Made by a program: the position numbers and the translations under genes. The notes below the pieces were generated by a model. That model searched no databases. It was not told where the DNA came from and worked only from the letters and a program-made list of their open reading frames with translations. Shown in pieces: positions 1 through 51,877 of a stretch of 51,877 nucleotides of DNA (positions within the stretch are counted from its first letter, which is position 1; every line of letters begins with the position of its first letter). The stretch is from Lachnospiraceae bacterium (GTDB lineage: Bacteria > Bacillota > Clostridia > Lachnospirales > Lachnospiraceae), in NCBI GenBank assembly GCA_022768745.1, contig JALELK010000006.1:1-51877 (forward strand). Reading direction: 5' to 3'.

Positions 1-42
1 AAGAAGTATAACATATACCGTTTTTTTTTTCAAGTTTTCCTT

Positions 43-2799
43 TTACTCTACATTTTTCAGGGCTTCGCTCTGTGGTATTCTTCGGATTTTAAATATCATC
101 AATATGCTGACCAATACATAACTAAGCATTCCCATTACAAACATCCTGACATAACACATCTTCGAAACAATGTATGGAATATATCCGGTCATCTGGGTAT
201 AAAGCATAGAACTAAATATCCAGTGCAGAGTCGCATCCACCAGCGGAATGGCAATCAATAGGGCACCAATCACCACAAAAGATGTGATAACCAGATACAA
301 TTTTCCGATTTCTCCCGTGGTAAATCCCAAAATTTTTGTCATTGCTATGGACTGCATATTCTTTTCAATTACCTGCTTGGTCAATATAAACATCAATAAC
401 AGGAACATAACCACACCAAATCCCTGGAACATAGTCATAAAACTGCCCATAGAGACTCTCATCTGATCCGCCAATTTCGTCAAATCCTTCTCTGTAATAA
501 CGCTTGCCACATCATCAGAATCCAGGTCCGTCAGCTTTTCATCGCTGAAATAACCGGTAAAATAATTTTCTTTCTCATCAAATTTCGTATTAAACTCCTG
601 TCGGTTCATAAAGACAGACAATGCCGCATCGTACTGATAAACACCTGCAATTTTCAAGCTGTATTTATTATCTGAATAAGGATCTTTTAATGTGATTTTA
701 TCCCCTTTTGCAAGCTGATACTTGGCAGCCATACCATTGGAAATCAAAACTTCATTTTGCGGAATGGTCTTTGTAACATACTTGCTGTCCTTTTCAATAC
801 CATATATTGTAATATCATCTGTCATATAATTTTTATAGGATAATTCCAGTGAATTTAAACAATATTTTTCTGCTGATTCATTTTCTGTTTTCACCGTATC
901 CTTCAACACGTATTGATATTTGGCAATCTCACTTTTTTTCACCAATGCGGAATAGTCATCCAATAACGGAACAAACATAGTGCCAAAGATAACCAACACC
1001 CCACCCAGGAAAATTCCGAGGGTCAATGTCAGATAGGCCGGTATGTTCTGAAATAAAATGCGCAGCCGGAATCTTGAAATAAAAGGAATTTTCCGGTTCA
1101 GATGCATGGCTTTTTTTCTCTTTCTCCGGCTCAAATTCCTGCGTAAAAACTGCAGTGGTCCAAGTTTCATCTTGCTGCTTAACACCGCCAGATTAATTAT
1201 AAACATCAAAATAACCGGCACCACTGTAGTGTCTATAAAAGCCTCCATATTAAAGAGAGATTCATAGGTGGCCAGAGAATAACTATTGTAGTAAACATTT
1301 TTAAACACATCTTCAAAAACAGTATATCCTAAAATATTTCCCACCACAGCGGCAACCAGTGTTACTAAAATAGGCAGAACCAAATAATGGCGTACCATTT
1401 CTCCTCTGCTGTAGCCGGACGCACGAAGTGTTCCAATCACCCCTGCCTCCTTTGCTATGGTATTGGATGTGGTAACCGCAAACACAAATGCCAGCACCAC
1501 AATGATAATATAGTCGAAGATAATAGTGGAAGCCTTATCTCCTCCCATATCTTCTCCCGTAAACTGAATTGCCTTATTTGCATATAAAGGTACATAATCA
1601 CTGATAGAGATAATCTCACTCTCATCAATCTTTCGATTGCTGAGTTCATCCAACCGGCTGATTATCGTGCGAAGGTTTGATGTGTTGTATAACCCTGTGG
1701 CGTCAACTTTGTCTGCTACATTGTTAAGGGGAGCTAAATCCAAATCCTGACTGTCCGCATTTTCCGTATTTTCCAATTCCTGCATTGCATTTTGCATGTC
1801 CGTCAATGCGGCTGTGGTTGTTCCCATTTCTCTGGCGACCAGTTCTTCCACGGAAATCCCCTGTTTTGTAGCCGCAATTTGCATGGCCGCCATAGGAATC
1901 TGCTCCTGGGGAACTGACTGCAAAGACATCATATCGTTCATATCCAATGCCGCAACCGCATTTGTTGCTGCACTTGTGGTGGCCTGCTCTGTCCTTGAAG
2001 AAATTGTAGATGCAGCGTTTTTCATCTCATCTTCTAATTGATTCTGCAAGTTTTCTGCTTCTGCCTTCATCTCATCAACCTGTTTTTGCACAATGTCTTT
2101 ATCATATTGTTTAATGTCTTTTTTCAGAACATCCAGCAAATCATCGGATTTTTCTTTTTTTTCTCCTTTCACACTCTCATTATATTTCCAAGCCTGATTA
2201 TAAGAAATGTGCTTGCTTTTTACCCCATCAAATCCATTGGAAGTCATAATTCCGACACCAAAATTGATGGAATCAAACATCATATCTGAGTTCTTTTCAA
2301 AAAGACAACTATAATCCGGGAGGGCAACCAGACCTGTGATAAGAAGTTTTTTGTTATTCAGAGTAATGGTGTCTCCCACGGAAAGATTTGCATTTTTCGC
2401 AAACATACGATCCAATGCAATCTCATTTGTTTTTTGGGGCATCTTCCCTGACATGGTACATACCAGATCCACATCTTCACGCTGCTTATATACCCGGAGA
2501 TTCGCCCCATCTTTTCCAATTTCTTCCTCAAAGTACTGCAAATCATAAAAAGTTATGTCTGCATCCTTTTCTATCTTGCTCAGAAGGTCTTTGTCGGGGG
2601 ATTTATCAAAGACCAGATGACCATCTTCTATATTGTATTTTTCAAAACCTTCATCATAGACCTATTTTACGCTGTTATCCGCAATCAAAAATCCCGAAAC
2701 CAGGCTGATTAACATAACAAGAAACAGAAAAATCACAATATATTTTCCAAAATCCTGTTTAAATTCCCTAAAAAATCTTTTATTTAATGGATTCTTCAT
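43..2799 (-). pseudogene. ABC transporter permease (FtsX/MacB type), interrupted by an in-frame amber stop
   Basis: The reading frame begins with ATG at 2799, 12 bases after the ATPase stop and behind a GAGGTG ribosome site, and would encode about 918 residues. Codon 46 is TAG (2662-2664), directly after the first membrane segment and the residues ADNSVK. The frame stays open from there to TAA at 43. The remainder has the usual plan of a large two-FtsX-domain permease: an extracytoplasmic region with a Gln/Ala-rich coiled-coil stretch, three core membrane helices near the middle, a second extracytoplasmic domain and three C-terminal helices. Such permeases pair with MacB/LolD-like ATPases to export or extract substrates by a mechanical cycle. 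The substrate is unknown. Only TTG-type restart codons follow the stop, so the product is probably not made unless the stop is suppressed or is a sequence error. Confidence 0.85.
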
Positions 2800-2811
2800 C
2801 ATAACACCTCA

Positions 2812-3513
2812 TTACCAATCAATATCTGCCACTGCCATCTTTTCTTCGTTCAGATAGTTCTTACGAATCTGACCATCCTTCAGTTTAATAATACGGTCAG
2901 CCATATTCTTAATGGCATCGTTATGGGTCACTATAATAATGGTATTGTTATATGTCTTATTAATGTGCTCCAGCAGACTTAAAATTTCCTTGGATGTCTT
3001 GTAATCCAAAGCTCCTGTTGGTTCATCACAAAGAAGAATGTCCGGGTTCTTGACCAGTGCCCGGCCAATGGATGTTCTCTGTTGCTGTCCCCCAGAAAGC
3101 TGGGATGGCAATTTATGTCGATGTTCATAAAGTCCCAGTCCTTTTATCACCTCATCCACATCCAGCGGATTTTTGCTCAGATACGCTCCAACTTCAATGT
3201 TTTCCCTGACATTTAAATTCGGAATCAGATTATACATCTGAAAAACGTAACCCAGATGTGTGCGGCGATACTGAGTCAATTTCTTTTCACTCATATCCTC
3301 CGTCTTTTCCCCATCAATGGCAATATACCCTTCATCTGCTGTATCAATTCCGCCAATAATATTCAAAAGTGTTGACTTCCCGGAACCGGAGGGCCCAAGT
3401 AAAACACATATTTCTCCTTTTTCAATATCAATGTTTACATCATTTAACACATTGACAAAGCTTTCTCCTTCTCCGTAATGCTTTTTAATTCCGCTGATTT
3501 CTACAAAACTCAT
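2812..3513 (-). CDS. ABC transporter ATP-binding protein, MacB/LolD-like
   Basis: A 233-residue ATPase with all nucleotide-binding motifs: Walker A GPSGSGKST near residue 40, signature LSGGQQQR near 140, Walker B ILLCDEPTG near 160, and a switch histidine in IIVTHND near 198. It belongs to the family that drives FtsX-type permeases in antimicrobial-peptide resistance, lipoprotein release or toxin export. The partner permease follows immediately. The gene is first in its operon, behind a promoter (3563-3592) flanked by repeats that could bind a repressor. No regulator or sensor kinase gene is beside it in the window. The domain assignment is firm; the substrate is not inferable. Confidence 0.93.
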   Translation of the reverse strand: MSFVEISGIKKHYGEGESFVNVLNDVNIDIEKGEICVLLGPSGSGKSTLLNIIGGIDTADEGYIAIDGEKTEDMSEKKLTQYRRTHLGYVFQMYNLIPNLNVRENIEVGAYLSKNPLDVDEVIKGLGLYEHRHKLPSQLSGGQQQRTSIGRALVKNPDILLCDEPTGALDYKTSKEILSLLEHINKTYNNTIIIVTHNDAIKNMADRIIKLKDGQIRKNYLNEEKMAVADIDW

Positions 3514-3540
3514 AGCTCCGCCTTTTTACCTGACCTTGTT

Positions 3541-3577
3541 GTTAGTCTTATCTAACTTCAATATTCTATATCTAACT
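3541..3577 (-). promoter_or_regulatory. Operator-like repeats over the ABC operon promoter
   Basis: The inverted repeat GTTAG-N6-CTAAC occupies 3541-3556, close to the expected transcription start. The nonamer TATCTAACT occurs at 3549-3557 and again at 3569-3577, the second copy lying in the promoter spacer. This arrangement is typical of a repressor site. Assignment to a TetR- or PadR-like protein would be inference. Confidence 0.45.
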
Positions 3578-3592
3578 GGCAGGTTATGTCAA
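3563..3592 (-). promoter_or_regulatory. Promoter of the ABC transporter operon
   Basis: Read on the minus strand, TTGACA (3592-3587) is followed after 18 bases by TAGAAT (3568-3563), a good vegetative sigma-A match. The predicted leader before the ATPase start is about 45 bases. Confidence 0.6.
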
Positions 3593-3645
3593 GTCCGTTT
3601 CATTCAAAAGGCATTTCTTGAGTCTTTGCCTCGTCTTATGTGCAA

Positions 3646-3678
3646 CAAAAAAGGACCCTGGGAAAATCCCAAGATCCT
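3646..3678 (-). terminator. Intrinsic terminator after gdhA
   Basis: A 12-bp stem (3652-3678) with G-U pairs only in the minus-strand transcript and a three-base loop is followed by a run of six T. It ends the gdhA transcript. Confidence 0.9.
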
Positions 3679-3702
3679 CTATAAATAAATTCTGCAGTTA
3701 TT

Positions 3703-5189
<1,487 letters not shown>

Positions 5190-5253
5190 TGTTCTTTTTG
5201 CAAGTTGACATTTCAAAACTTTCATTTCTATTTTTTCAAGAAGCATATCCTCT

Positions 5254-5958
5254 CTAGAAAATATACCGGGCCAGTAGATATAGTATCAACAAATGTACCG
5301 GATAAAAGATATAGAAAAACCACTTGTGAAACGGATGATTACTTCCCCTTTCGCCATTATAAAAGAACCGCAAAACCAAAGGAACCATCATGATTCCCAA
5401 ATTAAATACTCCGGCCCACCAGGGTTCTCTCCCAAGGGAAAAGCAAAAAGTTGCCAGCAGACACAAAAAAGTATATTTTCGCCCTCTCTCTTTTTCATTG
5501 TACTGATATTGAAATAAAACCAACGGCCACACCACGTCAAAAATAGCCCAATCTCCGGGTATGGATAGTAAAATCAGCCCTGCCACCAGAATCGATTTCA
5601 CTGTTTCAGAGCATTTTCCCTTATCCCATATCCACATGGCCAAAAAACCTAAGAACAGCGTGTACATTACACTAAAATGTATAGACGGCCAATAATTTGC
5701 CTCAAAAAGACTAAAGGGAATCCATGAAATCAATGAGAATATCCCCAATCTCATACCATACTTAAATTTGTTCCTTGTATGAATGTAACCCTCTGCCAGG
5801 AAAAACCCCATGGTAGGTCCTGTAAGTCTCCCTATAAAATGCATCAACTGTCCTAAACCACTTGCCAGTGGCACAAACGCCCATGCAATATGGTCAATCA
5901 GCATAGCAACAATTACCAGGTATTTTAGTTGGTTACGATTTAAAGATATCCTTTGCAT
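5254..5958 (-). CDS. TraX-family integral membrane protein
   Basis: The 234-residue protein is strongly hydrophobic, with about seven membrane segments. The N-terminal MLIDHIAW, the GRLTGPTMGFFLAEGY stretch and the C-terminal YPVHLLILYLL are characteristic of the TraX family. TraX of the F plasmid acetylates the N terminus of pilin. Chromosomal Firmicute members have no pilin context and probably acetylate something else, with relatives among the acyltransferase-3 proteins. No conjugation genes are near, so the substrate is unknown. It follows the purB terminator and ends upstream of the gdhA promoter. Its ribosome site (AGAAGGGA) is rather far from the ATG. Confidence 0.85.
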   Translation of the reverse strand: MQRISLNRNQLKYLVIVAMLIDHIAWAFVPLASGLGQLMHFIGRLTGPTMGFFLAEGYIHTRNKFKYGMRLGIFSLISWIPFSLFEANYWPSIHFSVMYTLFLGFLAMWIWDKGKCSETVKSILVAGLILLSIPGDWAIFDVVWPLVLFQYQYNEKERGRKYTFLCLLATFCFSLGREPWWAGVFNLGIMMVPLVLRFFYNGERGSNHPFHKWFFYIFYPVHLLILYLLARYIF

Positions 5959-5992
5959 AAATAAAAATGTTCCCTTCTCCTATCTATAATAC

Positions 5993-6025
5993 AAAAAGTC
6001 GGTGAAAAAACTTCCACCGACTTTT
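5993..6025 (-). terminator. Intrinsic terminator after purB
   Basis: Arms AAAAGTCGGTG and CACCGACTTTTT form a perfect 11-bp stem followed by T residues on the minus strand. It closes the gpmI-purC-purB transcript. Confidence 0.9.
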
Positions 6026-6060
6026 ACGTCTATGTTGCAACGCCCTTGTCCGTAAAAAGA

Positions 6061-7512
6061 TTATACATTAATCTCTGCTGTCACGCCAAGTATCTCCTTA
6101 TTTTCATCAAGGATTGGCTGAATAACCTCTTCCAGATACTTCTCTACCTGTCGCGGAGAACGTCCCACATATTTCTCAGGCTGCATGGTTGCTTCCAGTT
6201 CTTCCAATCCCATTGGGAATTCATCATCAGCTGCAATCAATTCCAAAAGGTTATTTTCTTTTCCTTCTACCTTTACAGTCTTGCCTGCTTCCATAGAAAG
6301 AGTACGAATCTTTTCATGTAAATCCTGACGGTTTCCGCCATTCTTTACAGCGTCCATCATAATATTTTCTGTAGCCATAAATGGCAATTCGCTACGCAAA
6401 CGCTTCTCGACAACCTTTGGATATACCACTAAGCCATCCACAACATTCAAGCACAAATCTAAAACACCATCACAGGCTAAGAAGCCCTCTGCAACGGAAA
6501 GTCTCTTGTTTGCCGAATCATCTAAGGTTCTCTCAAACCACTGTGTAGCTGAGGTGATTGCCGGATTCAAAGCGTCAATAATCACATATCTTGAAAGGGA
6601 AGCAATTCTCTCACTTCTCATAGGATTACGCTTGTATGCCATAGCAGATGAACCAATCTGACTCTTTTCAAATGGTTCCTCAATTTCCTTCAAGTGCTGA
6701 AGCAGACGAATGTCATTAGACATCTTATGGGCAGAAGCTGCAATACCAGCTAAAATATTGCACACTCTGGTATCTACCTTTCTGGAATAGGTCTGTCCGG
6801 AAACCGGATAACATTTTTCAAATCCCATTTTCTTGGCAATCATAGGATCAATCTTGTCAATGGTCTCATTGTCTCCCTGGAACAATTCCAAGAAGCTGGC
6901 CTGGGTTCCTGTGGTTCCCTTGGAGCCTAAAAGTTTCAAAGTAGAAAGCACATAATCCAAATCTTCCAAATCCATTACAAACTCATTAAGCCAAAGAGTT
7001 GCTCTCTTGCCAACCGTTGTAGGCTGCGCAGGCTGAAAATGAGTAAATGCCAAGGTAGGCATGTCCTTATACTTGTCTGCAAACTTAGCCAACTCTGCTA
7101 TTACGTTTACAAGCTTCTTGCGAATCAGTAACAGCGCATCTCTCATAATAATAATGTCTGTATTATCTCCAACGTAGCATGAAGTTGCTCCCAAGTGAAT
7201 AATTCCGGCTGCCTTAGGACACTGCTGTCCATAGGCATAAACATGACTCATTACATCGTGACGAACCTGTGCTTCTCTAGCCTTTGCCACATCATAATTA
7301 ATGTCATTCACATGGGTCTTCATCTCATCTATCATTTCCTGAGTGATAACCGGTTTTCCGTCCTGGCTCAACCCAAGTTCCATCTCTGTCTCTGCCAAAG
7401 CAATCCACAATTTTCTCCATGTGGAAAACTTTTTGTCAGGAGAAAAAATATACTGCATCTCCTTGCTGGCATAACGTTCTGAAAGTGGACTGTTGTATCT
7501 GTCTGTACTCAT
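6061..7512 (-). CDS. purB: Adenylosuccinate lyase
   Basis: A 483-residue fumarase/aspartase superfamily enzyme that removes fumarate from SAICAR and from adenylosuccinate, the eighth step of IMP synthesis and the last step to AMP. The family signature GSSAMAYKRNP is near residue 285 and the catalytic-histidine segment TLAFTHFQPAQPTTVGKRA is near 150. It begins with SPLSERYAS, as in the longer adenylosuccinate lyase subtype found in Clostridia and animals. AAAGGAG precedes the ATG. It lies 33 bases after purC, and the two act in consecutive steps, so they are surely co-transcribed. Confidence 0.96.
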   Translation of the reverse strand: MSTDRYNSPLSERYASKEMQYIFSPDKKFSTWRKLWIALAETEMELGLSQDGKPVITQEMIDEMKTHVNDINYDVAKAREAQVRHDVMSHVYAYGQQCPKAAGIIHLGATSCYVGDNTDIIIMRDALLLIRKKLVNVIAELAKFADKYKDMPTLAFTHFQPAQPTTVGKRATLWLNEFVMDLEDLDYVLSTLKLLGSKGTTGTQASFLELFQGDNETIDKIDPMIAKKMGFEKCYPVSGQTYSRKVDTRVCNILAGIAASAHKMSNDIRLLQHLKEIEEPFEKSQIGSSAMAYKRNPMRSERIASLSRYVIIDALNPAITSATQWFERTLDDSANKRLSVAEGFLACDGVLDLCLNVVDGLVVYPKVVEKRLRSELPFMATENIMMDAVKNGGNRQDLHEKIRTLSMEAGKTVKVEGKENNLLELIAADDEFPMGLEELEATMQPEKYVGRSPRQVEKYLEEVIQPILDENKEILGVTAEINV

Positions 7513-7545
7513 AAATTGCTCCTTTAAACTAATTATTCTCTATTA

Positions 7546-8412
7546 CTACGCCTCAAGTTTCTTTCCTGTCAGCATCTCATATGCCTCTTTGTATTTTGCA
7601 ATTGTCTTGTCAATTACATCATCAGGAAGAAGATAATCACTATCCGGATTTGCTTTCAACCAATCACGAACAAACTGCTTATCAAAAGAAGGCTGTCCCT
7701 TTCCTGCAACATAACCATCCAAAGGCCAGAATCTGGAGCTGTCCGGAGTCAGCATTTCATCTGCAAGAACTACGTTTCCGTCCTCATCCAAACCAAATTC
7801 AAACTTGGTATCTGCAATAATAATGCCCTTTGTCAACGCATAGTCTGCACACTTATTGTAAAGTTTTAAGGTGCAATCCTTAATCTGAGCGGCATAATCT
7901 GCGCCCTTTCCAGGATATATTTTCTCCAAAATCTCAACAGATTTCTCAAAGGAAATATTTTCGTCATGAAGACCAATCTCTGCTTTTGTGGAAGGTGTGT
8001 AAATCGCCTCCGGCAATTTTTCTGATTCCTGTAATCCTTCCGGCAACTTAATTCCGCAGACAGTTCCGTTTTCTTTGTAGCTTGCCCAACCGCTACCGGT
8101 GATATATCCACGCACAATACACTCAATTGGAAGCATCTCCAATTTCTTGCACATCATACTCTTTCCCTTGTACTCATCATTCTGGAAAAATTCCGGCATA
8201 TCCTTTGTATCTACAGAAATCATATGGTTTGGCACAATATCCTTTGTAAAGTCAAACCAGAACTTTGACATCTGTGTCAACACAGTTCCCTTATCTACAA
8301 TTTTGTTCTTTAAGATTACATCAAAGGCAGAAATACGGTCTGTTGCAACCATAATGATGCTGTCTCCATTGTCATAAACCTCGCGAACTTTACCTTCCTT
8401 CATTGGTTTCAT
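7546..8412 (-). CDS. purC: Phosphoribosylaminoimidazole-succinocarboxamide synthase (SAICAR synthetase)
   Basis: This 288-residue ATP-grasp-like enzyme joins aspartate to CAIR with ATP. It starts with GKVREVYDNGD, the nucleotide-binding beginning typical of PurC, and contains the family segments VRGYITGSGW, GLHDENISFEKS and IIADTKFEFGLD. The last two hold the carboxylate-binding and metal-binding residues. It is on the longer side of the family (bacterial members are often about 240). GGGAGG lies seven bases before the start. It follows gpmI by 26 bases without an intervening terminator, placing purine synthesis downstream of a glycolytic gene. Confidence 0.96.
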   Translation of the reverse strand: MKPMKEGKVREVYDNGDSIIMVATDRISAFDVILKNKIVDKGTVLTQMSKFWFDFTKDIVPNHMISVDTKDMPEFFQNDEYKGKSMMCKKLEMLPIECIVRGYITGSGWASYKENGTVCGIKLPEGLQESEKLPEAIYTPSTKAEIGLHDENISFEKSVEILEKIYPGKGADYAAQIKDCTLKLYNKCADYALTKGIIIADTKFEFGLDEDGNVVLADEMLTPDSSRFWPLDGYVAGKGQPSFDKQFVRDWLKANPDSDYLLPDDVIDKTIAKYKEAYEMLTGKKLEA

Positions 8413-8438
8413 CTTATATTTCCTCCCTATTAAATTAT

Positions 8439-9980
8439 TTATTTCTTAATCAGTAGTGATTTACCTGTCATCTCTTCCGGCTGTTCCATACCCATAAGTT
8501 CAATCAATGTAGGAACAATGTCTGCCAGACATCCGTTTTCCCGTAATCCATAGGACTCGTCTGCATTTACCAAAATAAATGGTACCGGGTTGGTTGTATG
8601 CGCGGTAAATGGTTCTCCTGTCTTATAATCAATCAACTGCTCACAGTTTCCGTGGTCAGCGCAAACAAACATTACACCATCTACTTCCTTTAACGCCTCA
8701 ACTGCTCGTCCTACACAGATATCCACTGCTTCCACTGCGGCAATTGCTGCAGACTCGATTCCGGTGTGTCCCACCATATCCGGATTAGCGAAGTTGATAA
8801 TAATCACGTCATATTTGTCAGAGCGGATTGCCTCACAAAGACGATCGCATACCTCATAGGCGCTCATCTCAGGCTGCAAATCATAGGTAGCAACCTTTGG
8901 AGACTTTACAAGAATTCTCTCCTCACCAGGATTTGGCTCTTCCACACCACCGTTGAAGAAGAAGGTTACATGTGCGTATTTCTCTGTCTCTGCAATTCTC
9001 GCCTGAGTCTTTCCGTTCTTTGCCAAGAACTCACCAAAGGTATTGTGAAGTTCTACCTTGTGGAAAGCAATTTCTTTATTTGGAATTGTAACATCGTACT
9101 CTGTGAAGCATACGTATGTCACATCCAGTCTCTCACCTCTGTCAAATCCGTCAAACTCATCTGCGCAGAAAGCTCTGGTAATTTCTCTGGCACGATCCGG
9201 TCTGAAGTTAAAGAAAATCACACTGTCTTTATCCTGAACTTTTCCAACCGGTGCACCATTTTCTGTAATCACAGTAGGAAGTACAAATTCATCTGTGGTC
9301 TCAGCGTCATAGGATGCCTTCATTGCACTGACTGCATCTGTGGCCTGTACGCCCTCGCCCTTAGTCAAAGCATCATATGCCTTTTGCACACGATCCCAAC
9401 GGTTATCACGATCCATTGCGTAATAACGTCCGCAAAGACTGGCAATCTTGCCTACACCGATTTCCTTCATTTTCTGCTCTAACTCTTCAACAAAGGTAAC
9501 ACCACTGGTCGGAGCTGTATCACGTCCATCTAAGAAGCAATGTACAAATACTTTATCCAATCCCTGACGTTTTGCCATCTCAAGAAGTCCATAGAGATGT
9601 GTGTTATGGCTGTGTACACCACCGTCTGACAACAATCCATAAAGGTGAAGCGCACTTCCGTTTTCCTTTGCATTGTTCATAGCGTCTAACAAAGCAGGAT
9701 TTTCAAAGAAAGTACCATCTTCGATTTCCTTTGTAATACGGGTCAATTCCTGATATACAATTCGTCCTGCGCCCATATTCAAATGTCCAACTTCTGAGTT
9801 ACCCATCTGTCCATCAGGAAGACCTACTGCAAGTCCGCTTGCATAACCCTTGACATAAGGATACTCCTTCATTAAAGCATCAATGTTTGGTGTTTTTGCC
9901 TCAAAAACTGCATTGGCCTGATGTTTGTCATTCAAGCCAAAACCATCTAAAATCATTAAAACTGCCGGCTTTTTACTCAT
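8439..9980 (-). CDS. gpmI: 2,3-bisphosphoglycerate-independent phosphoglycerate mutase
   Basis: A 513-residue, manganese-dependent enzyme of the alkaline phosphatase superfamily that interconverts 3- and 2-phosphoglycerate. It opens with VLMILDGFGLND (metal-binding Asp) and has the phosphoserine motif MGNSEVGHLNMG near residue 60, DGRDTAPTSG near 152 and VCADHGNCEQ and FTAHTTNPVPF towards the C terminus. The start is set at 9980 because AGAGGAG lies seven bases upstream; an in-frame ATG 18 bases earlier overlaps that ribosome site. It is first in a probable operon with purC and purB. Confidence 0.96.
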   Translation of the reverse strand: MSKKPAVLMILDGFGLNDKHQANAVFEAKTPNIDALMKEYPYVKGYASGLAVGLPDGQMGNSEVGHLNMGAGRIVYQELTRITKEIEDGTFFENPALLDAMNNAKENGSALHLYGLLSDGGVHSHNTHLYGLLEMAKRQGLDKVFVHCFLDGRDTAPTSGVTFVEELEQKMKEIGVGKIASLCGRYYAMDRDNRWDRVQKAYDALTKGEGVQATDAVSAMKASYDAETTDEFVLPTVITENGAPVGKVQDKDSVIFFNFRPDRAREITRAFCADEFDGFDRGERLDVTYVCFTEYDVTIPNKEIAFHKVELHNTFGEFLAKNGKTQARIAETEKYAHVTFFFNGGVEEPNPGEERILVKSPKVATYDLQPEMSAYEVCDRLCEAIRSDKYDVIIINFANPDMVGHTGIESAAIAAVEAVDICVGRAVEALKEVDGVMFVCADHGNCEQLIDYKTGEPFTAHTTNPVPFILVNADESYGLRENGCLADIVPTLIELMGMEQPEEMTGKSLLIKK

Positions 9981-10012
9981 CTTTTTCTCCTCTTTCATTT
10001 ACTGTAATAGTT

Positions 10013-10041
10013 CTAATATTATTCTAAAGATATTATGTCAA
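10013..10041 (-). promoter_or_regulatory. Probable gpmI-purC-purB promoter
   Basis: TTGACA (10041-10036) with a 17-base spacer to TATTAG (10018-10013) on the minus strand. Another register using TAATAT is possible, so the exact -10 element is uncertain. Confidence 0.45.
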
Positions 10042-10086
10042 AAATCAATGGACACAATATCCAAAAAATACCATAGTTTTCAACCT

Positions 10087-11493
10087 CTATTGTTCAACAA
10101 GATAGCCATTCTCATCCAGTTTTGCATGATCCGAATAAGAATTAACATCTCCTATAATCTGTTGAAACTGGCTCTGTTCCTTTACAAGAGACAGTTTACC
10201 CGCCGAAAAATGGCAGGGAACCAGTTTTGTCTGGATACTTCCATCGGACTCAATAATCAATTGTGTCATAGCAGTATCGTAATCTGAGGGCATCTCCGAC
10301 TCCTGAGAAAAATAAAAATTTCCCAGACTATAATATACCGGTACTCCCTGTATCATATCCACTCCTTGCAGACAATGGGTGTGTCCGCCTATAATGGCAT
10401 CCGCCCCGGCTTCCACAAAGGATTTTGCCAAAGTGTACTGGTCAACTCCGTATTGGTGAGTTCCCTCTGTACCCCAGTGTACAAAACAGATCACATAATC
10501 TGCATTCTTCTTCGCCTGGGCAATTGCACTTAAATATTTCTCCGGATGTAACGTCTTTAGAACCCCGGGAGAATCTTCTGTGGCCTCTTTTGTATATTTC
10601 GTACTTCGCTCAATCTGTGTAGCTGCCACAATGGCTATCTTTTTTCCATTGGCTATAAAATAGATTGGCTCGGAGGCTTCCTTGATATTTTTGCCTGCAC
10701 CAATGACAGGCAAATCCAACTTTTGTACATTTTCAAGAGTATCCAGTAATCCCACACTACCATAGTCATATACGTGATTATTGGCAAGTCCAACCACATC
10801 GGTTCCCATCACTTTTAAATTTTCCGCCGTTTTGGGGTCTGCCCGAAACAGATAATCCTTTCCTACCAGAGGTGTTCCCCTGGTGGAATACGTACACTCA
10901 TTGTTAACTACTGTAATGTCACTGGCATTCATCTCATTCAAAAGGGTTCCATCGATACATTGGGTCAAATCATCCCCCACACTGTGAAAGTATGAGGTGG
11001 TTCCAACCCCCTCCGCCAGAGAAAAATCCCCAGTAAAAGTAAGAACTGTCTGATAGGAAGAATCGCACTTCTTTTCAACAATTCTTTCATCTATAGAATC
11101 TTGCAATCCGGTCTGTGCGCAATAATTATACCAAAGAACATGGATACTGCTCCCGGACACATCATACCAGATATCGGCATTGTCCAGTTCTGCGTAAGCG
11201 GCAATATTTTCCACTGCCTCCACACTGTAATTTCCGGTAAACCATCCCAGAAAGCTCTCATCAATAGGATGACTCCCTATAAAGTTGTTTGTACTCTTAT
11301 TTAAAATGGCATCATACGCTTCATCAATATTGGAAATATCTAAAAGCGGTTTATCTGCTTGTACTTTGCTAGTCTCATTCAGTTTCAGTCTGGGAACAAT
11401 TCTGTATCCAAATAACAGATACCAAACTACTCCAATCACCATCAGTACAAAGACCGTGGCGCAGATGCCGACCATATGATTATTTTTTTTCAT
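10087..11493 (-). CDS. CapA-family (PgsA-like) membrane-anchored metallophosphatase-fold protein
   Basis: A 468-residue protein with one N-terminal membrane anchor (about residues 9-29) and an extracellular remainder. The C-terminal 330 residues are the CapA/PgsA domain: LTFTGDFSLAEG, VVNNECT, VGLANNHVYDYG, CFVHWGTEGTHQY and IIGGHTHCLQG carry the expected metal-binding Asp, Asn and His residues of the calcineurin-like fold. CapA proteins help make or anchor poly-gamma-glutamate capsule in Bacillus. No pgsB or pgsC partner is here, so a capsule role cannot be claimed. The first 14 bases overlap the end of the Sel1 lipoprotein gene, implying translational coupling and a joint envelope function. 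Confidence 0.87.
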   Translation of the reverse strand: MKKNNHMVGICATVFVLMVIGVVWYLLFGYRIVPRLKLNETSKVQADKPLLDISNIDEAYDAILNKSTNNFIGSHPIDESFLGWFTGNYSVEAVENIAAYAELDNADIWYDVSGSSIHVLWYNYCAQTGLQDSIDERIVEKKCDSSYQTVLTFTGDFSLAEGVGTTSYFHSVGDDLTQCIDGTLLNEMNASDITVVNNECTYSTRGTPLVGKDYLFRADPKTAENLKVMGTDVVGLANNHVYDYGSVGLLDTLENVQKLDLPVIGAGKNIKEASEPIYFIANGKKIAIVAATQIERSTKYTKEATEDSPGVLKTLHPEKYLSAIAQAKKNADYVICFVHWGTEGTHQYGVDQYTLAKSFVEAGADAIIGGHTHCLQGVDMIQGVPVYYSLGNFYFSQESEMPSDYDTAMTQLIIESDGSIQTKLVPCHFSAGKLSLVKEQSQFQQIIGDVNSYSDHAKLDENGYLVEQ

Positions 11494-12601
11494 TCATCTG
11501 CTTTTGAACTCGTGCTACTGCTTCCTTAGCTCCCTCGTTGTCCTGCTGTGCTGCCATCTCATAATACTTCAATGCAGTCTCACTATTTTGTTCTACCCCT
11601 ATTCCGTTCTCATATAAGTATCCTAAGTTAATCTGTGCTGCAGCATAGCCCTGCATGGCTGCAAGCTTGTGATAATAAATGGCCTGATCAACATCTGCGT
11701 CCACGCCATTTCCCTTATAATAAAGATATCCCAGCTGGTTTTGTGCAGGAGCATACTCCTGTTCTGCAGCTTTTACATACCAATCAAAGGCTTTCTCATA
11801 ATTTTTGTCTACACCATAACCGTTTTCATACATCTGTCCCATGTAATACTGCGCCATGGCATAGTCATTTTTTGCACTCTTTGTGAAGTACTCAAGAGCT
11901 GTGTCATAATTTTGTTCAACACCTTTGCCCTCCACATACATCACTCCCAAACGGGTCTGCGCTGCATCTTTGATAAAGGCATCATAGATGGATAAATCCT
12001 CCATCTTTTCCACACTTTCGTACAGTTCGATAGCCTTCGGGTAATCTACAGAGGCGCCTAATCCCATTTCCATAAGATATGCCATATAATATACTCCAAC
12101 AGGTCGCCCATTTTGATATGCGGTATCAATGTTTTCAAAGGCTTTTGCCTTTTGCTGGTCTACCTCTCCGTAGCCTGCCAGATAAGCTCGTCCCACACCT
12201 ACATAGGCATCATCATCGCCATTTGCTATAGCCTGCTGAAACCAATCCATAGCCTTATCCAAGTCCTGTTCACCAAGGCATCCATTTAAATAAATATAGC
12301 CAAGACACCTTTGGGCATCTGCATTGTTTTGTGCGGCAGCCATTTCATAATAGGTTTTAGCCTTGTTGAAATCATGACCTGTCAGTGATGCGCCATAATC
12401 ATATCGGTTTGCTATTTCCATCTGGGCTTTTACATCTCCGTCCAGACTATATACTTCTAATTCTTCATCAGATAATTTTTCGTATTGAATCGGTTCTTTT
12501 TTTGTCTGCTCCTGTGCTGTCGTAGGTTTTTTCTCTGTCTTTCCACACCCAACCAAAACAACGGCTGCAACCAACAGACAAACCATTTTTCTTATTTTCA
12601 T
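11480..12601 (-). CDS. Sel1-repeat (TPR-like) lipoprotein
   Basis: The 373-residue product begins with a lipoprotein signal: MKIRK, a hydrophobic stretch and the lipobox LVGC, which predicts diacylglyceryl anchoring at Cys19. From about residue 50 on it is a run of roughly eight Sel1 repeats of about 36 residues, each containing a variant of A..(L/M)G.(L/M)Y..G.GV followed by A..(Y/W)Y..AA. These form a helical scaffold for protein binding. It therefore probably assembles partners at the outer face of the membrane, and the overlapping CapA-family gene is the natural candidate. It has its own promoter immediately after the tpiA terminator, and its ribosome site lies in a small palindrome. Confidence 0.88.
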   Translation of the reverse strand: MKIRKMVCLLVAAVVLVGCGKTEKKPTTAQEQTKKEPIQYEKLSDEELEVYSLDGDVKAQMEIANRYDYGASLTGHDFNKAKTYYEMAAAQNNADAQRCLGYIYLNGCLGEQDLDKAMDWFQQAIANGDDDAYVGVGRAYLAGYGEVDQQKAKAFENIDTAYQNGRPVGVYYMAYLMEMGLGASVDYPKAIELYESVEKMEDLSIYDAFIKDAAQTRLGVMYVEGKGVEQNYDTALEYFTKSAKNDYAMAQYYMGQMYENGYGVDKNYEKAFDWYVKAAEQEYAPAQNQLGYLYYKGNGVDADVDQAIYYHKLAAMQGYAAAQINLGYLYENGIGVEQNSETALKYYEMAAQQDNEGAKEAVARVQKQMNEKK

Positions 12602-12623
12602 TTTCTGTTCCTCCTACGGAGGT

Positions 12624-12652
12624 ATTCTATCACAAAAAGTTTTTCCGTACAA
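12624..12652 (-). promoter_or_regulatory. Promoter of the Sel1 lipoprotein / CapA operon
   Basis: TTGTAC (12652-12647), a 17-base spacer and TAGAAT (12629-12624) on the minus strand. The -35 element abuts the tail of the tpiA terminator. Confidence 0.6.
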
Positions 12653-12687
12653 TAAAAGATTGGGGCTAGACCATACGGCCTAACCCC
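12653..12687 (-). terminator. Intrinsic terminator after tpiA
   Basis: An 11-bp stem (12662-12672 with 12677-12687) has two positions that pair only as G-U in the minus-strand RNA. The tail TTTTATT follows. Confidence 0.88.
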
Positions 12688-12702
12688 ATATAAACTCTTA
12701 CT

Positions 12703-13452
12703 TTATTTGTAGTTTACAATCTTTCCAAAATCTGCCTTTAATGAAGCACCACCAACAAGTCCGCCATCAATATCAGGCTTTGCAAACAATTCAGCTGCGT
12801 TTCCTGCATTTACAGATCCGCCATACTGAATGCGGATTGCTTCTGCTGTAGCCTCATCATAAACTTCTTTGATGCACTCTCTGATTGCTCCGCAAACCTC
12901 TTCAGCCTGGTCGGATGTGGCTGTCTCGCCGGTTCCGATTGCCCAGATTGGCTCGTAAGCAATGACTGCCTTCTTAGCCTGATCTGCAGTTACGTTCTGG
13001 AATGCAATCTTAATCTGCATACGAATCCACTCAATGTAGATTCCCTGCTTTCTCTGTGTCAAAGACTCTCCACAGCAGATGATAGGTGTGATACTATGCT
13101 CGAATGCCTTTAAGACTTTCTTGTTTACAGTCTCATCTGTCTCTGCGAAGTATTCTCTTCTCTCTGAGTGTCCCAATACCACATATTCAACACCTGCATC
13201 GGTAAGCATAGCCGGTGCAATTTCACCTGTATAGGCACCGCTCTCCTCAAAGTACATATTTTCTGCACCAATGTGAATATTGGTTCCCTTTGCTGCTTCT
13301 ACAGCCGGAATGATGTCAATTGCCGGTACGCAAAAAACAACATCCACATCATCGTTTGCCACTAAAGGCTTTAATTCATTAATCAAAGCAACTGCCTCAC
13401 TAGGAGTCTTGTTCATTTTCCAATTGCCTGCAATAATCTTTGTTCTTGCCAT
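12703..13452 (-). CDS. tpiA: Triosephosphate isomerase
   Basis: A 249-residue TIM barrel of normal length that interconverts dihydroxyacetone phosphate and glyceraldehyde 3-phosphate. The catalytic elements are in place: GNWKMNK (Asn/Lys) near residue 9, VVLGHSERR (electrophilic His) near 92, [11 protein letters not shown] (general-base Glu and the closing loop) near 164, and IQYGGSVN and GLVGGASL for phosphate binding. It starts 11 bases after pgk behind a clear ribosome site and ends in a terminator, so it is the last gene of gap-pgk-tpiA. Confidence 0.97.
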
Positions 13453-13463
13453 TGTATTTCTCC

Positions 13464-14660
13464 TTATTTATCGTTTGCTGCAGCAACACCAGGTAACTCC
13501 TTACCCTCAAGGAACTCCAGTGAAGCTCCACCACCTGTAGAAATGTGAGTCATCTTGTCTCCAAATCCCAGGTTATTTGCTGCTGATGCGGAATCACCAC
13601 CACCAATGATAGTTGTTCCGTCAATTGCTGCCAAAGCCTCGCATACTGCGATAGTACCCTTAGCAAAGTTTGGCATCTCGAAACATCCCATAGGTCCGTT
13701 CCAAACAACAGTCTTTGCATTCTTGATTGCATTTGTAAACAACTCACAAGTCTTTGGTCCGATATCCATACCTTCCATATCATCAGGAATCTCACCACGA
13801 CCAACTACCTTGAAATTACAATCATTCTTGAAATCATCTCCAACAACTGTATCGATTGGAATCAAAAGCTCAACGCCCTTTGCCTTTGCTTTCTCCTCCA
13901 TCTGAAGAGCATACTCTTTGTAGTCTTCCTCAAGAAGTGACTTACCAACCGGCTCACCGTGTGCTGCCATAAATGTATATGCCATACCACCACCGATAAT
14001 CAATGTGTCAACCTTGTCAAGAAGGTTCTCTATAACTGGAATCTTAGAAGAAACCTTTGCGCCACCTAAAATAGCAACGAAAGGACGTACCGGATTTTCT
14101 ACTGCATTTCCAAGGAAATCAATTTCCTTCTGCATCAAATATCCTACAACAGCAGTGTCAACAAACTGTGTAACACCTACATTTGAGCAATGTGCTCTAT
14201 GTGCTGTACCGAAAGCGTCGTTTACAAACACATCACAGATAGAAGCCAAATCCTTAGAGAATGCTTCTCCGTTCTTTGTCTCCTCTGCACGATATCTTGT
14301 ATTCTCCAAAAGAATAATATCGCCATCTTTCATAGCCTCAACTGCGGCTCTGGCATTAGGGCCAACCACTTCGTTGTCTGGTGCGAATTTTACTTCCTGA
14401 CCAAGAAGCTCAGATAATCTCTTTGCTACAGGAGCAAGGCTAAGTTCAGGAACCGGTTCTCCCTTTGGCTTTCCAAGATGTGAACAAAGAATTACTTTTC
14501 CACCGTCAGCCACTAATTTTTTAATTGTTGGAAGTGCCTGAACCAAACGGTTCTCATCTGTAATCTTTCCATCAATCAAAGGAACATTGAAATCACATCT
14601 GCAAAGAACACGAAGGCCCTTAACATTGATGTCATCAATTGATTTTTTGTTTAAACCCAT
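13464..14660 (-). CDS. pgk: Phosphoglycerate kinase
   Basis: A 398-residue two-lobed kinase that makes ATP from 1,3-bisphosphoglycerate. Visible family elements are RCDFNVPL near residue 20, the substrate loop [11 protein letters not shown] near 58, LLENTRY near 110, [12 protein letters not shown] near 156, [12 protein letters not shown] near 194, and the nucleotide-binding WNGPMGCFE and GGGDSA near the end. The start is at 14660, behind GGAGG. Codons further upstream would run through the terminator hairpin after gap. Only about 28 bases separate that terminator from this start, so expression probably depends on read-through from gap. Confidence 0.97.
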
Positions 14661-14688
14661 GACTAAATCCTCCATTTTCATTATATAC

Positions 14689-14718
14689 AAAAAGGGTCCG
14701 GTCCAAACGACCGGACCC
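14689..14718 (-). terminator. Intrinsic terminator between gap and pgk
   Basis: A perfect 10-bp GC-rich stem (14694-14703 with 14709-14718, loop of five) followed by TTTTTGT on the minus strand. It sits inside what otherwise looks like one operon. Confidence 0.92.
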
Positions 14719-14751
14719 ATCTTGAGTCAAATTAAAAGACTTGGTAGTTTA

Positions 14752-15753
14752 CTATGCCAACTCAGAGAAGTACTTAATTGTACGAACCATCTGAGATGTG
14801 TAGCTGTTCTCATTGTCATACCAAGAAACAACCTGTACCAAGTTATCCTCGCCTACCATTGTCTGTGTAGCATCGAAGATTGAACCATATGTGCTTCCGA
14901 TGATATCGCTAGATACGATTTCATCTTCGTTGTAACCGAATGACTCTGTAGCTGCTGCCTTCATAGCTGCGTTGATTTCTTCAACTGTGCAAGACTTCTC
15001 AACTGTTGCAACAAGGATTGTTGTAGAACCTGTTGGGCAAGGAACACGCTGTGCAGAACCGATTAACTTTCCGTTCAATTCTGGAATAACCAAACCAATT
15101 GCCTTAGCAGCACCGGTTGAGTTAGGAACGATGTTAACTGCAGCTGCACGAGATCTTCTCAAGTCACCCTTTCTCTGTGGGCCATCAAGTGTCATCTGAT
15201 CACCTGTGTATGAGTGAATTGTGCTCATGATACCAGACTTGATACCGAAAGCATCGTTAAGTGCCTTAGCCATTGGAGCCAAGCAGTTTGTTGTACAAGA
15301 AGCTGCTGAGATGATCTTGTCATCTGGAGTCAAAGTCTTGTGGTTTACATTGTAAACGATTGTAGGAAGATCATTTCCTGCAGGTGCAGAGATAACAACC
15401 TTACGAGCACCAGCATTGATATGAGCCTGTGCTTTTTCCTTGCTTGTATAGAAGCCTGAGCACTCCAATACAACGTCTACCTTTAATTCTCCCCATGGGC
15501 AATTGTTTGCATCTGGGAAAGCGTAAATCTTGATTTCCTTACCATCAACTGTGATAGAGTCCTCTCCAGCTGATACTGTGTCAGCCAAAGCGTACTTACC
15601 CTGTGATGAATCATACTTTAACAAATGAGCCAACATCTTTGGGCTTGTCAAGTCATTGATTGCAACAACTTCATATCCTTCTGCGCCAAACATCTGTCTG
15701 AAAGCGAGACGACCGATACGGCCGAAACCATTAATAGCTACTCTTACTGCCAT
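14752..15753 (-). CDS. gap: Glyceraldehyde-3-phosphate dehydrogenase
   Basis: A 333-residue phosphorylating enzyme of standard length. It has the Rossmann start [13 protein letters not shown], the catalytic-cysteine motif [12 protein letters not shown] near residue 150, the catalytic-histidine segment [10 protein letters not shown] near 177, the phosphate-binding [17 protein letters not shown] and the C-terminal [11 protein letters not shown]. The residues around the NAD pocket include Asp33-equivalent VAINDLT, suggesting NAD preference. It has a strong own promoter and an AGGAGG ribosome site. A strong terminator after it should make gap transcripts more abundant than pgk-tpiA transcripts. 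Confidence 0.97.
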
Positions 15754-15815
15754 TTTCTATTCCTCCTAAGATATAAAATACTGTTCCAGGAAATTATTAT
15801 TCCCAAACTGAGTTT

Positions 15816-15844
15816 ATTTTACCCAATTTTTTCCGTAATTTCAA
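15816..15844 (-). promoter_or_regulatory. gap promoter
   Basis: TTGAAA (15844-15839), 17 bases, TAAAAT (15821-15816) on the minus strand, about 55 bases before the gap start. Confidence 0.7.
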
Positions 15845-15882
15845 CCCATTATTTCTAACTTTGATAAATTTTTCACTATTTA

Positions 15883-15911
15883 TTGAATTTGCGTTTCTCA
15901 TTTCCTATAAT
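15883..15911 (+). promoter_or_regulatory. Promoter of the PHP phosphatase gene
   Basis: TTGAAT (15883-15888), 17 bases, TATAAT (15906-15911). It is divergent from the gap promoter. Confidence 0.75.
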
Positions 15912-15945
15912 AAGGAAAAAAATGTACGCAGGAAAGGAGCTCCCT

Positions 15946-16755
15946 ATGAGCTTATTATGGGACAATCATATGCACTCTTCTTTTTCAGGAGATTGCGACA
16001 TACCGGCAAAGGAAATGGCTGCCGCCGCCAAAGAAAAAGGGTTGCTTGGCATTACCTTTACTGATCATCTGGATTTAGATTATATGGAGGAACCGGGCTT
16101 ATTTGATTTGGATATTCCGGCATATCTGGACAGTATCCAGTCTCTTGCCCAGACAGAGTCCTCTTCTCTTACCATCCGAAAGGGCATTGAACTAGGTCTG
16201 CAGCCTCAACTCACAAATGTATACAACGAAATACTTTCTTCAAATAATTTTGATTTTGTCATTGGCTCTACCCATGTCATCAATGGATTGGATCCTTATT
16301 ATCCGAAGTATTTTTCCACCAGAGATGAACATACTGCTTTTTTAGAATACTATGAGACAATCCTAAAAAACATACAGGCGTTTCCTAACATTGATGCAGT
16401 AGGTCATCTGGACTATTGCTTCCGATATGGTCCCTACCCGGATGCCGCCTATGACACCTATGGATCCTACGCCGAAATTGTAGATGCAATCCTTTCTTAT
16501 ATAATAAAAAAAGACATAGCTCTGGAAGTAAACTCCGGTTCCTATCGTTGCGGATTAACAGAGCCTAACCCTTCCCTCTCTATTTTAAAAAGATATCGTC
16601 AATTGGGCGGCGCTCTCATTACCGTCGGAGCCGATGCACACACTCCCCGGCATGTAGCCCTGGAGTTTTCTCATCTGGCAGAATTGCTCTTGGACTGTGG
16701 TTTTACGGAGTATGCCGTATTTCAAAATCGTACTCCAACATTTTTTTCTATTTAA
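15946..16755 (+). CDS. PHP-domain phosphatase, histidinol-phosphatase (HisJ/HisK) family
   Basis: The 269-residue protein is a single PHP domain. Trinuclear metal-site motifs are visible: DNHMHSSFSGD near residue 7, TFTDHLD near 39, GSTHVING near 108, GHLDYC near 163 and GADAHTP near 235. Family members remove phosphate from histidinol phosphate in histidine synthesis. No other his genes are near, so the substrate is assigned from family only, and another small phosphoester is possible. The start at 15946 is chosen for AAAGGAG seven bases upstream; the longer in-frame alternative begins at the -35 element of its promoter. It is one of few plus-strand genes here. Confidence 0.85.
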   Translation: MSLLWDNHMHSSFSGDCDIPAKEMAAAAKEKGLLGITFTDHLDLDYMEEPGLFDLDIPAYLDSIQSLAQTESSSLTIRKGIELGLQPQLTNVYNEILSSNNFDFVIGSTHVINGLDPYYPKYFSTRDEHTAFLEYYETILKNIQAFPNIDAVGHLDYCFRYGPYPDAAYDTYGSYAEIVDAILSYIIKKDIALEVNSGSYRCGLTEPNPSLSILKRYRQLGGALITVGADAHTPRHVALEFSHLAELLLDCGFTEYAVFQNRTPTFFSI

Positions 16756-16769
16756 TCATTTATTTTTAA

Positions 16770-16890
16770 ATGCAAAACGAGCCACTCGGGGAGAGTGACT
16801 CGTTTTACAACTTTATGAGACTTACAAAGGATAGAGACTTATGCTTGTATTGGAACAAACCAACACAAGAAGTTCTATGAACTTTTAAGC
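16770..16890 (-). ncRNA. Candidate small RNA of about 120 nt
   Basis: This interval has no gene but reads on the minus strand as an independent unit: a promoter (16926-16898), a start near 16890, a 6-bp hairpin (16870-16884), directly beside it a 10-bp hairpin (16844-16853 with 16860-16869), a single-stranded part with AAGUCUC twice and a pyrimidine-rich AUCCUUUG, then a terminator hairpin (16774-16806). Two positions that would be C-A mismatches on the plus strand become G-U pairs on the minus strand, supporting this orientation. It matches no RNA family I recognise. Confidence 0.5.
16774..16806. terminator. Hairpin terminator between the PHP phosphatase gene and the candidate small RNA
   Basis: Arms AAAACGAG and CTCGTTTT, then one C-A (plus) or G-U (minus) position and a further 5 bp around a five-base loop. 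T residues flank it on both strands, so it can serve the plus-strand phosphatase gene and the minus-strand transcript. Confidence 0.85.
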
Positions 16891-16897
16891 AAGGACT

Positions 16898-16926
16898 ATA
16901 CTATCATGACTTTCTCCTAATGTCAA
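16898..16926 (-). promoter_or_regulatory. Minus-strand promoter of the candidate small RNA
   Basis: TTGACA (16926-16921), 17 bases, TAGTAT (16903-16898). The -35 element lies in the left arm of the palindrome at 16922-16949. Confidence 0.55.
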
Positions 16927-16949
16927 CAAAATAATTCACATTTGTTGAC
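16922..16949. promoter_or_regulatory. Perfect palindrome shared by two divergent promoters
   Basis: Arms GTCAACAAA (16922-16930) and TTTGTTGAC (16941-16949) are perfect inverted copies around a 10-base A/T-rich centre. Each arm contains a -35 TTGAC element, one facing each way. Whether a regulator also binds here is unknown. Confidence 0.55.
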
Positions 16950-16973
16950 TTTTTCTCTTTTGTTCCTTATAAC
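16945..16973 (+). promoter_or_regulatory. Promoter of the flippase gene
   Basis: TTGACT (16945-16950), 17 bases, TATAAC (16968-16973). The leader to the TTG start at 17048 is about 65 bases. Confidence 0.6.
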
Positions 16974-17047
16974 CTTAATGTTTCACAAGTTCTTTTCCTA
17001 TCTTTTATGGCATATACTTGTTATAACTCACATTTCCGAGGTCCGTT

Positions 17048-18373
17048 TTGCAAAGAAGTAAACATCCCATTTACGCTGGTGCCCTCTGTCTTACCCTTTC
17101 CGGTTTACTATGCCGTTTTATCGGTTTTTATTATAAAATATTTTTATCCCGTGCCATCGGTGCAAAAGAACTGGGACTCTACCAGCTTTCTATGCCACTT
17201 CTTGGAATCGGCATTGCTCTGGCAAATTCCGGAATACACACCGCCATCTCCAAATATGTGGCCGGAGCCAGCGCAACCTCAAAGGCAAAAGCGAAAAACT
17301 ACCTGTACACAGGTCTCGCTGTGTCCCTGTCTCTGGGTTTAGGCTACGCCCTGATATGCTTTCAATTAGCAGATTACATTGCCACCTACATTTTTTTTGA
17401 GCCAGCCATTGCCGGGCTGTTAAAAATCCTTGCCTTCTGCGTTCCCTTAGAATGTATCCACGGATGTATCAACGGCTATTATTATGGTTTGCAAAAAGCC
17501 ATCATCCCCTCCTGCGGACAATGTATTGAACAGTTAATCCGAGTGGGATGCGTCTTTGGAATCTACTACCTTTTGCAACAGGAAAATACTCCCTTTACAA
17601 AAACCCATGCCATGTATGGTCTGCTGTTAGGTGAACTGGCTGCCACCCTCTATTACCTAACTGTACTTTCCTTTCAATCACATGAGAAGTGCCATAAACC
17701 AATCAAGGAAAAATTTTTACCGGAGCTGTTTCAAATGGCTGTACCAGTGACGGCCACCCGACTTTCTCTCACCTTTTTAACCAGCTTTGAAAACATAATG
17801 ATTCCTTTGCAACTGGTTTGCTTCGGTTTGAGCAATACCCAGGCTTTATCCATCTATGGAATCTACAGTGGTATGGCTGTGCCAATGGTTTTCTTTCCCA
17901 CCGTACTGTCAAACTCCATAGCCGTTATGCTGCTTCCCTCCATATCCAGAGCGAAAGAAGAGGGGAAAAATTCCTATATCCGCCACAGCGTCTCCCTGGG
18001 ATTTACCCTATGTATGCTCCTTGGTTTTGCCTGTGCCTTCTTCTTCTACTGCTTCGGCGGTTTTATCGGAGAGACCATATTCCATAATCAGGTGGCCGGC
18101 ATTTACATCAAAACCCTTGGATGGTTGTGTCCCTTTCTTTTTCTCGGGGTCACGATGAGCAGCATTCTCAACGGTCTTGGAAACACAAAGGACACCTTTT
18201 TCATCAGCCTCTTTGCCGCCGGCATACGCCTGATTTTTATTATGTTCTTTATTCGGCAATTTGGATTCCGGGCCTTTTTGCTGGGCGTACTTATCAGCCA
18301 AATCACCTCTTCCTTTCTCTCCTATGGAAGACTTGTTTTTATTACACAAAAAGGATCAGACCAAAAGGTCTGA
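17048..18373 (+). CDS. Polysaccharide/lipid flippase of the MOP superfamily (SpoVB/MurJ-like)
   Basis: A 441-residue protein with about 12 membrane helices. The opening LTLSGLLCRFIGFYYKIFLSR, AIGAKELGLYQLSMPL and ANSGIHTAISKYVA segments are typical of SpoVB/YtgP-like flippases, which move lipid-linked oligosaccharides or lipid II across the membrane. SpoVB proper acts in spore cortex synthesis and is usually about 500 residues, so this is a shorter member and the exact substrate is open. The start is a TTG: GAGG lies six bases upstream and an in-frame stop shortly before leaves no ATG. The end overlaps the shared terminator with the EAL gene. Confidence 0.85.
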   Translation: MQRSKHPIYAGALCLTLSGLLCRFIGFYYKIFLSRAIGAKELGLYQLSMPLLGIGIALANSGIHTAISKYVAGASATSKAKAKNYLYTGLAVSLSLGLGYALICFQLADYIATYIFFEPAIAGLLKILAFCVPLECIHGCINGYYYGLQKAIIPSCGQCIEQLIRVGCVFGIYYLLQQENTPFTKTHAMYGLLLGELAATLYYLTVLSFQSHEKCHKPIKEKFLPELFQMAVPVTATRLSLTFLTSFENIMIPLQLVCFGLSNTQALSIYGIYSGMAVPMVFFPTVLSNSIAVMLLPSISRAKEEGKNSYIRHSVSLGFTLCMLLGFACAFFFYCFGGFIGETIFHNQVAGIYIKTLGWLCPFLFLGVTMSSILNGLGNTKDTFFISLFAAGIRLIFIMFFIRQFGFRAFLLGVLISQITSSFLSYGRLVFITQKGSDQKV

Positions 18374-18376
18374 CCC
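18347..18376 (-). terminator. Terminator between convergent flippase and EAL genes
   Basis: A 10-bp stem (18353-18362 with 18367-18376) around AAAA, with a run of T on the minus strand. One pair is G-U only in that direction, so it mainly serves the EAL gene, though it overlaps the end of the flippase gene. Confidence 0.85.
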
Positions 18377-18382
18377 TTATTT

Positions 18383-19663
18383 CTATGCATAAATGTATTT
18401 TTGCTCGAAGTCTTCAATCTGAAGAGGCTTGTCATACAAATATCCCTGTATCACTTCACAACCACAGGAGACAATCTTTTGTTTCTCCGCTTCCGTCTCC
18501 ACACCCTCACAAAGCACCTCGAATTTAATCTCTTTAAATGTATTAACCAAATTGGAAAGTATGGTCATCCCCATCTGATTTTGAATGGAGTGTAACACAA
18601 ACCCACGGTCAAATTTTATAACATTAGCCGGAACCTGTCCCAACACGTAAAGGGAATTATAACCGGAGCCAAAATCATCAAGTGCTATACGATACCCCTT
18701 GTACCGAAGAATATTAAGCTTTGCAATAATGGCATCTAAGTCCTTTGCCAATACTGTCTCCGTCAATTCAAACTCGATGTAACTCTTGTCGATTCCGGAG
18801 GCTTCCACCAACTGATCCAACTCCTCCACAAAGGAATCTTCCATCAAATCCACTCTGGATAAGTTGACAGAAATCGGGAAGAGCTCATGCCCCTCATTTT
18901 TCCATTTCTTTAATAGAGCCACACTTTTTTCCAACACCTGATAGTCCAATCTGGACACAATACCTGCCTGTTCCAAAATAGGCACATACAAGGCCGGAGA
19001 AATAATCTGTCCATCCTCATCACAAAAACGGGATAACGCCTCAGCTCCAATCACCTTTTCTTCTTTTACGGAATACTTTGGCTGCAAATAAACCTGAATT
19101 CCATCGGAATCCATAGCATGTTCAAAATTGGGAATGATACTGGCTTTTTTTACCGACTTCTCACGAAGTTCCTCTGAGTAAAAGCCAATGGTATTGGAAT
19201 AATTATGCCGGATACTGCGGCGGGCAAATCTGGCATTGTCCTGAGCATAAATAAAACTATCTCCCGGCTTCATCATATAGAGACCACATTCCACCATAAC
19301 GCTAGCTCTGTCATACCGCTCATTGACCCGCTCCAAAAAGATTCTGGTCAAATTCTGGTAATACTCCATGATTTCGTCCTTGGAATTATCTCCTGCCTCA
19401 CAAAGGGTCAAAAGATGATCCGCGTAACTCATACTGCCTAAGATACACTTTCTGTTGCTTCGGCAGAAACAATCTACCATCTGATCAATCAACCAGTCTC
19501 CCTTTTGTGTCCCATAGATTTCGTTAAAATATTTTAGATTACGGATATTAAAGCTTGCCAGGAAAGGATGTGACATTTCCCCCACAATCTTAGCACCCAA
19601 CATTTTAAACCGATCCAGAGATGGTAGTTCTTCAGTTTTGTTCTCCAATACTTTTAATAACAT
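18383..19663 (-). CDS. Cyclic-di-GMP phosphodiesterase: degenerate GGDEF domain plus EAL domain
   Basis: A cytosolic 426-residue protein. Residues 30-170 resemble a GGDEF fold, but the GGDEF signature is replaced by SMSYADH, so cyclase activity is not expected. The EAL domain (about 180-426) keeps the catalytic set: E208-A-L in GAEALSRF, N267 in SVNLS, E299 region of FELTET, DDFGSGYNS at 329, K350 and D352 in IKFDR, and EGVETE near 386. It should hydrolyse cyclic di-GMP to pGpG. It lacks membrane or receiver domains. It lies just downstream of sigH but has its own promoter-like sequence. Confidence 0.9.
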   Translation of the reverse strand: MLLKVLENKTEELPSLDRFKMLGAKIVGEMSHPFLASFNIRNLKYFNEIYGTQKGDWLIDQMVDCFCRSNRKCILGSMSYADHLLTLCEAGDNSKDEIMEYYQNLTRIFLERVNERYDRASVMVECGLYMMKPGDSFIYAQDNARFARRSIRHNYSNTIGFYSEELREKSVKKASIIPNFEHAMDSDGIQVYLQPKYSVKEEKVIGAEALSRFCDEDGQIISPALYVPILEQAGIVSRLDYQVLEKSVALLKKWKNEGHELFPISVNLSRVDLMEDSFVEELDQLVEASGIDKSYIEFELTETVLAKDLDAIIAKLNILRYKGYRIALDDFGSGYNSLYVLGQVPANVIKFDRGFVLHSIQNQMGMTILSNLVNTFKEIKFEVLCEGVETEAEKQKIVSCGCEVIQGYLYDKPLQIEDFEQKYIYA

Positions 19664-19690
19664 TGCACAAAATTCTCCAATATAGTCGAT

Positions 19691-19719
19691 ATTCTACCAC
19701 GTTCCGACAAAATAAACAA
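19691..19719 (-). promoter_or_regulatory. Probable promoter of the EAL gene
   Basis: TTGTTT (19719-19714), 17 bases, TAGAAT (19696-19691) on the minus strand, between the sigH stop and the EAL start. Confidence 0.45.
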
Positions 19720-19738
19720 TATTTTTGTCAAAAATACC

Positions 19739-20338
19739 TTAAACAATTAACTGCCTTACTTTTTGTCGAATTCTCTGTATAGCATTGTCGATTTTTTTCT
19801 CACTCTTGTCCATCTTCTGTGCAATCGTATGATAATCCATCCCCTGCATCATATAGAGAAATACCTGAAGTTCCATCTTACTTAGAATTTCTACAATTTT
19901 TTCAAAGGTATCCAGAGTTTTTTCTGAATCAATCAGAATATTTTCCGGATTAAACACCTCATTTGTCAACAGCGACTCTACCACTTCCTGATTGGTGGGC
20001 TCCTCCTGGGCGGAAAATGAAACATAGGAATTTAACGGCTGATTTTTTTGTCTGTCCGCCGACTCCATCGCTTTGATTATTTGTCTGGTGATACAGATTT
20101 CCGCAAATTTCTTAAAGGGAACCTGCTTATTTTCATTATAATCCTGTATTGCCTTAAACAGTCCCACCATCCCCTCCTGAATGACATCCTGTTCTTCACC
20201 GCCTTTGATGAAAAATTTTTTTCCATATTTGGAAACCAGTCCTCGGTATTTATTACAAATATACTCTACTGCTTCAAAATCTCCCGCCCGATACGCGGCA
20301 ACCACTTCCTCATCCGTAAGCAATTGATAGTCTTTCAT
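19739..20338 (-). CDS. sigH: RNA polymerase sigma factor SigH (sporulation/stationary phase)
   Basis: A 199-residue sigma-70 family protein of normal SigH length. Region 2 spans roughly 20-100, with EEQDVIQEGMVGLFKAIQDY (core and -10 binding) and FKKFAEICITRQIIKA. Region 4 covers about 140-199, with LSKMELQVFLYMMQGMDYHTIAQKM reading as the -35 binding helix-turn-helix. The place after rlmB matches the conserved cysE-cysS-mrnC-rlmB-(yacP)-sigH order of Firmicutes, which supports SigH over other sigma types. In Bacillus it drives entry into sporulation. The yacP gene normally between rlmB and sigH is absent; only eight bases separate them. Confidence 0.92.
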   Translation of the reverse strand: MKDYQLLTDEEVVAAYRAGDFEAVEYICNKYRGLVSKYGKKFFIKGGEEQDVIQEGMVGLFKAIQDYNENKQVPFKKFAEICITRQIIKAMESADRQKNQPLNSYVSFSAQEEPTNQEVVESLLTNEVFNPENILIDSEKTLDTFEKIVEILSKMELQVFLYMMQGMDYHTIAQKMDKSEKKIDNAIQRIRQKVRQLIV

Positions 20339-20346
20339 AGGAACCT

Positions 20347-21093
20347 CTACTTTGCTAATAAACGCTGTCTCACGATTTCATAGGTAAGCACACCGGTAGC
20401 CACTGATACATTCAAAGAATCAATATCCCCCTTCATAGGAATAGCTGCCACAAAATCACAATGTTTTTTTACCAGTTCGCTGACACCGCTGCCCTCATTT
20501 CCCATAACTACTCCAATCGGACCTGTCAGATTCAAATCATACATAGACTCTCCGTCCATATCGGCACAGACAAACCACATTCCTTTTTCCTTGAGCATCT
20601 CAATGGTCTTAGAGAGGTTTGTAACCTTCGCCACCGGAGTATAATTCAACGCTCCCGCTGAGGTTTTCGCCACGGTAGCGGTAAGTCCTACCGCCCGATG
20701 TTTTGGAATAACCACTCCATGAGCTCCCGCAAGATTTGCTGTACGGATAATAGCTCCTAAATTATGAGGATCCTCCACCCCATCTAAGAAGATGATAAAC
20801 GGGTCCTCCCCTTTTTTCTCAGCCAGTTCCAAAATATCCTCTACTGTAGCATAAGCATAAGCTGCTCCATAGGCAATAACACCCTGATGCTTACCGGTAT
20901 CCGATATCTGGTCCAGACGTTCCTTGGAAACGTAATGAATAATCACATCTCTCTTTTTTGCTTCCCGCAAAATGGTCTTTACCGGGCCATCCATACATCC
21001 ATCTAAAACAAATAGTTTATCTATGGTTTTTCCGGAGCGAAATGCCTCCAGTACTGAATTTCGTCCCTCAATTGTCAAACTTTGTTCTTCCAC
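20347..21093 (-). CDS. rlmB: 23S rRNA (guanosine-2'-O-)-methyltransferase RlmB
   Basis: A 248-residue SPOUT-class methyltransferase. An N-terminal substrate-binding domain (EGRNSVLEAF near residue 9) precedes the knotted SAM domain with motifs FLDGVEDPHNLGAIIRTA near 103, VVMGNEGSGVS near 192 and the C-terminal IPMKGDIDSLNVSVATGV. RlmB methylates the ribose of G2251 in the peptidyl-transferase region. It starts at a GTG behind AAAGGA, 16 bases after the mrnC stop. Its position inside the cysS-to-sigH cluster supports the rRNA-modifying role over tRNA-specific relatives. Confidence 0.94.
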   Translation of the reverse strand: MEEQSLTIEGRNSVLEAFRSGKTIDKLFVLDGCMDGPVKTILREAKKRDVIIHYVSKERLDQISDTGKHQGVIAYGAAYAYATVEDILELAEKKGEDPFIIFLDGVEDPHNLGAIIRTANLAGAHGVVIPKHRAVGLTATVAKTSAGALNYTPVAKVTNLSKTIEMLKEKGMWFVCADMDGESMYDLNLTGPIGVVMGNEGSGVSELVKKHCDFVAAIPMKGDIDSLNVSVATGVLTYEIVRQRLLAK

Positions 21094-21109
21094 TCTTTTT
21101 CCTTTCTAT

Positions 21110-21544
21110 TTAAGGTTCAAATCCACATTGTTTCATTGCATAGGAAATCAATTCCATCATACGTTCACTCTGCTCCGTGAGATAAAGATACCCCATGAGC
21201 GCTTCAAACCCTGTAGCACTGCGATAGTCCGCCACTGTAGCATTTTTTGCCATAGTATGAGACTTGGCATTGCGCCCCCGGCGATAAACATCCTGTTCCT
21301 GAGGGGTCATAATCTCTGCCAAAGCATCTGCCATAATAGCCTGGGAATGGGCCTTAACAATATGACTGGTTCTCTGGTGCAGTTGATTGGCTGAAGTATT
21401 TCCTTTTCCCACCACCAGCGTCCGAATCACCAAATCAAAAATCCCATCACCGATATACGCCAGTGTCAGCGGTGAATAGGTTCTGATATCCACCGAATCC
21501 ACACCGAAGGTTTCCTTTATCTGTTGGTTTATGCTCTTTTCCAT
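21110..21544 (-). CDS. mrnC: Mini-ribonuclease III
   Basis: The 144-residue protein consists only of an RNase III catalytic domain and lacks the double-stranded-RNA-binding domain, as expected for Mini-III. The segment [17 protein letters not shown] near residue 28 carries the catalytic Asp, and [19 protein letters not shown] near 113 holds the second acidic motif. In Bacillus, Mini-III matures the ends of 23S rRNA. The start overlaps the end of cysS by 16 bases, indicating translational coupling. The same order, cysS-mrnC-rlmB, is conserved in many Firmicutes. Confidence 0.94.
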
Positions 21545-22935
21545 TTTACCCCTTCTCTGGTATCTTCCAGCACAATACCCTTAGCCAGCAACGCGTCGCG
21601 GATTTCATCTGCCTTGGCAAAATTCTTTTCCTTTCTCGCCTGCTGTCTCGCCTGAATCATCTCTTCAATCTCAGCGTCTAAAATCTCTTCTTTCGGAGCC
21701 ACAATAATTCCCAGTACATCGCAGAGCTGCTCCAAAACATCATAGAGTCCTTCTACATACTCCTTAGAGGAATCCTCATTTGTATTCTGGTTAATGTATT
21801 TTACCAATTCAAACACCGCTGAGATTGCATCTGCAGTATTAAAGTCATCCTCCATAGCATCTTTAAATTTCTGAATGAACTTCTCACTCTCCTGGAGTTT
21901 TTCTTTTTCATCCCCGGAAAGTTCCTCTGTCTTTGCATTCTCTTCTAAAAACTTCAAATGAGATGCTGCTGTGAGAATTCTATCCAGTCCATTCTTTGCA
22001 GCCTCCATAAGTTCGGCACTAAAGTTTAATGGGCTGCGATAATGAGCCTGCAACATAAAGAAACGCAAAACCTGAAGGTCATATTTCTCACCAATTTCCC
22101 GAACAGTAAAGAAATTTCCCAATGACTTACTCATCTTTTTATTGTCAATATTTAAGAATCCGTTGTGCATCCAATATCTGGAGAAGGTAACTCCGTTGGC
22201 CGCCTCGCTCTGGGCAATTTCGTTTTCATGATGAGGGAAAATCAAATCCTCTCCGCCGGCATGAATATCAATTTCATCCCCCAAATATCTCTTTGACATA
22301 ACAGAACATTCAATGTGCCAACCCGGACGTCCCTGACACCAAGGTGACTCCCAATAAGGTTCTCCATCCTTCTTTGGCTTCCAGAGAACGAAATCAAAAT
22401 CATCTTCCTTCTCGTCTCCAACCACACCGATACTTCTGTGCCCGGCTTCCAAATCATCTAAATTTTTGTGGGAAAGTTTTCCGTAGGATTCAAACTTTCT
22501 TGTGCGGTAATAAACGGTACCATCTGAAACCACATAGGCATAACCCTTGTCAATCAGAGTGGAAATCATATCAATCATTCCCTGTATCTCCTGAGTTGCC
22601 TGAGGATGTGTGGTAGCTGGCTTCACATTCATATCCGCCATATCCTTTTTGCACTCAGCGATAAAACGCTGAGAAACTTCCTGCGCCGTGCTGTTTTCCT
22701 CAATGGCTTTCTTGATAATTTTGTCATCTACATCCGTAAAATTGGAAACATAGTTCACATCATAGCCCACATACTCCATATATCTTCGCACAGTGTCGAA
22801 CACAATCATAGGACGTGCATTTCCGATATGAATATAATTGTAAACGGTAGGTCCGCAGACATACATGCGAACCTTTCCTTCTTCAATGGGAACAAACTCC
22901 TCTTTTTTTCTGGTCAAAGTGTTGTAAATTTTCAT
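21529..22935 (-). CDS. cysS: Cysteinyl-tRNA synthetase
   Basis: A class I synthetase of 468 residues, the family norm. The HIGH box reads HIGN in [15 protein letters not shown] near residue 35, KMSKS is near 268, and the zinc-binding Cys and His residues appear in [16 protein letters not shown] and [16 protein letters not shown]. It charges tRNA-Cys. It follows cysE by 10 bases and shares the cysteine T-box leader, so cysteine synthesis and charging rise together when uncharged tRNA-Cys accumulates. Confidence 0.96.
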
Positions 22936-22945
22936 CCTGTTCTCC

Positions 22946-23608
22946 TTACATCTTTTTCTTGATTTCTGCCAATTCCTTTTCTAATTCCAATACCCGGTTC
23001 ACCAGTTCCGAATTTTCCTTTTGTAATACACTGATGTCTTCCTTTACCGGGTCAGGCAAGTGAATCTGGTCCATATCGCTGGCGGGAACTTTTTCATTGT
23101 TCTGTCGCACAATTCTTCCCGGAATCCCTACCACTGTACAGTTCGGGGGAACCTCCTCGATTACCACACTGCCCGCGCCAATCTTTGAATTTTTTCCTAC
23201 AGTGAAGGAGCCGATAACCTTTGCTCCTGCGCTGACCATAACATTATCCTCTAATGTGGGGTGTCTCTTGCCGGTTTCCTTGCCGGTACCACCTAATGTC
23301 ACCCCCTGATAAAGGGTGACATTATCTCCTATAATTGTAGTCTCACCGATAATCACTCCGGTACCATGATCAATAAAAAATCCTTTTCCGATGTTTGCCC
23401 CGGGATGAATCTCGATTCCGGTTCTTCTGGCTGCCCGTTGGGATATCCATCTGGCAAGAAAATAATGTCCTTTCAAATATAATTTGTGTGCCCTGCGATA
23501 ACTGAGCATCACTTTAAAACTGGGGTAGAGCATCACTTCCATCGGACTTTTAATGGATGGGTCTCTCTCTTTAATAATTTGAAATTCTTCTCGATAATGC
23601 TGAAACAT
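22946..23608 (-). CDS. cysE: Serine O-acetyltransferase
   Basis: A 220-residue left-handed beta-helix acetyltransferase that makes O-acetylserine, the carbon skeleton for cysteine. Hexapeptide repeats begin at [21 protein letters not shown] near residue 63 (catalytic His in DHGTG), then [20 protein letters not shown] and [24 protein letters not shown]-terminal coiled-coil tail follows ([21 protein letters not shown]), longer than in some relatives. AAGGAG precedes the start. It is the first gene after the T-box terminator and is followed by cysS. Confidence 0.95.
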
Positions 23609-23623
23609 TTTTACTCCTTATAT

Positions 23624-23861
23624 AAAAAAACTTCATCTCTATATATTATAGAGACGAAGTTATCCGCGGTTCCACTCTAATTAAATCAGACAAGCTGATT
23701 TCTCTCAAACACTTAACGCGTGTACACGGGCCAAACTACTTTCTTTCACTCAGCCGACTCCCGGACGCACTTTCAAACAAACTCCCTGAAACCGAATCCC
23801 AGCTAATATCGGTTCTCTCTGACAGGTATCCATCCTACTCTTTCCGTTCACTGTCTTTCAC
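23624..23861 (-). promoter_or_regulatory. T-box leader, cysteine specificity
   Basis: On the minus strand the leader shows a stem I with AGTA and CAGAGAG elements, an apical GCTGGGA, and a specifier loop reading GAAAG-TGC at 23769-23767, a cysteine codon. The T-box core TGGAACCGCGG lies at 23664-23675, followed by a 13-bp terminator hairpin with a long T run (23624-23661). Uncharged tRNA-Cys should pair with codon and T-box and disfavour the terminator, raising cysE-cysS expression. Confidence 0.93.
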
Positions 23862-23867
23862 TTTGCT

Positions 23868-23896
23868 ATTTTATGCAGATTAGATTTATTTGTCAA
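23868..23896 (-). promoter_or_regulatory. Promoter of the T-box cysE-cysS-mrnC-rlmB-sigH unit
   Basis: TTGACA (23896-23891), 17 bases, TAAAAT (23873-23868) on the minus strand, ending just before the first T-box helix. Confidence 0.75.
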
Positions 23897-23904
23897 GAAA
23901 GATT

Positions 23905-24444
23905 CTACTTTCCGCATCCCGGACAGCTTCCGCAATTTCTACCGGAATCTGCCACCATCATACTGGATTCAAAAAAACTTTCCAGAATACAAACTGCCTG
24001 AGATGAAATCCCCTCTTCTCTTCCGGTAAATCCCAAATGCTCCTCCGTGGTAGCCTTGATGTTTACCTGCTCTTTAGAAATTCCAAGGACCTTAGCAACA
24101 TTTTCCTCCATCTGGTCGATATAAGGACGAAGCTTTGGCTTTTGTGCTATCACTGTGGCGTCAATATTTCCTACCACATAACCCTTTTCTGAAATCAATT
24201 CGCTGACTCTTTGCAACAAATCCATAGAGGATGCTCCTTTGTAGGCATCATCTGTATCCGGGAAATGTTTACCAATATCTCCTAAACCGGCCGCACCTAA
24301 TAAAGCATCCATAATAGCGTGTAACAAAACATCCGCATCTGAATGACCTAAAAGTCCTAAGGTGTGGGGTATCTCAACACCACCTAAGATTAACTTTCTT
24401 CCCTCTACCAGCTTATGCACATCATACCCTGAACCAATTCGCAT
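23905..24444 (-). CDS. ispF: 2-C-methyl-D-erythritol 2,4-cyclodiphosphate synthase with cysteine-rich tail
   Basis: This 179-residue enzyme of the non-mevalonate isoprenoid route cyclises CDP-methylerythritol phosphate. It opens with [11 protein letters not shown] (zinc Asp and His), has [26 protein letters not shown] (third metal ligand) near residue 40, and [17 protein letters not shown] near 130. The start is set at 24444; the frame is open upstream only because it runs through two tRNA genes. A GGAGGA ribosome site is somewhat far upstream. Family members normally stop near residue 158. Here about 20 extra residues end in [10 protein letters not shown], with three closely spaced cysteines, which may bind metal. 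Confidence 0.94.
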
Positions 24445-24472
24445 TGACCTTAACCATCCTCCACAATAAAAT

Positions 24473-24505
24473 GAAAAAATAAAGGCCGAACTTATGTCCG
24501 ACCTT
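24473..24505 (-). terminator. Intrinsic terminator between tRNA-Met and ispF
   Basis: A 10-bp stem (24482-24491 with 24496-24505, loop ATAA in the RNA) is followed by TATTTTTTC on the minus strand, about 30 bases before the ispF start. Confidence 0.82.
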
Positions 24506-24515
24506 GTAAACAAAG

Positions 24516-24589
24516 TAGCGAGAGAGAGACTTGAACTCTCAACCTCCCGGGTATGAACCGGACGCTCTAGCCAGTTGAGCCATCTCGCC
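24516..24589 (-). tRNA. tRNA-Met (CAU), elongator type
   Basis: A 74-base cloverleaf with a 7-bp acceptor (one G-U), D stem GCTC/GAGC, anticodon loop TTCATAC giving CAU, and T loop TTCAAGT. CCA is not encoded. The sequence around the anticodon (GGTTCATACCC) and the paired first position fit elongator tRNA-Met more than initiator or the lysidine tRNA-Ile. Confidence 0.92.
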
Positions 24590-24607
24590 ATATATAAAAA
24601 GTGTAAA

Positions 24608-24680
24608 TGGGACCTACAGGGCTCGAACCTGTGACCCTCTGCTTGTAAGGCAGATGCTCTCCCAGCTGAGCTAAGATCCC
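24608..24680 (-). tRNA. tRNA-Val (UAC)
   Basis: A 73-base cloverleaf: acceptor GGGATCT/AGGTCCC, D stem GCTC/GAGC, anticodon stem TCTGC/GCAGA with loop CTTACAA (anticodon UAC), T stem ACAGG/CCTGT. CCA is not encoded. It is co-transcribed with tRNA-Met, 18 bases apart. Confidence 0.95.
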
Positions 24681-24712
24681 ATTCGATAAGTCGTTTACCG
24701 CGACCGAAGATT

Positions 24713-24741
24713 AATATACTATATTTCAAATCTTTCGTCAA
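24713..24741 (-). promoter_or_regulatory. Promoter of the tRNA-Val/tRNA-Met unit
   Basis: TTGACG (24741-24736), 17 bases, TATATT (24718-24713) on the minus strand, between the metH stop and tRNA-Val. Confidence 0.7.
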
Positions 24742-24766
24742 CACTTTTTTTATTTTTTTGCAAAAA

Positions 24767-27190
24767 TTATCCATCAATCATTTCTGACACCAGTTTCACA
24801 CAATCCGATGCGTCTGATGAGTACCCATCTGCTCCGATTTCCTCTGCAAAACTTTCTGTAATACAGGCACCCCCGATAATGATTTTTGACCGGCAACCTT
24901 TTTGTTTTGCCAAATCCACCACATCTTTCATCCGCATCATTGTGGTGGTCATTAACGCCGATAATCCAATCACCGCCGCATTCTCTTTGATAGCTGTATC
25001 AACAATGTGCTCCGCCGGAACATCTTTTCCCATATCAATCACCCGGTAGCCATAGTTTTTCAGCATCAGAACCACCAGATTCTTTCCGATATCATGGATA
25101 TCCCCCTCCACTGTGGCAAACACAATGGTGGCCTTTGGCTCACTGTCATCATCTCCCACAAGCAAAGGTTCTAAATATTCCATTGCCTCTTTCATAGCAT
25201 TTGCACCGGCGATTAATTGTGGCAGGAAATATTTCTTTTGGTCATAATAATCTCCCACCCGGTTAATCGCAGGAATCAGGTAGGTTTCTATAATGTCTGA
25301 GGGATGCATTCCCTCCTCAATCGCTTTTTGAACACAGAAAACAATACTGGCCTTATCTCCCTTTACCACACACTCGAAAATCGGATGTTCCTTCTTTTCC
25401 TCTGACTGTTCCTTCTTTGACGAACCTGCATCTGCCTTGGTCATCTTCATAGCCGCTGCAGGTACCGCCTCCAGATATCTCTCAGATGCCCCCTCTTTTG
25501 CCAATAACAAATCACTGGCAAAGGCTGTATACATCAACAATTCCTGGGATGGATTTGCGATAGCCATAGTCAGCCCCTTTGAAATGGCAACATTTAAAAA
25601 TGCCGTGTTTACAAAAGTACGTTGCGGCATACCAAAGGAGATGTTAGAAAGTCCGCAAATGGTAGGAAGATTCAATTCATCCTTGCAATAGGATATGGTT
25701 TCAAAGCACTCTAAGGCTGCGGTAGGATTTGCCCCCACTGTGGTGACCAGCACATCCACAATGGCATCTTTGGATGACAGTCCCACTTTTTTTGCTGCCT
25801 CTAAAATCTTTTTAATGTTGTCCTTCTTTTCCTGTAAATCTTTCGGAAGTCCCGCCTGGGAAAGAGGTAGTAAAACAAACATTGCCCCATATTTTTTTGC
25901 AATAGGGAGAAGTTTTTCCATCTTTTCCGGCTCACAGGAAATGGAGTTAATCAGGGCTCGCCCTGGATAAACTCTAAGAGCCGCCTCCATCACATCCACA
26001 TAGCTAGTATCAATACAAAGAGGCAAATCCACTGTGGTAGTCACTTCATAAATGGCCTCCAACATCATTGCCTTTTCATCAATACCGTTGGTTCCCATAT
26101 TGACATCCAAAACAGACGCCCCCGCCTGTTCCTGGGCTGCGGCAAACTCCCGCACCATCTTCATACTTCCGGCTCTCAGTTCCTCCTGAAGGGCCTTTTT
26201 ACCGGTAGGGTTGATTCGCTCTCCCACCACCATAAACTTTCCGTCCACATCCACAGAAACATTCTGACGTTCCGATGTGATTACTGGCATATGTTTCACC
26301 TGAATCGCCGGATTTTTTCTTCCTTTAACTCTCTTAGCCAAAGCCTCTATATGCTTAGGTGTGGTTCCGCAACAACCTCCCACAAAAGAAGCTCCCGCAT
26401 CCAACAGTTTCTCACAGGAAGTAGCAAACTCCTCCGGGGTCATTTTGTATACAGTCTCTCCGTTTTCCAATTCCGGCATCCCGGCATTTGGCTTAACCAA
26501 CATAGGAATATCTGCATAAACAGCCATTTCCTCCACCAGATGAATCATATCTTCCGGTCCAGTGGAACAGTTGATTCCTACCACATCCGCTCCCATATTC
26601 TGTAAAACAATCATAGCGGTGCTGGGCTCTGTACCATACAGAGTTCTCCCATCCTCGTTGTAGGTAAGACTTATCATCACCGGCAAATCGCAGGTCTCCT
26701 TGCAGGCCAAAAGAGCCGCACGACACTCCTGAAGGCTCATCATGGTCTCCACAACAATCAGATCCACGCCTTCCTTTAAAATCGCCTGCAACTGTTCCTT
26801 ATATACATCCACCAAGGTTTCAAACTCTAAATCCCCCACCGGATATAGCTGCTGTCCCGTCATAGTCAAATCCGCTGCCACATACGCCTTTCCCTGGGCC
26901 GCCTCTCTGGAGTACCGCACCATTGCCCGGTTTAATTCCTCTAAGCGGTCCTGGGCACCATACTCCTCCAATTTGATTCGGTTTGCAGTAAATGTAGGGG
27001 CATACAAAATCTGCGTTCCTGCCTGCACATACTCTTTCTGTAAAGATACAATCGCCTCTTTATGATCATAAATCCATGCCTCCGGGCACACCCCCATAGG
27101 CATTCCTTTTGCCATAAGATTGGAGCCGGTTGCTCCATCCAGAATAACCGGTCCCTGCTCAAATAATGTCATCAAATCCTGCTTTGTCAT
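24767..27190 (-). CDS. metH: Cobalamin-dependent methionine synthase lacking the reactivation domain
   Basis: An 807-residue protein with three MetH modules. The homocysteine domain (1-290) carries zinc-binding C208 in INCSTG and C273-C274 in GGCCGTTP. The methyltetrahydrofolate (pterin) domain (about 315-580) starts [12 protein letters not shown]. The cobalamin cap and Rossmann domain (about 620-807) hold D697-x-H699-xx-G702, the lower cobalt ligand. The C-terminal AdoMet/flavodoxin-binding activation domain of E. coli MetH (about 1,227 residues) is missing, as is common in Clostridia, so oxidised cob(II)alamin must be rescued another way. It follows the reductase fusion gene by five bases, so methyl-folate is made and used by neighbours. 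Confidence 0.93.
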
Positions 27191-27195
27191 AATTT

Positions 27196-29001
27196 CTATC
27201 CCCGTCTGATTTCATCAATAATTCTGCATATCAAAGACACCCGGTTAAACGGTGTCATAAAATAATATCCGTCTGTTACATTCTCTAATTTTTTTGCAAT
27301 TTCCAAAGAAACAGAAACAGCAACCTTCTCTGCTTCCTCCCTGGTCATATTTTCTCCATATGCATCCACAATCTCATCCGGCACTCGCATACCCGGCATT
27401 TCGTTGGCGATAAACAGTGCATTTTTCCTGCTGACCAGCGGCATAATGCCTCCGAGAATCTTTGCCCCGGTCATTTCCCGAAGCTGTCCTATCCTCTCCA
27501 CATCCTCATCGCTGTAAATCGGCTGCGTCAAAAAGAAGGAACAGCCCTGTTTCATCTTGGATTCCATCCGTCTGACAATGGCATCGATATTGACTCCGTG
27601 ATAATTTAAAGCCCCGCCATAGACAACCTTGTCACTGGCAAACTGATCCTCATTCATCTCCTGAATCAATCCCATAAACTTGATGGAGTTGTAATCAAAC
27701 ACCTGGGTAATTGTACTTCTGTCATTTTTTGTCACCGGATCTCCGGTAACTATCAGAAAATGCTTGATATCATTGATATAATCTCCCAGCATAGTACCTC
27801 GAAGGGATATAATATTTCGGTCTCTGCAACTGATATGAGGCATCACCGAGATTCCCACTTCTCTCTGAACACGCTGTCCCAACAAAGAGGCATCCATACG
27901 GCTTCTGGCCATAGGAGAATCTGACAGGGTCAACAAATCCACCCTGTGTTCCTTTAACAACTCCGCCCCATCGAGAATTTTCTCTACCGACAAATCCGAA
28001 GGTGGATCCAATTCCACCACCATAGGCTTCTCACCACTGTGCAGTTTCTTCCAAAAATCTGATTCTGTCCTTGTCACTACCGTCTCATCCAGAGAGCCTA
28101 TATTTTTTTTTGGCTTTTGTCTGCTTCCCAGTTCTTTATACAAATCTCCAAAATAGTCCGGTGTGGTTCCGCAGCAACCACCAATGGCGTCTATCCCCAA
28201 TGCAAAGATATTTGTAAGCATCTTACAAAAATATCCCGCATTTTTTCCATAGATGGTTTTTCCTCTCAATTGATATGGATACCCTGCATTTGGAAGGGCA
28301 AAAATCGGTTTCTCCGACGGAAAAATCACATTCTTTAACATCTGGTACATATGTGCCGCTTCCACTCCACAATTCAACCCATAACCGTCAATCAGAGAAT
28401 TTTCGTTCATCAGACGAATCATACGCTCAAAGCGAAGTCCTGATTTTGTATATCCTGTCTTATCAAAGGAGAATGTCACAATCACAAAGGCATCTGCATT
28501 CTTTGATTTGATATATTCCACAATATCATTGACGTAGTACACATCCGACTGGGTCTCCAGCAAAAACACCTCTGCTCCGGCTGATAGAAAACAATCTACA
28601 ATAAATCGGTATTCTTTCAGCACTGCACTCTCATCTTTTTGCCCCAAATCAAATATCGTTCCAATATCAGCGGCAATAAAATAATCCTTAGGGTTCTCCC
28701 CATTTTGGGCGCAGAAGGTATCTATCGCCTGTTTTGCCAGTGCATATCCGGCTTCTATGTTTTCTTTTATCTCCTGCTCTCCCTCAAAAAAACCACCATT
28801 GGTAGCAAAGGTATTGGTCCGAATCAGCCTTGCCCCACTTTGAAGATACTCCATATGAATGTCCACAATGTGTTCCGGATATAATGTGTTGGCTTTTTCC
28901 ACCAGAATATCCTCATCCGGGAACTGACTGCTGTAATAAGTCCCCATAGCCCCATCTGTAAATAACGTATTTTCTTTTAAATATTCTCTCAGTAAATTCA
29001 T
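27196..29001 (-). CDS. Bifunctional homocysteine S-methyltransferase / methylenetetrahydrofolate reductase (YitJ-like)
   Basis: A 601-residue fusion. Residues 1-290 form a homocysteine methyltransferase domain with zinc ligands C211 (LNCGVE) and C276-C277 (GGCCGTTP). Residues 325-601 form the flavin-dependent methylenetetrahydrofolate reductase barrel: MVVELDPPSD with the catalytic Glu, SCRDRN, LIVTGDP and FFLTQPIY. It supplies 5-methyltetrahydrofolate for the adjacent MetH and may also methylate homocysteine or move methyl groups itself. YitJ of Bacillus has the same layout. It starts only 16 bases after a terminator hairpin, with no clear promoter between. Confidence 0.92.
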   Translation of the reverse strand: MNLLREYLKENTLFTDGAMGTYYSSQFPDEDILVEKANTLYPEHIVDIHMEYLQSGARLIRTNTFATNGGFFEGEQEIKENIEAGYALAKQAIDTFCAQNGENPKDYFIAADIGTIFDLGQKDESAVLKEYRFIVDCFLSAGAEVFLLETQSDVYYVNDIVEYIKSKNADAFVIVTFSFDKTGYTKSGLRFERMIRLMNENSLIDGYGLNCGVEAAHMYQMLKNVIFPSEKPIFALPNAGYPYQLRGKTIYGKNAGYFCKMLTNIFALGIDAIGGCCGTTPDYFGDLYKELGSRQKPKKNIGSLDETVVTRTESDFWKKLHSGEKPMVVELDPPSDLSVEKILDGAELLKEHRVDLLTLSDSPMARSRMDASLLGQRVQREVGISVMPHISCRDRNIISLRGTMLGDYINDIKHFLIVTGDPVTKNDRSTITQVFDYNSIKFMGLIQEMNEDQFASDKVVYGGALNYHGVNIDAIVRRMESKMKQGCSFFLTQPIYSDEDVERIGQLREMTGAKILGGIMPLVSRKNALFIANEMPGMRVPDEIVDAYGENMTREEAEKVAVSVSLEIAKKLENVTDGYYFMTPFNRVSLICRIIDEIRRG

Positions 29002-29016
29002 CTTTTTTCCCTAAAT

Positions 29017-29053
29017 CAAAAATAATGCTGTGGCAAAATTCCACAGCATTATT
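29017..29053 (-). terminator. Intrinsic terminator after carB
   Basis: A perfect 13-bp stem (29021-29033 with 29041-29053) followed by TTTTTGA on the minus strand, immediately upstream of the reductase gene. Confidence 0.92.
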
Positions 29054-29112
29054 CTAATATATCTTTTTCTATTTTCCTAGTACTTTTCTAGGATTATAAA
29101 AAGAAATCACCA

Positions 29113-32100
29113 CTAAATATTTTTCACCTTTGCAATATCCACAAGGGTAAATTTATCGGTTGCAGATTCCAAACTGGTGGCCAATGCATTTGCTGTGTCC
29201 ATAGCGGTAATACAGTGAACACCGGTTTCAATGGCATTTCTACGAATCAGGAAACCGTCACGGGTCTTATCCCCGTGTCCCTGGGTCGGTGTATCGATGA
29301 CCAAGTCAATCTTGTGTCCCAAAATCAAATCCATCACATTTGGAGACTCCTGGGTAATCTTGTTCACCCAAAGGGCATCCACTCCATGCTCTTGCAAATA
29401 TTTTGCTGTGCTTCTTGTGGCATAAATCTTATAACCCAATGCTGCAAAACGCTTTGCCACATCTACCGCTTCCGGCTTGTCTGCATCCTTAACTGTCATA
29501 ATCATCTGCTTATGCTTCGGCAAAACAATACCTGCCCCCAAGAATGCTTTGTAAAGAGCCTCGTCAAAGGTCTTTGCAATACCAAGACATTCTCCGGTAG
29601 ATTTCATTTCAGGTCCCAGAGAAATTTCTGCACCACGAAGCTTTTCAAAGGAGAATACCGGCATTTTAACTGCCACATACTCTGCTTCCGGCTGTAATCC
29701 CGGTGTATATCCCATTCCCTTTAACGTATTTCCGATAATCACCTTTGTAGCCAAGTCCACAATCGGAATACCGGTTACCTTGCTGATATACGGAACCGTT
29801 CTGGAAGAACGTGGATTTACCTCGATTACATAAACCTCTCCGTCCATAACAATAAACTGAATATTAATCAATCCCACTACATGCAATGCCTTTGCAAGAC
29901 GCTGGGTATAATCTGTAATCTTTGCCTTGATTTCCGGTCCGATGGTATGCGCCGGATAAACGGAAATACTATCTCCGGAGTGTACACCGGTACGCTCAAT
30001 ATGCTCCATAATACCGGGAATCAAAATGTCTGTTCCGTCGCAAACCGCATCCACTTCGATTTCTTTTCCCTGTAAGTATTTATCAACCAAAATCGGATGA
30101 TCCTGCGCAATACGGTTGATGATTTCCATAAACTCATCAATCTCATCATCATTAAACGCAATCTGCATTCCTTGTCCACCCAAAACATAGGACGGACGAA
30201 CCAATACCGGATATCCGATTTCATTGGCAACCTTCTTTGCCTCTTCTGCAGTAAAGACGGTTCCGCCGGAAGCACGAGGAATCTGAGTCTGCTCCAAAAT
30301 TTCATCAAACAATTCTCTGTCCTCAGCTGCATCTACATCCTCAGCCTTTGTTCCCAAAATGGTAACTCCCATTTTCATCAGGGCTTCTGTCAACTTAATC
30401 GCAGTCTGTCCACCAAACTGAACCACTGCTCCGTCCGGCTTTTCAAAGCGAACAATGTTTTCCACATCCTCTTCGGTCAAAGGCTCGAAGTACAACTTGT
30501 CTGCAATATCAAAATCGGTAGAAACTGTCTCCGGATTGTTGTTTACAATAATGGTCTCATACCCTTCCTTTGAAAACGCCCATGTACTGTGTACAGAACA
30601 ATAATCAAACTCGATACCCTGACCGATTCTGATTGGACCGGAACCCAGTACCAGTACCTTTTTCTTTGGATTGGTCTCAACCGCTTCGTTCTCACTTCCG
30701 AATACAGAGTAATAATATGGAGTGGAAGCCTCAAACTCTGCCGCACAGGTATCCACCATCTTAAATCCTGCCACAATGTCATTTGCATAACGCATGTCTC
30801 TGATTTCTGTGGCAGTCTTTCCTGTCAACTGTGCAATAACGTTATCCGGGAACTCAATACGCTTTGCTTCTTTTAACAGTTCCACCGTAAGTTCTTCTGT
30901 CTTTAATCGGTTTTCCATCTCAACCAGAACAGAAATCTTGTCAATAAACCAGATGTCAATCTTGGTGATATCATGAATGTGCTCATAAGAAACACCTCTG
31001 CGAAGGGCTTCTGCAATCACATAGATTCTTCTGTCATCCACCACATGAAGCTGTTCTTCCAACTCTGCATCTGTCAGATTGCCGAAATCGTAGCTCATAA
31101 GAGAGTCTACATGTTGTTCCAGAGAACGAATAGCCTTCATCAATGCACCCTCAAAGTTATTACAGATACTCATAACCTCGCCGGTAGCTTTCATCTGTGT
31201 GGTCAGTGTTCTCTTTGCAGTGATAAATTTATCAAATGGCAAACGTGGGATTTTTACCACACAGTAGTCAAGCATAGGTTCAAAGGAAGCATAGGTCTTT
31301 CCTGTGATGGCATTTGGTATCTCATCCAGGGTATATCCCAAGGCAATCTTTGCCGCCACCTTGGCGATTGGATATCCTGTTGCCTTTGATGCCAATGCAG
31401 AAGAACGGCTTACACGAGGGTTTACCTCAATAACACAATATTCAAAGGTCTCCGGATGAAGGGCATACTGCACGTTACATCCACCAGTAATTCCCAATTC
31501 AGAAATAATATTTAATGCAGAGCTTCTAAGCATCTGGTATTCCTTATCTCCCAACGTCTGAGAAGGTGCAACAACAATGGAATCACCTGTATGAACACCA
31601 ACCGGGTCAATGTTTTCCATATTACAAACAGTAATGCAGTTTCCGGCCGCATCTCTCATTACTTCATATTCGATTTCTTTCCATCCAGCGATACAACGCT
31701 CTACTAAAACCTCATTCACACGGCTCAGGCGCAAACCGTTGGAAAGAATGTCCACCAGCTCTGTCTCATTATGGGCGATTCCGCCACCGCTACCACCAAG
31801 AGTAAATGCAGGACGAAGCACTACAGGATAACCAATGGTATTGGTAAATTTAATACCGTCTTCCACGTTATTAACCACCATAGATGCCGCACAAGGCTCG
31901 TTGATTTTCTCCATAGTATCTTTAAACGCCTGTCGGTCTTCTGCTCTGAAAATCGTCTCTGCTGTTGTACCGATAAGCTTTACGCCATGTTCCTCCAAAA
32001 ATCCTGATTCTGCCAATTCCATACCAAGATTTAATCCTGCCTGTCCACCCAGTGTAGGCAATACACTGTCCGGCTTTTCCTTCAGTATAATCTGCTCTAA

Positions 32101-32319
32101 AACCTTGGCGGTCAATGGTTCAATATAAACCTCATCTGCGATTTGTTTATCAGTCATGATGGTAGCCGGATTGGAGTTAACCAATACAACTTCCACCCCT
32201 TCTTCTTTTAATGATCGGCATGCCTGTGTTCCTGCATAGTCAAACTCAGCAGCCTGTCCGATTACAATTGGACCTGATCCAATTACCAAAACCTTTTTGA
32301 TATCCATATTTCTTGGCAT
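29113..32319 (-). CDS. carB: Carbamoyl-phosphate synthase large chain
   Basis: This 1068-residue enzyme has the standard length and tandem symmetry. Two ATP-grasp halves begin with KKVLVIGSGPIVIGQAAEFDY and KKVLVLGSGPIRIGQGIEFDY (near 550). The oligomerisation domain lies between them and an MGS-like allosteric domain closes the C terminus (about 930-1068, with ETGVHCITAMDTA). It makes carbamoyl phosphate for pyrimidines and arginine from bicarbonate, ammonia channelled from CarA, and two ATP. Its ATG overlaps the carA stop by one base, ensuring coupled translation. No pyr or arg genes are adjacent to show which pathway governs it. Confidence 0.97.
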   Translation of the reverse strand: MPRNMDIKKVLVIGSGPIVIGQAAEFDYAGTQACRSLKEEGVEVVLVNSNPATIMTDKQIADEVYIEPLTAKVLEQIILKEKPDSVLPTLGGQAGLNLGMELAESGFLEEHGVKLIGTTAETIFRAEDRQAFKDTMEKINEPCAASMVVNNVEDGIKFTNTIGYPVVLRPAFTLGGSGGGIAHNETELVDILSNGLRLSRVNEVLVERCIAGWKEIEYEVMRDAAGNCITVCNMENIDPVGVHTGDSIVVAPSQTLGDKEYQMLRSSALNIISELGITGGCNVQYALHPETFEYCVIEVNPRVSRSSALASKATGYPIAKVAAKIALGYTLDEIPNAITGKTYASFEPMLDYCVVKIPRLPFDKFITAKRTLTTQMKATGEVMSICNNFEGALMKAIRSLEQHVDSLMSYDFGNLTDAELEEQLHVVDDRRIYVIAEALRRGVSYEHIHDITKIDIWFIDKISVLVEMENRLKTEELTVELLKEAKRIEFPDNVIAQLTGKTATEIRDMRYANDIVAGFKMVDTCAAEFEASTPYYYSVFGSENEAVETNPKKKVLVLGSGPIRIGQGIEFDYCSVHSTWAFSKEGYETIIVNNNPETVSTDFDIADKLYFEPLTEEDVENIVRFEKPDGAVVQFGGQTAIKLTEALMKMGVTILGTKAEDVDAAEDRELFDEILEQTQIPRASGGTVFTAEEAKKVANEIGYPVLVRPSYVLGGQGMQIAFNDDEIDEFMEIINRIAQDHPILVDKYLQGKEIEVDAVCDGTDILIPGIMEHIERTGVHSGDSISVYPAHTIGPEIKAKITDYTQRLAKALHVVGLINIQFIVMDGEVYVIEVNPRSSRTVPYISKVTGIPIVDLATKVIIGNTLKGMGYTPGLQPEAEYVAVKMPVFSFEKLRGAEISLGPEMKSTGECLGIAKTFDEALYKAFLGAGIVLPKHKQMIMTVKDADKPEAVDVAKRFAALGYKIYATRSTAKYLQEHGVDALWVNKITQESPNVMDLILGHKIDLVIDTPTQGHGDKTRDGFLIRRNAIETGVHCITAMDTANALATSLESATDKFTLVDIAKVKNI

Positions 32320-33461
32320 TACCGGTCACCTCCCATCATTTCTATAAATCGATCAAACAAATATCCGCTATCCTGTGGGCCAGGGCAAGCCTCAGGATGG
32401 AACTGCACTGTAAAAATGTTTTTGCCAACATATTTCAAGCCTTCGTTGGTGCCATCGTTTACATTGGTAAACGCCGGTACTGCAACACTTTCATCCAAGT
32501 TATCTGTATCTACCACATATCCGTGATTCTGAGACGAAATATATACACGGCCTGTCTCCAAATCCTTTACCGGATGATTGCCACCACGATGTCCGTACTT
32601 CAATTTATGGGTTGGAACTCCATTGGCAAGAGCCATCAGCTGATGTCCCAGACAAATCGCAAAAATCGGAACGTCCGATGCATACAGCTTCTTAATTTCC
32701 TCAATAATGGCAACATTGGTCTCCGGGTCTCCCGGTCCGTTGGAAAGCATAATTCCATCAGGATGATCTGCAAGAATTTCCTCTGCCGAAGTATGTGCAG
32801 GATAAATGGTTACCTCACATCCCCGTCGGCTCAATGAATTGGCGATGTTTTGCTTTGCACCGAAATCTAACAGAGCAACTCTATAATTCTTTTTATAGGT
32901 TTTATTTGCAGCAAGAGCTCCTGCCATTCCCTGATTTTCCGGAAGCACGGATTTTGCCTCAAAAGGTTTTAACACAGACTTTTCTGTACAGGTAACCTTT
33001 GACACCACATCCCCTACGGTATATTCCTTTAACTTTGGAATGATTTCATCCAGATTGTAATCTTCATTTGTGGTAATCATTCCGTTCATAGTACCTTTGT
33101 CACGAAGAATCTTTGTCAACGCTCTGGTATCAATTCCACTGATTCCCGGAATATCGTTTTCTTTCAAGAAATCCTGAATGGTTCCTTCGCTTCGGAAGTT
33201 ACTTGGAATTCTACTGAGTTCTCTGACAATGTATCCATCCACCCATGGTCTCTTAGATTCCATATCCGGTGTGATTCCATAATTACCAATTAACGGATAG
33301 GTCATAACTACTGCCTGCCCTGCATAAGAGGGATCTGTCAACACTTCCAAATAGCCTGTCATAGAGGTGTTAAATACAATTTCGCTGATTACTTCACGGG
33401 TGGAGCCTATACTCTCACCGGTAAACACAGTTCCATCTTCTAGAATAAGAAATGCTCTCAT
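32319..33461 (-). CDS. carA: Carbamoyl-phosphate synthase small chain (glutamine amidotransferase)
   Basis: A 380-residue class I amidotransferase subunit of normal length. The N-terminal half is the CarA-specific domain (LEDGTVFTGESIG, TGYLEVLTDPSYAGQ). The C-terminal half has the catalytic Cys in FAICLGHQLMAL and the His-Glu pair in QFHPEACPGP near 350. It releases ammonia from glutamine and passes it to CarB. Two 13-bp palindromes upstream (33529-33573) lie at the probable promoter region and suggest repression by a dimeric protein. Confidence 0.97.
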   Translation of the reverse strand: MRAFLILEDGTVFTGESIGSTREVISEIVFNTSMTGYLEVLTDPSYAGQAVVMTYPLIGNYGITPDMESKRPWVDGYIVRELSRIPSNFRSEGTIQDFLKENDIPGISGIDTRALTKILRDKGTMNGMITTNEDYNLDEIIPKLKEYTVGDVVSKVTCTEKSVLKPFEAKSVLPENQGMAGALAANKTYKKNYRVALLDFGAKQNIANSLSRRGCEVTIYPAHTSAEEILADHPDGIMLSNGPGDPETNVAIIEEIKKLYASDVPIFAICLGHQLMALANGVPTHKLKYGHRGGNHPVKDLETGRVYISSQNHGYVVDTDNLDESVAVPAFTNVNDGTNEGLKYVGKNIFTVQFHPEACPGPQDSGYLFDRFIEMMGGDR

Positions 33462-33528
33462 CTTTTGCCCTGTCCTTTCGTTTCTAATATCTGTTATTTG
33501 TAAAAATGCCTAAACTTATAGTATGTTA

Positions 33529-33573
33529 CCACAAGATGTGGCCTATTGCAAGATACGTCGCCACATTTTGTGG
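33529..33573 (-). promoter_or_regulatory. Two CCACA-N3-TGTGG palindromes upstream of carA
   Basis: Palindromes at 33529-33541 (centre AGA) and 33561-33573 (centre TTT), 32 bases apart centre to centre, about three helical turns. They lie between the purL terminator and carA, 68 bases before the carA start. The family of the binding protein is unknown to me. Confidence 0.5.
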
Positions 33574-33575
33574 TT

Positions 33576-33618
33576 ATTTTTCAAAAAGAGCTTTCTATCC
33601 GAAGATAAAAAGCCCTTT
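33576..33618 (-). terminator. Intrinsic terminator after purL
   Basis: A fully paired 15-bp stem with a UUCG tetraloop in the RNA (33585-33599 with 33604-33618), followed by T-rich sequence on the minus strand. Confidence 0.93.
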
Positions 33619-33622
33619 TCTT

Positions 33623-36600
33623 TTACTTAAAGTATGAAACACCGGATTCAAAGATTTTCATATCCTGTTCTCCGTAAATATTGATTGCAACAGAGTCACC
33701 CCGTCTCTCTGAATGTGCCATCTTACCAAGCACACGTCCATCCGGACTGGTAATACCCTCGATTGCCATATAAGAACCGTTGACATTCCACTCTTCATCC
33801 ATAGATACAACACCCTCATTGTTGACATACTGTGTTGCTACCTGTCCGTTTTCAAAGAGCTTGTCCAACCATTCCTTGTTTGCCACAAAACGACCCTCGC
33901 CGTGAGAAGCCGGATTGCAGTAAGTCCGACCCAATTCTGCCTGAGCCAGCCATGGAGATTTATTTGAAACCACCTTGGTATATACCATTTTTGAAATGTG
34001 TCTGTTGATTGTATTGTAAGTAAGCGTCGGTGCATCTGCCTGCTGGGTATGAATCTCACCATAAGGTACCAGTCCCAACTTAATCAACGCCTGGAATCCG
34101 TTACAGATACCAAGAACCAATCCGTCACGCTGGTTCAAAAGGTCCATAACCGCCTCTTTCATCTTGGCATTTCTAAATGCAGTTGCAAAGAACTTTGCAC
34201 TTCCCTCCGGCTCATCTCCTGCTGAGAATCCGCCTGGGAACATAATCATCTGAGACTGGGCAATAGCCTTTGTAAACTCATCCACAGAATCACGGATATC
34301 CTCTGCAGATAAATTCTTAAACACCTTTACAATCGGTTCTGCGCCGGCTCTCTCAAACGCCTTTGCACTGTCATACTCGCAGTTCGTGCCGGGGAATACC
34401 GGAATAAACACCTTAGGTTTTGCCACCTTATTTTTGCAGACATAAATCTCCTTTGCCTGATAAAGTCCGGTATTGATTTCGCTCTTATCCTCCGTCACTC
34501 TGGTAGGGAATACCTTTTCCAATGGAGTCGTCCAGGTATTTAAGGCATCCTCCATAGAAATTTCCACATCCTTGTAGACAAATTTTTTCTGGTCATTTAC
34601 AACACCCACAACAGCATAATCATCTGTAAGGCCTGCTGCATCCATAACTTCTTTTACAACAGATAAGGTATCACCCTTTAACTCTGCCACCAAAGAGCCA
34701 ACTGCATTGTTAAACAGTTCTTCTTTTGTCACCGTCTCATCCACAGTCACACCCAGTTTATTACCAAATGCCATTTTGGATACTGCTGCAACAAATCCGT
34801 AAGCATCTAATGCATACGCTGATGCAATGGCACCCTTCTGAATCAATGTGTGAACTGCCTCATAAAGTTTCATCACCTGCTCATAATCCGGCAAGTCATA
34901 TTCATCTCTCTTTGCGTGGAAGAATACCAGCTTGTCCCCTGCCTTCTTGAACTCAGGTGTGATAATATCTTTTTCTCTCGCCACATCCACTGCAAAAGAA
35001 ACCAATGTAGGAGGAACATCAATCTCATTGAAGGTTCCTGACATAGAATCCTTTCCGCCGATGGATGGCAAACCAAACTTCATCTGTGCCTGATATGCAC
35101 CTAAAAGTGCACTGAATGGCTGACTCCAACGCTTCGGATCCTCTGACATTCTGCGGAAATATTCCTGGAATGTGAATCGAATCTTCTTATAGTCACCACC
35201 TGCTGCCACAATACGGGCTACAGACTCCAGTACTGCAAAGGAAGCTCCGTGATATGGACTCCATGAAGATAAATATGGATTAAAGCCGTATGCCATCATA
35301 GTCACAGTATCGCATTTGCCCTCAGCTACAGGAAGTTTTGCAACCATAGACTGGGTCTCTGTCAACTGATATTTACCGCCGAATGGCATATACACGCTAC
35401 CAGCTCCGATGGAGCCGTCGAACATTTCTACCAATCCCTTCTGAGAACATACATTTAAATCTGACAGGGTATCCAGCCATGCTGCCTTTACATCTCCCTG
35501 TTTCATATCTGATGCAACCTTCTCAGATGCAAATTTATTCAAGAAATTGTCTTCCTGGGATGGAATTTCTACAACCACATCTGTTTCCTGATGCGCTCCG
35601 TTGGTATCAAGGAAAGCACGGGAAAGATTTACAATCTCTTTGCCTCTCCACTCAAGAACCAGTCTCGGCTCCTCAGTGACAATAGCAACCTCAATTGCCT
35701 CTAAGTTTTCTTCTGCTGCATATGCCAAAAACTGCTCAACGTTTTCCGGAGCAACAACCACTGCCATACGCTCCTGCGACTCAGAAATGGCAAGTTCTGT
35801 TCCGTCAAGTCCTGCATACTTCTTTGGCACCTTGTCCAACTGAACACAAAGTCCGTCTGCCAACTCACCAATGGCAACAGAAACACCACCGGCGCCAAAG
35901 TCGTTACACTTCTTGATAATGTAGCTGACTTCCTCACGGCGGAACAATCTCTGAATTTTTCTCTCTGTAGGTGGATTACCTTTTTGCACCTCAGCACCAC
36001 ACACTGCAGTGGACTCTGTATTGTGAGCCTTTGAAGAACCGGTAGCACCACCAATTCCGTCACGTCCGGTACGACCGCCCAACAGAATAATACGATCTCC
36101 CGGATCCGAATTTAATCTCTGTACCGCACGTCTTGGAGCGGCACCCATAACAGCTCCGATTTCCATTCTCTTTGCCACATAGTCCGGATGATATACTTCC
36201 TTGACATATCCGGTTGCCAATCCAATCTGGTTACCATAGGAAGAATATCCATGGGCTGCCTCACGAACCAGTTTCTTCTGTGGCAGTTTTCCTTCGATGG
36301 TATCCTTGACAGACTTGGTAGGATCTGCAGCTCCGGTAACACGCATTGCCTGATATACATAGGTACGTCCTGAAAGAGGATCACGGATAGCTCCTCCTAA
36401 GCAGGTGGCAGCTCCACCAAAAGGTTCGATTTCTGTGGGATGGTTATGTGTCTCATTCTTGAAATTAACCAGCCACTCCTCTGTCTTTCCATCTACTTCC
36501 ACAGGAACTACGATGGAGCAGGCATTGATTTCATCGGATTCTTCCTGATCTGCCAGTTTTCCTTCCTGTTTTAACTTCTTCATTGCCAGAAGTGCCAAAT

Positions 36601-37423
36601 CCATCAAACATACAAATTTGTCATCTCTGTCCTTATATAAAATCTTGAAGTTGTCCAAATAATCCTTGTAGGTATCCTCAATAGGAGCTCGGTAATATCC
36701 GTCCTCAAAGGTAACGTTTTTCAATTCCGTAGAGAATGTGGTATGACGACAATGGTCTGACCAGTATGTATCAAGCACACGAATCTCTGTTATGGAAGGA
36801 TCTCTTTTTTCCTGTCCGTTGAAATATTTCTGGATATGTAAAAAATCCTTAAAGGTCATAGCCAGTCCCAAAGAATCATAGAGTTCCTTCAGCTCCTTCT
36901 CCGGCATAGTAGAAAATCCGTCAAAAATAATCACATCTGCCGGTTCTTCAAAATTATCTGTCAAAGTCTGTGGCTTCTCCATCCCTGTCTCTCTGGAATC
37001 CACCGGATTAATGCAGTGCTTTTTAATTGCTGCAAACTCCTCATCTGTAATATTTCCCTCTATCACATAAGTAGTGGCTGTGCGCACAACAGCCTGCTCA
37101 TCTTCCTTCAAAAGACGAATACACTGCTCCGCCGAATCCGCTCTCTGATCAAACTGTCCCGGTAAAAACTCCACACTGAATACCTTTCCGGTGCTCTCAA
37201 AGTTTTCTTCATATACATCATCTACCGGCAACTCACAAAATACGGTCTTTAAGGCTTTTTTGTATGTTTCCTCTGTGATGTTTTCAATATCATAACGAAT
37301 CAATACACGGACGCCTGTCACCCCTTTGATTCCCAGATAGCTTTTGATTTCTGACAACAAAGAATGTGCAGCAACTGCAAATTCCGGTTTCTTTTCTACA
37401 TAAACTCTTTTAACGTTTCCCAT
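33623..37423 (-). CDS. purL: Phosphoribosylformylglycinamidine synthase, single-chain large form
   Basis: A 1266-residue single-polypeptide FGAM synthase of the type common in proteobacteria, eukaryotes and many Clostridia. Bacillus instead splits it into PurL, PurQ and PurS. A PurS-like N-terminal part leads into the synthetase with FKNETHNHPTEIEPFGGAAT and GGRTGRDGIGGATGSS, then a second AIRS-like half. A C-terminal glutaminase follows, with the nucleophile C1107 in LGICNGFQAL and the His in ASHGEGR. It performs the fourth purine step. The start is set at 37423 by AGGAGG. A TGG-TATAAT extended -10 (37468-37463) lies about 40 bases upstream. Confidence 0.96.
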   Translation of the reverse strand: MGNVKRVYVEKKPEFAVAAHSLLSEIKSYLGIKGVTGVRVLIRYDIENITEETYKKALKTVFCELPVDDVYEENFESTGKVFSVEFLPGQFDQRADSAEQCIRLLKEDEQAVVRTATTYVIEGNITDEEFAAIKKHCINPVDSRETGMEKPQTLTDNFEEPADVIIFDGFSTMPEKELKELYDSLGLAMTFKDFLHIQKYFNGQEKRDPSITEIRVLDTYWSDHCRHTTFSTELKNVTFEDGYYRAPIEDTYKDYLDNFKILYKDRDDKFVCLMDLALLAMKKLKQEGKLADQEESDEINACSIVVPVEVDGKTEEWLVNFKNETHNHPTEIEPFGGAATCLGGAIRDPLSGRTYVYQAMRVTGAADPTKSVKDTIEGKLPQKKLVREAAHGYSSYGNQIGLATGYVKEVYHPDYVAKRMEIGAVMGAAPRRAVQRLNSDPGDRIILLGGRTGRDGIGGATGSSKAHNTESTAVCGAEVQKGNPPTERKIQRLFRREEVSYIIKKCNDFGAGGVSVAIGELADGLCVQLDKVPKKYAGLDGTELAISESQERMAVVVAPENVEQFLAYAAEENLEAIEVAIVTEEPRLVLEWRGKEIVNLSRAFLDTNGAHQETDVVVEIPSQEDNFLNKFASEKVASDMKQGDVKAAWLDTLSDLNVCSQKGLVEMFDGSIGAGSVYMPFGGKYQLTETQSMVAKLPVAEGKCDTVTMMAYGFNPYLSSWSPYHGASFAVLESVARIVAAGGDYKKIRFTFQEYFRRMSEDPKRWSQPFSALLGAYQAQMKFGLPSIGGKDSMSGTFNEIDVPPTLVSFAVDVAREKDIITPEFKKAGDKLVFFHAKRDEYDLPDYEQVMKLYEAVHTLIQKGAIASAYALDAYGFVAAVSKMAFGNKLGVTVDETVTKEELFNNAVGSLVAELKGDTLSVVKEVMDAAGLTDDYAVVGVVNDQKKFVYKDVEISMEDALNTWTTPLEKVFPTRVTEDKSEINTGLYQAKEIYVCKNKVAKPKVFIPVFPGTNCEYDSAKAFERAGAEPIVKVFKNLSAEDIRDSVDEFTKAIAQSQMIMFPGGFSAGDEPEGSAKFFATAFRNAKMKEAVMDLLNQRDGLVLGICNGFQALIKLGLVPYGEIHTQQADAPTLTYNTINRHISKMVYTKVVSNKSPWLAQAELGRTYCNPASHGEGRFVANKEWLDKLFENGQVATQYVNNEGVVSMDEEWNVNGSYMAIEGITSPDGRVLGKMAHSERRGDSVAINIYGEQDMKIFESGVSYFK

Positions 37424-37462
37424 GGAATACCTCCTTGTAAAAGCTTCACTCATTTGAGCTAA

Positions 37463-37512
37463 ATTATACCACAATCCTTATCAGATACCTAATAAAATAA
37501 ACTAATCAGATA
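37463..37512 (-). promoter_or_regulatory. purL promoter region with repeated ATCAGATA
   Basis: The minus strand has an extended -10 TGG-TATAAT (37468-37463) with a poor -35, which often means a regulated promoter. The plus-strand octamer ATCAGATA occurs at 37480-37487 and 37505-37512, between purL and the divergent LysR gene. Confidence 0.4.
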
Positions 37513-37536
37513 TATTAGTCACACTTATTTATCCCC

Positions 37537-37565
37537 TTGACCTCTATTAATTCAACTAATATAAT
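37537..37565 (+). promoter_or_regulatory. Promoter of the LysR-family gene
   Basis: TTGACC (37537-37542), 17 bases, TATAAT (37560-37565), with a leader of about 60 bases. Confidence 0.75.
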
Positions 37566-37632
37566 GTTTGTATCGTTAAGTTTTATTTCTTATATAAACA
37601 AAACAACCTATACCAAAGTCAAGGAGTCAAAA

Positions 37633-38517
37633 ATGGATATTAATTATGAACTATATAAAGTTTTTTATTATGTGGCCACTTCCCTAAGTTTTTCTGAGGC
37701 CAGCAAACGGCTGTACATCTCCCAATCTGCTGTTTCCCAGTCCATAAAAACCTTAGAGAGAAAAATCGGTCAGCCTTTGTTTATCCGAAGTACTAAAAAG
37801 GTACAGCTCACTCCGGCGGGTGAATTGCTGTTACAGCATATTGAACCTGCCATGAATCTGATACGACGGGGAGAAGAACAGATACAATCCGTCAGTGAGA
37901 CAAAGCTGGGACAGTTACACATTGGTGCCAGCGACACCATCTGTCGCTATTTTTTGGTTCCTTATATTCAAAAGTTTCACCAGGCACACCCGGATGTTCC
38001 TATTAAGGTAACCAATGCCACCTCCAAGTCCTGTGTTGACTTATTGGAGCATGGACAGGTTGACATCATTTTCAGCAATTATCCCAACGACAAATTAACC
38101 TCATCCTACATTACCAAAACCGTCTCTGTCTTTCAGGATGTTTTTGTGGGGAACCCGGAATCTTTTCCATCCATTGAAACTCCAATGTCTTTAAAAAATA
38201 TTGCAGAGCTTCCCATTATGCTTTTGGAAAAGAACAGTACCACCAGCCAGTATCTTCACGAAATATTCCTAAAGCATCAACTGGAACTGGTTCCGGAATT
38301 TCAGTTGTACTCCAATGATTTACTTATTGACCTGGCACGCATCGGTCTAGGGTTGGCATTTGTACCGGACTACTGCATTCCCCGCTCCGGCAAAAAACTC
38401 CATATTGTAGATTTAAAAGAAAAGCTTCCCCGCAGACAGATGGTTGCCGGGATTCATCCCGATTTGCCCCTTACCGCCTCTGCAGAAGCCTTCCTTGAAC
38501 TGCTGCCAAATTTATAA
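37633..38517 (+). CDS. LysR-family transcriptional regulator
   Basis: A 294-residue LysR protein. The N-terminal winged helix-turn-helix spans residues 1-60, with SEASKRLYISQSAVSQSIKTLERKIG as the recognition segment. A linker helix and a periplasmic-binding-like sensor domain (about 90-290, beginning LGQLHIGASDTI) follow. CysL/CbbR-type members share the GASDTI beginning, but the effector cannot be read from sequence. The start at 37633 is chosen for AAGGAG; the frame is open further upstream only across the promoter. It is divergent from purL, so control of purL, or of itself, from the shared region is plausible. It overlaps the convergent helicase gene end by six bases. Confidence 0.9.
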   Translation: MDINYELYKVFYYVATSLSFSEASKRLYISQSAVSQSIKTLERKIGQPLFIRSTKKVQLTPAGELLLQHIEPAMNLIRRGEEQIQSVSETKLGQLHIGASDTICRYFLVPYIQKFHQAHPDVPIKVTNATSKSCVDLLEHGQVDIIFSNYPNDKLTSSYITKTVSVFQDVFVGNPESFPSIETPMSLKNIAELPIMLLEKNSTTSQYLHEIFLKHQLELVPEFQLYSNDLLIDLARIGLGLAFVPDYCIPRSGKKLHIVDLKEKLPRRQMVAGIHPDLPLTASAEAFLELLPNL

Positions 38518-40905
38518 TTTCTCCCAAAATTCAGTTACTTTTTGTCCTACCGTGGTCACATCGCATATGTCGGCATCCACCCATTCTCTGGGAAATACAC
38601 TGCGGTAGGTTCCCTGACAAAACCTTTCATCCAGCAGAGCAATCACACCAGTATCCTCCACTGTACGAATGACTCTCCCTGCCGCCTGAATCACCTTGTT
38701 CATTCCCGGATATAAGTAGGCAAAAGCAAATCCCTGTCCTTTCATCTCTTCAAAATAAGTCCTCATAACTTCCCGCTCATTTCCTATCTGGGGCAGTCCC
38801 ACCCCCACAATTACGGCACCTATAAGTTTTTCATTGGTTAAATCAATCCCCTCAGAAAAAATTCCTCCTAACACGCAAAACGCTACCAGACCCTTAGACC
38901 TTTCCTCTTCAAATTCCTTTAAAAAGTTCTGACGCATATCCTCCGACATATTGCTCCCCTGGATAATCACATCAAAACTTCCAAGACTCTTTGCCAAAAA
39001 CTGCCGGTATATCTCTTCCATCATTTTATAGGAAGGACAAAAGACCATATAGTTTCCCTTCTTCTTCTCCACAATGGTAAAAATATATCTGGCGTACTTT
39101 TCATATTCTTCCTGATTTCTTCTGGTATATTTGCTGGTTACATCCCTTCCGATAAGCAAAGCCCTTTTCTTCTGTTCAAAAATCGGTTCCGCATAAATGG
39201 CATACACATCCTTTTCATTGCAAAGTAGCTCCTTATAATATTGAATGGGTAGCATGGTCGCCGAGAAAAAGATACAGGCTCTGGACCGATCTATCCGCTC
39301 CTGCAGCATAAGTGATGGATCCACGCAAAACAAATGCAAACAAAACTCTTTTCCGCTGTTATAATCACCATACAACCGGTAATGCTCATCGTAGTAGTCC
39401 GACAAATAAATAAAGTTTCGAATCTTAAAGTAAAACTCAAGAACCCTTTCCCGTTCCGGTATGACAATATCTCTCTGAAACAGTTCCTCAAAGGCTGTAG
39501 CAAGATTAAACAGTGAAAACAAAAGAGCATCCATGTCGTGAAGGATTTCCAGAGTTTCACACTGTCTTTTCATTTGCAATAATTCTCTGTTGCATCGTTC
39601 CAGTCCCCGCTCAAGTTTTTTTCCATAGGGTTTCAGAAGCTTTTTCATCTCCAGAAATTCTTCTTTTATTAAAGTTTCTGAATACATTTCTCTGGCTCGA
39701 TCCACCAGATTGTGGGCCTCATCCACCAAAAAGATGTAATCCCGTTTTGTGCCCTCGGCAAAAAATCTCTTTAAGTACACGTTGGGATCGAACACATAAT
39801 TATAGTCACAGATAATATGATCCACCCAATTCGATACATCTAAGCTGAATTCAAAAGGACACACCCTCCTCTTTTTTGCCCAGGATAAAATCGCCTGCTG
39901 GTCCATAACATTTTCCTGCTGCAAAAAATCATAGACCGCATCGTTTACCCGGTCGAAATGCCCCTTGGCACAAGGACAGTTCTCCGGCGTACAATTTCTC
40001 TCCTCCATAAGACACATCTTATCCTTGGCAGTGATGACCACAGTTTTCCCCTGATATCCCTCTTCTTCCAAAAGCTGGAAAGTATCTCTGGCCACCAGAC
40101 CGGTAGCTGTTTTGGCTGTGAGATAGAATATCTTATCTCCTAAATTTTGTCCCAGAGCCTGTACCGCCGGATAAACAGTTGCCAATGTCTTTCCTGTACC
40201 GGTAGGGGCCTGGATAAACAATATCTTGCTTCTGGAAATGCTTCGATACACATCCCCCACCAGTTCCTTTTGCCCTTTGCGATAGGGAAAGGGGAAGGAC
40301 AATTTTGCAATGGACTGCTGCCGTATCTGTCGATGAGAATATAGATAGTCGGACCACTTTTTATACTGGGACAATAAGTCCGAGAACCATTCTTCCAGCG
40401 CCTGAAAATCATAATTTTCCCGGAATCTTTTTATCTGCTCAGTATCTAGATTGCAATACGTCATTTGAACAGAGATTTCTTCCAAATGATTTTTGCACGC
40501 AAATATATAGGCGTAACACTTTGCCTGGGCCAGATGCACTGCAATAGGTTCCGACAATGTCTCCACATCCAGATACATTCCCTTAATTTCATCTATAATA
40601 ACCTTTTGTCCCAAAAGATTATCTTCATCATAAATAATACCGTCCGCTCTTCCCTCCAAGGCAAGTTCATACTCATCATAGGAAACAATATGCTTCAAGG
40701 GAACCTCTGCATGATATCCGGCCCCTGCACGACGTTGCAGTTTTCTGTGAATCCTGCTGCCCTCCTGCATAGCCTCCATCTGCATCCTTTTTCCATGCCC
40801 CTCATCAATATCACCTGCGTTTAATAGGAATTCCACCAGATTCCGGACAGAGATTACAATCTGCGGTTTTAAATTTTCCTGTTCCACCAATTTACTAATC
40901 TTCAT
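38512..40905 (-). CDS. DinG/XPD-type superfamily 2 helicase with N-terminal nuclease-like domain
   Basis: A 797-residue protein. Residues 15-190 resemble a PD-(D/E)XK (Cas4/RecB-like) domain, with EGRADGI near 84 and DEIKG near 105. The helicase has Walker A QAPTGTGKT at 232-240 and DEAH at 395-398. Four cysteines between them (C298, C305 or C310, C312, C349) fit the Fe-S cluster of the XPD/DinG family. GFAFAYLYPGMNKVIQAAGRVIR near 735 is motif VI. Such enzymes unwind DNA 5' to 3', often at damage or R-loops. A standalone gene of Clostridia; its cellular role is uncharacterised. Ribosome site is weak. It converges with the LysR gene. Confidence 0.88.
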   Translation of the reverse strand: MKISKLVEQENLKPQIVISVRNLVEFLLNAGDIDEGHGKRMQMEAMQEGSRIHRKLQRRAGAGYHAEVPLKHIVSYDEYELALEGRADGIIYDEDNLLGQKVIIDEIKGMYLDVETLSEPIAVHLAQAKCYAYIFACKNHLEEISVQMTYCNLDTEQIKRFRENYDFQALEEWFSDLLSQYKKWSDYLYSHRQIRQQSIAKLSFPFPYRKGQKELVGDVYRSISRSKILFIQAPTGTGKTLATVYPAVQALGQNLGDKIFYLTAKTATGLVARDTFQLLEEEGYQGKTVVITAKDKMCLMEERNCTPENCPCAKGHFDRVNDAVYDFLQQENVMDQQAILSWAKKRRVCPFEFSLDVSNWVDHIICDYNYVFDPNVYLKRFFAEGTKRDYIFLVDEAHNLVDRAREMYSETLIKEEFLEMKKLLKPYGKKLERGLERCNRELLQMKRQCETLEILHDMDALLFSLFNLATAFEELFQRDIVIPERERVLEFYFKIRNFIYLSDYYDEHYRLYGDYNSGKEFCLHLFCVDPSLMLQERIDRSRACIFFSATMLPIQYYKELLCNEKDVYAIYAEPIFEQKKRALLIGRDVTSKYTRRNQEEYEKYARYIFTIVEKKKGNYMVFCPSYKMMEEIYRQFLAKSLGSFDVIIQGSNMSEDMRQNFLKEFEEERSKGLVAFCVLGGIFSEGIDLTNEKLIGAVIVGVGLPQIGNEREVMRTYFEEMKGQGFAFAYLYPGMNKVIQAAGRVIRTVEDTGVIALLDERFCQGTYRSVFPREWVDADICDVTTVGQKVTEFWEKL

Positions 40906-40922
40906 ATTATCCAGTATAACAC

Positions 40923-40964
40923 AAAAAGACCACCTGCCTATGAAGAATCCATAGGAGATGGTCT
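40923..40964 (-). terminator. Terminator after the HPr-like gene
   Basis: Arms AGACCA and TGGTCT enclose an inner CCTATG/CATAGG stem, followed by a run of T on the minus strand, 17 bases after the stop. Confidence 0.82.
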
Positions 40965-40980
40965 CTCTGTAGAATAAAAC

Positions 40981-41205
40981 TTATGCTACGGCAAATTTAC
41001 GTACGGATTGGAAAAACTTTGGTTCCTGGGCTCCGCAGATGACACGCATTTCACGCTTCATCCCCATACTCATAACACCAAGCAAGGATTTCGCATCCAA
41101 GTAAATTGCTCCACTTGTCAAGTCAATGTTGCTTTCGCAGTCTGAAGCTGCCTTCACAAACTCTTTTACATCTTCTGTGCTCTTTAATAATACTTTAAAT
41201 TCCAT
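40981..41205 (-). CDS. HPr-fold protein lacking the phosphorylatable histidine
   Basis: The 74-residue product aligns by eye with HPr of the sugar phosphotransferase system. FKVLLKS matches the first strand and AKSLLGVMSMG matches the conserved regulatory segment KSIMGVMSLG, including the serine equivalent to Ser46. The active-site loop with His15 (GIHARP) is absent and replaced by TEDVKE. It cannot relay phosphate from enzyme I and is more like Crh, a regulatory HPr partner of CcpA in Bacillus, or a different small adaptor. It has its own promoter and terminator and no pts gene nearby. Confidence 0.82.
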   Translation of the reverse strand: MEFKVLLKSTEDVKEFVKAASDCESNIDLTSGAIYLDAKSLLGVMSMGMKREMRVICGAQEPKFFQSVRKFAVA

Positions 41206-41227
41206 TTCTCTTCACCTTCCGGGAACG

Positions 41228-41256
41228 ATTTAAGCACAATTTAGTTTCCTTGTCAA
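41228..41256 (-). promoter_or_regulatory. Promoter of the HPr-like gene
   Basis: TTGACA (41256-41251), 17 bases, TTAAAT (41233-41228) on the minus strand. The short palindrome ATATGC-A-GCATAT (41256-41268) touches the -35 element and could be an operator. Confidence 0.55.
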
Positions 41257-41293
41257 TATGCAGCATATGTGTATTAATTAAAAAACAATCCGT

Positions 41294-42217
41294 TTATTTT
41301 AAAAATCCGGAGATAATCTGCTCCTCTGCCTCTTCTTCAGTCAGCCCCAGAGTCATAAGCTTTATCAATTGTTCTCCGGCGATTTTACCGATTGCCGCCT
41401 CATGGATTAAACTGGCCTCAGTGGTGGCTGCAGAAAGTTGCGGAGTCGCCAACACATACGCATTGTCCATAATAATGGAATCACACTCTGTATGTCCTGC
41501 ACATCGGTTATTCCCATTTAATGTACTGGTGTAGTGCTGTTTGCTGTGTCCCTTTGCAACGGTACGGCTGACAATATTACAACTGCAGTCCTCACCATTT
41601 AAATCTGCAGTAAACACGGCATCCGCATTCTGCTCTCCTGTTGTCATAATGCTGTCATGAATTTCCAGTTTCGCACCATCAGCTAAGTCTGCTTCTGTCA
41701 CACGTAAGGTATCATCAATTCCCGAAATCTGTGAGGTCTCCATCACCATCTGTGCACCTTTTTCCAAGTGAACAATGGTGGTTGGATTCATCAAACGTTT
41801 TCCCGTGGCATCGGCATCTCCCTCGCCATAATGTTTTTCAATGTAGCGAACCTTGGCATCCCTTCCGACGAAAAAGGTATGAATCCCGTCATGACCACTG
41901 TCTGCATCTCCACAACTGTGAATTCCGCAACCGGCCACAATGGTAACATCTGCTCCTTCTCCCACAAAGAAATCATTGTAAACCATATCCTTTAATCCCG
42001 CCTGGGAAACCACAACAGGAATATGAACACTCTCATTCTTTGTCCCCGGTTTAATCTTAATGTCGATTCCCGGCTTATCTTCTTTGGTAATAATATCAAT
42101 GTTTGCTGTAGTATTTCTGGCAGAAGATGCCCCATTTGTCCGAATGTTGTATGCACCAACCGGAAGAGCGTCAAGTCCTGCCACTTCTTTTAAAATATTT
42201 TGTTCGATTGTACCCAT
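41294..42217 (-). CDS. SufB/SufD-family Fe-S cluster scaffold, short form
   Basis: A 307-residue protein with the SufBD beta-helix core: VIAGC-like VTIVAGCGIHSCG near residue 95, METSQISGIDDT near 160 and the C-terminal SLIHEAAIGKIAGEQLIKLMTLGLTEEEAEEQIISGFL, which ends the family. It is much shorter than E. coli SufB (495) and has no SufD partner. Together with the ATPase gene four bases upstream it forms a two-gene SufB-SufC unit of the kind described as minimal SUF systems. Several Cys (C97, C102, and others) and the C-terminal Glu/His could bind iron and sulfur. No sufS, sufU or sufE is adjacent. Confidence 0.88.
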   Translation of the reverse strand: MGTIEQNILKEVAGLDALPVGAYNIRTNGASSARNTTANIDIITKEDKPGIDIKIKPGTKNESVHIPVVVSQAGLKDMVYNDFFVGEGADVTIVAGCGIHSCGDADSGHDGIHTFFVGRDAKVRYIEKHYGEGDADATGKRLMNPTTIVHLEKGAQMVMETSQISGIDDTLRVTEADLADGAKLEIHDSIMTTGEQNADAVFTADLNGEDCSCNIVSRTVAKGHSKQHYTSTLNGNNRCAGHTECDSIIMDNAYVLATPQLSAATTEASLIHEAAIGKIAGEQLIKLMTLGLTEEEAEEQIISGFLK

Positions 42218-42220
42218 GAC

Positions 42221-42946
42221 TTAGTCCTCCTTCATCTTTTCTGTCAGTACTTTGCAAGCACCGGCAGAAGCACCCATAATCTCAGGAAGCACTTTGTCTT
42301 TGGTGTCGTATTTTGCAACCTGTCCGTCTTTCAAATATAAAACCTTATCGGCGATATCCAAAATTCTCTCCTGATGACTGATAATCAAAATATTGCCATC
42401 ATTTATTGCTACCATCTTTTCAAACACACGAATCAATTTCTGAAAACTCCACAAATCAATTCCTGCTTCCGGTTCATCAAATAGCGTCAAATCGGAATTT
42501 CTGGCAAACGCCATAGCAATCTCGATTCGCTTTAGTTCTCCGCCGGACAGTGAGCCATCCAAATCGCGGTCAATGTAATCCTTGGCGCAAAGCCCCACCT
42601 CTGAGAGTAAATCGCACAAATCATTGATGCCGGCTTCCTTACCTGCTGCCAAAGACATTAAATCCTTAACCGTCAGACCCTTAAAACGAACCGGCTGCTG
42701 AAATGCATAGCTGATTCCCCCGTTTGCTCTTTCCGTAATGGTCCAGTCTGTAATATCCTCTCCATTAAACAGGATTTTACCCTGTGTAGGTTTTAAAATA
42801 CCTGCAATCACCTTCGCCAATGTGGACTTACCGCTTCCGTTTGGTCCGGTGATTACCACAAAATGATCTTCTATCTTGGCATTGATGTTATCCAAAATCA
42901 GTTTTCCATCTTCGGTCTCGTAAGATATATTTTGTAATTCCAGCAC
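42221..42946 (-). CDS. SufC-family ATPase of the minimal SUF system
   Basis: A 241-residue ABC-type ATPase of the SufC branch, which works in the cytosol and is not a transporter. Walker A TGPNGSGKST near 34, signature LSGGELKRIEIAMAFAR near 132, Walker B LTLFDEPEAGIDLWSF near 154 (the DEPEAGID form is typical of SufC) and IISHQERIL near 190. It supplies ATP-driven motion to the scaffold for Fe-S assembly. Translation starts with GTG, eight bases after AAGGAG. An extended -10 TGG-TATAAT (43004-42999) lies about 50 bases upstream. Confidence 0.9.
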   Translation of the reverse strand: MLELQNISYETEDGKLILDNINAKIEDHFVVITGPNGSGKSTLAKVIAGILKPTQGKILFNGEDITDWTITERANGGISYAFQQPVRFKGLTVKDLMSLAAGKEAGINDLCDLLSEVGLCAKDYIDRDLDGSLSGGELKRIEIAMAFARNSDLTLFDEPEAGIDLWSFQKLIRVFEKMVAINDGNILIISHQERILDIADKVLYLKDGQVAKYDTKDKVLPEIMGASAGACKVLTEKMKED

Positions 42947-43060
42947 GTTACTATCTCCTTATTTTCTGCTATAATAAGCGTTTCTCTTTCGCGACCAAAT
43001 TATACCATACTATTTACTAGGAAATCTAATTATTTATCATTTGCACATTATTTCATACAA

Positions 43061-45106
43061 TTACAGGATTTCAATTTCATGGGGATGTTCTATGTCATAG
43101 ACAGATGCTCCCAGAGCTTTTACCCTTATCCTCTTAGTGATAAAACCATCCTGAGGCTTTAATTCAATCTTTGCACAATCCCCGGTGACCTTCATACTAA
43201 CATCCATATATCCGGTTTCATCATAAATGCGATATTCTCCATCCCCGGCATAGCAAAGAAGTTCCAACTCCTCAAAACTTTGGTCATTGGTCTCCCCCTG
43301 TAAAAGCATAGGAACGATTCCTCCTTCTTTTACAAAAACCGGAATCCGCTCCATAGGCACCTGCAAATGATAACTCTGACCTCCCTCGTAGATTTCTCTG
43401 GTGAAGAAATCCATCCAATTTCCCTTTGGAAGCCATACATCCACAGCAGACATCCCCTGTTTATCCTTCGGTGTCAGAACAGGAGCCACTATCATTTCCG
43501 TTCCAAAGTAAAACTGGTTGGTTGCCTCATATGCTTCCCTACAGTCATTGAGATAATACATAGGCATAACCAAAGGTTTTCCCTCTGTGGCTGTCAGTAC
43601 ATTTGCCGTATACAGGTAAGGTAGCAGGCGATGACGCAGCCTCAAAAAATCCGTCACGATTTTTTCTGCCTCCTCACCATATAACCAAGGCTCCTTGCTC
43701 CACTTATCCCTGGTGGAATGCAGACGGTTCACCGGTGAAAATACACCCAACTGTACCCATCTGGTATAAAGTTCCGGGTCACCTTTGCTTCCCATATGCC
43801 CGCCAATATCGTGAGACCACCAGCTATACCCGGCGTTGGAGGCATTTATGGTAAAAGACGGCTGATATGCCAGACTCTTCCACCTGACAATGGTATCCCC
43901 GGAAAATCCCAATGGATAACGATGGGCTCCTGTACCGGAATACCGAGAAAGAATCAAAGGCGTCCTTCCCTTTCGTCCGGCATCCAAAGTATGATAATGA
44001 TTTAACAGCCAAAGGGGATCTGCTCCCATAAGCTTATTCTTTCGTCCCTGCTGCCAGTCAATCCACCAGAAATCCACGCCCTCATCTTCATAGGGATGCA
44101 GTACATAATCAAAATAACTCTTAACGAAATTCATATCGGAAAAATTGAATTCCACTGTTTTTTTGCTTTCAGGGTCAATCCCGTTTGCCTCTGCCATCAC
44201 CGGATACTGTTGTTCAAAATACCGGATTCCATCGTGAGGATGCAAATTCATGGTAATGGCTAAGTGGCGCTTCTTTAGTTCTTTAAAAAACTGTACATAG
44301 TCTGGGAAAAGTTCCTTATCGAAGGTATATCCGGTCCAGCCTCTACCCCAGAATCTGCTTTTTGTCTCTGCATCCTTTGGAACATTTTTTACCAGATGCC
44401 AATCCATATCGATGGTTGCCACCGTCAATGGAATCTTTTTTTCAGCAAACTTATCCATCAAATCTATGTACTCCTGCTGATGATAAGCATAGTAGCGGGA
44501 CCACCAGTTGCCCAATGCGTACTTTGGCAAAAGAGGGGTAAACCCTGTCAATTGGTAAAATTCTTTGAGCCCCCCAAGATAGTCTTTTCCGAAGGCCAAA
44601 ATGTATTTATCAACCACTCCTTCTTCTCTGCGAGACAATGTGCCGTCTTCCTCCAGCAAATAGGAGGCAGAATCCTCAATTACCGCCACTCCCTCCAATG
44701 AAAATATACTGTCGGAAAGCTTGATACGTCCCTTATTTTCTCCAAATAAAATTTTATCCCCCAGCGCATTGTCAAGAGTTCGGAAAGTTCCTCCCAGATA
44801 ATGAACTTCATCTGCATTCACCGTGTAGTTCACCAGTTTTATCTCCACCTGCAGACTATCTTTATCTACAAAAAATTCTGCCTCCGGTGTTTTGATGATG
44901 ACTTCCTTCTCCTGTTCTGTCACCTGAAAAGAAACTGTAGCAAAATTTCTGTTCATTATCTTTTGGGTTGCCCGGTCTTCAAACTCATTTTGCAGGCTTC
45001 TTTCTATCCGCAAAATTCGATTTGTAATCACACTAAACCGCAATTGGTCTGTAAGATATGTTTTATCCTTATCAATGGGTGCCTTTGCCGTATAAAATCT
45101 ATCCAT
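43061..45106 (-). CDS. Glycoside hydrolase family 31 enzyme, probable alpha-glucosidase
   Basis: A 681-residue intracellular enzyme without a signal peptide. An N-terminal beta-sandwich (1-190) precedes the GH31 barrel, with TIDMDWH near 231, the catalytic nucleophile Asp350 in FWWIDWQQG, the acid/base Asp404 in FSGDTIVRW, and SHDIGGHMG near 433, then two C-terminal sandwich domains. GH31 members cleave alpha-glucosides or alpha-xylosides from the non-reducing end. The exact substrate needs biochemistry; WIDWQQG rather than the WTDMNE of maltase-type members marks a distinct subgroup. It has no transporter neighbours and follows the parA gene by 32 bases. Confidence 0.9.
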   Translation of the reverse strand: MDRFYTAKAPIDKDKTYLTDQLRFSVITNRILRIERSLQNEFEDRATQKIMNRNFATVSFQVTEQEKEVIIKTPEAEFFVDKDSLQVEIKLVNYTVNADEVHYLGGTFRTLDNALGDKILFGENKGRIKLSDSIFSLEGVAVIEDSASYLLEEDGTLSRREEGVVDKYILAFGKDYLGGLKEFYQLTGFTPLLPKYALGNWWSRYYAYHQQEYIDLMDKFAEKKIPLTVATIDMDWHLVKNVPKDAETKSRFWGRGWTGYTFDKELFPDYVQFFKELKKRHLAITMNLHPHDGIRYFEQQYPVMAEANGIDPESKKTVEFNFSDMNFVKSYFDYVLHPYEDEGVDFWWIDWQQGRKNKLMGADPLWLLNHYHTLDAGRKGRTPLILSRYSGTGAHRYPLGFSGDTIVRWKSLAYQPSFTINASNAGYSWWSHDIGGHMGSKGDPELYTRWVQLGVFSPVNRLHSTRDKWSKEPWLYGEEAEKIVTDFLRLRHRLLPYLYTANVLTATEGKPLVMPMYYLNDCREAYEATNQFYFGTEMIVAPVLTPKDKQGMSAVDVWLPKGNWMDFFTREIYEGGQSYHLQVPMERIPVFVKEGGIVPMLLQGETNDQSFEELELLCYAGDGEYRIYDETGYMDVSMKVTGDCAKIELKPQDGFITKRIRVKALGASVYDIEHPHEIEIL

Positions 45107-45138
45107 CCCTATGTCCTCCCAATATCACCGTGATACTT

Positions 45139-45894
45139 TTATCCCAATAACTCCTCTGCAAATGCCAAATAATCAATCATTGTATTGCACTTCGGTGCAT
45201 AATCAATCAAAAGCTGTTTCTTCTCCTGGGCTTCCTTTGTTTTGACACATTCCCGGATTGTGGTATCAAACAATCTGGTTCCGATCTGCTCTGCCGCTTC
45301 CATCAATTCTTTCTGGGTTGTTTTCTCCAAATTAGATCTGCCGGAGAACTTCACCAAAAGAAGTCCCGCAATGGAAAGTCCGGGATTTTGTCTTCTCTGT
45401 ACCGCCTTTATGGTCTCACAAAGCTGATTCAACCCCTGTAAAGAATATGCATCTGCAGTCACCGGAATAATCACCTGATCCGCCGCAATCAGGCAATTGT
45501 AAAGAATCACATTTAGAGATGGTGCTGTGTCTATCACAATATAATCATATCCGTCAAAATCATCGATGGCATCTTTCAAACGATACAATCCTTCAATATC
45601 CCCATCCAACATTTTTTCCGCTTTTGCTAAAAGAGGGTCAGATGCCACAATATCTCCGTTTGGCATATGCTGGATTGCTTCCTCTAGCGGAAGTTTCTCC
45701 GCATCCACAATCACATCGTATAAGGTCGCCACATCCTTCACCTGTGCCTGATATGTACTGGTGCTGTTTCCCTGAGGATCCGCATCAATTAAAAGAGTCT
45801 TTGCCTTCTTCCCTAAAATTCCAGCCAAAGTCGTTGCTGTCGTAGTTTTTCCAATACCACCTTTCTGGTTTGCTACCACAAATGTCGTTGCCAT
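45139..45894 (-). CDS. ParA/Soj-family partition ATPase
   Basis: A 251-residue deviant-Walker ATPase. KGGIGKTT at 11-18 is the signature Walker A (two lysines), LLIDADPQGN at 34-43, and IVIDTAPSLN near 117 is Walker B. Chromosomal ParA proteins segregate origins with ParB, or position other cargo. No parB or parS is here. The preceding 84-residue gene may be its partner. It starts 11 bases after that gene behind a clear ribosome site. Its lone state means plasmid-type partition is unlikely, and its cargo is unknown. Confidence 0.9.
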   Translation of the reverse strand: MATTFVVANQKGGIGKTTTATTLAGILGKKAKTLLIDADPQGNSTSTYQAQVKDVATLYDVIVDAEKLPLEEAIQHMPNGDIVASDPLLAKAEKMLDGDIEGLYRLKDAIDDFDGYDYIVIDTAPSLNVILYNCLIAADQVIIPVTADAYSLQGLNQLCETIKAVQRRQNPGLSIAGLLLVKFSGRSNLEKTTQKELMEAAEQIGTRLFDTTIRECVKTKEAQEKKQLLIDYAPKCNTMIDYLAFAEELLG

Positions 45895-45905
45895 AATCTT
45901 CCCTC

Positions 45906-46160
45906 CTAAAACGCTATCTTTCCCTCAATTTCACCATTTACCACATAATACACCGCCTGCTCTTCCGGTTTGATGTAAATATTTATACATTCAATCTCTT
46001 CATCTGCCACACCTTTGGCATACACATCCCGGCGAACCTGTTGTAAAATATTCTCCTGGCTGCGCTCCCTTCCCTGATATTGAATGGTAATGTTCTTTTT
46101 TGCAGTGGCAAAACCACCTACAATCTCCTGTGCTCGTTCTACACTACTCTTTCTAGCCAT
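45906..46160 (-). CDS. Small DUF6465-type protein paired with ParA
   Basis: An 84-residue cytosolic protein with an N-terminal basic helix (ARKSSVERAQEI), a central ITIQYQGRE strand and a C-terminal region INIYIKPEEQAVYYVVNGEIEGKIAF. The KPEE..VYYVVNGE ending is, to my recollection, the hallmark of the domain of unknown function DUF6465, common in Lachnospiraceae. The function is not known. It is directly upstream of parA on the same strand, and a shared job, such as a cargo adaptor or DNA-binding partner replacing ParB, is inference. Confidence 0.72.
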   Translation of the reverse strand: MARKSSVERAQEIVGGFATAKKNITIQYQGRERSQENILQQVRRDVYAKGVADEEIECINIYIKPEEQAVYYVVNGEIEGKIAF

Positions 46161-46307
46161 AACATATTCTCCCTTTTTGCATGCTTCATAACGTTTTTTT
46201 CAGTATAACACTAAAATCCTATAATTAGGTTATTTTTTTACTGGTATATTCATTACTGTTGTATACAAAAAATGTATATCAGCAAATTAATTATATCGTG
46301 ATATAAC

Positions 46308-46371
46308 AAAAGTCGCTTTCATGATGTTTTCCATAATTCCTTATGAAACGTTCACATTGAAAACGACTTTT
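46308..46371 (-). terminator. Large double-stem hairpin after the small membrane protein gene
   Basis: Outer arms of 14 bp (46308-46321 with 46358-46371) are fully paired in the minus-strand RNA with one G-U. An inner stem of eight pairs (46328-46336 with 46341-46348) sits inside. T residues follow. It probably ends transcription of the membrane protein gene. A further palindrome, TTATATC-GT-GATATAA, lies at 46291-46306 towards parA. Confidence 0.6.
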
Positions 46372-46379
46372 CCCTTTTC

Positions 46380-46667
46380 TTATTTTTCTGCCAATCGAAA
46401 CAGGGCAACACTACCGGCAATCAGTAAGAACAATACTCCAAATATGCCAATGGCAATCCACATACTCTCTGCGGTCCTCTGACTCACCCCATAATATACA
46501 AAAGCCACAACTGCTGAGAGCACCAGTAACACGCCTACTGCCACCTTCTTGTCATCCTTTTGTTTGCCACGTACTAAAATTGAGCCCAGCATCCAGAAGA
46601 ATCCACTTACTATATATCCAATTAATTTAAATGGAAATTTAATTAATTCTAATATGAGATTTAGCAT
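46380..46667 (-). CDS. Small membrane protein of unknown function
   Basis: The 95-residue product has three predicted membrane segments: residues 8-32, 42-60 and 70-89, with a charged loop (RGKQKDDKK) after the first. I do not recognise a family. It overlaps the end of the upstream HAD hydrolase gene by seven bases, so they are translationally coupled and probably co-expressed. The short, Lys-rich loop would lie on the cytosolic side by the positive-inside rule. Confidence 0.75.
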   Translation of the reverse strand: MLNLILELIKFPFKLIGYIVSGFFWMLGSILVRGKQKDDKKVAVGVLLVLSAVVAFVYYGVSQRTAESMWIAIGIFGVLFLLIAGSVALFRLAEK

Positions 46668-47278
46668 TGACTTTCTTTTCCTGATAAAATTTCATCCAAT
46701 TGTTCCAACAAATATTTCTCTGACGTCACTGTATAGGATTTTATACCCATTTTTTCAGCCGCCTCGGTATTCTCCCTTCTGTCATCAAAGAAAATACTTT
46801 CCTTTGGATTTAGTTCATATTTATTCAAAAGATATGCATAAATTTCCTTAGATGGTTTTGTTTGGTGAATCATATAGGAAACCACTTTTCCATCGATGTC
46901 CTCCATAAATGAAGCATCTTTGGTATGTTTGGTAAACAAATTTTCCGAATAATTGGAAAGGAGATACAAATGATAACCCATTTCTTTTAACCTATGCACT
47001 CTCTCCCACACCTGTGGTCGAGCCACGTGCATAAATTCCCCATGGGTGATAAACCATTCTATCACGTCTTTATATTTGGGCACTTTGTGCTGAAACTCCC
47101 TAACAATTTCCTCATCCGGAACATTCGCCAAGTCCAGTTTGGCCCAAAGCGGATCCTCAAATAACTGCCCACCTAAGTACAGAGCTTCTTCTTCACTAAG
47201 TCCATAATCCCTCAGCATCTCTTTCCATCGATAGTCCAGTAAAACCCCACCTACATCAAAAATAATGTTCTTTAACAT
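46661..47278 (-). CDS. HAD-superfamily hydrolase, YihX/epoxide-hydrolase-like subfamily
   Basis: A 205-residue HAD phosphatase. Motif I is FDVGGVLLDY (residues 7-16), motif II LLSNYSE near 107, motif III lysine in QTKPSKEIY near 140, and motif IV FFDDRREN near 164. The GGVL variant and helical cap are typical of the YihX-like branch, which dephosphorylates small sugar phosphates such as glucose 1-phosphate. The physiological substrate here is unknown. It is followed by an overlapping small membrane protein gene. Confidence 0.88.
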   Translation of the reverse strand: MLKNIIFDVGGVLLDYRWKEMLRDYGLSEEEALYLGGQLFEDPLWAKLDLANVPDEEIVREFQHKVPKYKDVIEWFITHGEFMHVARPQVWERVHRLKEMGYHLYLLSNYSENLFTKHTKDASFMEDIDGKVVSYMIHQTKPSKEIYAYLLNKYELNPKESIFFDDRRENTEAAEKMGIKSYTVTSEKYLLEQLDEILSGKESQC

Positions 47279-47316
47279 TTTAATTTCACCAATCCCTTCG
47301 CTATATCATTCAAGCC

Positions 47317-47793
47317 CTACACCAATAAAATAGCAATCATAAATGCACCCTGTCCGACTATGTTTGTAATCTGTTCTTTCCAATTGGAAGACGGATCTCT
47401 TTGGTCCATTTTTTTCGCCATAATCGTCATACCTATCATAGCACAGATACCAATCAGTACAAATAATAAAGAAGGAAAGCGAAAGAACTTATAAAGTAAC
47501 CCCTTCACTAATCCTGATGTTTTCACAGTAAAAAATCCTATTAGCATCAGAACAAATCCTGCAGGCATCAAAATGCGAAACTGTTTTTGAAAAAGAGAAA
47601 TATCCTTTTGCTTTACTGCCAAAAAAATCTTCCAGACTACCTTTCCTAAACCGGCAACTACAGAACACAATCCCCCTAGCAGGAAAACAATACTTCCCAG
47701 GTCTTTAAATATCTTTATCACACCTATCAGGAAAAACACCACCGGTATGGCATCCACCAATGCCAGCGACATTGTAAACTTATTTTCTTTCAT
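47317..47793 (-). CDS. Polytopic membrane protein of unknown function
   Basis: A 158-residue protein with about five hydrophobic segments (near 10-28, 33-55, 72-92, 105-122 and 140-158) and a short Lys/Asp loop (KKMDQRDPSSNWKEQ) before the last. It has no recognisable catalytic motif. A GGAG ribosome site precedes the ATG. It lies upstream of the HAD gene by 38 bases on the same strand and could be co-transcribed. I do not recognise a named family. Confidence 0.75.
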   Translation of the reverse strand: MKENKFTMSLALVDAIPVVFFLIGVIKIFKDLGSIVFLLGGLCSVVAGLGKVVWKIFLAVKQKDISLFQKQFRILMPAGFVLMLIGFFTVKTSGLVKGLLYKFFRFPSLLFVLIGICAMIGMTIMAKKMDQRDPSSNWKEQITNIVGQGAFMIAILLV

Positions 47794-47837
47794 ATCTGTC
47801 TCCTATCCCCAAATCCTTCTATTTATAGTTTTTAATA

Positions 47838-47878
47838 TGAAAAAAACCCGCAAATATTGTTTTCAACACTTGCGAGCT
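47838..47878 (-). terminator. Terminator after tRNA-Trp
   Basis: A 9-bp stem (47845-47853 with 47870-47878) with G-U pairs in the minus-strand RNA, followed by a run of T. Confidence 0.75.
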
Positions 47879-47890
47879 TTTCAATATGTA

Positions 47891-47961
47891 CAGGGGATCC
47901 AGGAATCGAACCCGGCTCTGGAGTTTTGGAGACTCTTATTCTACCGATGAACTAATCCCCT
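47891..47961 (-). tRNA. tRNA-Trp (CCA anticodon)
   Basis: A 71-base cloverleaf: acceptor AGGGGAT/ATCCCCT with discriminator G, D stem GTTC/GAAT around a seven-base loop, anticodon loop CTCCAAA giving CCA, T stem CCGGG/CCTGG with TTCGATT. CCA at the 3' end is not encoded. The anticodon stem has an A27-C43 mismatch at its top and the variable region is only four bases. It has its own promoter and terminator. Confidence 0.88.
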
Positions 47962-47978
47962 ACGCATCAGCAATATAA

Positions 47979-48007
47979 AGTATACTAGATTTGTCAGAAT
48001 AAAGCAA
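47979..48007 (-). promoter_or_regulatory. tRNA-Trp promoter
   Basis: TTGCTT (48007-48002), 17 bases, TATACT (47984-47979) on the minus strand, placing the start about 10 bases before the tRNA. Confidence 0.65.
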
Positions 48008-48072
48008 ATACTTTTTTCACTTTTTTACAATGTATTTCTTCTAATATCTTCTTTTATTGCTGAATACAAAAA

Positions 48073-48999
48073 TTATCTACATAGATATGCGAAATATGCT
48101 CCGTAACACAGCAGCAACAAAATACCGCCAGCCCTATTTAACACTTTTTTCCTTAATACACACAAAAGCAAAATAACAGCTGCTCCAATCATTACCCAAC
48201 TGTCCTTGATATAATTAGGAGCAAATGGCACCGGTGTGATTAAACCGGTTGTTCCGATTACAAACAAAACATTAAATATATTGCTTCCCACTATATTGCC
48301 AATGGCAATGTCTGCTTTTCCCTTTCTAGCTGCATTCACCGACGTAAAAAGTTCCGGCAAAGAAGTTCCTAATGCAACAATGGTAAGGCCTATGAATCTC
48401 TCACTGATTCCCAGTGCTCTTGCAAGCCCTGTGGCTCCATAAACCGCCAGTTTACTTCCGAGAATAATCGCCACCAAACCACCCACTATAAAAATAGCTT
48501 CGGTCCAAAGCTTTCCATCCTTTGTTTGTTGCATCTCCTCCTTATTCTTTTTTGCCTGAAGAAGTAGATAAACCAAATAGGCAATAAAAGCAATCCATAA
48601 AACAATTCCTTCAAACCGGGTGATTTCTCCGTCTAATCCCATACATAACAGTAGGACAGAACACCCAATCATATAAGGAATCTCGTATTTAATAGTGCTT
48701 TTTTCCACTCTCATAGAGGCAATAACTGCCGCTATACCTAAAATAATAAATATGTTTAATATGTTACTGCCTACGATATTACCAATGGCAATATCCGCAC
48801 TGCCCTCAAGAGCAGCTGTAATACTTACCGCCGCCTCCGGAGCACTGGTTCCCATGGCAACAATGGTAAGACCTATCACCAATTGGGGAATTCCAAACCT
48901 TGCCGCGATGCCCGCGGAACCATCTACAAAAAAGTCAGACCCTTTTACCAACAGGACAAATCCCAAACACAGAATCCCTAAAAGAATCAATTCTCTCAT
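48073..48999 (-). CDS. Calcium/sodium antiporter, YrbG-type CaCA family
   Basis: A 308-residue membrane protein with ten predicted helices in two homologous halves. Each half has the two conserved motifs of the CaCA family: VAMGTSAPEAAVS and GNIVGSNILNIFIILG in the first, VALGTSLPELFTS and GNIVGSNIFNVLFVIG in the second, carrying the ion-binding Glu and Asn residues. The family exchanges Ca2+ for Na+ or H+. AAGGAG precedes the ATG. It lies 19 bases after two membrane micro-ORFs that are probably co-transcribed with it. Confidence 0.93.
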   Translation of the reverse strand: MRELILLGILCLGFVLLVKGSDFFVDGSAGIAARFGIPQLVIGLTIVAMGTSAPEAAVSITAALEGSADIAIGNIVGSNILNIFIILGIAAVIASMRVEKSTIKYEIPYMIGCSVLLLCMGLDGEITRFEGIVLWIAFIAYLVYLLLQAKKNKEEMQQTKDGKLWTEAIFIVGGLVAIILGSKLAVYGATGLARALGISERFIGLTIVALGTSLPELFTSVNAARKGKADIAIGNIVGSNIFNVLFVIGTTGLITPVPFAPNYIKDSWVMIGAAVILLLCVLRKKVLNRAGGILLLLCYGAYFAYLCR

Positions 49000-49018
49000 C
49001 TATGTTCTCCTTATTTTC

Positions 49019-49150
49019 TTAAAAATCTTTTTTGTCCGGCAAAATTCGGTCCGTCATAATTGACAATAATTTTGCAAGACCATAAATAACAACCACCTGG
49101 GCTCCTACTAAAACAGCACCCCACACAAATCCCATAACTTCACTACTCAT
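49019..49150 (-). CDS. Single-pass membrane micro-protein (43 aa), second of a pair upstream of the antiporter
   Basis: The frame starts at ATG 49150 and stops at TAA 49021-49019. It encodes one hydrophobic segment (about residues 5-29, VMGFVWGAVLVGAQVVVIYG) followed by a basic tail ending in PDKKDF. It overlaps the stop of the first micro-ORF by eight bases and has AAGGAGTGA-like sequence just ahead, so both are translationally coupled. It ends 19 bases before the antiporter. No family is recognised; an accessory role in the antiporter complex is inference. Confidence 0.6.
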   Translation of the reverse strand: MSSEVMGFVWGAVLVGAQVVVIYGLAKLLSIMTDRILPDKKDF

Positions 49151-49292
49151 TTCTATCACTCCTTATCTCCTGCTCATTCTGATTCTTCTCTGTCACGTCC
49201 TTCTTTTCCGGTCCATTTTCGATCCACCAGACAACTCCTGTGACAACAATCATGCCAATTGTTAATCCAACAATTAATATCGTTTCTCCCAT
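49143..49292 (-). CDS. Single-pass membrane micro-protein (49 aa), first of a pair upstream of the antiporter
   Basis: The frame starts at ATG 49292, behind GGAGG about eight bases away, and stops at TAG 49145-49143. It encodes one hydrophobic helix (residues 3-23, rich in Ile/Val and ending VVWWIE) followed by a highly charged tail (ENGPEKKDVTEKNQNEQE). The tail with the positive-inside rule suggests an N-out, C-in protein. It overlaps the next micro-ORF by eight bases. Both look like small subunits or regulators of a membrane complex, with the antiporter downstream. I do not recognise either. Confidence 0.6.
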   Translation of the reverse strand: MGETILIVGLTIGMIVVTGVVWWIENGPEKKDVTEKNQNEQEIRSDRNE

Positions 49293-49321
49293 AAAGATAA
49301 ACCTCCATCATTTTTTGTACG

Positions 49322-49350
49322 CAAAATAGACCTATGCTTTTCACATAGGT
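49322..49350 (-). terminator. Probable terminator after the 128-residue membrane protein gene
   Basis: Arms ACCTATG and CATAGGT (49330-49336 with 49344-49350) make a 7-bp stem, followed by CTATTTTG on the minus strand. It is a modest stem. Confidence 0.5.
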
Positions 49351-49365
49351 AAAATAACGGATGAT

Positions 49366-49752
49366 TTATGCTTTTTGCCCGTCCTTATTATGTATGTAAT
49401 GAATAATGAATTTTTGACTGCGATTGGCAGTCCCAATAGAAATGACCAAAAAAGCCATTAAAGACAATATGATTTCCTGTGTCCTTAAATCCCCTGATAA
49501 GTTCCAGATAATACCTGAAAATAAATTTTTGCGAATAACCAACTGACGGAGCATCCCCAGTTGCGAAGTAACAATACGATTTTCCTCTGATATACACTGT
49601 GAAATCTCACCTACCTGAGACAGATACTCCTCCTGTCCGATAACATTTGTCTCATCTACGCAGGAATATGCGTTGTAGATTCCACCAAAAAAAGAGAAGG
49701 ACAATATAAAAAATAAAACCATCATAGAAATCCATCTTTTACAGTTTTTCAT
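49366..49752 (-). CDS. Exported or membrane protein of unknown function
   Basis: The 128-residue protein starts with a signal-anchor-like segment (MKNCKRWISMM and a Phe/Leu-rich stretch to about residue 28), then a 60-residue extracytoplasmic part with two cysteines (C31, C53) that could form a disulfide, then a membrane segment (about 92-110) and a short basic C-terminal tail. A CCTCC-complementary ribosome site lies right before the ATG. It follows the amidase gene by 31 bases on the same strand and may be co-transcribed with it. No named family is recognised. Confidence 0.7.
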   Translation of the reverse strand: MKNCKRWISMMVLFFILSFSFFGGIYNAYSCVDETNVIGQEEYLSQVGEISQCISEENRIVTSQLGMLRQLVIRKNLFSGIIWNLSGDLRTQEIILSLMAFLVISIGTANRSQKFIIHYIHNKDGQKA

Positions 49753-49783
49753 ATTGTCCTCCTTTCCTAAATTAGTCTATAAA

Positions 49784-50890
49784 TTAATTTCCAAAATAAG
49801 TATCAATTCCATTTGCAATTCCCCAGACCATTTTTTGCTGGAATCCTGGATCCTGCATACTGGTATCATCACCTGGATTCGTCATATATCCCATTTCTAA
49901 AATAGTCACAGGCATAGTGCACCAGTTTATTCCTGTCATAGTGTCATTTGCCTGAACACCCTGATTTGCCAATCCTGTGGCTCCACAGTAGGCATTTAAC
50001 ACACAACTGCTAAGAGACTGACTGGCCGCCGCCAACTGCCCCACATAAGGATTTCCTGCAGATGGTGCCAATGCTAGTGCTCCACTTACCCCAGAGTTTG
50101 TAGAACCATTTGCGTGAATACGAATGGTAATCTCTGCGCCTACACTTGTTGCAAATTCAGCTCGTTCTTTATTACTTATATTCACCTCGTGCGAAGTGCG
50201 TGTCATATATACAGTATATCCTCTGGCCTGCAATTCCTGTTGAAGCTGCAGTGCTATGGCGAGATTCAACTGGTACTCCGGAACTCCTGTGGTTGTGCCT
50301 GTAGTGCCTCCGGTAACTCTCGCTTTCGTAGTTGCTGAACCGGGACCATTTGGCTCCGGTGTACTGTCTCCGCTCACCTGATGTCCAGGGTCAATACAGA
50401 TAACATGCCCTCCTGTAGACGGCGATGGACCAATGGCTACCGCAGATGACGTTGAATTGGTATCCGCTGATTGATTTGCATCCTCTTCCGGTTTGTCCGT
50501 AGTTACATAGGTTTTACTCACATATCCCACTTTATCATTATAACTAACCTTATACCACTCCTTTGTTTCCGCTGTAGCAGTCAGTTCCGTATTTTTATTT
50601 AAAACTTCTAGCACATCGCCCTTATCCCCTGGCTGTTCCCGAAGATTGATTTTATCTGTGGTCCAAATGGTAAGGGCATCCATCTCTGTCTCCTCTGTCT
50701 CACTTTTGTCTTTGGATTTTTTTTCGGTTGCCGTTTGTTTCTGCTTCTTTTCCTGTCCCTCAACCGTAGCTACCTGGGCCTTACCCGATGCATCACCTTT
50801 TCCTCTATGACCAATCACGAAAAATCCCATAATACAAGCAACAGCTAAAATTATAACTGCAACAATGATAGCGATTTTTTTCTTAGACAT
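49784..50890 (-). CDS. N-acetylmuramoyl-L-alanine amidase with SH3 domain
   Basis: A 368-residue exported cell-wall hydrolase. A membrane anchor or uncleaved signal (residues 5-27) is followed by a Lys/Glu-rich linker, a bacterial SH3 domain at about 72-132 (NLREQPGD, WYKVSYNDKVGYV), a Ser/Thr-rich linker and an Amidase_3 domain (160-368). Zinc ligands are H170 (DPGH), E205 (PEYQ) and H259 (RIHANG), with catalytic E332 (ILEMGYM). It cuts the amide between MurNAc and the peptide stem. It is similar to CwlC/CwlD-type enzymes acting in growth, lysis or spore cortex. A TATAAT (50958-50953) lies about 60 bases upstream. Confidence 0.92.
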   Translation of the reverse strand: MSKKKIAIIVAVIILAVACIMGFFVIGHRGKGDASGKAQVATVEGQEKKQKQTATEKKSKDKSETEETEMDALTIWTTDKINLREQPGDKGDVLEVLNKNTELTATAETKEWYKVSYNDKVGYVSKTYVTTDKPEEDANQSADTNSTSSAVAIGPSPSTGGHVICIDPGHQVSGDSTPEPNGPGSATTKARVTGGTTGTTTGVPEYQLNLAIALQLQQELQARGYTVYMTRTSHEVNISNKERAEFATSVGAEITIRIHANGSTNSGVSGALALAPSAGNPYVGQLAAASQSLSSCVLNAYCGATGLANQGVQANDTMTGINWCTMPVTILEMGYMTNPGDDTSMQDPGFQQKMVWGIANGIDTYFGN

Positions 50891-50973
50891 CTAATCCTCC
50901 CTATATATCCAGCCTAACGTAAAAATGCCTGAACTTTTATCAGCTATCTTTGATTATAATACATTTTGGCACA

Positions 50974-51186
50974 TTATGAAAATGTTTTTGTTTCCATAAT
51001 TTTTTCTATTTCCTTTTGCAACTGACAAAGCGTTTCTGTATTTTTCTCATATTGTTGAAGCAATAACTGACGTTCCTGGTATAACTGTTTCACACGCTCA
51101 CTGGACGCCTTGTATTCTTCCCGCAATTCCTGTATTTCCCTGTCCATTTCTCTTTCTTTTTTTCTTTTAAATCTTATCATTTTCAT
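50974..51186 (-). CDS. Small coiled-coil protein of unknown function
   Basis: The protein, about 70 residues, begins with a very basic N-terminal part (MIRFKRKKE) and then forms one long amphipathic helix with heptad spacing of Leu and Ile (REIQELREEYKASS..KQLYQERQLLLQ), so a dimeric coiled coil is likely. The start is uncertain: ATG 51186, behind GGGG, or the next ATG six bases later. It may associate with nucleic acid or membrane through its basic end. It is divergent from the Xre-type gene and may be regulated by it. Confidence 0.6.
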   Translation of the reverse strand: MKMIRFKRKKEREMDREIQELREEYKASSERVKQLYQERQLLLQQYEKNTETLCQLQKEIEKIMETKTFS

Positions 51187-51228
51187 ATTCCCCACCAAAT
51201 CTTTCCATTCTACATTATTATGTATGTA

Positions 51229-51291
51229 ATCGTTTATATATTACGATAATAAGTATTATTATGCAATATTTTATCGTTTTATACTTAACGA
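51229..51291. promoter_or_regulatory. Inverted repeats between the coiled-coil and Xre genes
   Basis: ATCGT-N9-ACGAT lies at 51229-51247 and TCGTT-N8-AACGA at 51274-51291, both A/T rich. The second covers a plus-strand TATACT -10 candidate (51280-51285). Two related dyads before a regulator gene suggest autoregulation. Confidence 0.4.
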
Positions 51292-51316
51292 AAAGATATA
51301 GTATTGAGGTTAAAAA

Positions 51317-51619
51317 ATGAATGTTTTAGATAGAATTGTAGAATTACGCACTGAAAGGAATTGGACAGAATACCAGTTGGCTGAGAAATCCGGATTGACT
51401 CAATCTACCATCTCATCCTGGTATCGAAAGGATGTGTCTCCCACAATACCATCTTTGGAAAAAATATGTGATGCCTATGGAATTACTATGGCACAGTTCT
51501 TTTTGGAGGATTCCACGACCACAGATTTAACACCTATTCAGATGGAATTAATTGAATCCTCTCATAAATTAGACGCGAAACAGTTAGAGCGACTGGTTGG
51601 TTTCTTAAAAAGCCTATGA
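51317..51619 (+). CDS. Xre-family helix-turn-helix regulator
   Basis: A 100-residue single-domain regulator. An HTH_3 domain fills residues 5-62: VELRTERNWTEYQLAEKSGLTQSTISSWYRKDVSP is the helix-turn-helix, with TIPSLEKICDAYGITMAQFF the closing helices. The short C-terminal tail (about 65-100) has a QMELIESSHKLDAKQLERLVGFL helix suited to dimerisation. Such proteins repress phage, toxin or stress genes. No phage genes are visible here, so it is probably a chromosomal regulator of itself and perhaps the divergent gene. It ends before a strong terminator. Confidence 0.9.
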   Translation: MNVLDRIVELRTERNWTEYQLAEKSGLTQSTISSWYRKDVSPTIPSLEKICDAYGITMAQFFLEDSTTTDLTPIQMELIESSHKLDAKQLERLVGFLKSL

Positions 51620-51630
51620 TTAGACAACAC

Positions 51631-51663
51631 AAAAAGCGGAGCAAATATATGCTCCGCCTTTTT
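51631..51663 (+). terminator. Terminator after the Xre-family gene
   Basis: Arms GCGGAGCA and TGCTCCGC around AATATA, flanked by A residues before and TTTTT after. It can act in both directions. Confidence 0.92.
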
Positions 51664-51702
51664 CATGCATTATTCAATAGTTATATAAAATCTCTTAGTG
51701 TA

Positions 51703-51734
51703 AAAAAAAGACAAGATACAAATCCTGTCTTTTG
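51703..51734 (-). terminator. Terminator of a minus-strand gene beyond the right edge
   Basis: A 12-bp stem (arms AAAAGACAGGAT and ATCTTGTCTTTT in the minus-strand RNA, one G-U) followed by a run of T. It implies a transcript coming from the right. Confidence 0.8.
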
Positions 51735-51769
51735 CATAACACCTTCAAAATTTCATACAGAGTCCTCAC

Positions 51770-51877
51770 AAAGCTTCGCTTTTTTAAGGATGTTCGATTC
51801 ACTAAATTCAAACTTCGCTTTCGCTCGTTCTCATTAAGTTCCTTCGTACAATCTTCGTACTAAGTTCATGCTTCGCA
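51770..51877 (-). repeat. Degenerate CGAAG-rich repeat at the right edge
   Basis: On the minus strand CGAAG recurs at least four times, and the motif GAAYTTARTR appears three times (GAACTTAGTACGAAG, GAACTTAATGAGAACGAG, GAATTTAGTGAATCGAAC). Reading frames crossing it end soon in stops. It looks like an intergenic repeat element between the terminator at 51703-51734 and an unseen gene, and it is cut by the window edge. Confidence 0.45.

Follow-up and report, generated by a model that had tools for sequence, protein, structure and literature searches.

The window, the whole stretch of 51,877 nucleotides of DNA from a gut/rumen Lachnospiraceae bacterium that was analysed, very likely contains a real small RNA (sRNA) gene on its minus strand. 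Homologues are found in six genomes, those of three of the five species of the window's genus (the window's own genome, G000, and the congeners G001 and G003) and of all three sampled species of a second Lachnospiraceae genus. The best explanation of the locus is a stand-alone minus-strand sRNA with an anti-Shine-Dalgarno core that would block translation in trans and without Hfq, a reading to which we give reasonable though by no means full confidence. The gene has the traits of a trans-acting antisense sRNA, namely a predicted promoter of its own, an intrinsic terminator, no open reading frame and a conserved pairing region. Within this known kind of RNA it very probably represents a new, previously uncatalogued family.

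The locus and its promoter

The features of the locus, in positions of the window, are as follows.

15922..16755, plus strand: PHP-domain phosphatase gene (PF02811, E 1.2e-26), convergent with the sRNA
16772..16891, minus strand: candidate sRNA gene of about 120 nt, 5' end near 16891/16890 (UGCUU), both ends placed from the promoter and the terminator
16772..16808, minus strand: terminator hairpin, 16 bp, with a U-rich distal arm
16808..16840, minus strand: invariant core of 33 nt, AAGUCUCUAUCCUUUGUAAGUCUCAUAAAGUUG, with two AAGUCUC copies around the anti-Shine-Dalgarno sequence CUAUCCUUUG
16840-16834 and 16823-16817, minus strand: the two copies of AAGUCUC
16832-16825, minus strand: pyrimidine-rich stretch AUCCUUUG
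16837..16890, minus strand: 5' structured domain, in which helix P1, GCUUA/UAAGU (16890-16886 with 16841-16837), lies around hairpins 1 and 2
16884-16870, minus strand: hairpin 1, 6 bp, AAGUUC-AUA-GAACUU
16869-16844, minus strand: hairpin 2, 10 bp, CUUGUGUUGG-UUUGUU-CCAAUACAAG
16898..16926, minus strand: promoter TTGACA-17 nt-TAGTAT, with the -35 box TTGACA at 16926-16921 and the -10 box TAGTAT, with an extended TG, at 16903-16898
16921..16944, minus strand: upstream element CAAATGTGAATTATTTTGTTGACA, a possible operator that takes in the -35 box (16926-16921)
17048..18373, plus strand: polysaccharide flippase-type gene (PF01943/PF01554), divergent from the sRNA

The sRNA gene adjoins and converges on the PHP gene in all six homologues. 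On its upstream side the neighbour varies: the window has the flippase gene, G001 and G003 have mnmA, and the second genus has an EAL-domain gene. Because convergence on PHP is constant and the gene on the other side is not, we regard the unit as a stand-alone gene and not as the leader or 3' UTR of one particular gene. A cis-acting leader (riboswitch, T-box or attenuator) was considered and rejected, there being no downstream gene on the same strand and PHP being convergent in every homologue. Elsewhere in the window an ordinary T-box leader (RF00230, 122.9 bits) lies on the minus strand at 23647-23860, and two tRNA genes are found near it at 24516-24680.

The promoter named in the original prediction is present in the window and in each of the other homologues. 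A promoter scan recovered it on the minus strand, and returned 9 promoter-like sites against 5.9 expected in shuffles. Such sites are thus common here and their count is within shuffle expectation, so the promoter by itself proves nothing; it is convincing because it is conserved in six genomes. TTGACA and a spacer of exactly 17 nt occur in 6/6 homologues, and the sequence of the spacer has diverged. The -10 box takes the forms TAGTAT, TATAGT, TATACT and TATTAT, and TGCTT (UGCUU in the RNA) is found 5-6 nt downstream of it in all six.

The upstream element CAAATGTGAATTATTTTGTTGACA is identical in the three homologues of the window's genus, with one exact site per genome, and only its TTGACA is retained in the second genus. 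The upstream block CAAATGTGAATTATTTTG is likewise identical across the three species of the window's genus and occurs essentially nowhere else in their genomes; this element may be the operator of a specific regulator. As the operator of a regulon the upstream element was rejected, its genome sites being itself and one site with 3 mismatches in G003. An inverted repeat, GTCAACAAA (16922-16930) and TTTGTTGAC (16941-16949), overlaps both the upstream element and the -35 box of the sRNA in the window; the CAAATGTGAATTATTTTG block belongs to this stretch (16922-16949).

Conservation and fold of the RNA

In the alignment of the six sequences, which come from six species and two genera, neither the core AAGUCUCUAUCCUUUGUAAGUCUCAUAAAGUUG (100% identity) nor the 5' end UGCUU shows any change. 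Between the two genera the PHP protein shows 53-59% identity, and 12/50 to 23/53 of its four-fold degenerate sites are identical (24-43%), which is near saturation. The sRNA is very probably real because its 33-nt core is identical in six species while the adjacent genes have diverged almost completely. The same comparison bears on the suggestion that a chance promoter, some hairpins and an ordinary terminator have come together here. The promoter taken alone, within shuffle expectation as it is, would fit such a coincidence; full identity of the core across genera whose neutral sites are near saturation, together with retention of the promoter, leaves it a negligible probability.

The 6-bp and 10-bp hairpins, the double AAGUCUC, the pyrimidine-rich stretch and the terminator hairpin were all found where they had been predicted. 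It is also correct that in both longer hairpins, the terminator among them, the imperfect position is G-U on the minus strand and C-A on the plus strand. The minus-strand fold has an energy of -48.7 kcal/mol (z -9.2), compared with -34.8 kcal/mol (z -4.9) for the plus-strand fold, and transcription would be from the minus strand. Hairpins 1 and 2 had been described as two adjacent hairpins. Both are present in the sequence, but they are not separate, since a GCUU/AAGU helix encloses both, and the minimum-energy fold of the window RNA is a single long hairpin in which the core is tied up. Within the core a weak CUUUGU/AUAAAG hairpin is possible.

The conserved open fold is one in which this GCUU/AAGU helix (P1) closes around both hairpins. 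RNAalifold and explicit pair counts over the six sequences support P1, an inner hairpin and the terminator. Seven pairs in P1, hairpin 2 and the terminator have changed on both sides and still pair; two of these belong to P1, and the terminator also includes pairs with double changes. In the alignment 94% of aligned cells are paired, as against 44-53% in a slid alignment. The covariation, coming from six related sequences, is good but not overwhelming. What close relatives show is the opposite of promoter loss and absent covariation, with the promoter kept in 6/6 and the seven double-change pairs, and these two results strongly support a minus-strand sRNA that has a promoter of its own.

The inner domain differs between species. 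The window and the second genus have the hairpin AAAGUUCAUAGAACUU followed by a second hairpin whose sequence is unrelated between the genera, hairpin 2 having been replaced. G001 and G003 have a single hairpin, GCUUGCG...CGCAAGU. In the first four species the core is predicted to be hidden in the minimum-energy fold by pairing with the 5' arm, and exposing it costs 6-7 kcal/mol; in G001 and G003 the core is mostly free in the predicted fold and the cost is 1.6 kcal/mol. The 5' arm AAAGUUCAUAGAACUU is close to a copy of the core's ideal target, AAAGGAUAGAGACUU. The closed form is only suggestive, because 27-50 of 1000 shuffled arms (3-5%) reach equal self-pairing with the core.

The U-tract of the terminator is short in the window (UUUUGC). 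The terminator hairpin also scored as terminator-like on the plus strand, and it can therefore terminate the convergent PHP mRNA as well. One might suppose that the transcript acts mainly on PHP, through overlap of the 3' ends, antisense readthrough or a shared terminator, given that PHP is the sole neighbour kept in all six genomes and that the hairpin can serve both directions. The terminator, however, lies between PHP and the core, which is the most conserved part. Nor is there conserved pairing of the core with the initiation region of PHP, the energies being about -14 to -16 kcal/mol for the window and for the second genus and -7 to -9 kcal/mol for G001 and G003. We consider action on PHP improbable.

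Distribution and relationship to known RNAs

A DNA search of the window's genus gave partial matches in two congeners, G001 and G003, and the DNA downstream of the PHP genes in both holds the complete promoter-hairpin-core-terminator unit. A 24-nt core pattern allowing up to 3 mismatches was run over 397 genomes of the family, a sample that does not include G001, and it matched only G000, G003 and a genome of one further genus, G166. With a covariance model (R1) the sRNA was detected in 3/3 species of this second genus. An exact 16-mer scan of 84,980 species returned 59 stretches, and among them the homologues are just the Lachnospiraceae ones that carry the full core. No homologue was found in about 330 other genera sampled. 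Covariance matches in other genera of the family sample are weak and most are terminators alone, and a wider family was rejected. The congeners G002 and G004, whose genomes are only about 83% complete, are without the sRNA; in both, mnmA and PHP lie close together with no sRNA unit between them.

At the stringency of the pattern search each genome has a single copy, and no copy was found in viral contigs; on these two observations a mobile or multi-copy element was rejected. A short unit, AAAGTCTCAAAAATCTC followed by a terminator, is present in another genus (L100, G230:C30) at a different genomic place, and it is perhaps a very distant relative of the sRNA or else due to chance. This stretch, in which AAAGUCUCAAAAAUCUC precedes the terminator, was left out of the homologue count because of its other location and its lack of the core.

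An invariant sequence in single copy could also be a DNA site at which the promoter is incidental, for instance an element for replication, segregation or recombination. The signs seen here are those of an RNA, with covarying helices, tolerance of G-U on one strand and a promoter and terminator that are both kept. Moreover the core is no palindrome, and two congeners and all other genera sampled are without it. A DNA site is accordingly very improbable.

One frame of the core reads SLYPL-stop, which is what a gene for a short peptide, or the leader of one, might show. No start codon, Shine-Dalgarno sequence or frame is conserved across the six aligned sequences, third positions show as little change as the rest, and we give a peptide almost no credence.

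The statement that no known RNA family could be recognised is borne out by Rfam 15. No family matches at the locus at gathering cut-offs, and at permissive thresholds the best scores are 15-19 bits, against cut-offs of 41-115. Hfq (PF17209) was undetected in all six genomes, four of which are only 84-88% complete; the same profile found Hfq in E. coli and B. subtilis as controls. Sequence and literature searches found no earlier description of the sRNA. In gut and rumen Lachnospiraceae, to our knowledge, only a few regulatory RNAs have been characterised, and full-text literature searches turned up none from the group.

Among the Gram-positive sRNAs, LhrC and RsaE (RoxS) pair with Shine-Dalgarno regions, in many cases independently of Hfq, through short C/U-rich motifs that are repeated and unpaired. 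The Lachnospiraceae sRNA shares with them its repeated short pyrimidine-rich motifs, but the motif is AAGUCUC/CUAUCCUUUG and not UCCC, and Rfam gives no match to those families.

In anatomy the sRNA is closest to the csRNAs of Streptococcus, which belong to the CiaRH regulon and have two stem-loops with a conserved unpaired anti-Shine-Dalgarno region between them; their definition includes a CiaR direct repeat, TTTAAG-N5-TTTAAG, at the promoter (PMC3091779). Both are stand-alone sRNAs with a 5' stem-loop region, a terminator stem-loop and a strongly conserved anti-Shine-Dalgarno stretch between the two, and both have a conserved motif directly after the first stem-loop. This csRNA-like arrangement of two stem-loops with a free stretch is the predicted fold for G001 and G003, whereas the core-hiding fold is predicted for the other four. 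The promoters of all six homologues are without the CiaR repeat. There is one copy here as against several in csRNAs, the host family is different and there is no sequence match. The Lachnospiraceae sRNA also has a conserved CAU, which lies 3' of the anti-Shine-Dalgarno sequence and therefore would be unable to pair with the AUG of the same initiation region. It is not a csRNA member.

Proposed action and candidate targets

We propose that RNA polymerase starts near 16891 and stops at the terminator hairpin (16808-16772). When the RNA is in its open fold, GCUU/AAGU pairing would shut the 5' domain on itself, and the core would be presented. The invariant CUAUCCUUUG, which is complementary to the Shine-Dalgarno-type sequence CAAAGGAUAG, would then base-pair with the ribosome-binding regions of mRNAs encoded elsewhere and block their translation, without Hfq. 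The flanking AAGUCUC copies could extend the pairing with targets. Since pairing with the 5' arm AAAGUUCAUAGAACUU can conceal the core in four of the six species, a target or factor may have to open the RNA. Antisense translational control of this kind is probably, on the sequence evidence, the main action of the sRNA.

The target search covered about 450 kb of G000 stretches and parts of three relatives. Against 99 initiation regions the core paired slightly more strongly than its shuffles, with a mean of -12.65 kcal/mol compared with -11.16 kcal/mol for shuffled cores, and 8/200 shuffles were as good. Near-perfect complements were not enriched for ACAAAGGATAGAGAC (41 matches, 57 in the control), and most matches to TGAGACTTACAAAGG are within open reading frames. 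Two 15-nt complements and a Shine-Dalgarno-anchored pattern were tried as target finders and rejected, their lists being dominated by sites internal to open reading frames or by generic Shine-Dalgarno sites. Among the neighbouring genes, none of PHP, gap, EAL, flippase and mnmA has a conserved pairing with the core. AUCCUUU is inside the invariant core, which makes its suggested pairing with ribosome-binding sites plausible, but no target passes the shuffled-core control.

That no conserved target emerges would be expected if the core were a protein-binding site and the RNA a sponge, like 6S or CsrB-type RNAs, rather than the carrier of an antisense seed. A seed can usually be shorter than the 33 nt that are invariant here, and the two AAGUCUC copies could be a repeated protein site. 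Yet the core has a clear anti-Shine-Dalgarno stretch, neither a series of GGA loops as in CsrA sponges nor a 6S-like bulged long hairpin is conserved in all six, and Rfam gives no match to such families. We think a sponge rather unlikely, and return to targets of an antisense core.

The top conserved candidate is an uncharacterised gene at L299:14266-15027 (G000:C59), with orthologues at L293:3254-4024 and L292:3566-4312. Its protein (MRISGLDSAGIGTLFSS...) is encoded in the hisF/cheV neighbourhood and has no Pfam match and no convincing PDB match. No other conserved match to the core is as good as the gene's initiation region, CAAAGGAGTGA, for which the predicted pairing is -22.9 kcal/mol in G000 (rank 3 of 360), -21.5 in G003, -18.0 in G424 and -14.6 in G423. 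Orthologue scoring placed this gene first of 104 orthologue groups; it had already been singled out by earlier pattern searches, and shuffled cores equalled the top group in 14/120 trials, or in 6/120 when three or more genomes were required. For the start of cheV (L299:9356, L293 and L292) the predicted core pairing is about -20.5 kcal/mol in three genomes, which represent both genera. The G003 copy of cheV has CAACUUUAU upstream of the Shine-Dalgarno sequence, and this matches the 3' part of the core, AUAAAGUUG. We treat both genes as leads from predicted pairing and not as findings, and any named target is doubtful.

The fullest form of the proposal is a new family confined to two Hfq-less Lachnospiraceae genera, in which a 5' target mimic would keep the anti-Shine-Dalgarno core closed and a true target would release it, the targets being cheV and the uncharacterised gene nearby. 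As a whole this is a long shot; if it were true, cheV and the neighbouring gene as targets would link the sRNA to chemotaxis or motility. A covariance model is now at hand to look for the sRNA in other genomes and in transcriptomes. With its single copy, invariant 33-nt core, promoter and short list of candidate targets, the sRNA offers an entry into sRNA control in Hfq-less clostridia.
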